Shown one piece after another: positions 1 to 64,000 of a stretch of DNA of 64,000 nucleotides. The stretch comes from Paludibacteraceae bacterium (GTDB taxonomy: Bacteria; Bacteroidota; Bacteroidia; Bacteroidales; Paludibacteraceae). Numbering within the stretch: the first letter of the stretch is position 1; every line of letters starts with the position of its first letter. The notes under the pieces were generated by a model. The model was not told where the DNA came from, searched no databases, and saw nothing but the letters and a program-made list of their open reading frames with translations. The DNA lies in assembly GCA_017451525.1 (NCBI GenBank), contig JAFTOD010000005.1, forward strand, positions 434,001-498,000, given 5' to 3'. The position numbers were made by a program, and so were the translations under genes.

Positions 1-64
1 TAGAGAATAATTAATTATTCATCGTAGAATTTATTTATACTTCCTAAATACTTATAATTTGAAA

Positions 65-589
65 TTACCTCAAGTGAGATGGCAATACATATAATGTAGA
101 ATATTTATTTCCACTATATACTTTGGTTTTTTCGAATCTCATCGCTTTATCTTTGAAATCACAGATATATGCATCCACCATATAATTTTCATCTTCTTTA
201 GATTCATTAGTCCAAAGACAGAGAGTTGAATGATAAGAATCATACACCCCAGCAACAACACCATTGCGCCCAATAACCCTTCCATGATATCCATCATAAT
301 GATATTCTTCCCATTGACACCGCATGAGTTCTTCAATTTGTTCTTTAGTAGGATACTGCAAACCTAGATTTTTTCCATCCAAGAAAGAACGAGAGGATTT
401 TCTTATTATCCACTTTGTTCCAGATGGTAATCCAAAATCAACAACATCACACTTAGAGATGTTATGTTCTGTTAAATAATTCTCAAGATTAATTTGATTG
501 TATCCATCATTAAAAGCCTTCATTAAATACTCTTTTAAAAGTGGTAAAATTTCGGTATCCACTTTCTTTTCGAATTCTTCCTTTTCCAT
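65..589 (-). CDS. Small hypothetical protein, last gene of accessory operon
   Basis: A 174-residue soluble protein with no signal peptide or membrane segment. Its N-terminal 40 residues are charged and look helical. Around residue 50 it has the phrase VDFGLPSGTKW, a short motif seen in many Bacteroidales proteins of otherwise unrelated make-up (established from memory, function unknown). The rest is rich in Tyr, Gly and aromatic residues and looks beta-rich. It follows the DUF1848 gene by 9 bases on the same strand, so it is probably the fifth cistron of the operon that starts near 5567. I do not recognise an enzymatic motif and assign no function. Downstream lies the window edge, so further cistrons may be missing. 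Confidence 0.75.
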   Translation of the reverse strand: MEKEEFEKKVDTEILPLLKEYLMKAFNDGYNQINLENYLTEHNISKCDVVDFGLPSGTKWIIRKSSRSFLDGKNLGLQYPTKEQIEELMRCQWEEYHYDGYHGRVIGRNGVVAGVYDSYHSTLCLWTNESKEDENYMVDAYICDFKDKAMRFEKTKVYSGNKYSTLYVLPSHLR

Positions 590-598
590 AATCTTATT

Positions 599-1651
599 TT
601 ATCCAATTATACTTTCTGAATTCAAATTAAATTTTGCTAGATTCTTTTGGACAACCTCTTTACTTGTGTTTGCATAGCAATAAACACAAAGATGATTACA
701 TGTATTGTACATACCAATATCTTTGCTTACCATGCAACCACAGATTTTTCTCTGTCCCTTGTCTTTTAAGTTCTTTCGAGAAGAAGGTATTTCTGGTATC
801 TCTCCAAACAAATCAGGTGTAGGTAACTGTCCAGTTCTTAAATAATAGACCAATTCCTTATCCTCACTCCAAAGTTTGTTCATTAACTCTCCATCTATAC
901 AGCGATTATGTTCTATGCCGTATTTATCATAATCAAACTCTTCTGCACATGTGGCTAATTGAAGATCCCAATTTTGTTTTTTCCATTCTTCTCGCATCTT
1001 ACATAGTCCAGTGATAATTTCATCACGTTGTATGGCTGTCGGTTCTGCCATTTCAATTGTTTCACGAGTAAAATAAGAGGTTTCTTTTACTAAATTATTT
1101 TGCACTTTACGATATGCTTTAACATCCACGAAACTAAATACTAGTTTATCTGTAAAGTTCTTAAGCTGATTTCCTATATCGGTAATTCGTTTAAGATGTT
1201 CTTTGGGTGTCAAAGTGTTGGTGACAATGATAGGATCATATCTCCATATGACACGTTCTTTTCCTATCAATTTAGATAATTCTTTGAAGGTTTCTATGCG
1301 TTCTGAAATTGATGGTACATTCGGTTCAAAACCTTCAGCAACGTAGTCATTTAATGTTACTTGAAAATAATAATGTATTCCTCGTTTATCTAATTCGTGG
1401 AGATATGGCATAATTGGTTTGGGATTTTTTGTCCAAAAAACAATTACTTTGCATTTTGCAAATGATATATACATAGGCTTTTGATTGAATGGATTATACC
1501 AAACACAATAGCCTTTCTCCAACCGATTGAAGAACCATTTTGCATAGAATGCAGGAATATCTGTAGAGCGACTTGCAGATATTATAACAGGAGCGGTTGC
1601 CTCAACATCTTCTCCGAGATCTGTTTTAATATATGTTTTATTTGATACCAT
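599..1651 (-). CDS. DUF1848 family protein with C-terminal cysteine cluster
   Basis: This 350-residue protein matches the DUF1848 family: an N-terminal SASRSTDIPAFYA segment, the phrase VIVFWTKNPKP, a central VIWRYDPI strand, and a C-terminal cluster of cysteines around residues 305-328 (ICGC, then TC, then LCVYCYAN). The closely spaced cysteines and the TIM-barrel-like strand/helix order suggest an iron-sulfur enzyme distantly related to radical SAM proteins or spore photoproduct lyase. That part is inference, because the family is uncharacterised. The first 14 bases overlap the end of the 688-residue gene, which implies translational coupling. DUF1848 proteins also occur alone in many bacteria, so its partners here may define its role. 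Confidence 0.85.
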   Translation of the reverse strand: MVSNKTYIKTDLGEDVEATAPVIISASRSTDIPAFYAKWFFNRLEKGYCVWYNPFNQKPMYISFAKCKVIVFWTKNPKPIMPYLHELDKRGIHYYFQVTLNDYVAEGFEPNVPSISERIETFKELSKLIGKERVIWRYDPIIVTNTLTPKEHLKRITDIGNQLKNFTDKLVFSFVDVKAYRKVQNNLVKETSYFTRETIEMAEPTAIQRDEIITGLCKMREEWKKQNWDLQLATCAEEFDYDKYGIEHNRCIDGELMNKLWSEDKELVYYLRTGQLPTPDLFGEIPEIPSSRKNLKDKGQRKICGCMVSKDIGMYNTCNHLCVYCYANTSKEVVQKNLAKFNLNSESIIG

Positions 1652-3704
1652 ACTGTTTCAATAAAAATTGATATATGTCTTCTATCTCCTTTTTATAACT
1701 CGAAAATTTCTTTATTAATAGGTTACGCAAGTGATCAATGATTCTTTTATTAGACTTGTCATGTTCTGCGTAATACTTTCCATCTGTATTTATATATTGC
1801 TCACACAACCATTGTGCGTTATCTCTAATTCTTTTTTCCAGATTATGATTGTGGATGAATGTTTGGCACATCACATCAATCCATGATAAATCTTCGAGTA
1901 CGCTATTCGTAAACTGATTTGTTGGTGGAATTGTTGGGTAAGTCTCACATTCACTAGTCGCAAATTGAATAGTTGGTTGTAAAGGGTCTGTTTGCCTGTT
2001 TATATTGAAAAATGATTCAATATATTTAATAGCACTTCCCTTTTTAAAACCTTTTTCCTTTTTTAAACCTAACAAAAACTGTACCGTATTTATATCACCA
2101 CAACTATCAAGATATGTTTTAAAAGTTATATCGTCTTTTTTGTTCTTTGATTTATACATATTCCAATGCAGAAGTAAAGCATCATAAAAATCAGGTTTTG
2201 AGGAATGTTCTGTAGATATTTCATGCTCTGTGATATTAATTTCTTCCTGTTTTTTAGAAGAAGTGTCTAATGTTTTGTTGAATAACTGTCCATAAAATTC
2301 AGTGTAGATATCCGTAACATATTTACTGTCTTGTTCTAATAGTATATCAGTAAAGTCTCTTGTTAAATTAGCAAATCCATTTAGTATGCCATACAACGCA
2401 AATGCGAAACGATAATCATTCATTTCTTTGTATCGCATAAATCTAAGTAGTTGCTCCCAATCATCACCTTTACTTAAAACAGCTGCCAATGAGGATAATA
2501 GCCCATTGTTATAATCAAACTCAAACTTTTCGCCATTTAAGTGTCTTCTCAGCCCATTAAGGAACTTTTTTTCAAAGGATCCTTCCCACTCATCTTTAAA
2601 ATACTCTTCTTTTGAATGCCGAGTCAAATCACTAGCAATCTCCAATTTCTGCGGACTTATTTTACCTTTATATTTTGCAGTCCTAAGTATATTATTTATC
2701 CATAGTATAAACAAGTTTTTGTCGATATTATCACTACACTTGAGAGTTGAAATAACCAATTCATTCGCTACTATTTCTGCAGCCTCTGTTTGTAACAATC
2801 CATTTGATTTCTTTGTTAATAAGTTTAATTTAGAAGAAATCCTACTTATTGTAGAACTATTCTCTATTGACTCAAATTTTAGCGAGGACAAAATAGAACG
2901 GCAAGTGTCAAATGGTAGAGTTACATTATATTTGTCCAAAACTCCTATTAGCTCATTTACTTTGGTATTGTCAAATGCTACTTCTTGTAACAAAGCCAAA
3001 TATAGAGGATGAGTTTGATTGATAATTGATAAATAGTTGGATAAACTTTTTATTTGGGAGTCATTTGCTATTTTTTCAGGATTAGATAATATAGCAGAAA
3101 CGATGTCATTAATTTCTAATAAAGCATGAATTTGTTTCACATTCTCGATAGAAGTAGATAATGCTGCACCAATGTAGTATCCATATAACAAACCTTTTAT
3201 TTTGTTTGTTATGACATCTTTTTCTATCTCAGAATTGGAGATAGAGATGTTATCAAAATCGCTTATTGCTTGATATTTTTCATGTGGCATATATACAATC
3301 ATTCTCTTTTTGTACAATCGCAACATTTTTGTTTCAAGACTATGTTCGGATAGAGATAATGCTATTGTTTTATCTTGTTCCGTAAAAAAATATACTTTTG
3401 TATGCCAAGGGTCTAAATATAACGTATGCGTAGAGTAAAACACACCATCTTGTAGCGTGGGAAAAGTTTCATCGGTCTCGATTTCAATTACCATAGGATG
3501 ATCTTCTACATTGGAAATTGGACGTGCAAAAGATTTAAGTCTTTCGTATAATAATATGGCTCCTTCTAAAGGATTCTCTAGAATTGAAACACAATTAGAA
3601 TATCCGAATTTTCTCAGAGGGTAAAAACCACAAGGAGATATAGACTCTGAAGAAAATATATTATTAAAATTGAGCGAACTTGTTGGTATATAATACTTTT
3701 TCAT
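1638..3704 (-). CDS. Unrecognised 688-residue protein of accessory operon
   Basis: A large soluble protein without signal peptide, membrane segments or a motif I can name. The N-terminal 150 residues look beta-rich and carry aromatic clusters (PWHTKVYFFTEQD near residue 100). The remaining 500 or so look almost wholly helical, with many Ile, Leu, Asn and Lys, like a helical-repeat or scaffold protein. It starts one base after the helicase stop codon and its end overlaps the DUF1848 start, so the three genes are tightly coupled. It is AT-rich compared with the housekeeping genes to the right, consistent with acquisition by transfer. A role as sensor or target-recognition subunit of a helicase/methyltransferase system is possible, but is only inference. 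Confidence 0.7.
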   Translation of the reverse strand: MKKYYIPTSSLNFNNIFSSESISPCGFYPLRKFGYSNCVSILENPLEGAILLYERLKSFARPISNVEDHPMVIEIETDETFPTLQDGVFYSTHTLYLDPWHTKVYFFTEQDKTIALSLSEHSLETKMLRLYKKRMIVYMPHEKYQAISDFDNISISNSEIEKDVITNKIKGLLYGYYIGAALSTSIENVKQIHALLEINDIVSAILSNPEKIANDSQIKSLSNYLSIINQTHPLYLALLQEVAFDNTKVNELIGVLDKYNVTLPFDTCRSILSSLKFESIENSSTISRISSKLNLLTKKSNGLLQTEAAEIVANELVISTLKCSDNIDKNLFILWINNILRTAKYKGKISPQKLEIASDLTRHSKEEYFKDEWEGSFEKKFLNGLRRHLNGEKFEFDYNNGLLSSLAAVLSKGDDWEQLLRFMRYKEMNDYRFAFALYGILNGFANLTRDFTDILLEQDSKYVTDIYTEFYGQLFNKTLDTSSKKQEEINITEHEISTEHSSKPDFYDALLLHWNMYKSKNKKDDITFKTYLDSCGDINTVQFLLGLKKEKGFKKGSAIKYIESFFNINRQTDPLQPTIQFATSECETYPTIPPTNQFTNSVLEDLSWIDVMCQTFIHNHNLEKRIRDNAQWLCEQYINTDGKYYAEHDKSNKRIIDHLRNLLIKKFSSYKKEIEDIYQFLLKQYGIK

Positions 3705-3705
3705 G

Positions 3706-4755
3706 TTAAATATCGTCTATAGTTGTTGTTTCTTCAGTTATATATAAATCATTTGGTATATCCGATAAGAAATCAGGCTCATAGTCTGACCACATCAAAT
3801 ACAAGTTTTTATAGGTCCGAGTTACTGCGACATACAACGCTTTTCTTTGCTCTTCTTCATAATCCTCAAGAAACGGCAAAAATACGGTCTCAAATTGGAG
3901 TCCCTTTGCGCTATGATATGTCATGATTTTAGGATTGTTACTATCAAAATTCAATGTGTCTTGACTTTGTTTGTAGTCTTCGTTATCTTTGTAACGCAAC
4001 TCGTAATTACCTCCCATATTATGCAAATGATTATATGCAAATAAAACGTTATTGTTGTGAGGGAGAAGAATAGCGACATCTGTTAGGTTTTGATCTTCAA
4101 TAATTCGGTGTATTGCTTCTAGTTGTTCTATACAAGAATCATATTCTATAATATGAGGAACTTCTTTCTCAGGACTCTTGTATGTACTAGCGACAAATGG
4201 TGGAAGATCGACACCAATGTGTTGTGATAATCTGGCAACAGGAACAGGTAAACGATAGTTATTATATAACTCCCAATACTTAGCATTACGAGCTTCATTT
4301 ATTGAAAATCTAATATCATCAACACCTATTGTGTCTTTAAGTTCTTCATAAATTGACTGTGCTGTATCTCCATAGAAGAAGAATTGTTTTCTTGTAGCTT
4401 GAATAAATTCTCTAATTTCATCTGTGGTAAAATCTTGAATTTCATCAACGATGATGTAATCAGATTTAGGACAATGTAAGCGATTCTTCCAATCCCAGTG
4501 ATAAGTGAATGTTTTATTTAACCCTAGTTGCTTTCTTCCTGAATTCATATAACGACATAGGGCTTTTGTGAAGACAACGATTTGATAATCATTACCACGT
4601 TCTTTTTGAATACGTTGTGCTTTTACTAGAGCCAAAATTGACTTACCACTTCCAGCACAACCTGATACTATACAAGATTTATCAACAACAGCATTTAAAA
4701 CAGAGCGTTGATTTTCGTCAAGTTCTGATTCTTTAATCATCCAATCTTTTTTCAT
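3706..4755 (-). CDS. Minimal superfamily 1 (UvrD/Rep-like) helicase
   Basis: A 349-residue SF1A-type ATPase. Motifs in order: Walker A GCAGSGKS near residue 32, motif Ia VVFTKAL, Walker B DEIQDF near 104, motif III GDTAQS near 129, motif IV YNNYRLP, motif V TYHSAKGLQFE, and motif VI YVAVTRTYKNLYL. It is far shorter than UvrD or Rep (about 700 residues), so the 1B and 2B insertions are essentially missing. The core alone could act as a DNA or RNA translocase or helicase. I chose the ATG at 4755 because it forms an ATGA overlap with the stop of the upstream methyltransferase. An ATG at 4782 would add nine residues and overlap more. Such small helicases occur in defence and repair loci; the specific role here is unknown. 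Confidence 0.85.
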   Translation of the reverse strand: MKKDWMIKESELDENQRSVLNAVVDKSCIVSGCAGSGKSILALVKAQRIQKERGNDYQIVVFTKALCRYMNSGRKQLGLNKTFTYHWDWKNRLHCPKSDYIIVDEIQDFTTDEIREFIQATRKQFFFYGDTAQSIYEELKDTIGVDDIRFSINEARNAKYWELYNNYRLPVPVARLSQHIGVDLPPFVASTYKSPEKEVPHIIEYDSCIEQLEAIHRIIEDQNLTDVAILLPHNNNVLFAYNHLHNMGGNYELRYKDNEDYKQSQDTLNFDSNNPKIMTYHSAKGLQFETVFLPFLEDYEEEQRKALYVAVTRTYKNLYLMWSDYEPDFLSDIPNDLYITEETTTIDDI

Positions 4756-5567
4756 GACACATGAGGTGTTAAAATTCTCCAAGCAATTTTGCTTGTATCA
4801 TTTTGCTTATGAGAATGGGTTATATAATATATTTCGTTATAATTTTCGTTTTTATCTTTAGTTGTCATAAAAGAAGCATTTATTCCCTGATCGATAATTT
4901 TGGGTAGCCAATCATGGGCAACATCGCTATATGATGTTATATCAGCTAAACATATCAAGCCTTTTGCAGAAATATGGGAAGAAAATGTTTGTAGCAAATA
5001 TTCGTATGGGTTTCTCTCTTCTAGTTGCTGCTTAGTAACAAATTCGCAAATCGCTTTAAATGATATAACTATATCGTATTGAGCATCCTTTAGACACACA
5101 CTCTCAACAAGTGATAAGTCGTAAAAATCATCAATTACAAATGGGATTACTTGATAATCTACTTGAAAATGAACATGTTCTTGTACTTCTGTTAAAATTT
5201 GCTCTAAGTTTCGTAGTGCATGATGATTGCCATCTAAAGCTTGAACGTGAATTTGTTTAATATTAGAGCGCTGTTCATAAAGCGCAATAAGGAGTCCAAT
5301 TAATTCTCCTGCAGTGCCACATCCAAAATCGAATATACTCAATTCGTTATTATCACTCAACTCGTTTTGGTTTTTTAATAAGTATTGGCTAAAAATACAA
5401 TATGACTCTGCATAAGAACGAGGAAAATATGTTCCAAGGTAGCATAAAATGTCATTGGCATCCCAATTTAGGACAACCATATCCTTGCATCGCTTGCAGA
5501 ATTTAGCGGACAAGGTATTGAATATGTAATCGTCTAACCACTTAGGCAATACTACCTGATTTTTCAT
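4752..5567 (-). CDS. Rossmann-fold SAM-dependent methyltransferase-like protein
   Basis: A 271-residue soluble protein with a class I methyltransferase core. Motif I is FDFGCGTAGE near residue 80, followed by QALDGNHHAL (acidic end of strand 2), an IDDF post-II segment and YDIVISFKAICEF, where NPPY would stand in an amino-methyltransferase. There is no NPPY or DPPY, so an N6-adenine DNA methylase is unlikely. The upstream YLGTYFPRSYAE phrase recalls the Rsm22-like group of rRNA methyltransferase-like proteins. That resemblance is loose. It is the first gene of the accessory operon and lies about 65 bases downstream of the structured RNA. The stop codon overlaps the helicase start. The substrate cannot be inferred. 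Confidence 0.75.
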   Translation of the reverse strand: MKNQVVLPKWLDDYIFNTLSAKFCKRCKDMVVLNWDANDILCYLGTYFPRSYAESYCIFSQYLLKNQNELSDNNELSIFDFGCGTAGELIGLLIALYEQRSNIKQIHVQALDGNHHALRNLEQILTEVQEHVHFQVDYQVIPFVIDDFYDLSLVESVCLKDAQYDIVISFKAICEFVTKQQLEERNPYEYLLQTFSSHISAKGLICLADITSYSDVAHDWLPKIIDQGINASFMTTKDKNENYNEIYYITHSHKQNDTSKIAWRILTPHVS

Positions 5568-5631
5568 GGGGTACTTATAATGGTTTGCATAGGAACTCCC
5601 AACTATGCGGATTTGTGGTTAAGTATAGGCA

Positions 5632-5968
5632 TAAAATAAAAAGCGTGGAGTCCGACTGTTGTCGTTCCACGAACTGAGGCTCTCGCATTGCCTTTAACAA
5701 GAGAACGACAACGCGAAGCCCACGCCGAATATAAACACCAGACCTATATCTAAGTACATTTGGATATACTATGTATACACAAACGAGCACCTAATAGGCA
5801 TAGTAAGGACAGTCTATATCCCGCAGGACATCTATCGTTGCTAAGTTCTGCTTGCTATTTGAAATTTGCGAGATTTCAGTTCGCCAGAACAGAGCGCTAA
5901 TAAACGCCTTTTAAATATGTCTGCTACCCTCCGCCAACGATGTGCAGACATCCCCGGCGTGGAATTGC
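5632..5968 (-). ncRNA. Structured RNA with own promoter and terminator, upstream of accessory operon
   Basis: On the minus strand a full consensus promoter (5973-6004) is followed by about 335 nt of non-coding, strongly structured sequence. Exact stems: 5944-5950 with 5918-5924 (7 bp); 5885-5890 with 5845-5850, enclosing 5873-5878 with 5860-5865; 5826-5831 with 5816-5821; 5703-5712 with 5658-5667 (10 bp). The segment 5720-5727 (CGGCGTGG in the RNA) can pair either with the RNA's 5' part at 5955-5962 (8 bp) or with 5643-5648 (6 bp), and the latter is followed by a U-run. That makes a terminator or an alternative-structure switch. It may be a stand-alone RNA (Bacteroidales-1/6S-like RNAs also have this promoter and a terminator) or the regulated leader of the operon starting at 5567. 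The 71-codon ORF across it looks spurious. Confidence 0.65.
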
Positions 5969-5972
5969 GCTG

Positions 5973-6004
5973 CAAATATACAACATTTTTTTGACATGAC
6001 CAAA
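5973..6004 (-). promoter_or_regulatory. Bacteroidota consensus promoter for the structured RNA
   Basis: Read on the minus strand, TTTG at 6004-6001 is followed after exactly 20 nt by TATATTTG at 5980-5973, matching the -33 TTTG / -7 TAnnTTTG promoter of the Bacteroidota primary sigma factor. Transcription should start near 5968. Confidence 0.75.
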
Positions 6005-6116
6005 GAAAAATCGCTTTTGGGATGATTTTTCTGGTGTAGGGTGTATGGTGTAGAGTGTAGAGGCGAGAAGAACCTTGCAGGTGGAATTGCTAAGTATACC
6101 TCAAAATAAGGAAACT

Positions 6117-6186
6117 ATTTTAGGAATGTAGTCAACCTTTTTAGGATGGGAGTCAACTTTTTTAGGAAAGAAGTCAACTTTTTTAG
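6117..6186. repeat. Three direct repeats of about 21 bp
   Basis: Three tandem copies with the shared core AGTCAACtTTTTTAGGA, spaced 20-22 bp, in a non-coding spacer. Neighbouring bases (6230-6420) hold further short arrays: CGGTCGTC near 6245, TTCGTCcTTGG three times near 6352-6392, and GACAGGGAAAG twice near 6402. No gene lies between the RNA promoter at 6004 and the terminator at 6477. Confidence 0.7.
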
Positions 6187-6476
6187 AGGGCTATATTAAT
6201 AAATCGCACTTTTTATGGGCAAGGAGTTGAGTCGTTGTTCAGTCGGTCGTCTCTCGGTCGTCGGTCGGTAAAACGAGTGAAGGTATAAGAGAGATAAAGA
6301 GAATGGCAATCTTAACAAAAGTACTTTTTTGAGTTTGAGAGTTAGTAGGTTCATCCTTGGTTCGTCTTTGGTTCGTCCTTGGTTTTTGACAGCATAAAGA
6401 CAGGGAAAGGACAGGGAAAGGAAATCTTAAGAAAATGCCTTTTAAATCTATAAACTATGAGTGATATGTGATAAAC

Positions 6477-6514
6477 AAAAACGCCACTTGTGCATGTAAC
6501 ACAAATGGCGTTTT
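6477..6514. terminator. Hairpin terminator after nucleoside phosphorylase
   Basis: AAAACGCCA at 6477 pairs with TGGCGTTTT ending at 6514, with an extra inner TTGTG/CACAA stem. A/T tracts flank both sides. On the minus strand it would end the transcript of the phosphorylase gene that stops at 6588. Confidence 0.7.
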
Positions 6515-6587
6515 AGGGGTATTTTGAGAAGTTAATGCCTTTGGGGCAGTAAGGACTTTATAGTCGTTAGGGAGATTAAAGCCAAAA

Positions 6588-7466
6588 TTAAATTCTCTCT
6601 AATACAGTTTGTACGAGCTGTTTGATACGAGGTTTGTAGTCGGTGTTAGCGGCTTCGACTTTGCGTTGGGCGATGACGCAGCAGACGGTCATAGCCTTGT
6701 GTCCCATCAGCAAACTGAGGCCTGCGATAGCACTACCTTCCATCTCGTAGTTGGTGATACGTTGTCCCTCATAGCGGAAGTCGGTGATACGTTCGTTGAT
6801 GTCCTTCACTGCCAAATCGCAACGCAATACGCGACCTTGAGGGCCATAGAAACCATTGGCAGCGATGGTGCAACCACGCATCATATCATCGCCTGCGATG
6901 CGATTGACCAGTTCGGGGTTGGCAGCCACCACATAAGGGCGCGCCGCTTTGGCAGGATAGTGGATGAAGTCCACGAGCGCATCCTCAAAGCCGAGGTCGG
7001 CAATCTCATCACGGCCTTCGTAGAAAGCCAAGACACCATCCCAACCGATGGATTTCTCACTCACGAGGAAAGTGCCGAGAGGGATGTCCTCTTGCATGCC
7101 TCCGCACGTGCCGATGCGCACAATCTCAAGTGTGCGGTGCTCGTCTTTCTCGGTGCGAGTAGCGAAGTCGATGTTGGCGAGAGCGTCGAGTTCGTTGAGC
7201 ACGATATCGCAGTTGTCGGTGCCAATACCCGTGGAGATACAGGAGATACGTTTGCCGTGGTATTTGCCTGTAATGGTATGAAACTCACGGCTTTGGATAT
7301 CGCACTCGATACTGCCTTCATCGAAGAACGAAGCCACCATATTCACGCGACCTTGGTCGCCGACTAATATCACTTTATCCGCCAGATGTTCGGGGCGAAT
7401 GTGCAAATGGAATATGCTACCATCCTCATTGATAATGAGTTGGCTGGCAGGGAAAGTTTTTTTCAT
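6588..7466 (-). CDS. Nucleoside phosphorylase (uridine phosphorylase-like)
   Basis: A 292-residue cytosolic enzyme of the PNP/UDP family, which cleaves nucleosides with phosphate to base and ribose-1-phosphate in salvage. Family features: ILVGDQGRV near the N terminus (phosphate-binding GDPxR equivalent), ISCSTGIGTDNCDIVLNEL reading in the middle as a strongly conserved glycine-rich strand, RIGTCGG, and TNYEMEGSAIAGL, which holds the ribose-binding Met-Glu. The longer reading frame up to 7517 runs through an intergenic palindromic repeat (CGCTCGCTACGCTCGC), so I start at the ATG at 7466, which begins the family alignment (MKKTFPASQ). Bacteroidales genomes usually annotate this gene as a nucleoside phosphorylase of COG2820. 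Substrate preference is uncertain. Confidence 0.9.
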   Translation of the reverse strand: MKKTFPASQLIINEDGSIFHLHIRPEHLADKVILVGDQGRVNMVASFFDEGSIECDIQSREFHTITGKYHGKRISCISTGIGTDNCDIVLNELDALANIDFATRTEKDEHRTLEIVRIGTCGGMQEDIPLGTFLVSEKSIGWDGVLAFYEGRDEIADLGFEDALVDFIHYPAKAARPYVVAANPELVNRIAGDDMMRGCTIAANGFYGPQGRVLRCDLAVKDINERITDFRYEGQRITNYEMEGSAIAGLSLLMGHKAMTVCCVIAQRKVEAANTDYKPRIKQLVQTVLERI

Positions 7467-7568
7467 GTGGTTAGAAGTTTTTAGATCGCTCGCTACGCTC
7501 GCTTGAAGATCGGGCAAAGCCCTGTAGATCGCTGCGCTGTAGCGGTCGCAGAGCGGTCGGGTTAATGA

Positions 7569-7874
7569 TTAGGCTTGACCGCCACCGAAGGACATAGGAA
7601 TAGTGCTTCCTGGGGCAGGTGTGCCATTGATTTTGATGGTACCAAATTGCTTTTCGTATTTAGCTACATTCTCTTGCAGCGCAAAGAGCAGTTTTTTGGT
7701 ATTCTCAGGTGTCATAATGATACGCGATTGCACGTTTGCGCTCTTCTGACCAGGCATCATACGCACGAAATCTACTACGAACTCCGATGAAGAGTGTGCG
7801 ACAATTGCGAGGTTAGAATAATTACCTTCAGCCACTTCGGGCGAGAGGTTGATGTTGAGTTTTTGTTCTTCCAT
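7569..7874 (-). CDS. DUF3467 protein
   Basis: A 101-residue protein matching DUF3467: LSPEVAEGNYSNLAIVAHSSSEFVVDF is the family hallmark in sense (quoted in part: GNYSNLA and EFVVDF), followed by QSRIIMTP and a LLFALQENVAKYE helix. It is small, soluble and cytosolic. In other Bacteroidetes the family often sits beside RNA polymerase genes. Here it lies between the phosphorylase and a glycosyltransferase on the same strand. Function is unknown. The C-terminal Gly-rich tail (SFGGGQA) is usual for the family. Flanking spacers on both sides carry short palindromic repeats. Confidence 0.9.
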   Translation of the reverse strand: MEEQKLNINLSPEVAEGNYSNLAIVAHSSSEFVVDFVRMMPGQKSANVQSRIIMTPENTKKLLFALQENVAKYEKQFGTIKINGTPAPGSTIPMSFGGGQA

Positions 7875-7943
7875 AGTTTTATAATATTTTAGATGTTAGA
7901 CTACGTTGTTAGATATTAGATCGCTACGCTGTTGGATATTGAA

Positions 7944-9128
7944 TTACCAGTATATTGGTTGTTTTCGGAATGATTGTGTACAAAGCATATATAGGTTGAT
8001 AATTGGTAATGCAATATCGTAGCATATAATCTCTAAACCATGACGCTGTAATCCCAATCGCCTTGCCGATAAATTCATCACCAGCAATTGTATAATCAAA
8101 CGGATGACAAACAATAGTAGTGCAGCACATCCCATTAAGCCATCGCTAAATGCTAACAACAAAATCAGCAATAGATACATCATTCCTCTAGTCATAGGCT
8201 CTACTACTAAACGCAGTTTGCTATTGATGTTGTAATGAGGCGAAACCGACAAATGACGACGTTTTTGATGCAGCCAATCTCTCCATGTTGTCTTAGGAAT
8301 CGACCAAACGACACTTTCTTTGCTACAAACAATCGACGTATTATCCTTGTTTGCCACTTTGTTTACAAACAAATCATCATCACCAGCTCGCTCTCCTAAT
8401 AAGCCCTGAAAGCCGTTGTTATTGAAAAACGTGTCGCGTCGATATGCTAAATTGCGCCCTACTCCCATATACGGATAACCCGCTCGTGCCATACCCAAAT
8501 ACTGTAAACCAGTGAAGAGAGTATCATAGCAAATCAAACCATTTAAGAGTCCTTCTTTTTCAAAATAAGCACTAAATCCAAGGACCACTTCGGTTTTACC
8601 ACCAGTAAAACCGCTTGCCATCTCTCTTAACCAATAACGTGACTCTGGACGACAATCAGCATCTGTTAGTACTAAACATTCATTATGTGCCGCCTTTGCA
8701 CCTATCGTCAATGCAAGTTTCTTGCTACTGATTACGCGTGCCTCGCGAGGAACAAATGTGCGATAAAAATTAGTATATTGGCGAGCGTACTGCTCTAAAA
8801 TCATTGTTGTTTGGTCTTCTGAGCCATCATCCACCACAATCACTTCGAAGCAGGGGTAATCTTGGTTGAGCAATGTATGGAGATAATCGCGCAGGTTGTC
8901 CCGCTCATTGCGAGCACATACTATTACGCTTATCGTGGGCAGAGTAGGGATTGCCTCGTTGCTATGGAGTTGCTTGCGCGTATCAAGTTGCTCCCACAAT
9001 ACACCTGCCATATAACGAAGGTAATGATATAGTTGATGTGCAACCATCAACAACATCGCTAATAGCAAGCAACTATCTAATTGCCAATTGCTTAGTTGCA
9101 ACCAAAAGTCTAAGAGCACCGAGCGCAC
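7944..9128 (-). CDS. Membrane-anchored family 2 glycosyltransferase
   Basis: A 394-residue protein with one N-terminal membrane segment (about residues 8-38), a GT-A domain and two C-terminal hydrophobic segments. Catalytic-domain signs: SVIVCARNERDNL near residue 65, VVDDGSEDQT (nucleotide-binding DDGS), LTDADCRPE (metal-binding DxD equivalent), and a QKRRHLSVSPHYN acceptor-site helix (QxxRW-like, here Q-K-R-R-H). The architecture resembles processive or polyprenyl-linked GT2 enzymes in surface glycan synthesis, working on the cytosolic face of the inner membrane. The sugar donor cannot be told from sequence. It is followed by 18 bases and the SGNH gene upstream on the same strand, so the two are probably co-transcribed from the promoter at 9917. 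Confidence 0.85.
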   Translation of the reverse strand: MRSVLLDFWLQLSNWQLDSCLLLAMLLMVAHQLYHYLRYMAGVLWEQLDTRKQLHSNEAIPTLPTISVIVCARNERDNLRDYLHTLLNQDYPCFEVIVVDDGSEDQTTMILEQYARQYTNFYRTFVPREARVISSKKLALTIGAKAAHNECLVLTDADCRPESRYWLREMASGFTGGKTEVVLGFSAYFEKEGLLNGLICYDTLFTGLQYLGMARAGYPYMGVGRNLAYRRDTFFNNNGFQGLLGERAGDDDLFVNKVANKDNTSIVCSKESVVWSIPKTTWRDWLHQKRRHLSVSPHYNINSKLRLVVEPMTRGMMYLLLILLLAFSDGLMGCAALLLFVIRLIIQLLVMNLSARRLGLQRHGLEIICYDIALPIINLYMLCTQSFRKQPIYW

Positions 9129-9146
9129 TAGTTGATATCCTTTGGT

Positions 9147-9836
9147 TTACTTTGTGAATAGTTTGGTGATCTTCTTGTTGTCAATTGTAAGCAGAGCGTT
9201 ATAAGCCATATGTGCAACTTCTTGGCAACCAGATTCGTTTAACAAGTATTCACCTGCAGGACGCTCTGTGGTGTTCAAGTTAACGTAGTGTGCTTGCACG
9301 CCTTCTTCGCCTAGACCTTCTATCCAAGTGCGTGATAATGCTTCTAAGTCAATCACAGGCACATCTTGGCTAACTGCCACTCGGCGAACAGCCTCAGCGT
9401 AACCTCCTAAACGATTCACTAAAACACCTTCTTTGTAGTAAGGATGAGCCAATGGTGTACAAAGAACAACCATCATTTTCTTTGCCTTAGCAGCAAGAAT
9501 CAAATCTACAAGATCTTGCGTGAAGGCTTCTAATGAACTATATACTTCAACATTTGTTTCGTTTAAATCGTTTTGACCCAATTGAACTATCAAAAGATCT
9601 TTCTTTGCCTTATCAACAATCACACTATCCAAACCACCCATCGTATCCAACACTTTCACACTTAAGCCTGCTTGAGACAAATTCTTTACCTCTAAAGCAC
9701 TGCCTACTCGTTCTGCAAAGGCTTTTCCCCAGCCTTCCATTGTACCATCACCGAGCAACCAAATTTTAGGTTGGGCTGCCATAATCGCCATGCTGCCAAA
9801 TAGCGCAAACATTAGCGTAAAAATTGCTTTCTTCAT
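9147..9836 (-). CDS. Exported SGNH/GDSL-fold protein, catalytic residues degenerate
   Basis: A 229-residue protein with a cleavable signal peptide (cut likely after MAIMAA near residue 21). The fold is SGNH, close to rhamnogalacturonan acetylesterases: block I IWLLGDGTMEGWG, block II around AGLSVKVLD, block III VQLGQNDLNE. However, the nucleophile Ser of GDS is Gly (residue 31). The C-terminal DxxH is also not visible, since the aligned stretch reads EYLLNESGCQEVA. Only the Gly and Asn oxyanion blocks remain. It is therefore probably not an active esterase and may bind a carbohydrate instead (inference). It is the first gene after the promoter at 9917-9948. Confidence 0.8.
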   Translation of the reverse strand: MKKAIFTLMFALFGSMAIMAAQPKIWLLGDGTMEGWGKAFAERVGSALEVKNLSQAGLSVKVLDTMGGLDSVIVDKAKKDLLIVQLGQNDLNETNVEVYSSLEAFTQDLVDLILAAKAKKMMVVLCTPLAHPYYKEGVLVNRLGGYAEAVRRVAVSQDVPVIDLEALSRTWIEGLGEEGVQAHYVNLNTTERPAGEYLLNESGCQEVAHMAYNALLTIDNKKITKLFTK

Positions 9837-9916
9837 ATCTAAAATGATTTTATAATTATATACTTGATTTATTTGTCAACCGACAATTTGCTCCCGAGTG
9901 AGCACAATTTAAAGTG

Positions 9917-9948
9917 CAAAGTTACAACAAAAAATGCACATACGCAAG
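9917..9948 (-). promoter_or_regulatory. Promoter for the SGNH/glycosyltransferase genes
   Basis: On the minus strand CTTG (9948-9945) and TAACTTTG (9924-9917) are separated by 20 nt. The -33 side is extended (CTTGCGTATGTGCA) and nearly identical to the divergent promoter at 10101. Confidence 0.8.
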
Positions 9949-10100
9949 AAATTAGGCATTTTTTTTTAAAAAGATAGATTTTATCAATCCTTATACCTTC
10001 TTTGACTTGTAGAAGAATTACCCCATTGTGAGATATAGTGAGTGTGTTTGAGATAATTGGCAGTTAGTTGAATGGTTTTGCGCAAAAAAATCAAAATCAT

Positions 10101-10132
10101 CTTGCATATGTGCATTTTTTGTTGTACCTTTG
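10101..10132 (+). promoter_or_regulatory. Promoter for the mini cargo protein and aroC
   Basis: CTTG at 10101-10104, 20-nt spacer, TACCTTTG at 10125-10132; extended -33 region CTTGCATATGTGCA. The first gene starts 62 bases downstream. Confidence 0.8.
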
Positions 10133-10194
10133 TCGTCGCAAATTCGGTATGATATTGCAGATACACCAGCGATTTACTCAAAAAATATAGTACA

Positions 10195-10647
10195 ATGAAG
10201 AATAAATTTACTCTCATTTTTGCCCTCTTGTGCTCTATACAGATGATGGCAGCCAATCTAGTCGTTCTGACCACAGATGGGGCACAACAACTACATGACA
10301 TCGCTCTTATTGGTAAATGGGTGTTTGCTGATAAAGAGTTACAATTGCTAGATAAGTCAGGAAATCTTCTCGCTTCAGAGCAAATAGCGCATATTCGCAC
10401 GATTACTTTTGCTGCCTCAGCGACTGCGATTGAGAACATAGAAAGCGATACTATTATGGTATATCCGAATCCCACACAAGATGTGCTTTTTGTGAAAGGC
10501 ATTGATGAACAAACTTTACGAGTATATGACCTGCAAGGCCGTTTGCTACAGGAGAAGAGAGGGAAGCAAATAACAGTATCTAATTTATCTACAGGCACTT
10601 ATTTGCTACAAATAGGCATACAAGTGGTTCGATTTATCAAGCAATAA
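10195..10647 (+). CDS. Small secreted protein with type IX secretion C-terminal domain
   Basis: A 150-residue protein. Residues 1-19 form a signal peptide. A short middle part (about 20-75) has a SEQIAHIRTITF segment. Residues 80-150 are a type A type IX sorting domain: MVYPNPTQDVLFV, LRVYDLQGRLL, and a final STGTYLLQI strand. It is thus almost only signal peptide plus sorting domain, a layout common in Bacteroidales and of unknown use. The protein should cross the inner membrane by Sec and the outer membrane by the type IX system encoded at 48960-54812. It is 24 bases upstream of aroC and probably shares its promoter. Confidence 0.85.
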   Translation: MKNKFTLIFALLCSIQMMAANLVVLTTDGAQQLHDIALIGKWVFADKELQLLDKSGNLLASEQIAHIRTITFAASATAIENIESDTIMVYPNPTQDVLFVKGIDEQTLRVYDLQGRLLQEKRGKQITVSNLSTGTYLLQIGIQVVRFIKQ

Positions 10648-10671
10648 TAACCATCCTATCAATATTCATCA

Positions 10672-11682
10672 ATGAATACTCTTGGTGAAAAGTTTTCTTT
10701 TACCTCTTTCGGAGAGTCACACGGCAAGGCGATTGGCGGTGTGCTGGATGGCGTGCCTGCGGGTGTGCGTATTGATATGGATAGGATTCGAGAGGCGTTA
10801 GATAAGCGGGCGGGGCGCGTTGCGCCGAGTTTAGAGGACGGCTGTGCCTACAGTTTAGAGTTGAAAGGCAAAGGAATATCTCCTCGTGCATTGCGCGAGG
10901 GAGATGAAGTGGAGTGGTTGAGCGGTGTGATGGATGGAGTGACGTTGGGAACGCCGATTGCGTTTATTATTCGCAATAAAGATGCTCGTCCTGAAGACTA
11001 CGAATGGCTCAAATACTCGTATCGTATTGGGCATGCAGATCGCACGTATCAAGAGAAATACGGTATTCGTGACCACCGTGGCGGTGGCAGAGCTTCGGCG
11101 AGAGAGACTGCCTCTAGGGTAGTGGCAGGCACTGTTGCACAACAACTGCTTGCCGAGAAGGGCATAGAGATAAGGGCGAAGTTGATGCAAGTGGGTGAAG
11201 AGAAGAATCCAGAGCGATTTGATGAGTATATTGCTGCTATTCAGCGCGATGGTGATAGTATAGGGGGGATAGTAGAGTGTGTGATTACAGGATTACCCGT
11301 TGGAGTGGGAGAACCTATTTTTGATAAGTTGCAGAGCCATTTGGCATTCGCTATGATGAGCATCAATGGCTGCAAAGGATTTGAGTATGGCTCTGGTTTT
11401 GAGGGCGTTGGTTTGAAAGGAAGTGAGATGTATCTCTCAGAAAACCATACTCTTATCTCTGGCGGAATAGCAGGAGGCATATCCGATGGTACGCCTGTGG
11501 TGTTCCGTTGTGTCTTCAAACCTACTGCTTCCAATCGCAAGACGCTTGAAACTATGTTTCAAGGTTCAAAAGTTTCAGAGTTTCAAAGTTTCAAAGCAGG
11601 CAGGCATGATGCGTGTATCGCCGTGCGGGCTGTGGCAGTGGTAGAAGCGATGGCAGCATTGGTGGTGCGGAACCTTATGTAA
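10672..11682 (+). CDS. aroC: Chorismate synthase
   Basis: A 336-residue cytosolic enzyme that converts EPSP to chorismate, the last step of the shikimate pathway, using reduced FMN. Family signatures: GEKFSFTSFGESHGKAIGG at the start (signature 1, GESHG), RPGRAD-like HADRTYQEKYG, RDHRGGGRASARETA, and a late GRHDACIAVRAVAVVEAM. Near residues 297-310 the usual variable loop is replaced by an insertion coded by an AGTTTCAA-type repeat (about 11560-11602), and the usual RHDPC reads RHDAC. The reading frame is otherwise intact, so the enzyme is probably active. Confidence 0.95.
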   Translation: MNTLGEKFSFTSFGESHGKAIGGVLDGVPAGVRIDMDRIREALDKRAGRVAPSLEDGCAYSLELKGKGISPRALREGDEVEWLSGVMDGVTLGTPIAFIIRNKDARPEDYEWLKYSYRIGHADRTYQEKYGIRDHRGGGRASARETASRVVAGTVAQQLLAEKGIEIRAKLMQVGEEKNPERFDEYIAAIQRDGDSIGGIVECVITGLPVGVGEPIFDKLQSHLAFAMMSINGCKGFEYGSGFEGVGLKGSEMYLSENHTLISGGIAGGISDGTPVVFRCVFKPTASNRKTLETMFQGSKVSEFQSFKAGRHDACIAVRAVAVVEAMAALVVRNLM

Positions 11683-11807
11683 GTAGGGTAGAAAATGACG
11701 AGGTTGCCTGCTGAAAACAGTCATTAAACAACTCGCCACCCAGAATGACGGATGGCGAGAAAGATGATTCCAGTTGAATAATCAATTTTGGACTTCAAAT
11801 AAACTAA

Positions 11808-13130
11808 TTAGGCTTTTTTAGTGCAGGACTTTTTAGGAGTCGCAGATGCTTCTTTTTTAGCGGATTTTTTCGCCTCTTTCAGTTGTTTCTCGAGCTTTTC
11901 AATCTCTTTCTCCTGATTTTGAATGGTTTTGAGCAATTCATTCAACTCCTCGTTCTCAATAGTAGTTGGGTATTGCTCGTCCACACGTTGGAGGAAGTCA
12001 GAAAGCACGTTCATATAATTGATGAATGCATCGTACGCCGACTCATAGTGGCTTGTGCCAGCATCGATGTGATTCATATAGTGCAAGTAGTTGACATCTT
12101 GCAATAGTAGCCAGTCATGCTTCAATTGTTTGTCTTTGCACAAGTGCACACGTTCAGCCACAGCAAATAGTTTTTGTATGGCTTCATTTTGCAGGTCGTT
12201 ACCAGTATAGACGCTCAAGTCTTTAGCCTCACCAGCCCATGTGATAGGATATGGAGCCACTACCACATCCTTAGCAGCGAACTTCTTTGCTGCCTCCGAT
12301 GGAGTCATGAAACCAATTCCATATTCCAATGCGAAGTAAGGCAATGCCTTGAGGAAATCAAAGATACCAGTCATCGCGTGTTGGCGAATACCGAAAGTAT
12401 CAGCTCCCACCCAAATGTTTACCACTTGCTCATCTTCAGGCAAAGCAGCTAGTTGTTGGGTATATTTCTCGGCGTCCATAGGATAGTTATGCCAATTAGG
12501 GTCAGCAAAATGGAAGGCCAACTCATCGCTTAAGTTACCATTGCGGAGCAACATCTTCATCTTTGGTGCAGAAGCACTACTATACACATAGTTTGGACTC
12601 TTCCAGCTCAGCACATGCTTAGCACCTTCGGTCATCACGGTCTTGTAGCCTTGTTGGTACAAAGAAATCGCGATTTCATCGCTATAAATGAGCTCTGTGT
12701 TGCAGATGGTAGTGGATACCTGTCCAAAGAGTTCCTTCACCATTGCTTGTTGCAGTTGCAATTGTTCGGCTGCCTCGGTTTCGCTATAGACAGTCGCCAA
12801 TGATTGGCTATAAGGAGTAGCCACAAACTCCACACAACCAGTATCAGCCAATTCCTTGAGCAAGTCTATCATCTCTGGAGCAAACTGCTGGAACATCTCC
12901 AGCATCACACCACTCACACTCAGTGCGCAACGGAAATTCTTCTTCGACAGACGAATCATCTCTTTTATCGTCTGACATAGTGGCATGTAAGAAGTATTGA
13001 CAAGCCAATTAACATGCTCTTCGGTTTGCATGTCATCATAGTAATAATGATCTTGACCAATCTCAAAAAAACGATAACGCTTCATTCTGTAAGGAGCGTG
13101 CATCTGAAAGCAAAAACAAATATTTTTCAT
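11808..13130 (-). CDS. GH57 alpha-amylase-like protein
   Basis: A 440-residue cytosolic GH57-fold protein. Region 1 reads HAPYR near residue 11 (HQPxR in active enzymes), region 2 VEFVATPYSQSL, region 3 NTELIYSDE with the expected nucleophile Glu146. Region 4 reads VGADTFGIRQ near 241-250, where active enzymes have a catalytic Asp in a D-x-E-x-F-G context; here that Asp is Gly242. The acid/base is therefore missing by this alignment. GH57-like proteins lacking catalytic residues are described in Bacteroidetes. The C-terminal 60 residues form a coiled coil followed by a Lys-rich tail. It is the last gene of the glycogen operon. Confidence 0.88.
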   Translation of the reverse strand: MKNICFCFQMHAPYRMKRYRFFEIGQDHYYYDDMQTEEHVNWLVNTSYMPLCQTIKEMIRLSKKNFRCALSVSGVMLEMFQQFAPEMIDLLKELADTGCVEFVATPYSQSLATVYSETEAAEQLQLQQAMVKELFGQVSTTICNTELIYSDEIAISLYQQGYKTVMTEGAKHVLSWKSPNYVYSSASAPKMKMLLRNGNLSDELAFHFADPNWHNYPMDAEKYTQQLAALPEDEQVVNIWVGADTFGIRQHAMTGIFDFLKALPYFALEYGIGFMTPSEAAKKFAAKDVVVAPYPITWAGEAKDLSVYTGNDLQNEAIQKLFAVAERVHLCKDKQLKHDWLLLQDVNYLHYMNHIDAGTSHYESAYDAFINYMNVLSDFLQRVDEQYPTTIENEELNELLKTIQNQEKEIEKLEKQLKEAKKSAKKEASATPKKSCTKKA

Positions 13131-13167
13131 GACTTATAGTATTTTCAAATTTATAATTCTTATTTCT

Positions 13168-14427
13168 TTATCCCCAACCTAACACCATATTGTAGATGCG
13201 ACGCACTTTCAGTCCAGCGTCATACCACTTGATGTTGTTTACCTCGTCGCGACCTAATTCGCGCAGTGACTTATACATAGCAGGATACTTCACAATCGCA
13301 TAGATGGCATCTGCCATGGCGTCGATATCCCAGTAGTCGGTCTTTATCGCATGCGACAGAATCTCTGCGCAGCCCGATTGGTGTGAGATGATGGATGGGC
13401 AACCTACTTGCATAGCCTCCAATGGCGAAATGCCAAATGGTTCGCTTACACTAGGCATGATATACACATCGGAATCAGCCAATACCTCTTGCACTTGTCG
13501 TCCGCGCATGAAGCCAGGGAAGTGGAATTTGTCTGCGATACCACGTTGAGCTACGAGGTCAATCATTTTGTTCATCATATCTCCACTACCAGCCATCACG
13601 AAGCGTACGCCATCGGTCTTAGCCAATACGCGTGCTGCGGCTTCTACGAAGTACTCTGGACCTTTTTGCATAGTGATACGACCAAGGAAGGTGACAAGTT
13701 TGTCTTTGCGGTCGTGCTTAATAAACTCGTCTGGGTTAGCCAATGGCTCTACAGCATTGTGTACGGTGCTCACTTTGCTTGGGTCTTGACCGTATTTCTC
13801 AATCACGGTGCGGCGAGTGAGTTCGCTCACGCACATGATATGGTCGGCTTCGTCCATACCTCTGCGCTCAATGGCATACACTGTAGGGTTGACGTTACCA
13901 CGGCTACGGTCGAAGTCAGTAGCATGCACGTGAATAACGAGTGGTTTGCCTGATATCTGCTTAGCAAATACGCCAGCAGGGTAGGTGAGCCAATCGTGAC
14001 TATGGATGATATCAAACTGCAAAGCAGAAGCCAATACGCTGGCTACAGCCTCGTAGTTGCCGATCTCCTCAAGCAGGTTGTCTGGATAGCGACCGGAGAA
14101 TCCTACGCAGCCGAGATCATCTGTGCCGATGCGTGAATAATCATAATAGATATTGTTGCGCAAGTGGTAATATTCTTCAGGCGACATTTTGCCTTCCATG
14201 CGTTGGCGCACATAGTCATAGTTGTTGTCTCGCCATACCACAGGTACACTGTTAGCACCTATGATACGCAAGAAGGACTGATCTTCATCGCCCCATGGTT
14301 TTGGGATAACGAAGGTAATCTCCATGTCCTCCTGTTGCGCCATGCCGCGAGTTAGTCCGTAACTCGCTGTTCCCAAACCGCCAAGGATATGAGGAGGGAA
14401 CTCCCAACCGAACATCAATGCTTTCAT
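13168..14427 (-). CDS. GT-B glycosyltransferase (glycogen synthase-like)
   Basis: A 419-residue GT-B enzyme. The N-terminal phrase GWEFPPHILGGLGTASYG holds the K/GGLG donor-loop motif of glycogen/starch synthases. HSHDWLTYPAG and VIHVHATDFDRS follow. The C-terminal half has VTFLGRITMQKGPEYF and the EPFGISPLEAM nucleotide-sugar motif (E-x7-E). It is likely the cytosolic alpha-glucan chain-elongating enzyme of this operon, using ADP- or UDP-glucose (the donor is not clear). The start overlaps the debranching enzyme stop by 4 bases (ATGA). In Bacteroides the same three glucan genes are neighbours, which supports the call. Confidence 0.9.
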   Translation of the reverse strand: MKALMFGWEFPPHILGGLGTASYGLTRGMAQQEDMEITFVIPKPWGDEDQSFLRIIGANSVPVVWRDNNYDYVRQRMEGKMSPEEYYHLRNNIYYDYSRIGTDDLGCVGFSGRYPDNLLEEIGNYEAVASVLASALQFDIIHSHDWLTYPAGVFAKQISGKPLVIHVHATDFDRSRGNVNPTVYAIERRGMDEADHIMCVSELTRRTVIEKYGQDPSKVSTVHNAVEPLANPDEFIKHDRKDKLVTFLGRITMQKGPEYFVEAAARVLAKTDGVRFVMAGSGDMMNKMIDLVAQRGIADKFHFPGFMRGRQVQEVLADSDVYIMPSVSEPFGISPLEAMQVGCPSIISHQSGCAEILSHAIKTDYWDIDAMADAIYAIVKYPAMYKSLRELGRDEVNNIKWYDAGLKVRRIYNMVLGWG

Positions 14428-16364
14428 TTTGCTTCGTATTGTTTTAAGGTGTTACATACTTCTATTACCGACGCCACACTTGGGGCGTAACTCATTCCTC
14501 CATGCCCCTTGAATGGTGGGTTGCCATCGTACAATTCATTGAGTGTGCCGATACATAGTTCGCTCATCTCAGCTTCGTAACCCATCAACAAACGGCGGAT
14601 GAAGTTCTCGCCCGAATGTTGATATACTTTAAGATACGCAATTGCGTATGATGCTATCGTCCATGGCCATACTGGACCATTATGGAAGTTTCTATCGCGC
14701 TCTAACTGACCTCCGATATACTCTGGACGATAACTTCCGCTCTTTGGGGAGATAGTACGTAATCCCTTTGGTGTGTATAGCTCCTTCGTACATATATCTA
14801 CCACCGCTTTGCATTGGCGCTTGTCTAGTGGTGAGTATGGCAACGATGCTGCGATAATCTGATTAGGACGAACCTCGTTGTTGTGATAGTCGCCATCTAC
14901 ATAATCATCCAGATACATACCATTCCAGAAGGTCTTGATAAAACTATCCTTTGTAATCTCTGCTTGGTACTCCATCAAGTCCGCAATCTGCTCTTTGCCA
15001 AGCTGGCGTTGAATGGTGGCAGTAAAGAGTCGTGCGTTGTACCATAGCGCATTGATTTCCACTACATAACCTGTGCGAGGAGTTATTGGACGACCATCTT
15101 CCACCGCATTCATCCATGTAGCAGGACGCTCTTTGCCATTAACCCACAATAGACCATTGTTGTGCAAGAACAAACGTGGGTGTTGTTGCCTGCGAATGAA
15201 CAACATAATATCTATGACAAGTTGGCCGTATAAGCGAGTCGTTTCTTCTATGGAGGTGTATGCAGCATATTCTTGTATAGCATGAATAAACCACAATAAT
15301 ACATCAGGTTCGTCCATGCCGACTAATTTGTGCGGTCTGCCTTCCATGAAGGCACGTACTTCTTCCACAGCGGTTTTATTCACAATTGCATCCCAATATT
15401 CTGGACGACCGATACCCATTGTACATCCTGGCATAGCCAAGAATTCCTCACGAGCCGAAGCTCTGAACCAAGGGTAGCCAGCCAATAGGTAGCACTTGTC
15501 GCCCTCTCGCTTGTAGAACTGTGAAGCTGCGTTTTTCAAACTGCCAAACATAGTATCACGCGCGTTGCGTCTTTTCAGTTCTTGCTCCCATAATGCTTTA
15601 AGGGTCTTTGGATTGACTTTGCTGATACCAGCCGCGAAGATTACGCTTTCGCCTTTCTTCATCGGCATTTCAAACCAACCAGGTACCAACTGATCTTCTT
15701 TGTACGAAAATCCACGTTCTTGCTCCTTCATGTACTCTATACCTTTGTACCAAGCAGGCGCGTGCGTGTACTCTACTTTCTTTGAACATTGCATATACAA
15801 CTCAGGGAATGATTCGTACATTCTTGCTACTCGCCCATTGACTACCTCACGCATGTCTGAGCATGCATTGTCGTTCTCATGGGTGAGTTCGTTGGTGTTG
15901 CGGTATGCTAGGAATGGCTTGAGTCGCAGTATAGTGGGCGAATGTGCTTCTACAAGCGTGTAGCGAATCAATACGCGTGGCTCGAAGCTAACCAACATAC
16001 GCTCTTTAGTCAAGATTACACCACCTACGCGGTAGGTGGTCTTGCTGATTACTTCACAATCAAACTCTCGGATGTACTTATGTCCGTTGGGCATGTAGAG
16101 GTTCTCTCCGTATTGGTGGATACCTAAGTTGAACTCTGCACCATGCTGAATCACAGTCTCATCCAGGCTGCCGAGCAGTACATAATTGCCTTCTGGCAAT
16201 GGATCACCCAAAGGCAATACAAGTTGCCCATGGTATTTGCGTGTGTTGCAATCAACCAGCGTAGTAGAGTTATAGGCTCCCGCACGGTTGGTGCGAATCA
16301 TCTCTTTGCTCAGACTGCGTTCAAGATTGATTAGCAATGTCTTGTCAAAATTTAGATAACTCAT
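14424..16364 (-). CDS. Glycogen debranching enzyme (amylo-alpha-1,6-glucosidase family)
   Basis: A 646-residue cytosolic enzyme. Residues 1-220 form the beta-rich N-terminal GDE domain (NRAGAYNSTTLVDCNTRKYHG start, quoted in part: CNTRKYHG). Residues 260-640 form the (alpha/alpha)6 barrel of the amylo-1,6-glucosidase family: AGYPWFRASAREE, MDEPDVLLWFIHAI, WNGMYLDDYVDGDYHNN, and FHNGPVWPWTIASYAIAY near the end. It cleaves alpha-1,6 branch points in glycogen. Length fits bacterial/archaeal single-domain GDEs rather than the 1500-residue eukaryotic enzyme. It lies between manC-like and synthase genes. Confidence 0.92.
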   Translation of the reverse strand: MSYLNFDKTLLINLERSLSKEMIRTNRAGAYNSTTLVDCNTRKYHGQLVLPLGDPLPEGNYVLLGSLDETVIQHGAEFNLGIHQYGENLYMPNGHKYIREFDCEVISKTTYRVGGVILTKERMLVSFEPRVLIRYTLVEAHSPTILRLKPFLAYRNTNELTHENDNACSDMREVVNGRVARMYESFPELYMQCSKKVEYTHAPAWYKGIEYMKEQERGFSYKEDQLVPGWFEMPMKKGESVIFAAGISKVNPKTLKALWEQELKRRNARDTMFGSLKNAASQFYKREGDKCYLLAGYPWFRASAREEFLAMPGCTMGIGRPEYWDAIVNKTAVEEVRAFMEGRPHKLVGMDEPDVLLWFIHAIQEYAAYTSIEETTRLYGQLVIDIMLFIRRQQHPRLFLHNNGLLWVNGKERPATWMNAVEDGRPITPRTGYVVEINALWYNARLFTATIQRQLGKEQIADLMEYQAEITKDSFIKTFWNGMYLDDYVDGDYHNNEVRPNQIIAASLPYSPLDKRQCKAVVDICTKELYTPKGLRTISPKSGSYRPEYIGGQLERDRNFHNGPVWPWTIASYAIAYLKVYQHSGENFIRRLLMGYEAEMSELCIGTLNELYDGNPPFKGHGGMSYAPSVASVIEVCNTLKQYEAK

Positions 16365-16402
16365 AGTATAGTTTGTTTTAACAGCAGAAGTATTAGAACT
16401 TC

Positions 16403-17500
16403 TTAATTGAATTTTCCGTTAAATTTCAATTCTGCATCCATATAGAATTGGCGTATTTGTTGTTCGTCTGTGCGTTTGCAAATAAGCAATACACCATTCG
16501 CTTCAGATACGATGCAATCTTCCAATCCCTGAATGACAGCTAAATGTCCTTTAGGCAAGGTAATGATATTGCCGTGACTATCGTAGTAAATAGCATCGGA
16601 GTGTAAGGTTACGTTTTGGTTCTCATCTTTCTCGCTGAGTTCGTATAGTGAACCCCATGTTCCGAGGTCGCTCCAACCAAAGTCGCTAGGCATAACGCAT
16701 ACGTTCTTTGCGTGTTCCATCACGCCGTAGTCAATGGATATGCTTGGGCAAGTAGGGAACATCTCTTGAATGAATGCGTCTTCTTGTTCGGTACCCATCA
16801 CATCTGCTCCTTGCATGAATTTTTGTGCTACCTCTGGCATGTGCTGTTGCAGGGCATTCTCAATGGAGTGTAGATTCCAAATGAAAATACCTGAATTCCA
16901 AAGGAAATCGCCACTTTCTACGAAGATTTTCGCTACTTCCAGATTAGGTTTTTCGGTAAATGCATGTACTTTGTACATTCCATTTTCATCCACTTGCTCA
17001 CCCATTTGGATATAGCCATATCCAGTTTCAGGGCGGGTTGGCTTCATGCCAAGGGTAACTAATGCGTCGTGTTGCTCAATAAACGAGAAGCATCTGCAAA
17101 TAACTTCTCTAAATTTCTCTTCCTGCAAAATTAAGTGATCGCTTGCTGCAACAACGATGTTGGCATTGTTTTGTCCTTTTTTAGCTGTCATAGCTTTGAT
17201 TCTTGCCATTGCGTATGCAATGCATGGAGCAGTATTTCGTCTTGCAGGTTCGCAAAGCACTTGACTTGACTGTAAGTCGGGAATTTGCTCCAACACCTGA
17301 TCGCGATAGATGATGTTGGTTACGATCAAAATGTTTTCAATAGGTACGATTGGACGGAAACGATCAATAGTCATTTGTAGCAAGCTTCGACCAGTGCCAA
17401 AGAAATCAAGAAACTGCTTTGGCTTTTCGTTTCTGCTAAATGGCCAAAAGCGACTTCCGACACCGCCTGCCATAATTACACAATAATTGTTTGCTGTCAT
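16403..17500 (-). CDS. manC: Mannose-1-phosphate guanylyltransferase
   Basis: A 365-residue cytosolic nucleotidyltransferase making GDP-mannose from GTP and mannose-1-phosphate. Signatures: IMAGGVGSRFWPFSR at the start (the nucleotide-binding loop), NEKPKQFLDFFGTG, ASDHLIL, FTEKPNLEVAK, and the FLWNSGIFIWN sugar-binding strand. It lacks the fused phosphomannose isomerase domain of long ManC/AlgA enzymes, so it is the short ManC type. It leads the operon with the glucan genes from the promoter at 17546. GDP-mannose would feed surface glycans. Why it is linked with glycogen metabolism is unclear. Confidence 0.92.
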   Translation of the reverse strand: MTANNYCVIMAGGVGSRFWPFSRNEKPKQFLDFFGTGRSLLQMTIDRFRPIVPIENILIVTNIIYRDQVLEQIPDLQSSQVLCEPARRNTAPCIAYAMARIKAMTAKKGQNNANIVVAASDHLILQEEKFREVICRCFSFIEQHDALVTLGMKPTRPETGYGYIQMGEQVDENGMYKVHAFTEKPNLEVAKIFVESGDFLWNSGIFIWNLHSIENALQQHMPEVAQKFMQGADVMGTEQEDAFIQEMFPTCPSISIDYGVMEHAKNVCVMPSDFGWSDLGTWGSLYELSEKDENQNVTLHSDAIYYDSHGNIITLPKGHLAVIQGLEDCIVSEANGVLLICKRTDEQQIRQFYMDAELKFNGKFN

Positions 17501-17545
17501 GATATGTTTTTAAGTGATTTGTCGTGTTATTTTTCTTTTAGCCTG

Positions 17546-17577
17546 CAAAGTTACAACTTTTTTTTTATAAATGCAAT
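17546..17577 (-). promoter_or_regulatory. Promoter of the manC-glycogen operon
   Basis: On the minus strand ATTGCA (-33 side, 17577) and TAACTTTG at 17553-17546 with a 20-nt spacer that contains a run of A. It starts 46 bases before the manC ATG. Confidence 0.7.
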
Positions 17578-17698
17578 AGTGAAATGATTTTTATGTTGTT
17601 GATTTGAACATTCATGTTGTAGAACATATAAATCTGAGCAGCGAAATGGGATACACTATTTTGAAATTTTATTTTGTTGTGAAAAAAATAGAGAAATG

Positions 17699-17730
17699 TT
17701 TGTGCAATTACAAATAATTTTGTAACTTTG
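17699..17730 (+). promoter_or_regulatory. Promoter of the TGS-kinase operon
   Basis: TTTG at 17699-17702, 20-nt spacer, TAACTTTG at 17723-17730. The gene begins at 17784 after an AAAGGAGGAA ribosome-binding site, unusually strong for this phylum. Confidence 0.78.
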
Positions 17731-17783
17731 CAGGCAAATTTCCATACTTAGGATACAACTGGTAAAAAGCAAAAGGAGGAAAT

Positions 17784-19460
17784 ATGCAAAATACAATTAC
17801 TATCTATTGTAAAAATACGAAGGAATATATTGAAATTCCTCGTGGAACATCTCTAAAAGAACTGTATGACCAACTCGCATTGGATATGCCATTTCCCGTG
17901 ATAGCTGCGCGAGTCAATTACAAAGTACAGAATTTAAACTTTTTGATTTATAAGCCTAAAGACATTGAGTTTATTGATGCAACTAGTGAAAGTGGCAAGC
18001 GTTGTTATGTTCGTACTTTGAGTATGGTGATGGCTTGTGCAGTGAGAGAATTGTGGCCTAATTGTGATTTGCGTATTGAACACCCAATCAGTCGCGGTTT
18101 TTATTGCACCATTCGCGAATCGCGTGAAGTGGCTAAGGAAATAACTCCTGAAGTGGTGGCATTGCTGAAAGAACGCATGCAACAAATCATCGCAGAAGAT
18201 CGTCCGATAATCACCGAAGAAAAGCAAACAAAAGAGGTGATTCGTTTGTTTGGAGAACGCAAGGAAGGTGAAACCACTTTGTTTGAGACCCTTGGCAACC
18301 CATATTGTCGCTACTATCGCATGGGAGATTATATCGACTATTACACTGGCGCGCTGATGCCTTCGACGGGATATATTCACCTGTTCGATGTGGAGCAATA
18401 TCATGGCAATATTTTGTTGCGCATTCCTTGTCGTCGCAATCCGAACCAATTGGAGGAACGTTGTGTGCAAGATAAGCGTTTTGGCATATTCAAGGAGTAT
18501 GTAGGTTGGAATAAGTTGTTGCATATCAGCAATGTAGGTGAATTTAACAAGGCTTGCAAAAACCAAAAGAGCTTTGAGATGATTAAACTATCGGAGGCAT
18601 TGCACGAGAAGAAAGTTGCCCAGATTGCGGACCAGATAGCGCATCGCGAGAGTGGTGTACCGAGATTTGTTTTGATCTCTGGACCTAGTTCGTCTGGTAA
18701 GACGACATTCTCAAAGCGTTTGACTATTCAACTGATGGTGAACGGAATACGCCCTGTGGTGATTTCGATGGACAATTATTTTGTCAATCGTGAAGATACT
18801 CCGCGTGATGAAAATGGTGAATGGGATTTTGAGCACTTGGAAACCATAGACTTGCCATTGTTCCGCAAGCAATTAGCAGATCTGCTTGATGGTCAGACGG
18901 TTAAGTTGCCATTCTATAACTTTGAAACAGGAAAACGTGAATATCGAGGCGACACTTTGCGCTTGGAGAAAGATACGGTGGTGATCTTGGAAGGACTACA
19001 TGCTTTGAACCCAAAATTGATTCCAGATATTCCACACGAGATGACGTTTAAGATTTACGTAAGTTCCTTAACCACAGTGAATTTGGATAATCATAATTGG
19101 ATTCCAACAAGCGATGTACGTTTGATTCGTCGTATTGTTCGCGATTATCGTTATCGTGGATATTCTGCGATGGAAACGATTGCTCGTTTGGACAGTGTAC
19201 AGCGTGGCGAAGATCGATGGATTGCGCCATTCCAAGAGGAAGCGGATGTGATGTTTAATTCAGCGTTGTTGTTTGAATTAGCCGTGCTGAAACGTCACGC
19301 AGAGCCGATATTGGATGAGGTACCAAAATATTGTGATGAATACACGACAGCACATCGCTTGCTGAAATATTTGAGTTATTTTGAATCAATTCCAGAGCGT
19401 GAAATTCCACCAACATCGTTCTTGCGCGAGTTTGTGGGAGGTAGTTCCTTTAGGTATTAA
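17784..19460 (+). CDS. TGS / tRNA-SAD / uridine kinase-like nucleoside kinase
   Basis: A 558-residue fusion. Residues 1-70 are a TGS domain (ITIYCKNTKEYIEIPRGTSL). Residues 75-260 resemble the second additional domain of threonyl-tRNA synthetase, with an altered HxxxH metal site: EHPISRGFYC stands where HVMAH-type motifs occur. Residues 290-500 are a P-loop kinase of the uridine kinase/phosphoribulokinase family (Walker A GPSSSGKTTF near 299, SMDNYFVNREDTP, YNFETGKR, ILEGLHALNP). Such fusions are conserved in Bacteroidetes, Clostridia and Thermotogae. The kinase probably phosphorylates a nucleoside; the role of the synthetase-like part is unknown. It heads an operon with the SPOR protein and folE. 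Confidence 0.9.
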   Translation: MQNTITIYCKNTKEYIEIPRGTSLKELYDQLALDMPFPVIAARVNYKVQNLNFLIYKPKDIEFIDATSESGKRCYVRTLSMVMACAVRELWPNCDLRIEHPISRGFYCTIRESREVAKEITPEVVALLKERMQQIIAEDRPIITEEKQTKEVIRLFGERKEGETTLFETLGNPYCRYYRMGDYIDYYTGALMPSTGYIHLFDVEQYHGNILLRIPCRRNPNQLEERCVQDKRFGIFKEYVGWNKLLHISNVGEFNKACKNQKSFEMIKLSEALHEKKVAQIADQIAHRESGVPRFVLISGPSSSGKTTFSKRLTIQLMVNGIRPVVISMDNYFVNREDTPRDENGEWDFEHLETIDLPLFRKQLADLLDGQTVKLPFYNFETGKREYRGDTLRLEKDTVVILEGLHALNPKLIPDIPHEMTFKIYVSSLTTVNLDNHNWIPTSDVRLIRRIVRDYRYRGYSAMETIARLDSVQRGEDRWIAPFQEEADVMFNSALLFELAVLKRHAEPILDEVPKYCDEYTTAHRLLKYLSYFESIPEREIPPTSFLREFVGGSSFRY

Positions 19461-19471
19461 ACTGAAAATCA

Positions 19472-19966
19472 ATGCATATGAGAGGTTTTGTAGTTGTATT
19501 GTTGTTGTGTATAGGCTTATCTTGTTTTTCGCAAGAGATGGTCGTGGATTCTACTTTTGTGGATGATAGTGTTGTAGTCGAAGATACTTTGCAAGTGGTG
19601 TTGTTAACCGATGTGATGGAAAATGCGATTGTCCATCAGGATTCTACCATTCGGCAACTGATGATAGATAAACAAATGGGCATACAGCGAGGCAAAGTGG
19701 AAGTAGATGGTTTTAGGGTGCAAGTATACTCATCGAATCAACAAAAAACAGCTAAGAATGAAGCACTTTTATTACAGCAAAAATTAGAAAAATCAGTAAA
19801 TAAAACAATTTACACTATCTCAGAACCTCCATTTTGGAAAGTTCGTTTAGGGGATTTCCAAACACGTGAAGAGGCTGTAGTTTATAAAAACGAATTGATT
19901 GTACAATTTCCAGAACTTCAGAGTAGTGCATATATTGTACCTGATAAAATAATAATCGTTAATTAA
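19472..19966 (+). CDS. Exported SPOR-domain protein
   Basis: A 164-residue protein with a signal peptide (about residues 1-20, cut near CFSQ) and a C-terminal SPOR domain (about 85-160). The SPOR features are [19 protein letters not shown], the [14 protein letters not shown] strand-turn and a final AYIVPDKI strand. SPOR domains bind denuded peptidoglycan, often at division sites, so a periplasmic role at the septum is plausible. It lies 11 bases after the kinase gene and 5 bases before folE, so it is co-transcribed. An ATG six bases downstream is an equally possible start. Confidence 0.85.
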
Positions 19967-19971
19967 GAAAT

Positions 19972-20553
19972 ATGACACCTCCATTTGTACCTACAGATAA
20001 AAAAACTCAGCAGATTGCTCATCATGTAGAAGAACTTCTTCGATTGATTGGGGAAGATTCTGCACGTGAAGGCTTGAAAAAGACACCGATTCGAATAGGA
20101 GAAGCGATGCAATTTTTAACTCAAGGGTATCAGCAAAGTGCTGAAGATATTTTGCGTGGCGCATTGTTTGAAGAAGATTATCGCCAAATGGTGGTTGTCA
20201 AGGACATCCCTTTTTATTCTTTGTGCGAGCATCATTTATTGCCATTTTTCGGCAGAGCCCATGTGGCGTATATTCCAAATGGTAAGATTACGGGATTGAG
20301 CAAGATAGCTCGTGTGGTGGATGTGTTCTCTCGTCGTTTGCAGGTTCAAGAACGCATGACAACACAGATAAAAGATTGTATTCAGCAGACACTTAATCCG
20401 TTAGGAGTGATGGTGGTGATTGAAGCAGAGCATTTGTGTATGCAGATGCGTGGCGTACAAAAACCACATGCCGTTACAACGACGAGTGATTTTACTGGAG
20501 CATTCAACAGAGCGGAGACACGAGAGGAGTTTATGAATTTGATACGCGGGTAG
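19972..20553 (+). CDS. folE: GTP cyclohydrolase I
   Basis: A 193-residue cytosolic enzyme converting GTP to dihydroneopterin triphosphate, first step of folate (and queuosine) biosynthesis. Signatures: the [20 protein letters not shown] stretch (zinc Cys and His), [20 protein letters not shown], and [13 protein letters not shown] with the second zinc Cys. Length and motif order are normal. Its product is also the precursor for queuosine, the pathway of the two QueA-like proteins in this window, although those genes are not linked. It sits third in the operon that begins at 17784. Confidence 0.96.
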
Positions 20554-20559
20554 GTTATT

Positions 20560-22071
20560 TTGAGAGATATCTTTAAATATTTCTGTTATGTTAGTATTGC
20601 TACTTTGTGGGTAGCATTATTTGTTGTTATGCCAGATTTTTTAGATAATCCAATAGAAGGTTTTCTGGGGATAATAACAATTGCTACTTATGTATTGGCA
20701 GTTAGTGTAATATCCTTTTTATTGCTTTATCTTTTTTCTCTCAATAAATATATAGCAGCAATATTTGTTCCGCTTTATTATATGTTTGGAGCCGCGGTGT
20801 CATACTATCGTGTGAAGTTTCGCGTGACAATTACTCCATTGATTCTTGATTGTGTTGTGAATACTAACATAGAAGAAGTGGCTGGAGTGGTGACCTTTCC
20901 CTTTATTTTATGGATATTGCTAAATATAGGGATAGGTATGTGTCTTGTATTGTGGAGATGGAAAATTGAATCACTACAACGAGTATGGCTACATGTATTC
21001 TGTGTGGTAATACTCTTTGTTGGCTATTATTACAGCAATAATCGTTTACGCCAGAGCATTAATCAACGTTATCCGATGCATGTAGTTGAGAGTATTAGTC
21101 AATATATTTGGCTTCGAAATCAACGTAATAATCCACATATTTTACCAGAGTATGAGGTGAATGAATTTGTTGATTCATTAGATATTATTGTTGTTATAGG
21201 AGAGTCTGTGCGAGCAGATCATTTGTCCATTAATGGTTATAACCGCCCTACAACTCCCTTGTTGGAGCAACGGTCAAATGTGGTTTCTTTTCCATATGTA
21301 TACACAGAGCAAACTCACACATTAGCAAGTGTCCCCGTTTTATTAACGCGCGCTGATACATTACATCCACAACATCAATATAGCGAGACAAGTTTTGCGG
21401 CTATTTTACAAAACGAAGATTTCTACACAGCATGGATATCTAATCAGGATTTAGGAAATACCTTTGCCGCTTTTCCATCAGAATGTGATACTATGATTTG
21501 GGTAAATGCTGGCAAATCTGTTTTTGTCTTTTCTGGTTGGTATGATGAAGAGTTATTATCCGATATGGATGAGCAATTATCTATTGGATATCCGAAAAAT
21601 CTGTTAATACTTCATACTATAGGTAGTCATTGGTACTATAATAATCATGTTCCAGAAACACAGCATTATTTTTCTCCCATTACTACAAACAGAGTTGTTA
21701 CAAATAATAGTATTGAACAAATTGTAAATTCTTATGACAATACTGTGCGATATACGGACTTTGTTTTGGACTCAATGATTCAGCGTTTGGAGAATCGCCG
21801 TGCTGTTATGATTTATATATCTGACCACGGAGAGTCTTTAGGAGAGCATGGAAATTGGTTACATGCAACAGGTGCTACGGAGACTAAAAATCCAGCGTGC
21901 GTTGTGTGGTATTCTAATTCCTTTGCCGAACGTTATCCAGATAAAGTGTATTGTTTAAAATTAAACTCCAAACAGCGCTACCGTACAGATTTCCTCTTTC
22001 ATAGTGTATTATCTTTAGCAGGGTTGTCAACTGTAGGTGAGGATCAAATTGTTATAGATGTCTTTCGGTAA
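20560..22071 (+). CDS. Phosphoethanolamine transferase-like membrane sulfatase-fold protein
   Basis: A 503-residue inner-membrane protein with about five N-terminal hydrophobic segments (residues 8-160) and a periplasmic alkaline-phosphatase-fold domain. The domain opens with IIVVIGESVRADHLSINGY. The GE(S/T) nucleophile position and NGYNRPTTP are as in EptA/CptA, with Ser where EptA has Thr. The late metal ligands are in YISDHGESLGEHG. It probably transfers phosphoethanolamine to lipid A or another surface glycolipid. The start is TTG at 20560, because no in-frame ATG precedes the first membrane segment. It follows folE by 6 bases and converges on the propeller gene with 5 bases between stops. 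Confidence 0.83.
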   Translation: MRDIFKYFCYVSIATLWVALFVVMPDFLDNPIEGFLGIITIATYVLAVSVISFLLLYLFSLNKYIAAIFVPLYYMFGAAVSYYRVKFRVTITPLILDCVVNTNIEEVAGVVTFPFILWILLNIGIGMCLVLWRWKIESLQRVWLHVFCVVILFVGYYYSNNRLRQSINQRYPMHVVESISQYIWLRNQRNNPHILPEYEVNEFVDSLDIIVVIGESVRADHLSINGYNRPTTPLLEQRSNVVSFPYVYTEQTHTLASVPVLLTRADTLHPQHQYSETSFAAILQNEDFYTAWISNQDLGNTFAAFPSECDTMIWVNAGKSVFVFSGWYDEELLSDMDEQLSIGYPKNLLILHTIGSHWYYNNHVPETQHYFSPITTNRVVTNNSIEQIVNSYDNTVRYTDFVLDSMIQRLENRRAVMIYISDHGESLGEHGNWLHATGATETKNPACVVWYSNSFAERYPDKVYCLKLNSKQRYRTDFLFHSVLSLAGLSTVGEDQIVIDVFR

Positions 22072-22076
22072 CAAGA

Positions 22077-25000
22077 TTAGTTCATAATAAGTATTTTTAT
22101 ACTTCCGTGGGCTTGTCCATTTGTGGTGTTGCAGAGTGCGGTATATACTCCAGAAGCTACATGATTTCCTGATTGATTTGTTCCATCCCAGACAACTTCT
22201 CCTCCGAGACCTTTTAGTGTTTTCACTAAATTCCCACTCGCATCTACGATGCGCACTTCTGTATCTACCACGAGCCCTTTGATAGTAATGTAACCTTTGT
22301 ATGTCGGATGTACAGGATTTGGATATGCATATAATTTGTTAAAATTCTCTTCTGGTTCAACGGCATCGCTCATATAAGAAACAAGACCTGCTGCTGTACC
22401 GATAAATACTTCACCGTTTTCTTCATTAATAGCAAGTGACAATACGTTATTGCTTGGCATGAGTGAGTTTTCTGTAGTGAAGTGTGCAATAGTTTCAACA
22501 TCTTTTCCTCCGTTTTCGTTTATTGTGATTTGAATTAAAAATATACCAGAAGATGCTGTCCCAATCCATTTTCGATTAGCTCCATCTATAGCAATACAAT
22601 TTATCTGTTCCCCATCCAATAAATAATCTCCTAATCCTGACCCATCATTGCGAGGAATAACAATACGTTCGCATTGGTTGGATATAGCAAAATCAATATT
22701 CGCAGGAATAGTGAAGATACCAGAATTTGTTCCCACCCAAAGTGTATTGTCATGATCTTGTACAATGGAGTAAATGTTTTCTGGAGCTATATTTCTTGAG
22801 TTTTGATCTATCCAAGTATTTCTAAATATTACTTTGTCATCATTCGGATTTTGCGGTGTGCCATTATCTTGTAATAGAATTAGTCCTGTTCCGGCTCTTG
22901 CAATGGAAATCCATTTCCACTGAGGATTACGATGATCTACGATTAAATCACCTGGTGTATAGATACGTATGGGTTCATTTTGATGTTTTAAATTGAAAGA
23001 AATCCACTCTCCGTTAGGTGCAACAACGTGAATATTTCCATTTAGTTCCCCTGCATTCAAAATCCATAAATAATTTTGTTCATCGTACATTATTCCATCG
23101 GTACGAGTGTAAAAATCAGGATTCTCGACTACTGCGGAATGTAGCCCACTATTTGAGGCTAAATGCAATTTAATAACATTTGTATCTTGCATCTCTATCA
23201 TACCTGTTCCATATGTGGTAACAAAATAATGGTCGGGATTATTAGGATCTTGGGCTACGTTCATTGCATCATAGAGAGCATGCGCAGCTTTTTTTGTCAA
23301 CACCCCATTCTTAATGTTCATCCATTGGTTGTTTTCTAAAATCATAATTTCTGCTGGACGATTATATTGTGATGCCCATCGTCCTCCAGGTAGCATGTAT
23401 AATCGATTTCCAAAGATTTTTAATTTGTATGAATTGTTGTTAAGTGGTCCCTCAGGGTGGTATTCCGTATTATATTCATTATGATGATGGACTACTCCAT
23501 TTTCCCTTGTTCCAGACCAAAAAGATTTCTCCTCTTTTGTAATATCATTTATGTAACCATATGAAATAGCCATTGTAATAGAAAAGTCATGTTGTACTTC
23601 TGCTATACCATATTGATTTATAAGAGCAAACAGCTGGTTATCTGTTTTGCAGAGACCTCTTAGTTTAAATTTGGAATTGTGCTTTTTCCAGATACCGTTG
23701 TTGAGTGACCACAATGTATTATCCTTGACTACACATAGTGTATTCCCGTGTGTTCTCATTCCTTGTAAATCTTTTCCAGATGGAAGCGATTGTTTTTTCC
23801 AATAAGCGTAATCCACTAGATTGTCATTTAGGTGTGCAGAGTAAAGTGCAGTATTCGATGCCGCATATATGCTATCGCCTAAAATAGTTATATATGCCAC
23901 ATCTACTTCTGTTGATTGATTGCCAATATAATAAGTATCCTCTATTTCATAACGTTTCATGTCTAAAACGATGATACCAAAACTCATCGCTAAATAAGCT
24001 TTTTGGTTGTACATACAAATGTCATGTACTTGTTTAGATATATTTAGCGGCTTGAGGAATAAATCGGAAACATTATGTATGCTATTTTGTGCATTCATAA
24101 TATCTAAATGCCCATTTTGATAGGTAATCAACATATTGTTAGTTGCTTTGTTTACCGCGATGTGATCAATAATTGAACTACTTAATCCTGTAGCTTTAGT
24201 ATAGTACTCTATTTCTTCTGTTCGTTTATTTACAGAAAATAAAGAGTGATTAGACAATGCATAAATATGCCCACCCAAATTCTCAACTTGATTAATCTCT
24301 GAAAATGCCAAATGTGATTTCCATTGGTACATTGTGCCATAACTGATGTCTTCATCTATAATACCAGAGTTGAGTGCGGTGTCTGCCGATAATTTATAAG
24401 AGACCAATCCTCCACCTGTTCCTATATACATACAATTTGTGTAATCATCAAAAGCCAATGAAATCACGGTATTAGATGGCATTACTGTGTTTTCGCTTGT
24501 GTAATGCGCCACAATTTCTGTGGCTTCTTCATTCAGTACGTAAATGCCAGACTGTGCAGTTCCAATCCATATTTTATTGTTATTGTCGAAAGCAAAAGTA
24601 TTAACTCTTTCCTTTTCTAATAAATAATTACCATCAGCCATCGGTATTCGTAATCGTTGGCATTGAGTAGATTGCAAAAAATCTGTTGTATGAGGTATGA
24701 TTATAGGTCCAGCAGAAGATCCTATCCAGATGTCTCCATTAGGCGCTTGGCACATTCCGTAATAGAACTCAGGTACAACAATGTCGCCATCTTGATCAAA
24801 AAATTCAGTTTGTATTTTAAATTTGTCATCGTCTTGACTAAAAGGAGTTCCTCCATCATCTATCATGGCAACAGCTGGAATAGCACGGCACGACAAAATC
24901 CATTTTCTGCTCGGGTTGTTTTTGTCGACTATAAGTCCCCCTGGAGTATTAACAAAAAAACGAGAATTATTTGAAAATAGATTTAGTCCTCGCTGTGTGC

Positions 25001-26183
25001 CATTTGGAAGAAATGCAACAATCGTTGTGTCTACATCACTAGCCACCAACGTCCACAAGCGGTTTTCATCATCATATACTGCATTACTAGTACGAGTATA
25101 CATATCAGGTGAACTTGGAATAGCTGATCCTAAAATGCTATTGCTTGGTGTGTAGTGGTTGATTAAAACATCTTTTTTGAATTCATATAGCCCTGTACCA
25201 TAACTTGTTACAAAAAAATGTTCGTGGTCTTCTGGATCAACTGTAACATTCATAAAATCCAACGCTTTTTTACCCGTTATACCCTGTATTTGTTTACTAG
25301 TTATGTTTAGCCATTCTCCATTCTCGTAAATCATAATGTGTCCCGCTGCATTATTTTGATTCGCCCATCTTCCTCCTGGAACGACATACAACCTACCTCG
25401 ATCGAATGTCATATTGTACGGAGTATTTACTTGTGGACCGTCTGGCAAATAATGTGCCTCTTCGCCCGTTATGAATTTCCGAAAAACGCCCTTCTCACCT
25501 GCTACTTTCCACACATCACCATCTTGCATAGTGTATTCTTTTCCCTTTTTGGTGTCAAATGGACGAGGCAAGGCAGTACACACTTTCCAAAAATGAAAAT
25601 CAACTACATTGTCATGTATGCATGCAGAATAATTCTTATTTTTGGTTTGAGCATAAATACTATCACCATAGAACATCACATCTGTCACTTTCACTTCACT
25701 TGCTTCTTCCCCGATGTAGTATGTCTCTTTAAACTCATGCTTCTCCAAATCAAAAACAATAATACCAAAATCCATTGATAAGTAAGCAAACTTATCATGA
25801 ATAGTAATATTATTACATTTCTTGGACGATGTCATGCGCTTGTTATACAGGTCTGATATATAATGCATTGTACCATTATATTGTATATCCATTTTTCCGT
25901 CAGAATACATAATCAACAATTGTTCGCGCTCCTCGTCATACATCAAGAAGCACACACTTGTACCATGCAATCCTGATTTATTGTTGTACAGCGTCATCGC
26001 TTCTGTCGTTTTATTGACAGAAAATATAGCGCCATTGGCAAGAGCATAAATCTCCTGTGGACAATTTGCTATCACTTCTACGCTATTGTATGCAAAGTGT
26101 GTCTGCCAGTTGCTCTCCATTCCAACCATCGGCAAGGTCATCAGCATCAATAACAAACCTAATATGTATTTCTTCATACTCAT
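22077..26183 (-). CDS. PorZ-like two-component-regulator propeller protein, internally duplicated
   Basis: A 1368-residue exported protein with signal peptide (1-21). Residues about 25-615 and 620-1275 are two homologous halves. Each opens with WQTHFAYNSV or WKSHLAFSEI, and each has the FGIIVFDL / FGIIVLDM, TYYIG and VSYK/VSYM phrases and the GTxxGLVSY end of two beta-propellers plus a sandwich. Residues 1285-1368 form a type IX/FlgD-like C-terminal domain (YPNPVHPTYKGY, VRIVDASGNLVKTL, SGVYTAL). PorZ of Porphyromonas is a single copy of about 780 residues. This protein carries two copies in tandem. It should be exported by the type IX system and may be part of its surface attachment complex. 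It overlaps rdgB by 4 bases. Confidence 0.83.
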   Translation of the reverse strand: MSMKKYILGLLLMLMTLPMVGMESNWQTHFAYNSVEVIANCPQEIYALANGAIFSVNKTTEAMTLYNNKSGLHGTSVCFLMYDEEREQLLIMYSDGKMDIQYNGTMHYISDLYNKRMTSSKKCNNITIHDKFAYLSMDFGIIVFDLEKHEFKETYYIGEEASEVKVTDVMFYGDSIYAQTKNKNYSACIHDNVVDFHFWKVCTALPRPFDTKKGKEYTMQDGDVWKVAGEKGVFRKFITGEEAHYLPDGPQVNTPYNMTFDRGRLYVVPGGRWANQNNAAGHIMIYENGEWLNITSKQIQGITGKKALDFMNVTVDPEDHEHFFVTSYGTGLYEFKKDVLINHYTPSNSILGSAIPSSPDMYTRTSNAVYDDENRLWTLVASDVDTTIVAFLPNGTQRGLNLFSNNSRFFVNTPGGLIVDKNNPSRKWILSCRAIPAVAMIDDGGTPFSQDDDKFKIQTEFFDQDGDIVVPEFYYGMCQAPNGDIWIGSSAGPIIIPHTTDFLQSTQCQRLRIPMADGNYLLEKERVNTFAFDNNNKIWIGTAQSGIYVLNEEATEIVAHYTSENTVMPSNTVISLAFDDYTNCMYIGTGGGLVSYKLSADTALNSGIIDEDISYGTMYQWKSHLAFSEINQVENLGGHIYALSNHSLFSVNKRTEEIEYYTKATGLSSSIIDHIAVNKATNNMLITYQNGHLDIMNAQNSIHNVSDLFLKPLNISKQVHDICMYNQKAYLAMSFGIIVLDMKRYEIEDTYYIGNQSTEVDVAYITILGDSIYAASNTALYSAHLNDNLVDYAYWKKQSLPSGKDLQGMRTHGNTLCVVKDNTLWSLNNGIWKKHNSKFKLRGLCKTDNQLFALINQYGIAEVQHDFSITMAISYGYINDITKEEKSFWSGTRENGVVHHHNEYNTEYHPEGPLNNNSYKLKIFGNRLYMLPGGRWASQYNRPAEIMILENNQWMNIKNGVLTKKAAHALYDAMNVAQDPNNPDHYFVTTYGTGMIEMQDTNVIKLHLASNSGLHSAVVENPDFYTRTDGIMYDEQNYLWILNAGELNGNIHVVAPNGEWISFNLKHQNEPIRIYTPGDLIVDHRNPQWKWISIARAGTGLILLQDNGTPQNPNDDKVIFRNTWIDQNSRNIAPENIYSIVQDHDNTLWVGTNSGIFTIPANIDFAISNQCERIVIPRNDGSGLGDYLLDGEQINCIAIDGANRKWIGTASSGIFLIQITINENGGKDVETIAHFTTENSLMPSNNVLSLAINEENGEVFIGTAAGLVSYMSDAVEPEENFNKLYAYPNPVHPTYKGYITIKGLVVDTEVRIVDASGNLVKTLKGLGGEVVWDGTNQSGNHVASGVYTALCNTTNGQAHGSIKILIMN

Positions 26184-26788
26184 ATATTATTTTCTTTTTT
26201 CAGAATTTCGCATAATTTCTCCATCGCTCGTCCACGATGACTAATCGCATTTTTTACTTCTGTCGGCAAACTTGCAAATGTTTTCTCATAGCCCTCTGGA
26301 ACAAAAACTGGGTCATATCCAAATCCGCCATTGCCTTCTTCCTGCAACGCAATCCTACCATTCACTACACCTTCCACTTGTTGCGTTTTTCCTTGCACTA
26401 TCAACGAAACAACGGTTCTAAAGCGCGCACTTCTATCTTCTTTACCCATCAACTCTCGCAACGCTTTTTGTCTATTATTCACATCACATGCCTCATCGCC
26501 TGCCCAACGAGCAGTACGTACTCCAGGGGCACCGCCTAATGCCGCAATCTCCAACCCCGTATCATCTGCAAAGACGCCATCTACCGCGCCGAGCAGCCTA
26601 TTTTTATCCAACCATTCCCATACCGCATTGGCCTTTAGCAACGAATTTTCCTCCAAAGTAGCCCCCGTCTCTTCAATCTCTTGCACAAAGCCAACGTCCT
26701 TCAGACTAACCACTTCTACTTGCTCTGGAAGAATCTGACGAACTTCAGACAATTTGTGTTTATTATTTGATGCAAATACCAATTTCAT
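26180..26788 (-). CDS. rdgB: XTP/dITP diphosphatase (RdgB/HAM1)
   Basis: A 202-residue cytosolic house-cleaning enzyme that hydrolyses non-canonical purine triphosphates (ITP, dITP, XTP) and keeps them out of DNA and RNA. Signatures: MKLVFASNNKHKLSEV at the start, EETGATLEENSLLKA, FADDTGLEIAALGGAPGV with the catalytic Asp, and the GNGGFGYDPVF strand with SHRGRAM near the end. Length is normal. It shares a transcript with the propeller gene by a 4-base overlap. A promoter with TAACTTTG on the minus strand lies at 26815. Confidence 0.95.
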   Translation of the reverse strand: MKLVFASNNKHKLSEVRQILPEQVEVVSLKDVGFVQEIEETGATLEENSLLKANAVWEWLDKNRLLGAVDGVFADDTGLEIAALGGAPGVRTARWAGDEACDVNNRQKALRELMGKEDRSARFRTVVSLIVQGKTQQVEGVVNGRIALQEEGNGGFGYDPVFVPEGYEKTFASLPTEVKNAISHRGRAMEKLCEILKKENNI

Positions 26789-26814
26789 TGCTATATTTGA
26801 TGATTAAAAACTTG

Positions 26815-26845
26815 CAAAGTTAGTGTTTTTTGTGCAAATATCAAA
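26815..26845 (-). promoter_or_regulatory. Promoter of rdgB and the PorZ-like gene
   Basis: TAACTTTG on the minus strand (26822-26815) preceded after 19 nt by TTTG (26845-26842). Confidence 0.65.
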
Positions 26846-26860
26846 ATATTTTGTCTAAGA

Positions 26861-26893
26861 TTTGGTATATTCGACCATTTTTTTATAATTTTG
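26861..26893 (+). promoter_or_regulatory. Promoter of the DUF2147 gene
   Basis: TTTG at 26861-26864 and TAATTTTG at 26886-26893, 21-nt spacer. It runs divergently from the rdgB promoter. Confidence 0.6.
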
Positions 26894-26932
26894 CGCACAA
26901 ATTACAATGATATAACAATTTTAATTTTCAAA

Positions 26933-27367
26933 ATGATGAAAAAACGTAATTTTATTCTTTCTGTGGTAATTTTATGTGTAACCACAGTTTTCGCTCAAAC
27001 ACCAATCTTGGGCGAGTGGATCACTGTTGATGATGCAACAGGAGAGCACAAGTCAGTTGTACGTATTCACCAAGCAGACAATGGTAAATACTACGGCACA
27101 ATTATCCAACTGCTTGGCGAGAATGGCGACGATGCGCTTTGTACGGAATGTACTGGCGAAGACCACAACAAACCTGTTGTTGGACTGACGATTATCCGCG
27201 ATATGCAGCTCAAAGATAGTGAATTGCGTGGAGGTAAGGTGCTCGACCCTGACAATGGTAAATTTTACTATGCCAAGGTCTATCTCAAAGATGGCAAACT
27301 CATTCTCCGAGGCTCACTTGACAAGGCTGGACTTCTCGGAAGAAGCCAAACATGGTTGCGTAAGTAA
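26933..27367 (+). CDS. Exported DUF2147 protein
   Basis: A protein of about 144 residues with a signal peptide (MMKKRNFILSVVILCVTTVF, cut after FAQ). The mature part shows the DUF2147 beta-barrel pattern: GEWITVDDATGEHKSVVRI, KYYGTIIQLL, DPDNGKFYYAKV, and a final GRSQTWLRK. The two CxxC cysteines (ALCTEC) are a family feature. It is probably periplasmic; function is unknown. The longer frame starting at 26891 begins inside the promoter, so I use the ATG at 26933. A second ATG follows immediately at 26936. A bidirectional terminator separates it from the convergent HIT gene. Confidence 0.9.
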   Translation: MMKKRNFILSVVILCVTTVFAQTPILGEWITVDDATGEHKSVVRIHQADNGKYYGTIIQLLGENGDDALCTECTGEDHNKPVVGLTIIRDMQLKDSELRGGKVLDPDNGKFYYAKVYLKDGKLILRGSLDKAGLLGRSQTWLRK

Positions 27368-27380
27368 TTTAAAACAAAAA

Positions 27381-27405
27381 ATGACTGCCATCGCAGTCAT
27401 TTTTT
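27381..27405. terminator. Bidirectional terminator between DUF2147 and HIT genes
   Basis: ATGACTGC (27381-27388) pairs with GCAGTCAT (27393-27400). It is flanked by A-run and T-run, so it serves both convergent genes. Confidence 0.85.
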
Positions 27406-27411
27406 TTATTC

Positions 27412-27816
27412 TCAACATCCCATTGCTTCTGCAATCGAATTGGCTATCTCCGCCATTTCCTCCGAAGGCAATGTCATTTTCTTATTTGCAAACGACATAT
27501 CTCCTTCCTTACTAATCGGAATCAGGTGCATATGCACGTGTGGTACCTCCAATCCTATCACGGCCACTCCCACGCGTTTGCATTCCACTGCTCCTTTGAT
27601 TCCTCGAGCTACTTGCTTTGCAAACACTAGCATCTCACTCAGCATATCATCCTCTAAATCAAAGATATAGTCTGCTTCTGGCTCTGCCAACTTGGGCACC
27701 ACTAATGTGTGTCCTTTTTGCAATGGATTGATATCTAAGAAAGCATAGAACTTGTCATTCTCTGCCACTTTGTAGCTTGGAATCTCGCCGTTAATGATCT
27801 TCGAAAAAATAGTCAT
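27412..27816 (-). CDS. HIT-family nucleotide-binding hydrolase
   Basis: A 134-residue cytosolic protein of the histidine triad (Hint) family. It starts MTIFSKIINGEIPSYKV and has NPLQKGHTLVVPK in the middle. The triad is HVHMHLIPI near residue 97, where the central His is the nucleophile. It hydrolyses phosphoramidates of AMP in related proteins. It follows greA after 41 bases, a gap that carries heptamer repeats related to CAACTGT (27821-27855). The two are probably one operon with the small gene at 28338. Confidence 0.93.
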   Translation of the reverse strand: MTIFSKIINGEIPSYKVAENDKFYAFLDINPLQKGHTLVVPKLAEPEADYIFDLEDDMLSEMLVFAKQVARGIKGAVECKRVGVAVIGLEVPHVHMHLIPISKEGDMSFANKKMTLPSEEMAEIANSIAEAMGC

Positions 27817-27820
27817 AATA

Positions 27821-27855
27821 TCAATTGTTAATTGTTAACTATCAACTGTCAACTG
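27821..27855. repeat. Degenerate CAACTGT heptamer array
   Basis: Five tandem 7-mers from TCAATTG and TTAATTG to CAACTGT between greA and the HIT gene. The same repeat occurs inside two genes at 36582-36611 and 37705-37766. Confidence 0.8.
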
Positions 27856-27857
27856 CA

Positions 27858-28328
27858 TTAAATGCTTATTTCCAATATCTTAAATTGCATCTTACCCGCA
27901 GGTACTACCACTTCAGCGGTATCACCCACTTTCTTGCCGAGCAAACCTTTTGCAATAGGAGTAGTTGTAGCAATCTTGCCCTCCAGGATATTTGCCTCAC
28001 CCTCTGTAACCAATTGATATACTTTCTCTTGGTTAGTCTTGAGGTTCAACACGCGCACTTTAGTCAAGATTTGCACCTCATCGGTGTTGATATCTGTTTC
28101 ATCAATGATTCGAGCGTCCACAATCTTGCCTTTGATTATCGCAATCTTGCTTTCCAAGATGCCTTGTTCTTCTTTAGCTGCATCATATTCTGCATTCTCG
28201 CTCAAATCGCCCTTCTCGCGTGCTTCGGCAATTGCTGCGATCACACGAGGACGCTCCACTGTCTCCAAGTATTGGAGTTCTTCTTTCAATTTCTGAAGAC
28301 CTTCTACGGTCATGTAAGTTGTTGCCAT
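27858..28328 (-). CDS. greA: Transcription elongation factor GreA
   Basis: A 156-residue protein that rescues backtracked RNA polymerase by inducing transcript cleavage. The N-terminal coiled coil carries EAREKGDLSENAEYDAAKE, with the acidic tip residues (DLSENAEY) that reach the active site. The C-terminal FKBP-like domain holds VYQLVTEGEANILEGKIA and GLLGKKVGDTAEVVVPAG. Length is normal. A 37-codon gene precedes it by 9 bases. The promoter lies further upstream at 28584. Confidence 0.97.
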   Translation of the reverse strand: MATTYMTVEGLQKLKEELQYLETVERPRVIAAIAEAREKGDLSENAEYDAAKEEQGILESKIAIIKGKIVDARIIDETDINTDEVQILTKVRVLNLKTNQEKVYQLVTEGEANILEGKIATTTPIAKGLLGKKVGDTAEVVVPAGKMQFKILEISI

Positions 28329-28337
28329 ATCTTATTT

Positions 28338-28451
28338 TTAGTATTTTCGATTAAAAATCTCACTCGCAATAAATGCCTTGCGAGCCTCATCCGCATCACT
28401 CAAATCTGCAAGCAGCGGATTTTCTTGTTTGTTTTTATCCAATTCGTTCAT
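28338..28451 (-). CDS. Small 37-residue protein upstream of greA
   Basis: A short ORF (38 codons with stop) reading MNELDKNKQENPLLADLSDA and then a DEARKAFIASEIFNRKY tail. It starts with ATG at 28451 and ends nine bases before greA, on the same strand, downstream of the consensus promoter at 28584. The acidic DLSDADEARKA helix and the EIFNRKY end recall very short proteins I have seen in Bacteroidales genomes; I know no function. The placement, reading frame and composition suggest it is a true gene, missed because of length. It could be a leader peptide. Confidence 0.65.
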   Translation of the reverse strand: MNELDKNKQENPLLADLSDADEARKAFIASEIFNRKY

Positions 28452-28583
28452 ATTTATGCAAAAAAAATAATGAAAACAATACCTTCCATTTTTTGCGATT
28501 GTTTAAGAAACAACGAGAAACTTCCCAGCCTCTCGTTGCCATTAAACCTAAACCTTAACTATGAAAATTTATTGTTTTCGCTG

Positions 28584-28615
28584 CAAAGGTACTACAAAAA
28601 ATGCAAATACGCAAA
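28584..28615 (-). promoter_or_regulatory. Promoter of the small gene-greA-HIT operon
   Basis: On the minus strand TTTG (28615-28612) and TACCTTTG (28591-28584) with a 20-nt spacer and the extended TTTGCGTATTTGCA element. The transcript leader of about 125 nt contains an 8-bp hairpin (CAACGAGA with TCTCGTTG). Confidence 0.8.
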
Positions 28616-28795
28616 TTTTTTTAGGAAAAAATGTATTTTTGTATAAAAAATGTGCGTATTTGCAGCATTTAGCGAACGTAACTTCGGGGGAATGGTATGC
28701 AATTCGTTCGAACATCGTGAGATAAGAATTGTCATAACAGGCGGCGTCCGAAGGTACTACTGTTTCGCTTAATGCGAGGACAGAGTCCGCATGTA
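28616..28795. other. Intergenic spacer, nothing recognised
   Basis: About 180 bases between the greA promoter and the end of miaB. I see no ORF, no convincing promoter and no strong hairpin with a T-run. Confidence 0.6.
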
Positions 28796-30151
28796 TTACA
28801 CCAGTTTCCCCTTCAATGTTGCAGCACTTGCTTCCTCTATCTTTACCATCACCAACTCGCCTATTTTCCTTCCTTCTCGTGGGAAAACCACGGTCTTATA
28901 CTGCGATGTCCTTCCGTACATATCCTCTTTGCTGCGTTTCGAATAGCCCTCCACCAGCACTTCCACCACTTTGCCAATCTCTTTCTGATTACTCTCCAAC
29001 GACAACTGATTTTGCAGTGCAATTATCTCGTTCAGTCGTCTCACCTTCTCCTCTTCTGAGATGTTATCGGGCAGATGTTTCTGCGCATGAGTACCAGGAC
29101 GCTCGCTATACTTAAACATAAACGCCGTGTCAAAACCCACCTCGCGCATCAACGACAATGTCTCCTGATGATCCTCCGCCGTCTCATCGTGGAAACCACA
29201 AAAAACATCCGTGCCTATCGCTGCATCAGGGATAATCCTACGTATAGCGGCTATCCTATCCAAATACCACTCACGCGTGTACTTGCGGTTCATCAGTTTC
29301 AGTATCTTATTCGAACCGCTCTGCACAGGCAGATGAATAAACTTACACAGATTCTTGTACTTCGCGATTACCTCCAACGTCTCATCCGACATATCTTTTG
29401 GGTGCGACGTAGTGAATCGCACACGCATATTTGGCACCGCCTCTGCTACTTGCGCCAACAACTGCGCAAAACCAATCACCTCTTCTGTCCCATCTTCTCG
29501 CACGCGCGCGTACCTATAACTATTGACGTTCTGTCCCAGCAATGTCACCTCTTTATATCCTTTCTCTTGCAAGTCGCGCACTTCATTCAAGATACTCTCC
29601 ACATCTCGACTACGCTCTCTTCCGCGCGTATAGGGCACAATACAATACGAACAGAAATTATTACATCCGCGCATAATGCTCACAAAACCAGACATTTGCT
29701 TACCTATTCTTGCGGGCATCACTTCGCGATATGTCTCTGTGGTACTCAACTCAATATTGATAGCAGGCAGCCCTTTTTCGCACATTGCCAGCAGGTTAGG
29801 TATATCCAAATACGCATCAGGTCCAGCTACAAAATCCACTCCCCACTCCTTTACTAGAGATTCTCCCATACGTTCCGCCATACAACCAATCACACCTATC
29901 ATGCGCTCGCCTATCGCTTCATTGCCTTGTCGCCTTGTCGCCTTATAGCCTTTTCCTTTCAGTTCTTTCAATCGGTTTTGGACTTTTTGTTCGGCATTAT
30001 CGCGAATCGAACAGGTGTTGAGAATGACAATATCTGCTTCTGCAATGTCATCAACCATCTCGCAATCAGTTGTTTGCATGATGGCGGCCACCACTTCGCT
30101 ATCTGCCACATTCATCTGACAGCCGTATGTCTCTATATAAAACTTTTTCAT
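28796..30151 (-). CDS. miaB: tRNA-2-methylthio-N6-dimethylallyladenosine synthase (MiaB)
   Basis: A 451-residue cytosolic radical SAM enzyme adding a methylthio group to i6A37 of tRNAs. N-terminal UPF0004 domain: YIETYGCQMNVADSE, ILNTCSIRDNAEQKV and VIGCMAER hold the three auxiliary-cluster cysteines. Radical SAM motif: RGCNNFCSYCIVPYTRGRERS (CxxxCxxC). C-terminal TRAM domain: GKVVEVLVEGYSKRS. Near residues 69-80 the loop before VIGCMAE is expanded by a repeat-coded insertion (YKATRRQGNEAIG, bases 29921-29955, GCCTTGTC units). Otherwise complete. Confidence 0.95.
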   Translation of the reverse strand: MKKFYIETYGCQMNVADSEVVAAIMQTTDCEMVDDIAEADIVILNTCSIRDNAEQKVQNRLKELKGKGYKATRRQGNEAIGERMIGVIGCMAERMGESLVKEWGVDFVAGPDAYLDIPNLLAMCEKGLPAINIELSTTETYREVMPARIGKQMSGFVSIMRGCNNFCSYCIVPYTRGRERSRDVESILNEVRDLQEKGYKEVTLLGQNVNSYRYARVREDGTEEVIGFAQLLAQVAEAVPNMRVRFTTSHPKDMSDETLEVIAKYKNLCKFIHLPVQSGSNKILKLMNRKYTREWYLDRIAAIRRIIPDAAIGTDVFCGFHDETAEDHQETLSLMREVGFDTAFMFKYSERPGTHAQKHLPDNISEEEKVRRLNEIIALQNQLSLESNQKEIGKVVEVLVEGYSKRSKEDMYGRTSQYKTVVFPREGRKIGELVMVKIEEASAATLKGKLV

Positions 30152-30239
30152 ATCAATCTTTTTACTAAACTCGCTTCATGTGGTTCGCTTGATATGCAGC
30201 CTAGTAACCGCCTATCTTCAAGCACTTCAAACCACGCCA

Positions 30240-30271
30240 CAAAGGTACTATTTTTTTTAAATATACACAAG
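30240..30271 (-). promoter_or_regulatory. Likely miaB promoter
   Basis: TACCTTTG on the minus strand at 30247-30240 with CTTG 20 nt upstream (30271-30268). Confidence 0.6.
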
Positions 30272-30294
30272 ATTTTCATTCAAAATTCACCATT

Positions 30295-30430
30295 CTGCCT
30301 CCATAATTCTTAATTCATAATTCTTAATTCACCATTCTCCCTCCATCTTTCCGCTATCAATCCGCTGATAATTACGGTAGATATACGGTTGATATACGGT
30401 ACATACACGGTAGATACACGGTACATTAGT
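30295..30430. repeat. Two short tandem arrays
   Basis: 30300-30335 holds TAATTCTTAATTCATAATTC-type words. 30370-30425 holds five copies of an 11/12-mer TACGGTaGATA. No coding gene is apparent here; the 76-codon ORF across it reads only repeats. Confidence 0.7.
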
Positions 30431-30589
30431 ATCTTGTTAATATAAGAATGCCCTATTTCCTTCCTGCCTCCAGCCTCTTTCTTTCCCGCTATCTTTCCCG
30501 AAACCACTCCGTTATCACTCCGATACCACTCTGTTACCACTGTATTACTATCCAGTACTTTCCCCGTACCCTGCTACCTGTCAAGTGCT

Positions 30590-30722
30590 CGGCGTTAATT
30601 CGCCGAGTAATATTCTTCTATTGCCTCGACTTGTAGTCGAGTATTCTGTTCTTTCTTTGTTCATTAGCCCCGAATCATATTCGGGTATTCACGCCCCTAA
30701 ACCCTAAACAGTAGGCGCCTTG
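30590..30722. repeat. Cluster of four small perfect hairpins
   Basis: CTCGGCG/CGCCGAG (about 30588-30608), CTCGACT/AGTCGAG (30627-30643), CCCGAAT/ATTCGGG (30668-30684) and GGCGC/GCGCC (30715-30727), the first three each followed within five bases by a TATTC word. Loops are 3-6 nt. No T-runs long enough for terminators. Confidence 0.65.
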
Positions 30723-30787
30723 CGCCGTTCTCTAAACAAGACTTACCCTTAAAACTTTTAAAACTTCTAAAACTTTTTTACTCAAAA

Positions 30788-30819
30788 TTTGCAAATCCGC
30801 AAATTTTGTTGTACCTTTG
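30788..30819 (+). promoter_or_regulatory. Promoter of the LRR protein
   Basis: TTTG at 30788-30791, 20-nt spacer, TACCTTTG at 30812-30819. The start codon is about 275 nt downstream, leaving a very long leader. Confidence 0.8.
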
Positions 30820-30881
30820 TCCCCGATTCGGTAAAGCGTTACCCATCACTACATATTTTATATAGCGTTATAAGCCCAGAC

Positions 30882-31016
30882 TTGATTTTCTGAAAACTGG
30901 ACACTTTCAAGAAATCAAACAACTCAAGTACGGTTTATGCACGCTCACGTTATCAGCGTGAGTTTTCCGTGCGTAGATTTGAGTTGTTTAGGTAGTCCAG
31001 AACCTCAGAAAATCAA
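30882..31016 (+). ncRNA. Long nested hairpin in the leader of the LRR gene
   Basis: Five nested stems: 30882-30893 with 31005-31016 (12 bp, exact), 30897-30902 with 30995-31000 (6 bp), 30917-30927 with 30979-30989 (11 bp), 30930-30933 with 30967-30970 (4 bp) and 30944-30949 with 30957-30962 (6 bp). Together about 39 exact pairs in 135 nt. A weak AAGCG/CGCTT hairpin followed by TTTTT at 31021-31045 may end a short transcript. It can be a cis-regulatory leader, a stand-alone RNA, or the inverted-repeat body of a MITE. I do not recognise an Rfam family. Confidence 0.7.
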
Positions 31017-31098
31017 ATTGAAGCGAACGAAAGCGCACGCTTTTTCTGTCTATATACCAATAAATAACAATAATACTAACAATTAAAATTCAATCAAC

Positions 31099-34000
31099 AT
31101 GAAAAAGATTTTATCTACAATCATTTCCTCCCCTCTAAAAGGGAGATTATGTGGGCTCCTCTTCGCCCTCCTCGCCACTACCACCCTCTGGGCGTATGAC
31201 TTCCAATCTGGTGATCTCTACTACAACATCACCAGCAGTTCCGTACCTTATACTGTAGAGGTAAGTGATGCTGTATCATCTATCACCACTGCCACCATCC
31301 CAGAAACCGTTATCTACAACGGTACTACCTACAGCGTAACGAGCATTGGATTTATTGCTTTCTCTGGTTGCTCCTCCCTTACCTCCATCACCATCCCTAA
31401 TAGCGTTACGAGTATTAGAGCTATGGCTTTCTATGGTTGCTCCTCCCTCACATCTATCACTATTCCTGACAGCGTAACGAGCATTGAATATGATGCTTTC
31501 TATGGTTGCTCCTCCCTCACCTCTATTACCATCCCCGAAAACGTAACGAGTATTGGATATAATGCTTTCTTGTATTGTATTTTCGCAAAAGAAAACTTTA
31601 TCAACAATAGTGTATTAGATGCAGAAGAAAATAATTATTGGGGCGCAACAATAGTGGATACTGAAATAGATGGGCTAATCATTCGAAACGACACGGTGAT
31701 AGACTGTAGAAAACATGTAACCTCTGTGATTATCCCCGAAGGCGTAACGAGTATTGGAGATGATGCTTTCTATTATTGCTCCTCCCTCACCTCAGTCACT
31801 ATCCCCAATAGCGTTAAGAGCATTGGAAGTTGGGCTTTTGAGTATTGCTCCTCTCTCACCTCCATCACCATCCCTGAAAGCGTAACGAGCATTGGAGATT
31901 ATGCTTTTGATGATTGTATATTTGTAAAAGAAAACTTTGTCAACAATAGTGTATTAGATGCAGAAGAAAATAATTATTGGGGCGCATCAATAGGGGACAC
32001 TGAAATAGATGGACTACTCATCCGAAACGACACGGTGATAGATTGTAGAAGATATGTAACATCTGCGATTATTCCTGAAGGCGTGACGAGCATTGGAGAT
32101 AGGGCTTTCTATGAATGCTCCTCCCTCACCTCCATCACTATCCCTAACAGCGTAACGAGCATTGGAGGTTCTGCTTTCTCGTGGTGCTCCTCCCTCACCT
32201 CAGTCGCCATCCCCAATAGCGTTACAAGCATTGGAGGTAGTGCTTTCTCTCATTGCTCCTCTCTCACCTCCATTACCATCCCTAACAGCGTAACGAGCAT
32301 CGGAAATGATGCTTTCTATGGATGTTCTTCTCTTGTACAAACTAATTATACAGGCGATATAGCAAGTTGGTGTAATATTAAATTAGGTAATCGTTATGCC
32401 AATCCAATATCATATTCACACAACTTCTATATCAACGATGTAGAAATAAAAGATTTGGTTATTCCTAACTCTGTGGATAGTATTCATAATTATGCTTTCG
32501 TTCGTTGCTCTTCGTTGACCTCCGTCACTATCCCTAACAGCGTAACGAGCATTGGAGATTATGCTTTCTCTTATTGCTCCTCCCTCACCTCTGTTACTAT
32601 CCCTAACAGCGTAACGAGCATTGGAAATTATGCTTTCTATGGTTGCTCCTCCCTCACTGCTCCTGTTTACAATGCACATTGTTTTGCGTATATGCCCACT
32701 TCATATTCTAGCGCATATACAATTCCTGAAGGGATAAAACAGATTGCGGGTGCTGCTTTCTATGGTTGCTCTTCCCTCACCTCCGTCACAATCCCTAACA
32801 GCGTAACGAGTATTGGAGATTATGCTTTCTATGATTGCTCCTCCCTCACCTCTGTCACCATCCCAGAAAACGTAACGAGCATTGGAAGTAGTGCGTTCTC
32901 TGGTTGCTCCTCCCTCACCTTCATTAATCTACCATATAATATACCTGTAGCAAAGCAATCATCATTTGATAACTCACATTTTGAAAAAGTCAAGCTTTAT
33001 GTTCCTTTTGAAGCCTATGAGGCGTATAAAGTAGATAATGTATGGAGCAAATTTAAGAATATTCTATATATTGATAACTTTTACGCCAATAATATACGTT
33101 ATAGGTATATGGCAGAAGAAAACATACTGTCAATGTCTCTCTTAGTGGAAGAAAATTTCAATCAATTCACATCAATATCGATTATTGGTAGTCAAGATTG
33201 GCATTATAATAGTAAATATGGAGCCTACATGAGTGGTTACCAAAATAATATAAACAATCCCAACGAAGATTGGTTGATATCTCCAGCAATGGATTTATCC
33301 AAACATTCAACTGTAACGCTTGAATTCTCACATGCTTTTGGTCCAGCAGCATCCGTTCCAACAACCGCTACGCAAAAAGCACAATACACCTGTTGGATAT
33401 CCAATGACTTTAATGGGGATGTTACTACTGCCACTTGGACTGAATTGCCCATAACATATGGCACCAGCGCATGGGATTTTATCACTACGACTGTAAATAT
33501 ACCCACAGAGAATCTAAAAGAAAATTGCCATATCGCATGGAAATATGTTTGTGATGATGAATCTGCAACTTGGGAAATTAATAATATCGAAGTTGCTGGA
33601 ATACTTACAAAACCAGCCGTTGAAGTAATTGCTAAGTATGATAACTATTCTAATGACGTTGTCATACCATCGGTAGTTACACACAATTATGCAGACTATA
33701 ATGTAGAAGCCATCGCTGCTAATGCTTTCTCCTCTTGCTCTTCCCTCACCTCTATCACCATCCCCAACAGTGTAACGAGTATTGGGAAATGGGCATTTGA
33801 AAATTGCACTTCGCTCAACGAGATTACACTACCTGCTTCTGTAAAATCAATTGATGAAGAGGCCTTTGCAGGTTGCACCAAGTTGTATGACATCTACTGC
33901 TTTGCAATGGAACCACCTACAGCATATGAATCCTCGTTTGCCAACTACAATGCCTTTTTGCATGTACCATGCGACAACCAACGCGTATATCTCTTGGATG

Positions 34001-34725
34001 TAATCTTTGGCAATTTCAAATACATTGAGTGTATTGAAGCAGAAACCACTCCTACTGACACCGTTGTTGTTACTCCATCCTTCAACGATGCAGAGTTTAT
34101 CTGGCCAAGCAATAGTTCTGCCGATAGTTATACCCTCGCTATCAGCAAAGATGGTGAAATATTCTGTACCCTAACTTTCAATGCCAATGGTCAATTGACA
34201 GGCATTGCCTTTGCACCTTCGCGCAATGGTCAGCACAATGCCCCTGCTGCTGCGCAAACGGCTAATGGCTTTGCTTTCACTGTTACTGGATTGGATGAGG
34301 GTGCTAACTACACCTATGAACTGCTTATCCAAGACAGAAGTGGCAACACCCTGCAATCTTATTCTGGCGAGTTCCGCACACAGAGCACCAACGACCGCAC
34401 CGTCACAGTAGAATACGACGCTGCGCAAGGTCAAGTCACTGGTGCAGGCACTTATCTCGTAGGTGATACCGTTACCCTTACAGCTACTCCTAACGACGGC
34501 TATCGTTTTGTCCGTTGGAGCAACGAGGTTGAGGATAACCCTTACACCTTTGTCATTTCAGACAACGTGACACTCTCTGCTGAGTTCGAGGAGGTTATAA
34601 GTACCTCTGTAGAAAACACTTCTCCATCTCAGCAATCTGACACCCACAAACTCCTTCGCGACGGTCAACTCCTCATCCTTCGCGATGGCAAGACATACAA
34701 CATCATGGGCGCAGAAATCAAATAA
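31099..34725 (+). CDS. BspA-like leucine-rich repeat surface protein
   Basis: A 1208-residue exported protein. Signal peptide about 1-33. Residues 55-650 carry about eighteen LRR_5 (TpLRR) repeats of the form SLTSITIPNSVTSIG-xxAFxxC. Two 70-residue inserts (ENFINNSVLDAEENNYWG and ENFVNNSVLDAEENNYWG) are copies of each other. Residues 670-835 look like a choice-of-anchor/MAM-like sandwich (DWLISPAMDLSK). Further LRRs run to about 960. Then come a fibronectin-like domain (970-1100) and an InlB-B-type repeat (EYDAAQGQVTGAG). The end, LLRDGQLLILRDGKTYNIMG, is the type IX sorting signal common in Bacteroidales LRR proteins. It is likely an adhesin on the cell surface. Confidence 0.9.
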   Translation: MKKILSTIISSPLKGRLCGLLFALLATTTLWAYDFQSGDLYYNITSSSVPYTVEVSDAVSSITTATIPETVIYNGTTYSVTSIGFIAFSGCSSLTSITIPNSVTSIRAMAFYGCSSLTSITIPDSVTSIEYDAFYGCSSLTSITIPENVTSIGYNAFLYCIFAKENFINNSVLDAEENNYWGATIVDTEIDGLIIRNDTVIDCRKHVTSVIIPEGVTSIGDDAFYYCSSLTSVTIPNSVKSIGSWAFEYCSSLTSITIPESVTSIGDYAFDDCIFVKENFVNNSVLDAEENNYWGASIGDTEIDGLLIRNDTVIDCRRYVTSAIIPEGVTSIGDRAFYECSSLTSITIPNSVTSIGGSAFSWCSSLTSVAIPNSVTSIGGSAFSHCSSLTSITIPNSVTSIGNDAFYGCSSLVQTNYTGDIASWCNIKLGNRYANPISYSHNFYINDVEIKDLVIPNSVDSIHNYAFVRCSSLTSVTIPNSVTSIGDYAFSYCSSLTSVTIPNSVTSIGNYAFYGCSSLTAPVYNAHCFAYMPTSYSSAYTIPEGIKQIAGAAFYGCSSLTSVTIPNSVTSIGDYAFYDCSSLTSVTIPENVTSIGSSAFSGCSSLTFINLPYNIPVAKQSSFDNSHFEKVKLYVPFEAYEAYKVDNVWSKFKNILYIDNFYANNIRYRYMAEENILSMSLLVEENFNQFTSISIIGSQDWHYNSKYGAYMSGYQNNINNPNEDWLISPAMDLSKHSTVTLEFSHAFGPAASVPTTATQKAQYTCWISNDFNGDVTTATWTELPITYGTSAWDFITTTVNIPTENLKENCHIAWKYVCDDESATWEINNIEVAGILTKPAVEVIAKYDNYSNDVVIPSVVTHNYADYNVEAIAANAFSSCSSLTSITIPNSVTSIGKWAFENCTSLNEITLPASVKSIDEEAFAGCTKLYDIYCFAMEPPTAYESSFANYNAFLHVPCDNQRVYLLDVIFGNFKYIECIEAETTPTDTVVVTPSFNDAEFIWPSNSSADSYTLAISKDGEIFCTLTFNANGQLTGIAFAPSRNGQHNAPAAAQTANGFAFTVTGLDEGANYTYELLIQDRSGNTLQSYSGEFRTQSTNDRTVTVEYDAAQGQVTGAGTYLVGDTVTLTATPNDGYRFVRWSNEVEDNPYTFVISDNVTLSAEFEEVISTSVENTSPSQQSDTHKLLRDGQLLILRDGKTYNIMGAEIK

Positions 34726-34749
34726 TAGCAAAACCACATTCCAACCCCA

Positions 34750-34777
34750 AACCGAGCGGCACCACCGCTCGGTTTTT
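34750..34777 (+). terminator. Terminator of the LRR gene
   Basis: AACCGAGCGG (34750-34759) and CCGCTCGGTT (34765-34774) form a 10-bp stem with a 5-nt loop followed by TTTC. Confidence 0.9.
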
Positions 34778-34867
34778 CATTACCCCTTATCCCTTACCCA
34801 ATAGCCCAACGGGCGTCCCATAGCGTAGCGTCCTTTATCCTGAAAATTGCGAAAAATTCGCTATTTT

Positions 34868-34899
34868 CTTGCACACCTGCAAATAATTTCGTACCTTTG
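34868..34899 (+). promoter_or_regulatory. Promoter of the rRNA methylase gene
   Basis: CTTG at 34868-34871, 20-nt spacer, TACCTTTG at 34892-34899. This excludes the TTG start at 34897. Confidence 0.8.
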
Positions 34900-34920
34900 T
34901 CGAATATTTCTGCTGAAAAC

Positions 34921-36090
34921 ATGACTAAAGAATTTCAAATGTTGGCAAAGACTTTCAAGGGACTTGAACAAGTCCTCGCGAAAGAACTCATCGAACTAGG
35001 AGCCAACAACGTACAAATAGAACGCCGTGCTGTCTCCTTCACTGGTGACATGCGCATGCTATACACCGCTAACTTCTGTTTGCGCACAGCTTCGCGCGTA
35101 TTGGTACCAATCGCCACCTTCAAGGCGAAAAAGACTGACGACATCTACGAACAAGTCAAACTATTAGACTGGGCGCAATACATGACCGCCAAAACAACGT
35201 TCCAGATTGACGCTACTGTCTATTCCGACCTCTTTCGCCATTCACAATTCATCACCTACCGAGTCAAAGACGCTATCGTGGACTGGTGGATAGAACATGG
35301 CGGAGTGCGACCCAGTGTCCAACTCTCTAACCCTGACATCTACCTCAACGTACACATTGCAGGCGACACAGTTACCCTTTCGCTGGATAGTTCAGGCGAA
35401 AGCTTACATAAGCGCGGTTATCGCGTAGCCAATACGCAAGCACCTATCAACGAGGCGCTTGCAGCAGGCATGCTACTGCTGGCAGGATGGCATGGACAAA
35501 GTGACTTCTACGACCCTATGTGCGGTTCAGGTACGCTTCTTATCGAAGCAGCACTCATTGCCCGCAACATTGCACCAGGCATCTACCGCAAAGGCTTTGC
35601 CTTCGAGAAATGGGCTTCCTTCGATGCCGACTTATTCGAAGATGTGTACAACGATGATAGTCGCGAGCGCGATTTCCAACACAAGATCTATGGTTCAGAT
35701 GCGGGCTTCTATGCCGTGCAAGTAGCCAATAAGAATATCCAATCTGCTAATCTACAGCGAGATATCGAAGTAAAGCAAATCCGCATAGAGGAACTAAAAT
35801 TGGCAGACCAATCCATCGAGGGAGCACTCGTCATGATGAACCCTCCTTACGGCGAACGCCTGTCGCAAGACAAAGATGTGCTACGCCTCTATCAAGATAT
35901 GGGTACCGCATTGAAGCACCAATTCTGTGGCGCAACCGCATGGATTATCTCCAGCAACGAGGAGGCGCTTAAGTGTGTGGGACTACGTCCCGCCAAGCGC
36001 ATTCATCTCATCAATGGTGACTTAGACTGTCTGTTTAATCAATATGTGCTATTTAGTGGCGACAGAAAATCATGGAAGAAATCCTTATAG
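34921..36090 (+). CDS. THUMP-domain class I RNA methyltransferase (RlmL/TrmN-like)
   Basis: A 389-residue cytosolic RNA methyltransferase. Residues 1-60 form a ferredoxin-like domain and about 65-155 a THUMP RNA-binding domain. The catalytic domain begins with FYDPMCGSGTLLIEAA (motif I) and has MMNPPYGERL (N/DPPY, motif IV). This is the COG0116 family, whose E. coli member RlmL methylates G2445 of 23S rRNA at N2. The short form without the C-terminal RlmK domain is typical for Bacteroidetes. I use the ATG at 34921, since an upstream TTG lies inside the promoter. Its last 19 bases overlap the queA-like gene that follows. Confidence 0.9.
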   Translation: MTKEFQMLAKTFKGLEQVLAKELIELGANNVQIERRAVSFTGDMRMLYTANFCLRTASRVLVPIATFKAKKTDDIYEQVKLLDWAQYMTAKTTFQIDATVYSDLFRHSQFITYRVKDAIVDWWIEHGGVRPSVQLSNPDIYLNVHIAGDTVTLSLDSSGESLHKRGYRVANTQAPINEALAAGMLLLAGWHGQSDFYDPMCGSGTLLIEAALIARNIAPGIYRKGFAFEKWASFDADLFEDVYNDDSRERDFQHKIYGSDAGFYAVQVANKNIQSANLQRDIEVKQIRIEELKLADQSIEGALVMMNPPYGERLSQDKDVLRLYQDMGTALKHQFCGATAWIISSNEEALKCVGLRPAKRIHLINGDLDCLFNQYVLFSGDRKSWKKSL

Positions 36091-37379
36091 AAGAATATAA
36101 TTATCCCTTGCCCGACGAACGCATTGCCAAATACCCATTGGCAAACCGTGACCAAAGCAAACTGCTCGTTTATCGCGATGGACAAGTGAGCGAAGACCGT
36201 TTTTACCATATCGGCGACTACCTGTCTGCCGATTCCCTCCTTATATATAATAACACGCGCGTAATACAAGCGCGCCTCGAGTTTCATAAAACTACCGCTA
36301 CACAATCCTACACCACATCTATACCACCGCTACACAATACTCTCGGCGCCCGCATAGAGGTCTTCTGCCTCGAACCATTGCAGCCGCACGACTATCAGTT
36401 GGCTTTGGGTAGCACAGACGGCTGCACATGGAAGTGCATGATTGGCAATGCCAAGAAGTGGAAAACAGGCGCATTGTCCCTGCCCGTACAACTCCCTTCG
36501 GGCGAAGAAATCACCCTTTTTGCCGAACGTGGCGAACAAACAGGCAATACCTTCGCGGTACATTTCTCTTGGTCTCCTAACTATCAACTGTCAACTGTTA
36601 ACTGTCAACTGAATCTCAGCTTTGCTGAGATTCTCGATGCTGTAGGCGAGTTGCCCATCCCTCCATATCTTAATCGCAAGACCGAAGAGAGCGACAAAAC
36701 TACCTATCAGACCGTCTATTCACGTATCAAAGGTTCAGTAGCAGCCCCTACTGCAGGACTTCATTTTACAGATAATGTGCTCAACGGCTTACGTCAAAAG
36801 GGTATACAGACCGCCGAAGTCACCTTGCACGTAGGTGCAGGCACATTCCAACCAGTCAAGGTGGCGGATGCTAACCAACATACCATGCACACCGAGATTA
36901 TCGCCGTACCACGCGAAACCATCGAAACAATCATTGCCAATCTCGGTCATATCGTAGCAGTAGGCACCACCAGTATGCGCACATTGGAGAGTCTATATTT
37001 CCTCGGCACACAACTGCTATACCATTCTACACAACCACTACACAACGCTACACCACAACTTACTGTCGCCCAATTTGAGCCATACGAGAAAGAATATACA
37101 CTTTCTACACACGAGGCATTGCAGGCGATAGTGGATTATCTGGACTGTACAGAGCAAGACGTCTTGCATGCCGAAACGCAGATAATGATTAAACCAGGAT
37201 ATAAGTTCCGCATAGTAGATCAACTGATTACGAATTTCCACCAACCCAAATCAACGCTGTTGTTGTTGGTAAGTGCGTTCGTAGGAGGCGATTGGCATAC
37301 CATCTACGACTATGCTCTCTCGCACGACTTCCGCTTCCTCAGCTACGGCGACAGCAGCATTCTAACGCGAAGCAAATAA
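36072..37379 (+). CDS. QueA-like S-adenosylmethionine:tRNA ribosyltransferase-isomerase, expanded
   Basis: A 435-residue protein of the QueA family, which adds the ribosyl moiety of SAM to preQ1 in tRNA (queuosine). Core motifs are good: LLIYNNTRVIQARL, AAPTAGLHFTDNVL, VTLHVGAGTFQPVK, VGTTSMRTLESLY and ITNFHQPKSTLLLL. The usual length is 345-365; the extra 70 residues come from three low-complexity inserts: about 73-90 (coded by CTACACAA-like repeats), about 170-180 (QLSTVNCQL, from the CAACTGT heptamer) and about 311-330. A second, more typical Bacteroidetes copy lies at 57399. Which one is the true QueA is not clear; Bacteroidetes commonly have two paralogues. Confidence 0.88.
   Translation: MEEILIEEYNYPLPDERIAKYPLANRDQSKLLVYRDGQVSEDRFYHIGDYLSADSLLIYNNTRVIQARLEFHKTTATQSYTTSIPPLHNTLGARIEVFCLEPLQPHDYQLALGSTDGCTWKCMIGNAKKWKTGALSLPVQLPSGEEITLFAERGEQTGNTFAVHFSWSPNYQLSTVNCQLNLSFAEILDAVGELPIPPYLNRKTEESDKTTYQTVYSRIKGSVAAPTAGLHFTDNVLNGLRQKGIQTAEVTLHVGAGTFQPVKVADANQHTMHTEIIAVPRETIETIIANLGHIVAVGTTSMRTLESLYFLGTQLLYHSTQPLHNATPQLTVAQFEPYEKEYTLSTHEALQAIVDYLDCTEQDVLHAETQIMIKPGYKFRIVDQLITNFHQPKSTLLLLVSAFVGGDWHTIYDYALSHDFRFLSYGDSSILTRSK
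36582..36611 (+). repeat. CAACTGT heptamer array inside the queA-like gene
   Basis: Four tandem 7-mers (CAACTGT and TTAACTG variants) inside the coding sequence, translated as QLSTVNCQL. Confidence 0.9.
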
Positions 37380-37444
37380 CGTCGTACAGCGACAAATAAC
37401 ATAACAACGCGAAGCATACAACGTGAGCGCAGCGAACCAACAAT

Positions 37445-38275
37445 ATGATCGACACCCACTGCCACATAGATGACCCGCAGTATGCGGAAGAGTTAGCCGC
37501 ATTTTTGGCTGACCAACAGGCGAATGGCGTAGAAGCCATTCTGGTGCCTGGTGTAGATAAGACTTCAGTAAAAGATGTGTTGGAGGTGTGTGATAAATAC
37601 CCCCAATATCTCTTTCCTGCATTGGGTTTGCACCCAGAGAATGTAAAGGAAGATTGGCAAGAACAACTGCAAGTGCTGAAAGCAGCAGTTGACGCCCGCA
37701 TGCACCAACTGCCAACTGTCAACCGTCAACTATCAACTGCCAACTGTCAACTGTCAACTGTCAACTCGAACCTCATCGCCATCGGCGAGATAGGCTTAGA
37801 TTACCATTGGGATACCACCTTCAAGGAGCAGCAGCATGAGGCATTGCGTGAGCAGATGCGTTGGGCAGAGCAGTATGATTTGCCTGTGATGATTCATAGC
37901 CGCGATGCCACAGAAGACACCCTCAACATCCTTCGCGAGTTCCCTACTGTCAAGGGTGTGATGCACTGCTTCAGTGGTAGTCATGAGGTAGCGAAGCAGG
38001 TGGTAGATATGGGGTATTATTTGGGCATAGGCGGTGTGCTGACCTTCAAGAACTGTAAGTTGGCGGAGCACTTGGTAGGTATTCCTTTGGAGCGATTGGT
38101 ATTGGAGACGGATGCACCTTATATGGCACCTGTCCCTCATCGTGGCAAGCGCAACGAGAGCAAGTGGATGTGGCATGTAGCGGAGCGTTTGGCAGAGGTG
38201 TATCAATGCTCTGTAGAGCATGTGAATAAAGTAACAACAGCCAACGCAAAAGCACTTTTTGTTATAAATTTGTGA
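37445..38275 (+). CDS. TatD-family metal-dependent hydrolase
   Basis: A 276-residue TIM-barrel amidohydrolase of the TatD family (DNase or 3'-5' exonuclease in studied members). Metal-binding motifs: IDTHCHID at the start (HxH), IGEIGLDYHW (Glu), VMIHSRDA (His), GVMHCFSG (His) and LETDAPYMAP (Asp). Residues about 87-107 (PTVNRQLSTANCQLSTVN) are coded by an array of CAACTGT heptamers at 37705-37766 and interrupt a surface loop. The gene lies 65 bases after the queA-like gene; the gap holds GCGAAGC-type repeat words. Confidence 0.93.
   Translation: MIDTHCHIDDPQYAEELAAFLADQQANGVEAILVPGVDKTSVKDVLEVCDKYPQYLFPALGLHPENVKEDWQEQLQVLKAAVDARMHQLPTVNRQLSTANCQLSTVNSNLIAIGEIGLDYHWDTTFKEQQHEALREQMRWAEQYDLPVMIHSRDATEDTLNILREFPTVKGVMHCFSGSHEVAKQVVDMGYYLGIGGVLTFKNCKLAEHLVGIPLERLVLETDAPYMAPVPHRGKRNESKWMWHVAERLAEVYQCSVEHVNKVTTANAKALFVINL
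37705..37766 (+). repeat. CAACTGT heptamer array inside the tatD-like gene
   Basis: Nine tandem copies of a 7-mer close to CAACTGT inside the coding sequence. It is the longest copy of the repeat also seen at 27821 and 36582. Confidence 0.92.
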
Positions 38276-38299
38276 AAAAAAACAAAAAAAGTGCAAATT

Positions 38300-38333
38300 A
38301 TTGTGTATATGTCAAATATTTTTTGTACCTTTG
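38300..38333 (+). promoter_or_regulatory. Promoter of the tRNA-Ser transcript
   Basis: TACCTTTG at 38326-38333 with ATTG at 38300 (22-nt spacer) and an ATTGTGTATATG extended region. The tRNA begins about 255 nt further on. Confidence 0.65.
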
Positions 38334-38339
38334 CGGGTC

Positions 38340-38589
38340 ATTAGGCGTATTGTGTCGTCTCGCGAACGAAAACGCATCCGCGCCTATGCCAAAAATGTTC
38401 ATTGAAAATCCGAGTTAGGAGAAGGAATCGCGGTCGCCCCAAGGACGCTGACAAGCGTCGTTTATGCGACAATCCTATAGTTCTTAAAAAACATCCGAGA
38501 AGCACGTGGCTTCGAGGATAGAGCGGAGGCATTGAGCGCCCTAACAACGATATTGTCGTTGGTCAATGCGCGAAATTGCCGAACGCGAA
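38340..38589 (+). ncRNA. Structured leader between promoter and tRNA-Ser
   Basis: No ORF of note. Stems: AGGCG 38343-38347 with CGCCT 38381-38385; GACGCT 38444-38449 with AGCGTC 38454-38459; GCATTG 38529-38534 with CAATGC 38564-38569, enclosing CAACGA 38545-38550 with TCGTTG 38556-38561. It may be a separate small RNA co-transcribed with the tRNA, or simply a long precursor leader. No known family recognised. Confidence 0.5.
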
Positions 38590-38677
38590 GGAGAGATGCT
38601 CGAGTGGTTGAAGAGGCACGCCTGGAAAGCGTGTAAACTCCAAAAGGGTTTCGGGGGTTCGAATCCCCCTCTCTCCG
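38590..38677 (+). tRNA. tRNA-Ser(GGA)
   Basis: Class II tRNA with acceptor GGAGAGA pairing with TCTCTCC, a D-arm CTCGAGTGGTTGAAGAG, anticodon stem CACGC/GCGTG around the loop CTGGAAA (anticodon GGA), a long variable arm and the T-arm GGGGGTTCGAATCCCCC. CCA is not encoded (GCAA follows). It reads UCC and UCU. Confidence 0.97.
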
Positions 38678-38741
38678 CAAAGATTTTCTAATATGAATGA
38701 GTCCAAGCTTGCTTGAGCGAATAAATTTTAGAAAATCTTTG
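38678..38741 (+). terminator. 13-bp inverted repeat directly after tRNA-Ser
   Basis: CAAAGATTTTCTA (38678-38690) and TAGAAAATCTTTG (38729-38741) pair perfectly, enclosing AAGCTTGCTT. It may serve in processing or termination. No T-run follows. Confidence 0.6.
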
Positions 38742-39055
38742 AACAAGGTGCCAGCGGCAGCTTGTTGGGATTACGTAGAAATCCCCCTCCGAGAGACCTC
38801 ATCCAAGCTTGCTTGAGCGAGAACGTGAGTAAAAGGATTTGCACAGGATGCCCGTGGCAGACTGTGGGGATTACGCAGAAATCCTCCTCTCTCCAAGGAT
38901 GCCAGCAGCAGCTTGTGGGGATTACGAAGAAATAATCGTTCGAGGCGTAGCCGAGATAAGAAATCCCCCTCTCTCAAGGTGCTAGCGGCAGCTTGTGGGG
39001 ATTACGCAGAAATAATCGTTCGAGGTGTAGCCGAGATAAGAAATCCCCCTGCAAA
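38742..39055. repeat. Degenerate tandem repeats carrying a tRNA-Ser 3' end-like word
   Basis: Four imperfect copies, starting near 38747, 38844, 38897 and 38978. Each has GGxTGCCAGCgGCAGcTTG, then GGGATTACGcAGAAAT, and ends with ATCCCCCTCTCTC or a close form, nearly the acceptor/T-arm end of the tRNA above (38660-38676). The last two also share an insert with TAATCGTTCGAGGCGTAG. The stretch up to 39212 has GCTCGC-ACA-GCGAGC hairpins at 39100 and 39136. No coding gene. Confidence 0.75.
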
Positions 39056-39212
39056 ACGTGAGCGAAGCGAACCACTTTCGCAGCTCTGCTGCCATTAACG
39101 CTCGCACAGCGAGCCAACAACGCGAAGCCCAAAACGCTCGCACAGCGAGCCAACAACGTGAGTGAAACGAACAAAATAAATTATAAACAATTTAATACTA
39201 AAAACAAATCGT

Positions 39213-40040
39213 ATGAAAAAAATTTTTGCAACCCTAACGGTGTTGGCAATGTTTTCTTTCGGAAGCGTTGCAGTAATGGCTCAAGACGCAGCTGAGGCTG
39301 CTCCTGTAGCTGAGGAAGTAACTGTAGATTCTGCAGCTGTTGAAGCTCCTGTAGTTGAGGCTGAAGAAGTAGTAGAAGAGGCTGAGGAAGGCGGTATCGT
39401 AGCTCTCCACAAGACTCTCAAAACTAAGTTCATTGAAGGTGGTGCTGGCTTTATGGCTGCAACCCTTATCTGCTTGGTATTTGGTTTGGCACTCTGTATT
39501 GAGCGTATTATCTATTTGAGCTTGAGCAAGACTAACACCAAAGCTCTTTTGGCTGAGGTTGAGAAAGCATTGAAGAACGGTGGTATCGAGGCTGCTCTCG
39601 AAGTTTGCCGCAACACTCGTGGTCCTGTAGCAAGTATCTTCTATCAAGGTTTGAGCCGCTACAACGAAGGCGTTGACGTTGTTGAGAAAACCGTAGCTTC
39701 TTACGGTGGTGTTCAACTCGGTCTTTTGGAGAAGAACTTGTCTTGGATTTCTCTCTTCATCTCTATCGCTCCATCTTTGGGATTCTTGGGTACCATTATC
39801 GGTATGATCCAAGCGTTCGATAAGATCCAACAAGTAGGTGATATCTCTGCTACCGTTGTGGCTGGTGGTATCAAGGTGGCTTTGTTGACAACCCTCCTCG
39901 GTTTGATCATCGCTATTATTCTTCAAGTATTCTATAACTACATTCTTAGCTTGATCGAGGGTCTCGTTAATGAGATGGAGGATAGTTCTATCAGCCTCCT
40001 CGACCTCGTGGTTGAATACGACGCAGCACAAAAGAAATAA
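39213..40040 (+). CDS. exbB: ExbB/TolQ/MotA-family proton channel protein
   Basis: A 275-residue inner-membrane protein. Residues 1-24 resemble a signal peptide (cut after MAQ). Residues 25-70 are an Ala/Val/Glu-rich linker. Then come three membrane segments, about 82-103, 186-210 and 225-250. The family core is SLGFLGTIIGMIQAFDKI and the KVALLTTLLGLIIAIILQV stretch (quoted in two parts each under the limit). Together with two ExbD proteins downstream it forms a proton-driven motor that powers TonB-dependent transport at the outer membrane. The N-terminal secreted-like extension is common in Bacteroidetes ExbB. Confidence 0.93.
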   Translation: MKKIFATLTVLAMFSFGSVAVMAQDAAEAAPVAEEVTVDSAAVEAPVVEAEEVVEEAEEGGIVALHKTLKTKFIEGGAGFMAATLICLVFGLALCIERIIYLSLSKTNTKALLAEVEKALKNGGIEAALEVCRNTRGPVASIFYQGLSRYNEGVDVVEKTVASYGGVQLGLLEKNLSWISLFISIAPSLGFLGTIIGMIQAFDKIQQVGDISATVVAGGIKVALLTTLLGLIIAIILQVFYNYILSLIEGLVNEMEDSSISLLDLVVEYDAAQKK

Positions 40041-40096
40041 TCTATTTTGCATTGTGCAGAACGTGAATTGTTAAACTTGCAAAATTATAGATTATT

Positions 40097-40573
40097 ATGA
40101 AGAATTATAAATTATTCCCAAAAGTAACCCTCTGGGTACTCATGTTGGTAGGCATCGTAGCAACTGCGTTGTTCTTCCTTGGAGGCTCTGAAGGTTCGTT
40201 GGAGGTAGCTGGTGACTTCTTGGATATTCCTAAGTTCACCAACGTGCTCCTCTATTGGATTTACGCGCTCGTAGTACTTGTTATCCTTGTTACTTTCGGT
40301 TTCGTATTGGCTAAGCTTGTAGAGACCTTCAAGGTAGATCCTAAGCGCGGTCTCGTATCTGTAGCCGTAGTGTTGGGTGCTATTGCTCTCTGCGCACTCT
40401 GCTGGTTCTTGGGTAGCCCTGAGAAGGTGGAGATCCTTGGCTATGAAGGTACCGACAACGTAGGTAACATGGCTCGCATGAGCGATGCTATTATGTATCT
40501 TGTTTACATCCTTACCGCTTCTACTATAGCAGCTTTGGTTTGGGGTGTTATTTATACTAAAGTTAAAAAGTAA
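40097..40573 (+). CDS. Conserved membrane protein of the exb operon
   Basis: A 158-residue protein with three or four predicted membrane segments (about 11-28, 52-75, 90-108, 132-154) and short loops. I recognise no catalytic motif. A gene of this size and topology usually stands between exbB and exbD in Bacteroidales, so it may be a part of the energy-transducing complex (established co-occurrence from memory; function inferred). It follows exbB after 56 bases and precedes exbD by 8. Confidence 0.85.
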   Translation: MKNYKLFPKVTLWVLMLVGIVATALFFLGGSEGSLEVAGDFLDIPKFTNVLLYWIYALVVLVILVTFGFVLAKLVETFKVDPKRGLVSVAVVLGAIALCALCWFLGSPEKVEILGYEGTDNVGNMARMSDAIMYLVYILTASTIAALVWGVIYTKVKK

Positions 40574-40581
40574 TTGTAGTT

Positions 40582-41163
40582 ATGGCAAAGAAAATCCCGC
40601 AGATAAACGCCAGTTCCATGGCTGACATCTCGTTCTTGCTGCTCATCTTCTTCTTGGTAACCACCTCTATGGATGTGAATCAAGGTTTGGCACGTCGTTT
40701 GCCACCTCCTATTCCACCCGATCAAAAGATTGAGGACACCGATATCAACAAGCGTAACTTGTTTGTTGTGAAGATCAACTGGGAGAACAAACTCCTGGTG
40801 CAAGGTCAAGAACTCGATGTACGTCAACTGCGCGCTAAGGCGAAGGAGTTTATTGCTAACCCCAACGACGATGCCAATATGCCTAAGTTGGTAGAGGAGG
40901 ATTTTGGTGCTCCATTTGGCATGGTTAAATATGCAAAAGATCACGTTATCTCCGTTCAGAACGACGCTGATACACAATATCAAGCATATTTGGAGGTGCA
41001 AAACGAACTCGTAGCCGCCTACAATGAATTGCGCGAAGAGTGCGCACAACAGTATTTCCACACGTCTTACAACGATCTTGATGAGGAGTGGCAAAAGAAG
41101 ATTGCCAAGATTTATCCTCAAAAGATTTCTGAGGCTGAACCTAAAAATTATGGAGGAAAATAA
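40582..41163 (+). CDS. exbD: ExbD/TolR-family protein 1
   Basis: A 193-residue protein with one N-terminal membrane segment (about 15-33: MADISFLLLIFFLVTTS) containing the proton-carrying Asp (ADIS), followed by a periplasmic domain of about 150 residues with a helical insert. Residues 130-170 carry YLEVQNELVAAYNELREE, a helix that may pack on the peptidoglycan-facing side. It is one of two ExbD proteins needed by many Bacteroidetes for TonB energisation. The next exbD starts 2 bases after its stop. Confidence 0.92.
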   Translation: MAKKIPQINASSMADISFLLLIFFLVTTSMDVNQGLARRLPPPIPPDQKIEDTDINKRNLFVVKINWENKLLVQGQELDVRQLRAKAKEFIANPNDDANMPKLVEEDFGAPFGMVKYAKDHVISVQNDADTQYQAYLEVQNELVAAYNELREECAQQYFHTSYNDLDEEWQKKIAKIYPQKISEAEPKNYGGK

Positions 41164-41165
41164 GT

Positions 41166-41636
41166 ATGGCAAAAATTCGTAGAAACGATAAACGTGAGAT
41201 GCCTGCGCTGAACACCAGTTCATTGCCAGATATCATCTTCATGCTCTTGTTCTTCTTCATGTCTGTAACATCTATGAAGGAGGTTACTTACAAGGTTCAA
41301 ATTCAGAATCCTCAAGCCACTGAGTTGACTAAGTTGGAGAAGAAATCATTGGTTCGTTACATCTATGTAGGTACTCCTACTGCTGAGTTCCGCAAGCAAT
41401 ACGGTGCAGAGACACGTATCCAATTGGACGATGCTTTCGCTGACGCTAAGGAGATTGGTGATTATATCATCAACGAGCGTTCTTCTATGAAAGAGTCTGA
41501 CCAAGGTTTGATGACAGTGTCAATCAAAGCAGACAAGGAGACTAAGATGGGTATTATCGCAGATATTAAGCAAGAGCTTCGCCGTGCATACGCACTGAAG
41601 ATCAGCTACGCTGCTACCCAACGCACATCCTACTAA
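41166..41636 (+). CDS. exbD: ExbD/TolR-family protein 2
   Basis: A 156-residue partner of the preceding ExbD. N-terminal membrane segment about residues 18-36 (LPDIIFMLLFFFMSVTS), with the conserved Asp in LPDI. The periplasmic domain has DDAFADAKEIGDYI and a final IKQELRRAYALKISYA strand, as in ExbD/TolR. It ends the exb operon; a strong bidirectional terminator follows at 41653. Confidence 0.92.
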   Translation: MAKIRRNDKREMPALNTSSLPDIIFMLLFFFMSVTSMKEVTYKVQIQNPQATELTKLEKKSLVRYIYVGTPTAEFRKQYGAETRIQLDDAFADAKEIGDYIINERSSMKESDQGLMTVSIKADKETKMGIIADIKQELRRAYALKISYAATQRTSY

Positions 41637-41652
41637 TCAATAGATTGATATT

Positions 41653-41692
41653 AATAACAACTGCCTGACCATTTGGACAGGCAGTTGTTATT
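41653..41692. terminator. Bidirectional terminator after the exb operon
   Basis: A perfect 15-bp stem (41653-41667 with 41678-41692) around a 10-nt loop. The outer A/T pairs supply U-runs in both directions, for exbD and for the lipoprotein gene from the other side. Confidence 0.92.
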
Positions 41693-41710
41693 TTGAGCAT
41701 CTCTGCTTTC

Positions 41711-42736
41711 TTATTTATCCCAATAGATATATTGGGTATCGCTAACTTGTTTGGCTGCAGGCTCAACGATAAAAGTGGGGGTCTCTTTATCCCAACCTTG
41801 GTAATCGCCATTCACGGAATCTTGGATGAATTGTTGTACATTCTCCCCCCATTGTAGCCAATGGCGCATATCGGAACATTGTGTATCAATGGTAGTAAAC
41901 TCATCGTAGCGTGTTTGGCGACCGATGATGTTATTATGCAAGTCCATATAATGGTCGCAAGGAGCGTTGGGGGCTTTCCATTCCCAAAAGATATCCATAA
42001 TTGCATACGATAGCCATTCTCCTACATAGGTACGTAGTAGCACATTCACATATATATGCTTGAAGGCATCGCCTGGGCGTCCGTTGTTGGTGGCTTCGCC
42101 ATAGTAATACTGCGCTAGTTTTTCTGCGCGCGCCTTGCTCTGAAGCACGCGATAGAATAGGCGCGGACCACGCCACAGGAGTAGCGTGAGTAGGATATTC
42201 TCCTCTTCAAAATGCGATATATTGAGTGTATCAAATGTCTTACTCGTGAGGGGTTGGTCGCTCTGTGTCAATGCTTGCAGTTTTTGCCAATCTTCCTTTT
42301 CTTTTGGGGTAACTTCCAGTATCTGCAATTCATCTTCTACCGATAGTGAATCTAATATTGCATACAATGTACCCTTAGGTGATTGATTGTGTATGAATAG
42401 TATCTCTTGTTGCTTGGGCACGAAGAGAGTAGGGGGGTGTACAGAACTAACTAACAGTCGGTCTGTGATTGAACATAGCTTGTTGATATACCCCTTATAT
42501 GCCTTTTCTGGATAGATTCGTATGAGTTCTTGCTCAATATAATCTGCAATACTTTGTTCTTGTTGCAATAAACTATCTGCTTCCCATTTTGCCCCCAATA
42601 CATATAGTGCTTCTGCTGGGAAAGTGGGAAGTAGCGTCGTGTCGGGTTGTTGTACAGCTATGGGCTGTTCTACCACTTGTTGGGTGCGACAACCTACCAG
42701 TACCAAACATAATGCTATCCAAACGTACTTACGCAT
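41711..42736 (-). CDS. Lipoprotein with DUF6973-like domain
   Basis: A 341-residue protein with a lipoprotein signal (MRKYVWIALCLVLVGC, Cys16) and a mainly helical mature part. Residues about 205-290 match the DUF6973 pattern: NNGRPGDAFKHIYVNVLL, then a second helix, then HYMDLHNNIIGRQ with conserved His, Asp and Asn. This could be a metal-binding site (inference). It is anchored in the outer or inner membrane, facing the periplasm. The gene is not in an operon with the neighbours; a terminator stands on each side (41653 and 42786). Confidence 0.75.
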   Translation of the reverse strand: MRKYVWIALCLVLVGCRTQQVVEQPIAVQQPDTTLLPTFPAEALYVLGAKWEADSLLQQEQSIADYIEQELIRIYPEKAYKGYINKLCSITDRLLVSSVHPPTLFVPKQQEILFIHNQSPKGTLYAILDSLSVEDELQILEVTPKEKEDWQKLQALTQSDQPLTSKTFDTLNISHFEEENILLTLLLWRGPRLFYRVLQSKARAEKLAQYYYGEATNNGRPGDAFKHIYVNVLLRTYVGEWLSYAIMDIFWEWKAPNAPCDHYMDLHNNIIGRQTRYDEFTTIDTQCSDMRHWLQWGENVQQFIQDSVNGDYQGWDKETPTFIVEPAAKQVSDTQYIYWDK

Positions 42737-42785
42737 ATACCGTATTCTATTATTATATATTGTAATATTACTATTTTACTTATTT

Positions 42786-42820
42786 ACAAACAAAGGACGG
42801 TTCAACCATCCTTTGTTTGT
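42786..42820. terminator. Terminator between EF-G2 and lipoprotein genes
   Basis: ACAAACAAAGGA (42786-42797) pairs with TCCTTTGTTTGT (42809-42820), 12 bp. It would end the EF-G2 transcript (minus). Confidence 0.85.
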
Positions 42821-42845
42821 TCTATTCAGTATATTGTGTATTGAC

Positions 42846-45008
42846 TTAATCCTCGTCCTTTTGTGTAGCTTCGTACTCTTTGATGAGTTTCTCTTGTACG
42901 TCAGCAGGTACGAGTTCGTAGCTCTTGAACTTCATGGTGAAGGTTGCACGACCACCTGTGAGACTTGACAATGTAGTAGAATAAGAAGCCATCTCTTTCA
43001 AAGGAACCAAAGCCTTCAAGGTGGTGAAGTTCTTCTCAGTTTCCATACCGAGCACCATACCACGGCGACCATTGATGTCAGACATCACATCACCCATGAT
43101 TTCGCTTGGAACGAATACCTCCACCTCGTAGATAGGCTCGAGCAACTTAGGATTAGCATTGCGGAATGCCTCTGCAAAGGCGTTACGTCCTGCGAGACGG
43201 AAAGAGATTTCGTTGGAATCAACTGGGTGCATCTTACCATCGTAGATGATTACGCGCACGTCGCGAGCGTAAGAACCAGTCAAAGGACCTTGCTCGATAC
43301 GATCCATCAAACCTTTGAGGATAGCAGGGATGAAGCGTGCATCGATAGCACCACCCACGATAGAGTTGATGAGTACGAGCTTGCCACCCCAATCGAGAGG
43401 AATCTCTTGGGTGTCACGTACTGTGATACGATATTCTTGGTTACCAAACTTGTACACTTCCTTCACTGGTTCGCCCTCTACGTAAGGCTCCACGATGAGG
43501 TGTACCTCACCAAATTGACCAGAACCACCTGATTGCTTCTTGTGGCGGTAGTCAGCGCGAGCAGACTTGGTGATAGTCTCGCGATAAGGAATCTTTGGCT
43601 CCTCGAATTGAACCATCATCTTATCGTTGTTCTCGAGACGCCATTTGAGTGTGCGGAGGTGGAACTCACCTTGACCAGAAACGATGACTTGCTTGAGCTC
43701 TTTGGATTGCTCTACTACCCAAGTAGCATCCTCTTCGTGCATACGGGTGAGGAGTGCAGATAGTTTCTCTGAATCGCTCTCGCTAACAGGCTTGATAGCA
43801 CGGCGGTATTTAGGATCTGGGTAGGAGATAGCAGGATATTGATTCTCGCAATCTTTTGCGTTGAGGGTATTGCCAGTACGTGTATCTTTGAGTTTCACAG
43901 TAGCAGCGATGTCACCAGCAACCACTTCGTCCACAGGCACGCGGATGCTACCTGCTACCGAATAGAGTTGGCTGATACGCTCTTTGGTGCCACGGTCCAC
44001 ATTGAGTACGTCGTCGCCTGGGCGGAGTGTACCTTGCATCACCTTGAAATAGTTGACGTCGCCAATATGTGGCTCAACCGATGTCTTGAAGATGAATGCA
44101 GAAGCAGGAGCTGCAGGATCAGGAGTAACCTCTTTAGCGTCCACTGTGATTGGTTTAGGAGCATCAGCTACAGATGGAGTCATCTCGCCAAGGAAGCCCA
44201 TGAGGCGACGGATACCCATGTCCTTGAGACCGCTGGTGCAGATAACAGGGTACATGCTACCTTCTGCAAAGACGGTTTGAAGACCTTGCATGAGTTCTTC
44301 ATCAGAGAGGGTGCCTTGCTCGAAGTACTTGTCCATGATGGTCTCGTCGGACTCAGCAGCCCACTCAAGGAGTTGTGCGCGGATTTCCTCAACAGTAGCT
44401 TTCTCGCTCTCAGGGATATCTTTTGCCTCAGGTGCGCCACCTTCTGCTTTCCAAACGAGCATTTTGCCTTGGAGCACGTCGATAGCCGCGTTGAAGTCCT
44501 TACCTGCGTTGACAGGGTATTGGAAGAGGGTACACTTGTTGCCAAATGCCTCTTTAAGTTCGTTGAAGGTACGCTCGAAGTCAGCGTTCTCGTGGTCGCA
44601 CTTGTTGATAACGAAAGCGATAGGTTTTTTAGCTTTCTCAGCGCGACGGAAATTGTTTTGTGTGCCCACTTCCACACCGCCGTTAGCGGTGAGGGTGATG
44701 ATAGCGGTGTCCGCTACGTGAAGTGCTGTGATGGCACCACCACAGAAGTCGTCTGAACCTGGGCAGTCGATGATATTGAGTTTTTTGTTATTGAACTCGA
44801 TGTTACAAACTGTGGAAAATACGGAGTAGCCGTATTCCTTTTCAACTGGAAAATAGTCGCAGACGGTAGATTGTGTTTCTACAGTACCACGACGTTTGAT
44901 GACCCCGCACTCGAAGAGCATGGATTCCATAAGGGTAGTCTTACCCGAGCCACTGCCACCCATGAGGGCAATGTTCTTAATCTCGTTAGCTTGATAAACT
45001 TTAGCCAT
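42846..45008 (-). CDS. fusA2: EF-G paralogue (EF-G2), GTPase site altered
   Basis: A 720-residue EF-G-like translation factor with all five domains. G1 reads GGSGSGKTT (residues 17-25), G4 reads NKCD. G3, DTPGHVDF in EF-G, reads DCPGSDDF (81-88), so the catalytic His is Ser85. Switch I, ERGIT in EF-G, reads EYGYS. Both changes point to weak or absent GTP hydrolysis. Domain IV (residues about 470-600) is intact (QSGGSGQFGEVHL and EVFVPSEIMGDV). An EF-G2 lacking GTPase activity is known from Bacteroides thetaiotaomicron, where it aids translation under starvation. Symbol by analogy; EF-G1 must lie elsewhere. Confidence 0.92.
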   Translation of the reverse strand: MAKVYQANEIKNIALMGGSGSGKTTLMESMLFECGVIKRRGTVETQSTVCDYFPVEKEYGYSVFSTVCNIEFNNKKLNIIDCPGSDDFCGGAITALHVADTAIITLTANGGVEVGTQNNFRRAEKAKKPIAFVINKCDHENADFERTFNELKEAFGNKCTLFQYPVNAGKDFNAAIDVLQGKMLVWKAEGGAPEAKDIPESEKATVEEIRAQLLEWAAESDETIMDKYFEQGTLSDEELMQGLQTVFAEGSMYPVICTSGLKDMGIRRLMGFLGEMTPSVADAPKPITVDAKEVTPDPAAPASAFIFKTSVEPHIGDVNYFKVMQGTLRPGDDVLNVDRGTKERISQLYSVAGSIRVPVDEVVAGDIAATVKLKDTRTGNTLNAKDCENQYPAISYPDPKYRRAIKPVSESDSEKLSALLTRMHEEDATWVVEQSKELKQVIVSGQGEFHLRTLKWRLENNDKMMVQFEEPKIPYRETITKSARADYRHKKQSGGSGQFGEVHLIVEPYVEGEPVKEVYKFGNQEYRITVRDTQEIPLDWGGKLVLINSIVGGAIDARFIPAILKGLMDRIEQGPLTGSYARDVRVIIYDGKMHPVDSNEISFRLAGRNAFAEAFRNANPKLLEPIYEVEVFVPSEIMGDVMSDINGRRGMVLGMETEKNFTTLKALVPLKEMASYSTTLSSLTGGRATFTMKFKSYELVPADVQEKLIKEYEATQKDED

Positions 45009-45082
45009 AATTGTGTTTTATTTAGATATTAAGTATTTTTTCAGATATTGGTTATCGGTTATAGGATAACGGATATCGGTTG

Positions 45083-45114
45083 CAAAGGTACGGAAAAAAA
45101 ATTATATATGCAAG
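45083..45114 (-). promoter_or_regulatory. Promoter of the EF-G2 gene
   Basis: Minus strand CTTG (45114-45111), 20-nt spacer, TACCTTTG (45090-45083); extended CTTGCATATAT. Confidence 0.8.
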
Positions 45115-45222
45115 TGATTGAGTGAAAAAGTGTATTTTTTTTAAGGAACGAACTACATGTTGGCACTGCAATTATCACTATACAATAACTAGCGAAAATG
45201 ATGATTTGTTGTTTGATTTCGC

Positions 45223-45340
45223 CTTGAGATTCGGAAATTTTCTTCGGGCTACGTGACCACTTCGCGACCTGAAGGAGTGCGACGGAACGCACTCCGAGCG
45301 CAGCGCCCGAAGAGTCCCCACTCTGAGGAATCAGCGCAAG
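45223..45340. ncRNA. Structured intergenic element upstream of EF-G2
   Basis: Nested stems: CTTG 45223-45226 with CAAG 45337-45340; GATTC 45228-45232 with GAATC 45328-45332; TCTTCGGGC 45241-45249 with GCCCGAAGA 45305-45313 (9 bp); GGAGTGCG 45274-45281 with CGCACTCC 45288-45295 (8 bp). The direction is unclear. The 99-codon ORF across it seems spurious. The remainder, 45341-45456, shows nothing recognisable. Confidence 0.5.
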
Positions 45341-45456
45341 CATAGAACAAATAAGCACATCTGTCGCCTAAATGTGTCCTATCTATGAGCGAGATTTTGG
45401 CTGACGGTACCCATATAATGGGTAAAGGGAGAAAAATAGAGTAGATAAATAAAACA

Positions 45457-45873
45457 CTAGAGGTGGAGTTGGCGGAGGGCGGCCTCCTCTTTGGCAGTCA
45501 TCTGGGCTTTGGTTTCGGGGGTCTTATCCGCTTGGCCTGTGAGGTGGAGTAGGCCGTGGATGATGATACGGTGCAGCTCGTGGATGAAAGGTGCGCCTAC
45601 CTGTTCGGCATTGGTTGCAACGGTGTCGAGAGATATGTAAATATCGCCATTCACGCGTGTGCGCGTGGTATAATCAAAGGTGATGACGTCGGTATAGTAG
45701 TCGTGCTGGAGAAACTCTTGATTGACGGCGAGAATCTTCTCATCATCGCAGAAGATATAGTTGAGGTCGCCTACGGAATAGCCATATTGCGCAGCAGTGC
45801 TCTTGATCCATTGCTCGACTTTAGGAAAGTCAATGGCAGGCATGAGGATGTTGTCGGCGTGGAAGGTAATCAT
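45457..45873 (-). CDS. ybeY: Endoribonuclease YbeY
   Basis: A 138-residue metal-dependent RNase for 16S rRNA 3' maturation and ribosome quality control. Signatures: FCDDEKILAVNQEFLQHDYY, TDVITFDYT, GDIYISLDTV and the metal motif HGLLHLTGQADKT. The consensus is HxxxHxxxxxH; the third ligand is Asp here. A Bacteroides homologue recalled from memory also has Asp there, so activity is likely kept. I moved the start to the ATG at 45873, because the TTG at 45897 lies within an intergenic hairpin (GCGGCAAAGCCGC). Confidence 0.92.
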   Translation of the reverse strand: MITFHADNILMPAIDFPKVEQWIKSTAAQYGYSVGDLNYIFCDDEKILAVNQEFLQHDYYTDVITFDYTTRTRVNGDIYISLDTVATNAEQVGAPFIHELHRIIIHGLLHLTGQADKTPETKAQMTAKEEAALRQLHL

Positions 45874-45925
45874 ATTCGTGTTTAGTGAACGCGGCAAAGC
45901 CGCTACTGTTTAGTGTTTAGTGTGG

Positions 45926-47158
45926 TTAGCCGAAGAAGATGTTGGCGACGGTGAAGGCGGCGATGACACCGATGAGGTCGGCGATGAGGCAACAAACGAC
46001 TGCGTGGCGGGTGTCCTTGATGCCGACGCTACCGAAGTAAACGGCTAAGACATAGAACGTGGTATCGGTGGTGCCTTGCAGTATGCAGCAGAGGCGACCA
46101 ACAAGCGAGTCGGCACCGTGGGTAGTCATCGCCTCAATCATCAGTCCGCGTGCGCCACTGCCCGACAGGGGCTTCATGATGGCAGTAGGTACGGCTGCGG
46201 AGAGGTCGGGGTTGATGCCCACGAGAGCGAAGAGTTGCGCGAGCCCTTGTTCTAGCAAGCCCATAGCTCCGCTGGCGCGGAACATACCCACCGCTACGAG
46301 GATGGCGATGAGGTAGGGGATAATGCCTATGGCCGTCTTGAAGCCGTCTTTAGCTCCGTCGATAAATGCCTCATATACATTGACTTTGCGGATGGATGCT
46401 TGGATGATAAACCAGCAGATGACACCGAGCAGAATGACCGCTGCGATGAGGGCAGAGAGCGCGGAGAGTTTTTCTTCGGGCAGGCGTTGTGCGAGGATAA
46501 GTAGCAATACCACGAGGGCGGTGAGAGCAAAGAGTACGCCCAACACGACTTTGTCCCATATCTTGATTTTTTGCGCTGCACAGCAGGCGAGTAGTCCGCC
46601 GAGGGTAGCAAAATAGGTGGCTATGAGGAGTGGAAGAAAGACGTCTGCTGGGTTGGCAGCGCCCAGTTGTGCGCGGTATGCCATGATGGTGGTGGGGATG
46701 ATGGTCAGTCCGCTGGCACCAAGTACGACGAACATAATCATGGCATTGGAAGCCTTGGATTTATCTGTGTTGAGCGTTTGAAGTTCGCCCATGGCTTTGA
46801 GCCCCATAGGTGTGGCGGCATTGTCGAGCCCGAGCATGTTGGCGGCGAAATTCATGAACATGGTGCCATAGACAGGGTGGTTGTTGGGTATCTCGGGGAA
46901 GATGCGGCGGAAGAAAGGTGCGACACCACGCGAGAGGGTGTTGACTACGCCACCTTGTTGTCCGATATTAAGAATACCCATCCAGAGGGCGAGCACACCA
47001 GTAAGTCCGATGGAGATTTCAAAACCATTCTTGGCAGAGGCGAAGGTGGAGTTGAGTATCTCGGAGAAGATATCCGTTTGCCCAAAGGCAAAAAACTGTA
47101 CGCAGCCCATGATGACCGCGAGGAGAATTAGTCCTATCCAAATGTAGTTAAGTACCAT
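45926..47158 (-). CDS. Fused SpmA-SpmB nucleoside-recognition membrane protein
   Basis: A 410-residue polytopic inner-membrane protein with about ten hydrophobic segments. The N-terminal half resembles SpmA (NGFEISIGLTGVLALWMGI, FPEIPNNHPVYGTMFMNFAA with the GLDNAATPMG signature) and the C-terminal half SpmB (GIIPYLIAILVAVGMFRASG and MKPLSGSGARGLMIE). Bacteroidetes carry the two fused as a Gate/nucleoside-recognition protein. Spore maturation proteins are named after Bacillus; no sporulation is implied here. Substrate unknown. Its promoter overlaps a divergent promoter at 47183. Confidence 0.9.
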   Translation of the reverse strand: MVLNYIWIGLILLAVIMGCVQFFAFGQTDIFSEILNSTFASAKNGFEISIGLTGVLALWMGILNIGQQGGVVNTLSRGVAPFFRRIFPEIPNNHPVYGTMFMNFAANMLGLDNAATPMGLKAMGELQTLNTDKSKASNAMIMFVVLGASGLTIIPTTIMAYRAQLGAANPADVFLPLLIATYFATLGGLLACCAAQKIKIWDKVVLGVLFALTALVVLLLILAQRLPEEKLSALSALIAAVILLGVICWFIIQASIRKVNVYEAFIDGAKDGFKTAIGIIPYLIAILVAVGMFRASGAMGLLEQGLAQLFALVGINPDLSAAVPTAIMKPLSGSGARGLMIEAMTTHGADSLVGRLCCILQGTTDTTFYVLAVYFGSVGIKDTRHAVVCCLIADLIGVIAAFTVANIFFG

Positions 47159-47166
47159 ATTGGGTG

Positions 47167-47197
47167 CAAAGGTACGGAAAAATTTGCATATATCAAA
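47167..47197 (-). promoter_or_regulatory. Promoter of the SpmA-SpmB gene
   Basis: Minus strand TACCTTTG (47174-47167) and TTTG (47197-47194), 19-nt spacer. It overlaps the plus-strand promoter at 47183-47214. The transcript leader would be only a few bases. Confidence 0.6.
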
Positions 47198-47214
47198 AAA
47201 AAATAGTACTTTTG
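47183..47214 (+). promoter_or_regulatory. Promoter of the methyltransferase-cobalamin gene pair
   Basis: TTTG 47183-47186, 20-nt spacer, TACTTTTG 47207-47214, extended TTTGCATATATC. Start codon at 47223 leaves almost no leader. Confidence 0.8.
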
Positions 47215-47222
47215 CACGCCTT

Positions 47223-48083
47223 ATGAAGAAAAATGTGTATTTATATCGCGTGTTGTCGTGGTTGAAGCACCGACTGACTGCCCGAAATACGGGTGGGCAT
47301 GGTGTGCATTCGCCCTATTTGTTTGAGTGGGTGAGAATGGTAATGAGCGATAAGAATGCATACTACGCGTGGCAAGCGATAGAGGATTTGAGGAGTGAGT
47401 TGCTGCATGACACGCGTGAGGTGGAGTTTGTGGATTTTGGTAGCGGGGGAAAGAATGGTGAAAAGGCGAAGAAGCGGCAATGCTACAAGACAAATAAGCG
47501 AGTGTGTGATATAGCCAAGGGGAGTTTGGCGAAGAAGAAATATGCGCAGTTGTTGGCGCGATTGGTGGGCTGGCTGAGAGAAAACGGAGAAAGGAATGGT
47601 GAGAGAGGGGGATTGACTGTTGTGGAACTGGGAACAAGTTTGGGTATCACTACGGCATATATGGCTGCGATGGATAGCAGGAATAGGATTGTGAGTTATG
47701 AGGGATGTCCCGCAGTGGCAGAAATAGCGATGGCGAATTGGGAGAAGTTGGGTTTGGAGAATGTGGAATGTCGCGTGGGAGAGTTGACTATTGATAGTTT
47801 TTTACAGGGGGCAGTTGACTGTTTGCAGAGGATAGATGTGGCATTTATTGATGCTAACCATACTTATGAAGCGACATTGACCTATTTTAACGCGCTCGCG
47901 TCGCGTGTGCATGATAAAAGTGTAATCGTGCTGGATGATATTCATTACAACGAGGAAATGGAGCGCACATGGAAGGCAATTTGTGCGGATGAACGAGTAA
48001 CAAGCACGATTGATTTGTATCAGATGGGGTTGGTGTTTTTTGACCCGCATTATTGGCATAGAAACTACAAGATGAACATATGA
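47223..48083 (+). CDS. Class I SAM-dependent (O-methyltransferase-like) protein
   Basis: A 286-residue soluble protein. N-terminal helix bundle with ARNTGGHGVHSPYLFEWV, seen in a conserved Bacteroidales family. Then comes a Rossmann methyltransferase core: VVELGTSLGITTAYMAA (motif I), VSYEGCP (acidic loop), FIDANHTYEATLTYF and VIVLDDIHYNEEM (the Asp-Asp metal pair as in catechol O-methyltransferases). Substrate unknown. The frame extends upstream to 47160, but that part contains the promoter, so I start at the ATG at 47223. Its stop overlaps the next gene by 4 bases. Confidence 0.88.
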   Translation: MKKNVYLYRVLSWLKHRLTARNTGGHGVHSPYLFEWVRMVMSDKNAYYAWQAIEDLRSELLHDTREVEFVDFGSGGKNGEKAKKRQCYKTNKRVCDIAKGSLAKKKYAQLLARLVGWLRENGERNGERGGLTVVELGTSLGITTAYMAAMDSRNRIVSYEGCPAVAEIAMANWEKLGLENVECRVGELTIDSFLQGAVDCLQRIDVAFIDANHTYEATLTYFNALASRVHDKSVIVLDDIHYNEEMERTWKAICADERVTSTIDLYQMGLVFFDPHYWHRNYKMNI

Positions 48084-48616
48084 AAATTTACACGAAATCA
48101 GGTGATAAAGGAAGGACTTCGCTTGCCACTGGTGAGCGGGTGAGTAAAGCAGATATTCGACTGGATGCCTACGGCACAGCTGATGAGTTGAATAGCTTTG
48201 TCGGTTTGTTGCGTAATTCGCTCAAAAACAGTGGAGTAAGTGGCGCTGACAAATTGGATAAGGACTTGTGTTGGGTGCAAAATCGGTTGTTTGATTTGGG
48301 TGCGGTATTGGCAGGATCGGACATGGAGTTTAAGGCTGAGAATGTGGGTAGATTGGAGGGCTGGATAGATGAGATGGACGCGGAGTTGGAGCCTCTTCGT
48401 GCGTTCGTGTTGCCTGCTGGAAATGAGCAGGTGGCATTGTGTCATGTGTGCCGCACAGTAGCGCGCAGATTGGAGCGATTGATGGTGGCAATGGGTGGCG
48501 AATGTGATGGAGATGTGAAACTATGCTTTGTGAACAGATTGAGCGATTATTGCTTTGTTTTATCTCGATTTGTGGGCAAAGAAATGTTGATAAATCCATT
48601 AATTTGGGAAAAATAG
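48080..48616 (+). CDS. Cob(I)alamin adenosyltransferase, PduO type
   Basis: A 178-residue cytosolic enzyme forming adenosylcobalamin from cob(I)alamin and ATP. N-terminal YTKSGDKGRTSLATGERVSK is the ATP-binding loop. DAYGTADELNSFVGLL follows, and near the end is VCRTVARRLERLM (the RxxxR/E signature) and NRLSDYCFVLSR. It forms a trimer in the family. It overlaps the methyltransferase by 4 bases. Adenosylcobalamin would serve a mutase or a class II reductase elsewhere in the genome. Confidence 0.94.
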   Translation: MKIYTKSGDKGRTSLATGERVSKADIRLDAYGTADELNSFVGLLRNSLKNSGVSGADKLDKDLCWVQNRLFDLGAVLAGSDMEFKAENVGRLEGWIDEMDAELEPLRAFVLPAGNEQVALCHVCRTVARRLERLMVAMGGECDGDVKLCFVNRLSDYCFVLSRFVGKEMLINPLIWEK

Positions 48617-48634
48617 TGAAAAAAAGTGAAAAAA

Positions 48635-48666
48635 TTTGCATATATGGGATTTTTTTACTACTTTTG
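48635..48666 (+). promoter_or_regulatory. Promoter of the type IX secretion operon
   Basis: TTTG 48635-48638, 20-nt spacer, TACTTTTG 48659-48666, with TTTGCATATATGG. It precedes the DUF2795 gene and probably the whole porP-gldN operon. Confidence 0.78.
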
Positions 48667-48709
48667 CGCCCTATTTTGTAATATAGTGCATAGTATGCAC
48701 CTTTGAGTT

Positions 48710-48931
48710 ATGTATTGGACTTTAGAATTAGCTACGAAAATTGAGGATGCTCCTTGGCCAGCAACAAAGGATGAGTTGTTGGATTACGCTATGCGTACTG
48801 GTGCTCCATTAGAGGTGATAGAGAACCTACAAGAGATAGAGGATGATGAGGAGATTTATGAGTCGATAGAAGATTTGTGGCCTGATTATCCAACGAAAGA
48901 GGACTTCTTTTTTGACGAAGAGGAGTATTGA
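48710..48931 (+). CDS. DUF2795 protein
   Basis: A 73-residue acidic protein. Residues 1-50 match the DUF2795 helix pattern (MYWTLELATKIEDAPWPAT, ELLDYAMRTGAPLEVIENL) and the tail has many Asp, Glu and Phe. The family is small and cytosolic with unknown function. It lies between the promoter at 48635 and porP, with 28 bases to the porP ATG. It may be part of the operon without a direct secretion role. Confidence 0.9.
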   Translation: MYWTLELATKIEDAPWPATKDELLDYAMRTGAPLEVIENLQEIEDDEEIYESIEDLWPDYPTKEDFFFDEEEY

Positions 48932-48959
48932 TGCTTTGTTGAAAAGGAAGTAAGGCGGT

Positions 48960-49931
48960 ATGTTGAAGCGCTGTATTGTTCTTTGTTTTGGTTGGTTGGT
49001 GTGCGTCGGTGTGCTGAAGGCGCAGTTTGATCCTCTGATAGGGCAATACATGTTTATGCAGGCGACCTACAACCCTGCTGCGGTGGGAGATGGTGAGTTG
49101 ATGCGGGTTTATGGTAGTCACCGTATGGATTTTACGGGGATAGAAGATGCTCCGATGACGACATATTTTTCGTTTTCTTCGCCATTTACGATTGGGAAAA
49201 CGATGCATGGCGCAGGTGTGCGCTTTGTGAATGATCGATTTGGTTTGTTCTCGAATCAGAGTTTGTATGCGGGTTATGCTTACAAGTTGCGATTGGGGAA
49301 AGGGTATTTGAGCGTGGGTGCAGAGTTCGGTTTTTTGAACTTGAGTTTTGCGGCGGATAGCGTGGATTTAGGCGACGGTAATGACGATTACCATGTGGGG
49401 AGTGATGAGGCAGTGCCCAATGCGGCTGGAGGAAATGAGAAAGGGGCTTCGGGAATGGGATTTGATTTAGGAGTAGGCGTTTATTATTCAGCGACGAGTT
49501 GGTGGGCAGGTGCGAGTTATGGTCACGTGACAAATCCAACGCTGGAGTGGTCGGACAGGTCTTCGGTGAGAGTGAGAGGAACGTTGTATGTGGCTGGTGG
49601 GTATAATTGGCGGTTGAAGAATAGGGATTGGATGTTGATGCCGAGTGCCATGTTGCAGACGGATTTTAGGGGTTGGGATTTGAATTTGACAATGTTGGCT
49701 CAAGTGAAAGAGCGCTTTCGTTTTGGATTGGGCTACAGAATAGCGGGAAGTGTGAATGTGCTGTTGGGAGTGGATATCATCAGTGGATTGCAGTTGGGCT
49801 ATACCTACGAATTACCTGCAAATAGTTTGTTGAAAGAGAGTTATGGCTCGCATGAGTTGTATTTGGCGTACGGATTTAATGTGCTGAAGCCAAAGCGAAC
49901 GAACAAGTATAAAAGTGTAAGATATTTGTAA
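48960..49931 (+). CDS. porP: PorP/SprF-family type IX outer-membrane protein
   Basis: A 323-residue protein with a signal peptide (cut near VLKAQF, residue 22) and a beta-barrel-like mature part. It has PLIGQYMFMQATYNPAAVGD at the N terminus of the mature chain, the PorP/SprF hallmark. Transmembrane strands follow to the end (YKSVRYL). PorP connects the type IX motor complex to the outer membrane ring in studied species. First gene of the classic porPKLMN cluster. Confidence 0.93.
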   Translation: MLKRCIVLCFGWLVCVGVLKAQFDPLIGQYMFMQATYNPAAVGDGELMRVYGSHRMDFTGIEDAPMTTYFSFSSPFTIGKTMHGAGVRFVNDRFGLFSNQSLYAGYAYKLRLGKGYLSVGAEFGFLNLSFAADSVDLGDGNDDYHVGSDEAVPNAAGGNEKGASGMGFDLGVGVYYSATSWWAGASYGHVTNPTLEWSDRSSVRVRGTLYVAGGYNWRLKNRDWMLMPSAMLQTDFRGWDLNLTMLAQVKERFRFGLGYRIAGSVNVLLGVDIISGLQLGYTYELPANSLLKESYGSHELYLAYGFNVLKPKRTNKYKSVRYL

Positions 49932-49952
49932 AAACATAAAAATAAATCATAT

Positions 49953-51317
49953 ATGAAATTGTTGAAATTATTGCCAATTTTAGTTGTAGTATGCTGTATG
50001 ATAGGATGTAATCCTCCTGCAGGTGAATTGGTGGGAGCGACAAAGAGTTCTCATTTCCAAGAAGCTCATCCTTACGGCATGGTATTTATGCGTAAGGGCT
50101 CGTTTTTGATGGGCTCAAACTCGCAATCTGCGATATTTAGTCAAGACGACAACAATGTGATGGTTACTGTACACGCATTTTGGATGGATGAGAGCGAGAT
50201 TACAAACAACGAGTATCGCCAGTTCGTGAATTGGGTGCGCGATTCAATAGCATATACTTTGCTCATTGAAGAGGAGGGCGAAGAGAGTGAGTATGCATTG
50301 CAAAGTGAATATGAGCAAGATGAGGAAACTCCTGTGCGCATCAACTGGAAGAAGAAAATTCCATGGGAAAATCGTTTTGTGCCAGAGGATCCTACAGCAG
50401 AGGCTTTGGCTCCTATGTTCTATGACAATGGACGTGGTGCGCTTCGTACAACAATGCTCCGATACAACTACAGTTGGTTGAATATTGATGAGATTAAGAA
50501 GAATGCGAATCGTTTTGATGTGACAACAGGAACTTATCCAGAGGGATCTATGGTTCGCGTAGATACTTTCTGGGTGGAGAATGGTGCTATTCAATCGAAG
50601 ACTATAGAGCGTCCTTTGCGCGAGCCAAAAGATGCGATGACCAATGGAATAATCTGCGTGTATCCAGACACTATGGTATGGGCAAGAGATTTTCAAAATT
50701 CGTATAATGAGCCATTGTTGCATGGCTATTTCAGTATGCCTGGTTATGCCGAGTATCCTGTTGTGGGTGTGACTTGGGAGCAAGCAAACGCTTTCTGCTA
50801 TTGGCGTACAAATCTGCTGAAGAACGTGGGTGGTTTGTCAACCAATGCATATCGTTTGCCAACAGAGGCAGAGTGGGAGTATGCCGCTCGTGGTGGTCGT
50901 AAGATGGCTATGTATCCATGGGGCGATAAATATGCTCGTGATTCAGAAGGTTGCTTTATGGCAAACTTTAAACCTTATCGTGGTTCTTACTATGATGATT
51001 TGGGTGTTTCAACAATGGCGATTAAGCAATTTAGTCCAAATGATTTTGGATTGTATGATATGGCTGGTAATGTGGCGGAATGGACTGCTTCTGCATATTC
51101 GAGCGTAGCAAATACAAAAGTACATGATATGAACCCAGAGTATACCTACAACGCACGTAAGGATGATCCTGATATTTTGAAGCGCAAGGTAGTCAAAGGT
51201 GGTAGTTGGAAAGATGTGAGCTACTATCTGCAATGTGGCGTTCGTACGTATGAATATCAATATGAGAGCCGTTCGTATATAGGCTTCCGTTGTGTTCGTT
51301 CGTATATTGGTAATTAA
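49953..51317 (+). CDS. gldK: GldK/PorK ring lipoprotein
   Basis: A 454-residue protein with a lipoprotein signal (VVCCMIGC, Cys19) and a formylglycine-generating-enzyme (SUMF1) fold. It has MVFMRKGSFLMGS near residue 45, WMDESEITNNEYRQF, the RLPTEAEWEYAARGG core, and GGSWKDVSYYLQCG/GFRCVRSY at the end. In Porphyromonas and Flavobacterium it forms, with GldN, the large periplasmic ring of the type IX system below the outer membrane. Order and size match. Confidence 0.97.
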   Translation: MKLLKLLPILVVVCCMIGCNPPAGELVGATKSSHFQEAHPYGMVFMRKGSFLMGSNSQSAIFSQDDNNVMVTVHAFWMDESEITNNEYRQFVNWVRDSIAYTLLIEEEGEESEYALQSEYEQDEETPVRINWKKKIPWENRFVPEDPTAEALAPMFYDNGRGALRTTMLRYNYSWLNIDEIKKNANRFDVTTGTYPEGSMVRVDTFWVENGAIQSKTIERPLREPKDAMTNGIICVYPDTMVWARDFQNSYNEPLLHGYFSMPGYAEYPVVGVTWEQANAFCYWRTNLLKNVGGLSTNAYRLPTEAEWEYAARGGRKMAMYPWGDKYARDSEGCFMANFKPYRGSYYDDLGVSTMAIKQFSPNDFGLYDMAGNVAEWTASAYSSVANTKVHDMNPEYTYNARKDDPDILKRKVVKGGSWKDVSYYLQCGVRTYEYQYESRSYIGFRCVRSYIGN

Positions 51318-51359
51318 TGTTAGGTATTAGTTTATATTTTTAATAACGAGAAAAGTGTT

Positions 51360-52292
51360 ATGTCAAGTAAGGTGAATGAAACAAATAAAAAAGGGGGCTT
51401 CGCTCGCTTTATGGAGTGGTATGGTTCATACCAAGGTAAACGTGTAGTAGGCATGGTGTACTCAATTGGTGCAGCCGTTGTGATTGTGGGAGCGTTGTTT
51501 AAGATTATGCACTGGCCAGGAGCAAGTACGGTGCTGATTGCAGGTATGTGTACAGAGGCGTTGCTATTTATGATTGGTTGTTTGGATAAACCACACCCAG
51601 AATTCCATTGGCATGAAGTGTTCCCACAACTGTTGGGACATGGTACAGAGCCAGGATTGTTGGCAGAAATGCAAGCACGTCCTAAACCAACCTTGATGGG
51701 AGGTGGAGCATCCGAAGGTGGTGCGCCTAAAGCAAATGTGCCAGCTTTGACAGATAAAGAGTTGGAATCTTTGAAGGGGGGGATTGCAGACTTGGCAAAA
51801 ACAGCTGTTCAGTTGAGCGAGTTGAGTACTGTAGCAACTGCAACTAACAAGCTGACAAGCAAATTGGATGCTGCATCTGATGCCGCAGAGCAATTCGTGA
51901 GTGCTGGTAAGGTGATTAGTGAAAAAAGTGATGCACTTGGTTCTGTATATGCGCAAGTAACTGAAGATATGCAAAATGTAGCAAAGGGTACCAAGGAGTA
52001 TGAAACTAAGGTGGCAGGTGTTGCTAAGCAATTGACAAGTCTCAATGCTGTATATGAGCTACAGCTTCAAACTCTGCAAAAGCAAGTAGAAGCATATAAA
52101 GCACAAACCGAGAAAGTGGTGGGTGCTACTGCACAAGTAGAGACTTTGACTGCTAGTGTTAAGCAAATGACTGATGCAGCAGGAAATGCTTTGAAGAGTC
52201 AAGAAGCATATGTTGCAGGTGCAAAGCAATTGGCTAATCAAGTAGCTGATTTGAACAAAGTATATGGTAATATGTTGAATGCGTTGGCATAA
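51360..52292 (+). CDS. gldL: GldL/PorL motor protein
   Basis: A 310-residue inner-membrane protein. Two N-terminal membrane segments (about 29-48 and 55-78) form the proton channel: GALFKIMHWPGASTVLIAG and the TEALLFMIG segment with the key Glu. The rest is a long cytosolic coiled coil (residues 130-310), Ala/Gln/Val-rich. GldL pentamers with a GldM dimer act as a rotary proton motor driving type IX export. The 310 length is normal. Confidence 0.95.
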   Translation: MSSKVNETNKKGGFARFMEWYGSYQGKRVVGMVYSIGAAVVIVGALFKIMHWPGASTVLIAGMCTEALLFMIGCLDKPHPEFHWHEVFPQLLGHGTEPGLLAEMQARPKPTLMGGGASEGGAPKANVPALTDKELESLKGGIADLAKTAVQLSELSTVATATNKLTSKLDAASDAAEQFVSAGKVISEKSDALGSVYAQVTEDMQNVAKGTKEYETKVAGVAKQLTSLNAVYELQLQTLQKQVEAYKAQTEKVVGATAQVETLTASVKQMTDAAGNALKSQEAYVAGAKQLANQVADLNKVYGNMLNALA

Positions 52293-52324
52293 AGTCGCGC
52301 GTGTGATACCTTATTTAATATAGT

Positions 52325-53875
52325 ATGGGTGGAGCTACGAACTGTCCGGAAACCCCGAGACAAAAGATGATTGGTATGATGTACCTGGTGTTGACCGCCA
52401 TGTTGGCGCTCAACGTCAGTGCAGCCATATTGAATGGATATATAGCTGTGGACGATAGTTTGCATGCTACTATCAGTGCGACGGAAGAAAGTAACGCTGA
52501 ATCATATGCTCAGTTTGAAGCTGCTCTTAGTCAAAATGCAGAGAAGACACAAGTATGGTATGACAAAGCAATGCAGGTAAAGCAAACGTCGGATGCCTTT
52601 TATGAATATGTGCAAAATTTCAAAGATGAAATGGTTGCCATTGCAGATGGTGCTGATGCGAAGAAAAATGCCACGCTTCATGAGATAAAGAAGCAGGATG
52701 ATACGAATGTTCCTCAGCAATATGCTATTGAAGAGGGAAATGCAGCGAAGTTGAAAGATAAAATACATGCATATCGTGACTTTATGATAGATATCACAGG
52801 CGAGAGTCCTGCGTTGGATAGAGAGTTTATGCAAACTTTCCATACTCCTCGTGGAACGAATACAAGTGGAGATTCCATCACTTGGGAGGAAAGTATGTTT
52901 CATGAAATGCCAATGTGTGCTTGTATTTCCGTGTTGACAAAGTTGCAAAATGATATTCGTCACAGTGAAGGTCGTGCAGTACGGTATTTGCTGACCCAAA
53001 CTGATGCGGGTGACTTACGTGTGAATAAGTTTAGCGCACACATTATTCCTTCTGCTAAGAATGTGATGAAAGGTCAAAAGTATTCAGCGCAAGTACTTTT
53101 TGCTGCCATTGACTCGACACAAGCACTAGAATATTATGTAAATGGTCAGAAGTTGAATAGCAATGGTGTATATGAGGTGATTGCAAACAATGTGGGTCTG
53201 CAAAAAGTAAAAGGTCAAATTGGTTATAAGGATCCACAGGGTGTGATGCAATATTTGCCATTTGAAGATGAATATATGGTGACCGAACCTGCTGCTACAA
53301 TTTCAAATACAGAGTTGAACATCATTTATCGTACCCATCCCAATCCATTCTCTATCTCTGTGCCAGGTGTGAGTTCGGACTTGCTGGAAGTAAAGTGCTC
53401 TCACGCTAAAGTGATTAAGCAAGCAGATGGTCAGTGGATTATCAATCCTCCTAAGAATACTCCAGATAGATTGACTATAGAGGTATATGCGAATGTGAAT
53501 GGTACCATGTTAGCAATGGGAGCGCAAGAATATCGTGTGCGTGATTTGCCAAAACCAAGTGCATATTTTGAAGTAGATGGTGAGCTGATAGATGAAGGAA
53601 AAGTATCGTTCGTCAAATTGAGAAATCCAAATAATAAGTTCATCGCTTCTTATGGTGCTGATGGTTTGGTACAAGCCAAATTTGAAATTGTAAGTTTTCA
53701 AGTGCGTTTGCCTTCTGGAACTTCTATATCAGTGCAAGGTAATCAGTTCAACAAGCGTGCGTTGGATGCGATTAGCAAATTGCAGTTGGGTAGTACTATC
53801 ATTATTATGTCCATTAAAGCAAAAGGACAGGATGGTGCAGAACAATCATTGAAAAGTCTTGTTATAGAGTTATAA
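52325..53875 (+). CDS. gldM: GldM/PorM motor-shaft protein
   Basis: A 516-residue protein with one N-terminal membrane segment (about 16-38: MMYLVLTAMLALNVSAAIL) and a long periplasmic part made of four domains (D1-D4) that span the periplasm as a dimeric shaft. Late signs: NPFSISVPGVSSDLLEV (D3) and DLPKPSAYFEVDG (D4). It links GldL with the GldK/N ring. Starts 32 bases after gldL. Confidence 0.95.
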   Translation: MGGATNCPETPRQKMIGMMYLVLTAMLALNVSAAILNGYIAVDDSLHATISATEESNAESYAQFEAALSQNAEKTQVWYDKAMQVKQTSDAFYEYVQNFKDEMVAIADGADAKKNATLHEIKKQDDTNVPQQYAIEEGNAAKLKDKIHAYRDFMIDITGESPALDREFMQTFHTPRGTNTSGDSITWEESMFHEMPMCACISVLTKLQNDIRHSEGRAVRYLLTQTDAGDLRVNKFSAHIIPSAKNVMKGQKYSAQVLFAAIDSTQALEYYVNGQKLNSNGVYEVIANNVGLQKVKGQIGYKDPQGVMQYLPFEDEYMVTEPAATISNTELNIIYRTHPNPFSISVPGVSSDLLEVKCSHAKVIKQADGQWIINPPKNTPDRLTIEVYANVNGTMLAMGAQEYRVRDLPKPSAYFEVDGELIDEGKVSFVKLRNPNNKFIASYGADGLVQAKFEIVSFQVRLPSGTSISVQGNQFNKRALDAISKLQLGSTIIIMSIKAKGQDGAEQSLKSLVIEL

Positions 53876-53885
53876 AAATATTGTT

Positions 53886-54812
53886 ATGAAAAAATTAGTT
53901 TTTATTATCGTTGCACTTTTGGGTGTATCTACTGCCCAAGCTCAACACCAGATTAATTCATTTTTTGATGAAATGGGATTGATGCGTTTGGAAACCCAAG
54001 AATTGTCTGAGTCTGCAGATACATTAGTAAGTGTTTTTCATCGCTCCGATGATATTGTTTGGTCTCGAGTGGTATATCGTATTATTGATATGCGTTTTAA
54101 ACAAAATTATCAATTATATACACCACAAACTAATGATCCAAATTATAATTCGTTGTTGAAGGTGATGTTGCTTGCAATAGCCGATAGTTTACCTGTATAT
54201 GCGAAGGATGAAAATGGTGATTTAAGACCATTTTACAACGAAGATACCAAGAGAGTGGGAGCTGAAGTGTTTTCGCTGTTGGATGTGTTAAATTTGACAG
54301 ATTTTGATGCAGATGAGGAGACACGTGCTTATGAGCGTATTCTGCGATTGGATTCTACACAGTCTGTAGAACTTTATGAAGGAGCTTTTCCTCGTTTTGC
54401 AAAGAATCAGTTGAAGTATATGATTCAAGAAGTGGTGTTCTTTGACAAACACTATTCTAGGATGTATTCCAAAATCTTGTCGATAGCTCCGATGCATGCT
54501 GATAACATTGAAAATGAAAATGTTTCTGTGATGTCTGCATTGTATAAACAAATACTTTTTTGGATTCCGTTTGATTCTTTCCGCCCATACATGGCACAAC
54601 AATATGTTATGCCTAAGGGGAATGATACTAAACGTGTGACCTTTGATGATTTCTTCACGCAGAAGTTATATACATCGTATGTAGTAGGTACAAACAATAT
54701 CTATAATCGTTTGATACCTGAGTATGCAACTACTCCTGAAGAAATAAAGAAAGAACAAGAACGTATTGAATGGGAGTTGCTCAGCGCAGAACAAGATCTC
54801 TGGGAGTATTAA
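53886..54812 (+). CDS. gldN: GldN/PorN ring protein
   Basis: A 308-residue periplasmic protein with a signal peptide (1-19, cut after AQAQ). Its GldN features are DDIVWSRVVYRIIDMRFKQN, NYQLYTPQ and a VMSALYKQILFWIPFDSFRP stretch. It binds GldK to form the ring complex. Last gene of the operon; a terminator hairpin follows 11 bases later. Confidence 0.95.
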   Translation: MKKLVFIIVALLGVSTAQAQHQINSFFDEMGLMRLETQELSESADTLVSVFHRSDDIVWSRVVYRIIDMRFKQNYQLYTPQTNDPNYNSLLKVMLLAIADSLPVYAKDENGDLRPFYNEDTKRVGAEVFSLLDVLNLTDFDADEETRAYERILRLDSTQSVELYEGAFPRFAKNQLKYMIQEVVFFDKHYSRMYSKILSIAPMHADNIENENVSVMSALYKQILFWIPFDSFRPYMAQQYVMPKGNDTKRVTFDDFFTQKLYTSYVVGTNNIYNRLIPEYATTPEEIKKEQERIEWELLSAEQDLWEY

Positions 54813-54823
54813 GAATTATTGTT

Positions 54824-54848
54824 GGGCAGGTTGATAAACCTGCCCTTT
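54824..54848 (+). terminator. Terminator of the type IX operon
   Basis: GGGCAGGTT (54824-54832) with AACCTGCCC (54837-54845), loop GATA, then TTT. The next operon starts 11 bases later at 54859, so read-through is possible. Confidence 0.85.
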
Positions 54849-54858
54849 CTGCTATATA

Positions 54859-55719
54859 ATGAAGCGTCGAAGTCTTTTCAATATGTATTTTACCACAACG
54901 ATTTCTATATCGTTGGTGTTGTTTCTGGTGGGATTGGAGAGCGTGGTACTAATGTCCGCGCATGAATTGGTACGCCATGTTCGCGAAAGTGTGGTGCTGA
55001 CGGTGGTTCTCAATGATACTGCATCGCAAGCGGATGTACAACGTTTGGATCGTCTGATGCAGGCCGCGCCATATACTTATACTGCTCGGTATATTTCTCG
55101 TGAAGAAGCCTTGCAGGAGCATATTGATAATTTAGGTGAAGATCCTCAAAAGTTTTTGGGATATAATCCTTTAACAGACGCATTTGAGGTAAAATTGCAT
55201 GCGCAATATGCACAGATTGACAGTATATCTACAATTGAGCAAAATTTGTTGGCATTGCCCTATGTGGATCAGGTGATTTATCAAGCCGATATTGTAAAGA
55301 AGTTAGACAATAATCTGCAAGAAGCATCGTTGGTGCTATTAGTGATTGCTTTGGCATTACTTGTGATAGCTCTTGTACTGATTAGTAATACCATACAGTT
55401 GCAGGTTTATTCCAAACGTTTCTTGATTAATACGATGCGTTTGGTGGGGGCTACACCGTGGGTAATAAAATGGCCTTTCATTCGCAGAAATATGTTGATG
55501 GGTATTGAGGCTGCTTGTATAGCGTTGTTGATGCTGGGAGCAGCATATTATTATTGTGCAGACAGATTAGGTATAAGATTGTTTGCTTTAACAGGACAAA
55601 ATATTGCAGTTATAGTAGGTGTTGTCGTTTTTGTGGGATGGTTTATCACTTTCTTTGCTTCGTTAGCAGCCACAAACCGATACATACGAATGAAAACAAG
55701 TAAGATGTATGAAATTTAA
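54859..55719 (+). CDS. ftsX: Cell-division ABC transporter permease FtsX
   Basis: A 286-residue inner-membrane protein with four membrane segments (about 12-32, 155-180, 210-235, 248-270) and an extracytoplasmic loop between the first two. The FtsX core reads LISNTIQLQVYSKRFLINTM and RLVGATPWVIKWPFIRRN. With FtsE (not in the window) it activates septal peptidoglycan hydrolases. It begins a conserved Bacteroidetes block ftsX-DUF3098-uppP-truB-queA. Confidence 0.93.
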   Translation: MKRRSLFNMYFTTTISISLVLFLVGLESVVLMSAHELVRHVRESVVLTVVLNDTASQADVQRLDRLMQAAPYTYTARYISREEALQEHIDNLGEDPQKFLGYNPLTDAFEVKLHAQYAQIDSISTIEQNLLALPYVDQVIYQADIVKKLDNNLQEASLVLLVIALALLVIALVLISNTIQLQVYSKRFLINTMRLVGATPWVIKWPFIRRNMLMGIEAACIALLMLGAAYYYCADRLGIRLFALTGQNIAVIVGVVVFVGWFITFFASLAATNRYIRMKTSKMYEI

Positions 55720-55927
55720 TATTCCTAAATTAAATGCTGTTTTAATCGCAATTGCTTTGGTTGTGATTGTTGTTGGATTTGCACTGATGTCAGGAGAGCC
55801 AAGTGGGGTTACTGAATACAATCCTGATATTTTTTCTGTTCGTCGAATCACAGTAGGCCCAATGATTTCCTTGTTTGGATTTCTTGTAATGGTAGTAGCA
55901 ATATTATATAAACCTCGCAGAAAATGA
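55709..55927 (+). CDS. DUF3098 membrane protein
   Basis: A 72-residue protein with two membrane segments (about 8-28 and 48-66) separated by a conserved [14 protein letters not shown] stretch, typical for DUF3098. It overlaps the end of ftsX by 11 bases and uppP by 4 bases, so the genes are translationally coupled. Function unknown. Confidence 0.92.
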
Positions 55928-56730
55928 GTTGGTGGGAAGCGTTATTGTTAGGTATTATTCAGGGACTAACTGAATTTTTACCTGTTTCTTCGTCTGGTCA
56001 TCTTGAGATTGGTCAGGCTTTGTTGGGTACTGCGGGAGAAGAAAATCTTACTTTTGCAATTGTAGTACATACAGCTACCGTATTATCAACATTAGTTGTC
56101 CTCTGGAAAGAGGTCGCTCAATTATTTAAGGGGACATTCACTACTTTCAAGTGGAACGAAGATAAGAATTATGTGGCAATGATTTTTGTGTCAATGATTC
56201 CTGTTTTTGTGGTGGGTATGTTTTTTAAGGAGCAAGTAGAAGCGTTTTTTGGTAGTGGTTTGTTGCTGGTTGGAATCTGTTTGTGTGTAACAGCTTGCTT
56301 GCTCTATATCAGCGAGTGGCTCAGCAAACGTCGTGCAGGTATAGGGCATGAGGTTGGCTATAAAGATGCGATAATTATCGGATTGGCGCAAGCTGTGGCA
56401 GTGTTGCCAGGTCTTAGTCGCAGTGGAACTACCATAGCAACAGGATTGCTTTGTGGCGTAAAGAAAGAGAGTGTTACCAAGTTTTCTTTTTTGATGGTGT
56501 TGATTCCTATTTTAGGAGAAGCATTTCTAGAGTTGTTGGATATGTTGAGTGGTGAAGTGGTTAGTTCATTGGGACTTGTTCCAATGGTGGTAGGTTTCTT
56601 GGCTGCATTCATCTCTGGTTGCTTGGCGTGCAAGTTTATGATTGATATAGTGCGTCGTCAGAAATTGATATACTTTGCAATATATTGCCTCTGTGCAGGT
56701 ATCTTTGCTATTGTGTATGGACTTTGTTGA
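55924..56730 (+). CDS. uppP: Undecaprenyl-diphosphatase UppP
   Basis: A 268-residue polytopic membrane enzyme that recycles undecaprenyl diphosphate for cell wall synthesis and gives bacitracin resistance. Motifs: [16 protein letters not shown] (E-x-LPVSSSGH) near residue 16 and [19 protein letters not shown] (PGxSRSG) near 158. About eight membrane segments. It overlaps DUF3098 by 4 bases and truB by 14. Confidence 0.96.
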
Positions 56731-57412
56731 GGGGGAGATAATAGCTTTTGATAAACCATATCGTTGGACTAGTTTTGATGTGGTTGGGAAAGCCCGTTGG
56801 TTGTTGTGTAAAAAACTGGGTGTAAAAAAGTTGAAGGTGGGTCATTCTGGTACACTTGACCCCTTGGCTACTGGTGTGGTGGTGGTTTGTACTGGTAAGA
56901 AAACTAAACTAATAGATCAACTTCAAGCACATCAAAAGGAATATATGGCTACATTGCAATTGGGGGCGACTACTCCGAGTTTTGACTTAGAAAAGGAAAT
57001 AGACGCTACCTATCCAACCGCTCATATTACACGTGCATTGATAGATGAGGTAATTCCTACTTTCGAGGGGGAGCAATGGCAGGTGCCTCCGATGTTCTCG
57101 GCGGTTAAAGTGGATGGCAAACGAGCATATAAATTGGCACGTCAGGGGGAAGCGGTGGAGCTGAAAGCCAAATTATTGGTGATAGATGAGATTGAGATTT
57201 TGAACTTTGATCAATCAGCAATGCAATTGGTGTTGCGTATTGTTTGTTCAAAGGGGACGTATATTCGTGCTTTGGCGCGAGATATTGGTCAACGCTTAAA
57301 TAGTGGCGCGCATTTGATTGCGTTGCGCCGTACTCGAGTAGGTGATATTAGCGTGGAGGATTGCATGACATTCGAACAATTTACTAATTTGATAGATAAT
57401 GAAATTAAGTAA
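56717..57412 (+). CDS. truB: tRNA pseudouridine(55) synthase TruB
   Basis: A 231-residue cytosolic enzyme making pseudouridine 55 in the T-loop of all tRNAs. Signatures: [32 protein letters not shown] with the catalytic Asp, [19 protein letters not shown] and the [14 protein letters not shown] strand. I use the ATG at 56717, since residues before it in the longer frame (from 56675) lie inside uppP and do not belong to the family. Its stop overlaps the queA start by 14 bases. Confidence 0.96.
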
Positions 57413-58505
57413 CTTCAAATTCAAATTACCAGAGGAGCAGATTGCTCAGTTTCCAAGTCGTTTTCGTGATGAAGCTCGCTTGCTTGTTCTTCATGCAAAA
57501 ACGGGACAGATTGAGCATAAAATGATGAACGATTTGGCATCATATTTTGAAGAAGATGATATTCTGATAGCTAACGATACCAAGGTGTTCCCAGCTCGAT
57601 TATATGCTCAAAAAGAAAAAACACTTGCCAATATTGAAGTGTTTTTGTTGCGAGAATTAAGTCATGAAAATCGCTATTGGGATGTACTTGTTGATCCTGC
57701 TCGTAAAATTCGTATTGGCAATAAGTTGTTTTTTGATGAGGATGCCACTATTATTGCAGAAGTAATTGATAACACGACTTCTCGTGGACGAACATTGCGT
57801 TTTTTGACTGATTATGAGGGCGATGAGTTTGTGCAACACCTTTACTCTATGGGTAACGCACCGCTGCCTAAGTATATTCGTCGTCCAATGACAGAGGAAA
57901 CCTTAGAGCAATATGAAGCGGTTTTTGAAGATTTGCCAGTGAATGAAATGGATAACGAGCGCTATCAAACTGTATTTGCTGACAAGATAGGTGCTGTGGC
58001 TGCGCCAGCAGCGGGTATGCACTTTTCCAAGAATCTTCTTAAACGTCTTGAAATTCGCGGTGTAGAAACTTATACGCTAACTTCTCATGTAGGTTTGGGT
58101 AACTTTAAGTCGGTGGATGTTGAGGATTTATCAAAGCATAAAGTAGATAGTGAACAGATTTCAATACCTCAAAACGTGGTCAATGCGGTAAATAAAGCTC
58201 AGCAAAACAATCGTCGGATATGTGCTATCGGCACGGAGGTAATGCGTGCGTTGGAACATGTGGTGGGTACCAATGGACAGATTAAAGCATACGAGGGTTG
58301 GACTAATAAGTTTATCTATCCTCCATACGATTTCACGGTGGCGAATGCATTCTTCGTGAATTTCTATATGCCACTCTCTACTCAACTGATTATGGTGGCT
58401 ACTTTCGGTGGTGTAGATGTGGTGATGAAAGCTTATCATGAGGCCGTCAAAACGGGGTATCGTTTTGGTGACTATGGTGATGCCATGCTTATCCTTATGG
58501 ATTAA
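57399..58505 (+). CDS. queA: S-adenosylmethionine:tRNA ribosyltransferase-isomerase (QueA)
   Basis: A 368-residue cytosolic enzyme of queuosine synthesis. The frame and phrases ([58 protein letters not shown]) are those of Bacteroidetes QueA. Some usually conserved residues differ: APTAGLHF reads APAAGMHF, TLHVG reads TSHVG, GTTxMR reads GTEVMR, and NFHxPxST reads NFYMPLST. The other copy (36072) keeps these consensus residues. Activity may be altered or moved to the other copy. It sits in the conserved block after truB. Confidence 0.9.
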   Translation: MKLSNFKFKLPEEQIAQFPSRFRDEARLLVLHAKTGQIEHKMMNDLASYFEEDDILIANDTKVFPARLYAQKEKTLANIEVFLLRELSHENRYWDVLVDPARKIRIGNKLFFDEDATIIAEVIDNTTSRGRTLRFLTDYEGDEFVQHLYSMGNAPLPKYIRRPMTEETLEQYEAVFEDLPVNEMDNERYQTVFADKIGAVAAPAAGMHFSKNLLKRLEIRGVETYTLTSHVGLGNFKSVDVEDLSKHKVDSEQISIPQNVVNAVNKAQQNNRRICAIGTEVMRALEHVVGTNGQIKAYEGWTNKFIYPPYDFTVANAFFVNFYMPLSTQLIMVATFGGVDVVMKAYHEAVKTGYRFGDYGDAMLILMD

Positions 58506-58567
58506 CCTTGAAAACTCTTACAAACCTTTAGAATTTTTATAATTACTGCGGCATGCCGCATAGCGAT

Positions 58568-59230
58568 ATGAACGTGCGTATTGACGAGAGCTGGCGACAA
58601 GTCTTACAACCCGAATTTGATAAACCCTACTTCGAGTTGCTGACTGATTTTGTGCGCCATGCCTATCGTACTACTCAATGTTTTCCTCCAGCAGGGCAAA
58701 TCTTCCGTGCCTTTGACCTTTGCCCCTTTGACAAAGTGCGTGTGGTGATTATTGGTCAAGATCCATACCATGATGTCAATCAGGCACATGGCTTGTGTTT
58801 TTCAGTACAGGATGGAGTGCGTATTCCTCCTTCATTGGAGAATATATATAAGGAACTTAACCGTGATTTAGGTAAGCCTATCCCAACTTCGGGTAATCTT
58901 ACCCATTGGGCAGAACAAGGGGTGCTGCTGCTGAATGCAACACTGACAGTAGAGGCGCATCGCGCAGGTAGTCACCAAGGTAAAGGGTGGGAAGAACTTA
59001 CCGATGCTGCGATACAAGCACTGAATAGTCAGCGTGAAAATATCGTTTTTATGCTTTGGGGAAGTTATGCACAGCGTAAAGGACAATTTATAGATCGAAG
59101 ACGTCACTTGGTGCTAACTGCTGTTCACCCAAGTCCGTTGAGTGCATATCGCGGCTTCATTGGTTGTGGACACTTCTCCCAAGCCAATAATTATCTGCAA
59201 CAACACGGACAAACGCCAATAAATTGGTAA
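58568..59230 (+). CDS. ung: Uracil-DNA glycosylase
   Basis: A 220-residue cytosolic DNA repair enzyme that removes uracil. Motifs: VIIGQDPYHDVNQAHGLCFSV (water-activating loop GQDPYH), LLNATLTVEAH, VFMLWGSYAQ and HPSPLSAYRGFIG (minor-groove loop). The first ATG (58553) would add MPHSD, but the family alignment begins at the ATG at 58568 (MNVRIDESW), so I use that. The polA ATG follows 2 bases after the stop codon. Confidence 0.96.
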   Translation: MNVRIDESWRQVLQPEFDKPYFELLTDFVRHAYRTTQCFPPAGQIFRAFDLCPFDKVRVVIIGQDPYHDVNQAHGLCFSVQDGVRIPPSLENIYKELNRDLGKPIPTSGNLTHWAEQGVLLLNATLTVEAHRAGSHQGKGWEELTDAAIQALNSQRENIVFMLWGSYAQRKGQFIDRRRHLVLTAVHPSPLSAYRGFIGCGHFSQANNYLQQHGQTPINW

Positions 59231-59232
59231 TC

Positions 59233-61581
59233 ATGAAAACTCTCCTTCTCATTGATGCATATGCGATGATATATCGCGCTTATTATGCTTTTATTCGTGC
59301 ACCGCGTATGAACTCGCGTGGGGAAAATACCTCGGCTATCTTTGGTTTTGTAGTTACTTTTGAAGATTTGCTTAAACGTTTGAAACCTAGCCATATTGCG
59401 GTTGCTTTTGATCCTTCTGGTCCAACTTTTCGCCATGAAGCTTTTGAGCAATATAAGGCGCAACGTCAAGAAACGCCAGAAGATATACGTTGGGCTGTTC
59501 CTCGAATTAAACAGATTTTGAAGGCAATGAATGTGCCAGTCTTGGAAGTGGCTGGTTATGAGGCGGATGATGTGATAGGTACGATAGCGCACAAGGCTGA
59601 AAAAGAGGGATTCGAAGTGTATATGGCTACTCCAGACAAGGACTATGGTCAACTCGTTACTGAACATGTTTTCATGTATCGTCCTCGCCATACAGGAGGT
59701 TTTGAAAAATTAGGTCCCCAAGAGGTGTGTGAGAAATACGGCTTGCAAAACCAATTGCAAGTTATTGATTTATTGGGCTTAATGGGTGATAGTAGCGATA
59801 ACATTCCTGGTTGTAAAGGGGTAGGGGAGAAGACCGCTATCCAACTTCTACAGCAATTTGGTTCGATTGATAATCTACTGGATAGTACGGATCAACTGAA
59901 GGGTGCTCTTCAGCGCAAAGTACAAGAACAAGTGGAGGAAATTCGTTTCTCTCGTTTCTTGGCTACTATCAAGACTGATGTGCCCATCGAATTTGATGCA
60001 CAATCGCTTGTTTATCAAGAGCGTGATTGGGAACAACTTGCTCCACTTTATCGTGAGTTGGAATTCAATTCGCTTCTCAAGCAAGCTCCAACATTGGTGG
60101 CAAATAGTCAAGTGTCATCCAAACCCACTAAGAAAGCAAAGCCACAAGAGGCTACACTGGACTTGTTTGCAGCAATCGAACCCGATATAACACCATCGTT
60201 ACCGCTCCAAAAGGATACTGAAGGGATACAGAAGGTTGATGAAGACCGCCAAGAGTCGTTGGAGGGGCGTTTGGTAAGTTATCTGCTTAATCCCGAAGTG
60301 GCATATAATCCATTGCAACCTATCCAATGGGAAATGCTGAAGGCAGATACTTCTCTCTGGAATCTCTATCAAGAGGTGGAACTCCCGCTTTCGGCAATCC
60401 TTCGTGAAATGGAGCAGGCAGGGGTACGTATTGATGTAGATATGCTCAAGCTGGCAGAGGTGCAACTTAACGAAGAGTTGCAGGTGTTGGAGCAACAGAT
60501 ATATACTGCTGCGGAAACGACCTTTAATATCAATTCTCCCAAGCAGGTGGGGGAGGTGCTTTTTGACCAACTGAAATTGGATGCCAAAGCCAAAAAGTCG
60601 AAGACAGGTCAGTACTCCACTTCGGAGGAGGTGTTGCTTGCGCTCAAGCCCAAGCACCCTGTGGTGGGGATGATTCTTGCCTATCGCGAACTTAAGAAAC
60701 TGATTTCTACCTATATTTCGGCATTACCCACCTATATCAATCCCGAAACGGGGAAGATTCACACGACCTATAATCAGACGGTTACTGCAACTGGTCGTCT
60801 GTCTTCCTCTAACCCTAACCTACAGAACTTGCCTATTCGAAGTGAACGTGGGCAACTGATTCGTCAAGCGGTGATTCCAGATGAGGGCTGTATGTTCCTC
60901 TCTGCCGATTATTCGCAGATAGAGCTACGATTGATGGCACATTTTTCGCAAGATCCTCATCTGGTGGAGGCATTCCGTTCGGGGCAAGATATTCATGCGG
61001 CTACAGCGGCTAAGATATTCAATGTGCCTATTGAGCAGGTGACTAAAGACCAACGTCGTCAAGCTAAAACGGCTAATTTTGGTATCATTTATGGTATTTC
61101 TGCCTTTGGTTTGGCACAGCAATTGGATTGCTCACGCGCTGAAGCTAAAGCCCTCATTGATGGCTATTTTGCGGCATTCCCTGGAGTGATAGATTATATC
61201 GAACGTCAAAAACAACTTGCTCGCGAGCAAGGGTATGCTGTGACACTTTTCGGTCGCAAGCGTTATCTTCCTGATATTTTGTCGCATAATGCAACGGTAC
61301 GTTCGTTTGCTGAGCGCAACGCTGTAAATTCGCCTATTCAGGGTACAGCTGCGGATATTATTAAAATGGCAATGGTCACTATTCATCACCGTTTGAAGGC
61401 AGAGGGACTGAAGGCGCAGATGATTATGCAGGTGCATGATGAGTTGAACTTCAATGTGCCGATGGACGAGGTGGATAGGGTGCGCGAAATTGTGGTTGGC
61501 GAAATGCAGAATGTGGTACATTTGACTGTGCCATTGATTGCTGACTGTGGAGTAGGGACTAATTGGTTAGAAGCTCATTAA
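59233..61581 (+). CDS. polA: DNA polymerase I without a 3'-5' exonuclease domain
   Basis: A 782-residue polymerase. Residues 1-290 are the 5'-3' exonuclease (LLIDAYAMIYRAYYAF, GYEADDVIGTIAHKAE, GDSSDNIPGCKGVG). Residues 300-345 are a short linker. About 345-365 hold only RLVSYLLNPEVAYN, the end of the 3'-5' exonuclease-like fold. From about 385 comes the polymerase domain: TATGRLSSSNPNLQNLP, SADYSQIELRLMAHFS (motif A), RRQAKTANFGIIYG (motif B) and MQVHDELNFNV (motif C). E. coli Pol I has 928 residues. Family members in Bacteroides keep the middle domain. Missing here: about 150 residues, including the proofreading DEDD residues. ATG at 59233, not the TTG at 59224. Confidence 0.95.
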   Translation: MKTLLLIDAYAMIYRAYYAFIRAPRMNSRGENTSAIFGFVVTFEDLLKRLKPSHIAVAFDPSGPTFRHEAFEQYKAQRQETPEDIRWAVPRIKQILKAMNVPVLEVAGYEADDVIGTIAHKAEKEGFEVYMATPDKDYGQLVTEHVFMYRPRHTGGFEKLGPQEVCEKYGLQNQLQVIDLLGLMGDSSDNIPGCKGVGEKTAIQLLQQFGSIDNLLDSTDQLKGALQRKVQEQVEEIRFSRFLATIKTDVPIEFDAQSLVYQERDWEQLAPLYRELEFNSLLKQAPTLVANSQVSSKPTKKAKPQEATLDLFAAIEPDITPSLPLQKDTEGIQKVDEDRQESLEGRLVSYLLNPEVAYNPLQPIQWEMLKADTSLWNLYQEVELPLSAILREMEQAGVRIDVDMLKLAEVQLNEELQVLEQQIYTAAETTFNINSPKQVGEVLFDQLKLDAKAKKSKTGQYSTSEEVLLALKPKHPVVGMILAYRELKKLISTYISALPTYINPETGKIHTTYNQTVTATGRLSSSNPNLQNLPIRSERGQLIRQAVIPDEGCMFLSADYSQIELRLMAHFSQDPHLVEAFRSGQDIHAATAAKIFNVPIEQVTKDQRRQAKTANFGIIYGISAFGLAQQLDCSRAEAKALIDGYFAAFPGVIDYIERQKQLAREQGYAVTLFGRKRYLPDILSHNATVRSFAERNAVNSPIQGTAADIIKMAMVTIHHRLKAEGLKAQMIMQVHDELNFNVPMDEVDRVREIVVGEMQNVVHLTVPLIADCGVGTNWLEAH

Positions 61582-61602
61582 TATTAGATAATAATTATCA
61601 CG

Positions 61603-63585
61603 ATGGGATACAGACTTTTAACATCCAATGAGATTACATTGTTGCAAAACCAAGGTTGTACGGCAACTGACTGGCAGGCGATTGAGGTAGCAGAGAATTT
61701 TGACACACAATATATTCAAGATGCCCATTTCTCAGGACATAATCGCTTGGGACTTTTTATGAGCGAGACTATCTTGCCTGGTGGTTTGAAGGTACATGCA
61801 GGTATTTATCATGCCACGCTGCACAACTGTGAGGTCGGCGATGATGTGCGACTATATAATGTGCATAATTACATAGCAAACTATCGTATAGGTCATAATA
61901 CATGTATAGAAAATGTAAACGCTATTCTCGTAGATGGACGCACCGCTTTTGGCAATGGCGTGCGTGTACCTGTGATGAATGAGGGTGGAGGACGAGAGAT
62001 TCCTATTTTTGACCACCTATCGGCTAGTCTTGCGTATATTCTAACGTTGTATCGACATCGTCCTATGATGATTCGTCAATTGGAGTTGCTGATTGATGCT
62101 TATGCGGATAGTCAAACTGCCGAGATGGGCGAGATTGGTAATCATGTTCGCATTATCAATTGCGGTAGTATCAAAAATGTGAAGATAGGTGATTATGCAG
62201 AGTTGATTGGTGTCAGCCGTCTCAAGAATGGTTCTGTCAACTCCAATCTATATGCTCCAGTCCGCTTGGGTAGTGGTGTCAAGTGTTCTGATTTCATCGT
62301 TTGCTCAGGTGTTAAAATTGACGATTCTACGTTGGTAGACAAGTGTTTTGTAGGACAGGGCTGTGTGTTTGACAAGCATTATTCGGCGAGCGAGTCGTTG
62401 TTTTTTAGCAACTGTCAGGGAATGCACGGTGAAGCATGTGCAATCTTCGCTGGGCCATATACGGTTACGCACCACAAGTCAACCTTGCTGATTGCTGGTA
62501 TGTTTTCGTTTTTAAATGCAGGTTCGGGCAGCAACCAGTCCAACCATATGTATAAACTTGGTCCTATTCACCAAGGTATTGCTGAACGTGGAGCCAAGAC
62601 AACGAGTGATAGTTACTTGCTATGGCCAAGTAAGATTGGTGCTTTTTCTCTCGTGATGGGTCGTCATACTCACCATGCCGACACTTCGGATCTACCCTTC
62701 TCGTATCTCATAGAAAATAAAGCAGATAGTTATCTTGTGCCTTGTGCCAACCTCCGTACCGTAGGCACAATTCGTGATGCCCAGAAGTGGCCTAAACGTG
62801 ATAATCGAAAAGACCCTCACAAATTGGATCAAATTAATTTTAATCTTCTTAGTCCATATACGGTCCAGAAAATGTGGCGTGGTGCGGAAATCTTAGACGA
62901 GTTGTGTGCTATTAGTGGCGAGAGTACAGATGTCTATGGGTATAAAAACTGCAAAATTCGCAATTCTTCGCTAAGACATGGTCGTGAGTTATATCGGATT
63001 GGTATTCAGAAGTTCTTGGGTAATAGTCTGATCAGTCGTTTGGAGCACCATACGCTTCGTACAATGGAGGATGTACGTGCCGTATTGCGTCCAGATAGCG
63101 AGATTGGATTGGGAGATTGGGTAGATTTGGCAGGTATGATTGCACCTAAGCATGCGATAACAACACTATTGAATGAGATAGAGCAAGGCAATCATACCAT
63201 TCAAACCATCGAGTCGCGTTTGAACGACATGCATGCAAACTATTATTCCTACGAATGGACTTGGGCTTTGCAGCGATTAGAGCAAGTATGGGGATGTAGT
63301 GTGGAGCAAGTGACGTTACAGCAGATTCGATCGACGATATGCGAGTGGCAGGCTGCTGTTGTTGCTTTGGATAAGATGGTTTACAATGACGCTCGCAAAG
63401 AGTTTGATTTGAATAGCCAAACTGGTTTTGGTGTAGATGGTGACCGCAAGCAGATGGAGGCGGATTTTGAGGAAGTTAGGGGGAATTTCGAATCGAATTC
63501 TTTTGTCAAAGCCGTCTTGGAGCATATTGCACGTAAAACAGAACTAGGTAATAAGATGCTGAAGATTTTGGATACTATACAATAA
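61603..63585 (+). CDS. DUF4954 hexapeptide-repeat protein
   Basis: A 660-residue cytosolic protein of the DUF4954 family, conserved in Bacteroidetes. Residues about 60-330 form a left-handed beta-helix made of hexapeptide repeats (HNCEVGDDVRLYNVHNYIAN, NGGSIKNVKIGDYAELIGVS-like, SDFIVCSGVKIDDSTLVDK). NHMYKLGPIHQG and RHTHHADTSDLPFSYL follow, then a helical C-terminal part. The helix resembles acetyl- or nucleotidyltransferases (GlmU-like), but no substrate is known. It follows polA after 21 bases and ends the operon. Confidence 0.9.
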   Translation: MGYRLLTSNEITLLQNQGCTATDWQAIEVAENFDTQYIQDAHFSGHNRLGLFMSETILPGGLKVHAGIYHATLHNCEVGDDVRLYNVHNYIANYRIGHNTCIENVNAILVDGRTAFGNGVRVPVMNEGGGREIPIFDHLSASLAYILTLYRHRPMMIRQLELLIDAYADSQTAEMGEIGNHVRIINCGSIKNVKIGDYAELIGVSRLKNGSVNSNLYAPVRLGSGVKCSDFIVCSGVKIDDSTLVDKCFVGQGCVFDKHYSASESLFFSNCQGMHGEACAIFAGPYTVTHHKSTLLIAGMFSFLNAGSGSNQSNHMYKLGPIHQGIAERGAKTTSDSYLLWPSKIGAFSLVMGRHTHHADTSDLPFSYLIENKADSYLVPCANLRTVGTIRDAQKWPKRDNRKDPHKLDQINFNLLSPYTVQKMWRGAEILDELCAISGESTDVYGYKNCKIRNSSLRHGRELYRIGIQKFLGNSLISRLEHHTLRTMEDVRAVLRPDSEIGLGDWVDLAGMIAPKHAITTLLNEIEQGNHTIQTIESRLNDMHANYYSYEWTWALQRLEQVWGCSVEQVTLQQIRSTICEWQAAVVALDKMVYNDARKEFDLNSQTGFGVDGDRKQMEADFEEVRGNFESNSFVKAVLEHIARKTELGNKMLKILDTIQ

Positions 63586-63644
63586 GATATTGTCTCTTAT
63601 CTTTTGCTAAGCACAAAGAAATAGGATATAATCATTGGCATAAG

Positions 63645-63692
63645 TAATACAATAAAACAAGCACTCAGACGAGTGCTTGTTTTATTGTATTA
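63645..63692. terminator. Strong bidirectional terminator
   Basis: A perfect 21-bp stem (63645-63665 with 63672-63692) around a 6-nt loop. The outer A/T part supplies U-runs for both the DUF4954 gene and the hflX gene from the other side. Confidence 0.93.
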
Positions 63693-63767
63693 TTTCTTGG
63701 GGAATAGTATACAACCAAGATTTTATAAGTATTCATATACAGAGTTCGTGGTGTGTTAACCATTGCA

Positions 63768-64000
63768 TCATTCGTAATGTTGAAACAAAAAGTCGTTGTA
63801 TGGATAACGTTGGATATGAATGGCTTTGATGCGGTTGTAGAATAGTGATTTGAGTTCATCAATATTCGTTTTCTGGCGCGCAGAAATGAAAATACAATCA
63901 TCATGTAGTTTAGCCATCCAAGTACGTTGAAGTTCCTCAAGTGATATATTTTCTCGTTTAATTGGAGTGAGATCGTCTTCTTCTTTTGGGGTATATGTGA
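63768..64000 (-). CDS. hflX: GTPase HflX, C-terminal end (partial)
   Basis: The last 77 codons of a gene that enters from the right edge. The translation reads TYTPKEEDDLTPI, then ELQRTWMAKLHDDCIFISA, KTNIDELKSLFYNRI, and ends IQRYPYNDFLFQHYE. FISA is the G5 motif of the TRAFAC GTPase core, and YPYNDFL is the conserved end of Bacteroidetes HflX, a ribosome-splitting GTPase acting after heat stress. The stop is at 63768-63770. Ninety-one codons read in another frame here are a shadow. Confidence 0.88.
   Translation of the reverse strand, partial: TYTPKEEDDLTPIKRENISLEELQRTWMAKLHDDCIFISARQKTNIDELKSLFYNRIKAIHIQRYPYNDFLFQHYE

Follow-up and report, generated by a model that had tools for sequence, protein, structure and literature searches.

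Among the systems described so far, those closest to the gene cluster analysed here are Gabija, BREX and the DRT systems with their accessory proteins. The cluster lies in a stretch of 64,000 nucleotides from a Paludibacteraceae bacterium (hereafter the window, meaning the whole stretch), and its helicase is a GajB-like SF1 helicase as in Gabija, but no GajA (the OLD-family nuclease) is among the matches listed for the five window proteins, those of the helicase being the best 25 of 37 PADLOC families. The helicase also matches the DRT accessory models RTasHel (1.3e-12) and RTasNERD-Hel (1.1e-11) of the 2023 PADLOC library, and the DUF1848 protein of the cluster matches RTasDUF1848 (1.3e-42); thus, DUF1848 and helicase parts are also known beside reverse transcriptases, but no reverse transcriptase domain is among the matches listed for the five proteins. 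BREX genes flank relatives of the cluster in 6 of 78 loci, but neither BrxC, PglX and PglZ, which mark BREX, nor any other BREX gene is among the matches listed for the five window proteins. We found no mention of UvrD, radical SAM or ADP-rib in the available part of a BREX survey (PMC12839542), nor any of DUF1848 in the literature searched. Restriction-modification differs in that motif IV of DNA amino-methyltransferases, (D/N/S)PP(Y/F/W), occurs in none of 68 methyltransferases from the cluster and its relatives.

For the leader RNA that precedes the cluster, UpxY-type antitermination is a possible parallel, and the BrickBuilt/MITE elements of Porphyromonas were also considered; BrickBuilt reportedly holds a minisatellite. 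Rfam contains structured RNAs from the same phylum, some in a cis-regulatory position, namely, Bacteroidales-1, Bacteroid-trp and DUF805b, the first two being known Bacteroidetes structured RNAs according to the available part of PMC2864571. However, none of them matches the leader RNA, the 35-nt DUF805b motif occurring only downstream of a few of its copies, and a search against Rfam 15 gave no match beyond chance lines. A description of this RNA was not found in our literature search or in the available parts of PMC2864571 and PMC7366714, which is not proof of absence. The leader is thus a large multi-copy RNA of Bacteroidales without a family in Rfam 15.

The window contains five minus-strand genes in head-to-tail arrangement, encoding a methyltransferase (4752-5567; 271 aa), an SF1 helicase (3706-4755, counted from its ATG start; an upstream TTG at 4782 begins the listed ORF), a protein of 688 aa (1638-3704), a DUF1848 protein (599-1651; 350 aa) and a small protein (65-589; 174 aa). 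The junctions, read from the sequence in gene order with the methyltransferase first, are an ATGA overlap, a 1-nt gap, a 14-nt overlap and a 9-nt gap. These junctions and the ORF coordinates bear out the tight head-to-tail arrangement described in an earlier, sequence-only reading of this DNA. Its remark that the operon is AT-rich relative to its flank also holds, as the G+C content is 32.4% in the operon against 43-46% in the flanks (45.9% at 6588-9128) and 42.1% in the whole window, and so does its placement of a structured RNA upstream of the first start codon, since about 67 nt separate the end of the folded RNA from the start of the methyltransferase gene. On the other hand, the small fifth gene had been counted as part of the same unit, and this we could not maintain: the protein has no match in Pfam, and no homologue was detected at E<=1e-4 among the ORFs of at least 60 aa in any of the 78 loci, so that it is not conserved with the other four genes.

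We fetched these 78 loci from named genomes with a profile of the 688-aa protein; the set is thus anchored on this protein, and near-identical pairs (L074/L076, L092/L101, L099/L100 and L120/L121) were kept within it. On the same strand and within 4.5 kb of the 688-aa gene, a helicase gene is found in 76 of the 78 loci, a methyltransferase gene in 68 and a DUF1848 gene in 65. The other loci hold a methyltransferase and a helicase (7), a helicase and DUF1848 (4), a helicase only (4) or none of the partners (2), with contig ends accounting for some of the missing ones. The sequence-only reading had named a lack of co-occurrence elsewhere as a result that would refute it, and this is not what we see, as all four genes lie together on one strand in 61 of the 78 loci; its expectation that the DUF1848 protein would be a rare component is contradicted by the 65 loci that have it. 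Judging by this co-occurrence, the first four genes are a conserved module with a patchy distribution. In the window's family, 6 of 200 genomes match the 688-aa protein, and in the order 7 of 393 match its six-member profile, the window's own genome being included in both counts; we therefore regard the protein as rare and patchy; none of the 20 other genomes listed from the same genus has a match. Most of the 78 loci are from Bacteroidales, a few from Flavobacteriaceae, Algoriphagus and Desulfovibrio, and a few from MAGs labelled Helicobacteraceae, Chloroherpeton, Alphaproteobacteria or Clostridium, labels that possibly reflect binning errors. The locus from the Clostridium-labelled MAG (L077) carries the leader RNA. 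At another locus (L073, 3911-9127), the place of the usual partners is taken by a protein of 1738 aa that shows an SF2 helicase together with weak matches to methyltransferase and MTES_1575; the other neighbour of the 688-aa homologue there is a coiled-coil-like protein.

The window methyltransferase is of the class I SAM type, its Pfam methyltransferase matches being weak and below the cut-off. A motif SF(K/R)x(I/V/L)(C/N)E is present in 39 of the 68 module methyltransferases, and an N-terminal NERD domain is fused to 8 of the 68, as judged by similarity to that of L165, which itself passes the Pfam cut-off; the L055 methyltransferase shows a sub-threshold HEPN_Swt1 match at the N-terminal position. 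The helicase is a minimal UvrD/GajB-like SF1 enzyme of only about 350 aa with Pfam matches to Viral_helicase1 and UvrD_C_2; PADLOC GajB models match parts of it, up to 7.8e-17, and its PDB matches include GajB, HelD and UvrD/PcrA. Searched by pattern, 78 helicase proteins have kept Walker A in 75 cases, DExQD in 76 and motif VI in 77.

The DUF1848 protein matches PF08902 with an E-value of 1.2e-95 and carries a C-terminal radical-SAM motif, C318-x3-C322-x2-C325, followed by YA. Across 26 aligned DUF1848 proteins, seven cysteines are invariant, including those of the CxxxCxxC motif and Cys 235, 251, 304 and 306. The cluster motif with the following YA is shared with the radical-SAM family PA0069 (NF033668) and with spore photoproduct lyase, but in DUF1848 it stands at the C-terminus. 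Using hhalign, we aligned residues 290-350 with NF033668 at P-values of 4.3e-9 to 4.8e-11, and residues 73-167 with the part of NF033668 after its motif, weakly (P 0.018-0.046); the barrel part alone, with scores of 24.7 and 21.8, stayed below the best shuffle in both cases (26.7 among 40 shuffles and 23.0 among 60). When the DUF1848 alignment was rotated, one colinear match of 205 columns was obtained, against 60 columns before, with a hardly higher score (72.9 to 73.4). DUF1848 may well be circularly permuted. A solitary DUF1848 gene in a Parabacteroides plasmid record (L167, 7339-9035) adjoins a gene for flavodoxin, a possible radical-SAM electron donor. As for the 688-aa protein, no Pfam, PADLOC, NCBIfam or PDB family gave a match of value, and PDB profile searches with this protein, the methyltransferase and DUF1848 yielded no useful family. 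A Pfam RexA line turned up for 2 of 68 members.

Our best explanation, to which we give roughly even chances, is that the four-gene module is a horizontally moving antiphage unit that, in the window, would be transcribed from a single promoter, with a large leader RNA of the terminator type ahead of its genes. Defence is favoured because of the embedding in BREX, the NERD fusion and the patchy distribution. In L119, L122 and L125, the helicase and 688-aa genes sit inside a BREX operon, flanked by PglX and PglZ; in L095, L106 and L115, BrxL is followed by the methyltransferase, DUF1848, helicase and 688-aa genes, in this order. Two loci from a viral collection (L165 and L166) adjoin ORFs that we read by eye as integrase or relaxase. 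As compared across the loci, the genes stay together across genera, and the leader, with its predicted promoter element, covarying long-range fold and terminator-like end, recurs before the module. The helicase would engage foreign or replicating nucleic acid, and the 688-aa protein, its near-constant partner in our set, could be the core effector or sensor; DUF1848 and the methyltransferase would use SAM chemistry to modify a target, be it nucleic acid or protein; in some lineages, a nuclease (NERD, possibly HEPN) would have been added on the methyltransferase; and the leader would keep expression of the operon down until termination is relieved by a signal. The sequence-only reading had suggested a new defence, repair or RNA-processing system: the co-occurrence of four genes agrees with a system of this kind, and BREX, NERD and patchiness tip it towards defence, but the fifth gene falls outside the unit. 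If this explanation is right, a conserved four-gene module is absent from the 2023 defence catalogue that we used (PADLOC), and its core protein has an unclassified fold and a radical-SAM-like partner.

Several results weigh against a role in defence. The copy in the window lacks a nuclease domain, DUF1848 genes occur also apart from the module, and a search with the 688-aa protein gave no match in plasmids and one weak match in phages. We scanned 121 of the 222 neighbouring proteins collected, considering the best 25 of 109 and the best 25 of 118 families, and among the families listed no defence family has more than five matches: SLFN_AlbA_2 has 5, the YhcG/PDC-S02 nuclease 3 and BrxL 2, the other families being mostly single matches of housekeeping type.

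The main rival explanation, which we consider unlikely, is that the module is a cassette for nucleic-acid repair or damage reversal, in which the UvrD-like helicase would expose a lesion and DUF1848, as a relative of spore photoproduct lyase, would reverse or edit it. The strong match of the C-terminal motif segment to NF033668 (see above) speaks for it, as does the best E-value against spore photoproduct lyase, which is 0.0014 for the rotated window DUF1848 against 0.031 for the unrotated one; a solitary DUF1848 gene also lies near AlkB on a Planktothrix plasmid. However, BREX embedding, NERD fusion and patchiness are more usual in defence, and AlkZ-rel (2 matches) is the only hint of repair among the best 25 of 118 Pfam families in the 121 scanned neighbours.

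We likewise find it unlikely that the module acts via ADP-ribosylation, with a 688-aa protein composed of an ADP-ribosyltransferase-like N-terminus and a degenerate ADP-ribosylglycohydrolase fold. The middle of the protein does weakly resemble ADP-ribosylglycohydrolases: residues 155-500 align with PF03747 proteins with an hhalign score of 32.7 (P 0.0011), above the controls (at most 18.8 in 40 column shuffles, 20.6-21.8 for reversed sequences), and a true ADP-ribosylglycohydrolase gene lies beside the 688-aa homologue in L079. Nevertheless, the hhalign probability is only 20.7%, the score falls to 19.8-22.1, i.e., to the level of the reversed controls, when three subsets of PF03747 are used singly, and the residues that we take to be the catalytic aspartates of these enzymes are missing by eye in the 688-aa protein. 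A DarT-like N-terminus was also considered and rejected, as its P-value of 0.065 is within noise (0.099 for the reversed control).

The leader RNA itself has about 340 nt (5633-5972, minus strand) and is predicted, from its fold z-score and covariation, to form a long rod. It is preceded at 5973-5980 by an element TAnnTTTG, which we take to be the promoter -7 consensus of the Bacteroidetes type. Its 5' half contains the conserved core (5814-5923; model R1, 120.6 bits) and its 3' half is covered by model R2 (5635-5739; 102.4 bits), the window copy being among the eight that built the models; a terminator-like hairpin with a T run was located by alignment in the R2 part, at about 5635-5672. The window RNA folds with a z-score of -5.99 relative to 100 dinucleotide shuffles, none of which folds as well. 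When the eight copies from the window's own genome were folded singly, the same core segment paired with the 3' half in all of them, and in 17 copies at module heads, 58 to 89 of the 106-118 core bases pair with the 3' half. Scored over the eight copies, pairing is seen in 85.4% of cells; shuffling the letters of the 3' side among copies lowers this to 79.7% (sd 0.6), and sliding the partners lowers it to 35-46%. Changes on both sides occur in 55 cells, whereas the shuffles give 23.3 (sd 3.8). Each of the three main long-range helices shows pairing in 95.7-100% of its cells, with 15 doubly changed pairs among them; by contrast, the closing helix (44.8%), one inner helix (54.5%) and the inner terminator helix (46.9%) of the window fold are poorly kept. 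A broader comparison used 83 of the 88 sources with both halves, the near-duplicates L284, L295, L299, L307 and L329 being left out: the strength of pairing between two segments within a copy was 1611 and 1564, whereas permutations, which ignore relatedness, had means of 1167.7 (sd 23.3, with 1222.5 as the highest of 200) and 997.0 (sd 22.1, highest 1067.0). The leader RNA thus has a conserved, covarying structure. Pseudoknots were dropped as a candidate feature, as the long-range helices that covary lie nested within the fold predicted for the RNA.

The upstream sequence of the window has 25 matches in its own genome, of which 8 copies align in full; all eight precede a co-directional ORF and have TAnnTTTG 72 or 115-116 nt before the shared core motif. 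R1, the 110-nt core model, matches 59 of 120 genomes of the family (own genome included), with up to 15 copies per genome, and 22 of 247 genomes of the order at E<=1e-4. R2 matches occur in 88 of 100 sources holding R1, and the leader RNA is about 300-390 nt long. TAnnTTTG precedes 80 of 97 copies (background fraction 0.084), and 89 of the 97 have a loose terminator-like pattern behind them (background 0.28). We fetched 80 copies from other genomes, mostly the best scoring and away from contig ends, and in 77 of them the first ORF of at least 80 aa is co-directional; its median distance from the core is 215 nt, and in 71 cases it lies within 700 nt. The leader RNA therefore lies upstream of co-directional genes and has a terminator-like end, and we read it as a probable terminator-type regulatory leader. 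A non-autonomous mobile element, spread by transposition and landing upstream of genes by chance, would also give scattered and numerous copies, but such an origin seems quite improbable to us, since nearly all fetched copies point into a co-directional ORF and the other long matches in the own genome are only 74-76% identical to the window copy while their helices covary, which argues that the copies are old and under structural selection.

We searched for leader copies at module heads in 78 sources, comprising the window, five family loci and 72 of the 78 fetched loci; L072, L085, L087, L099, L113 and L120 were left out, five of these six being the family loci L032-L036 under other names and L120 being near-identical to L121. 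In 18 sources, an R1 match directly precedes the methyltransferase gene in the same orientation, and R2 adds L088. This recurrence led us to reject the view of the leader as a mere repeat unrelated to the operon. A further copy, in genome G253 outside the 78, lies about 3.1 kb upstream of a 688-aa match on the same strand, and away from the head R1 matches occur in L090, L054 and, twice, L079, with weak ones (E 4.1) in L074 and L076. We consider it very improbable that the RNA works within the module, as a guide, antitoxin or scaffold, rather than as a regulator. In favour of such a role, a copy stands at the module head in 19 of the 78 sources, which belong to several genera according to their record titles, and genome G303, to which L059 belongs, has no further copy at E<=1e-4 besides that at the module head. 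Against it, most copies precede unrelated genes and none was found at the head in the other 59 sources, including the closest relative, L050. The missing head copies also count against the antiphage explanation, as does the position of the leader before many non-defence genes.

Among the best 25 families for 71 genes directly behind other copies, nine genes match BspA-type LRR proteins, three match SNF2/PLD-type helicases (defence models) and three match DUF4988, with one C5 methyltransferase, one JukA and a few glycan enzymes. The leader RNA serves accessory genes at large, the four-gene module being one recurrent client; the sequence-only reading had made it the operon's own part, whereas it is a dispersed family heading many other accessory genes. 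Tentatively, at somewhat less than even chances, we suggest that the leader represents a new large regulatory RNA class, through which scattered accessory genes of Bacteroidales would be joined in one regulon answering to a single cellular signal; mobile defence cassettes would thereby plug into a host-wide RNA switch. With the same reserve, the members of this regulon would be genes for surface repeat proteins and glycan enzymes, defence genes of the PLD-helicase and methyltransferase kinds, and the four-gene module. The leader would offer a handle on how mobile accessory genes stay silent or get switched on.

Some individual copies deserve mention. Those in L277, L292 and L294 precede related proteins of about 1100 aa, which we take as the three PLD/SNF2 helicase members, and those in L270 and L330 (648-5361) stand before genes that appear, by eye, to encode Hsp70-like or EF-Tu-like GTPases; one of the 71 genes matches HSP70. 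The DUF805b motif (RF02914) is found downstream of leader copies above the cut-off in L253, shortly before a start codon, and in L257, far downstream, and below the cut-off in L222. Finally, L079 holds two leader copies in one locus (1885-1995 and 12089-12196), one of them right after the 688-aa homologue.
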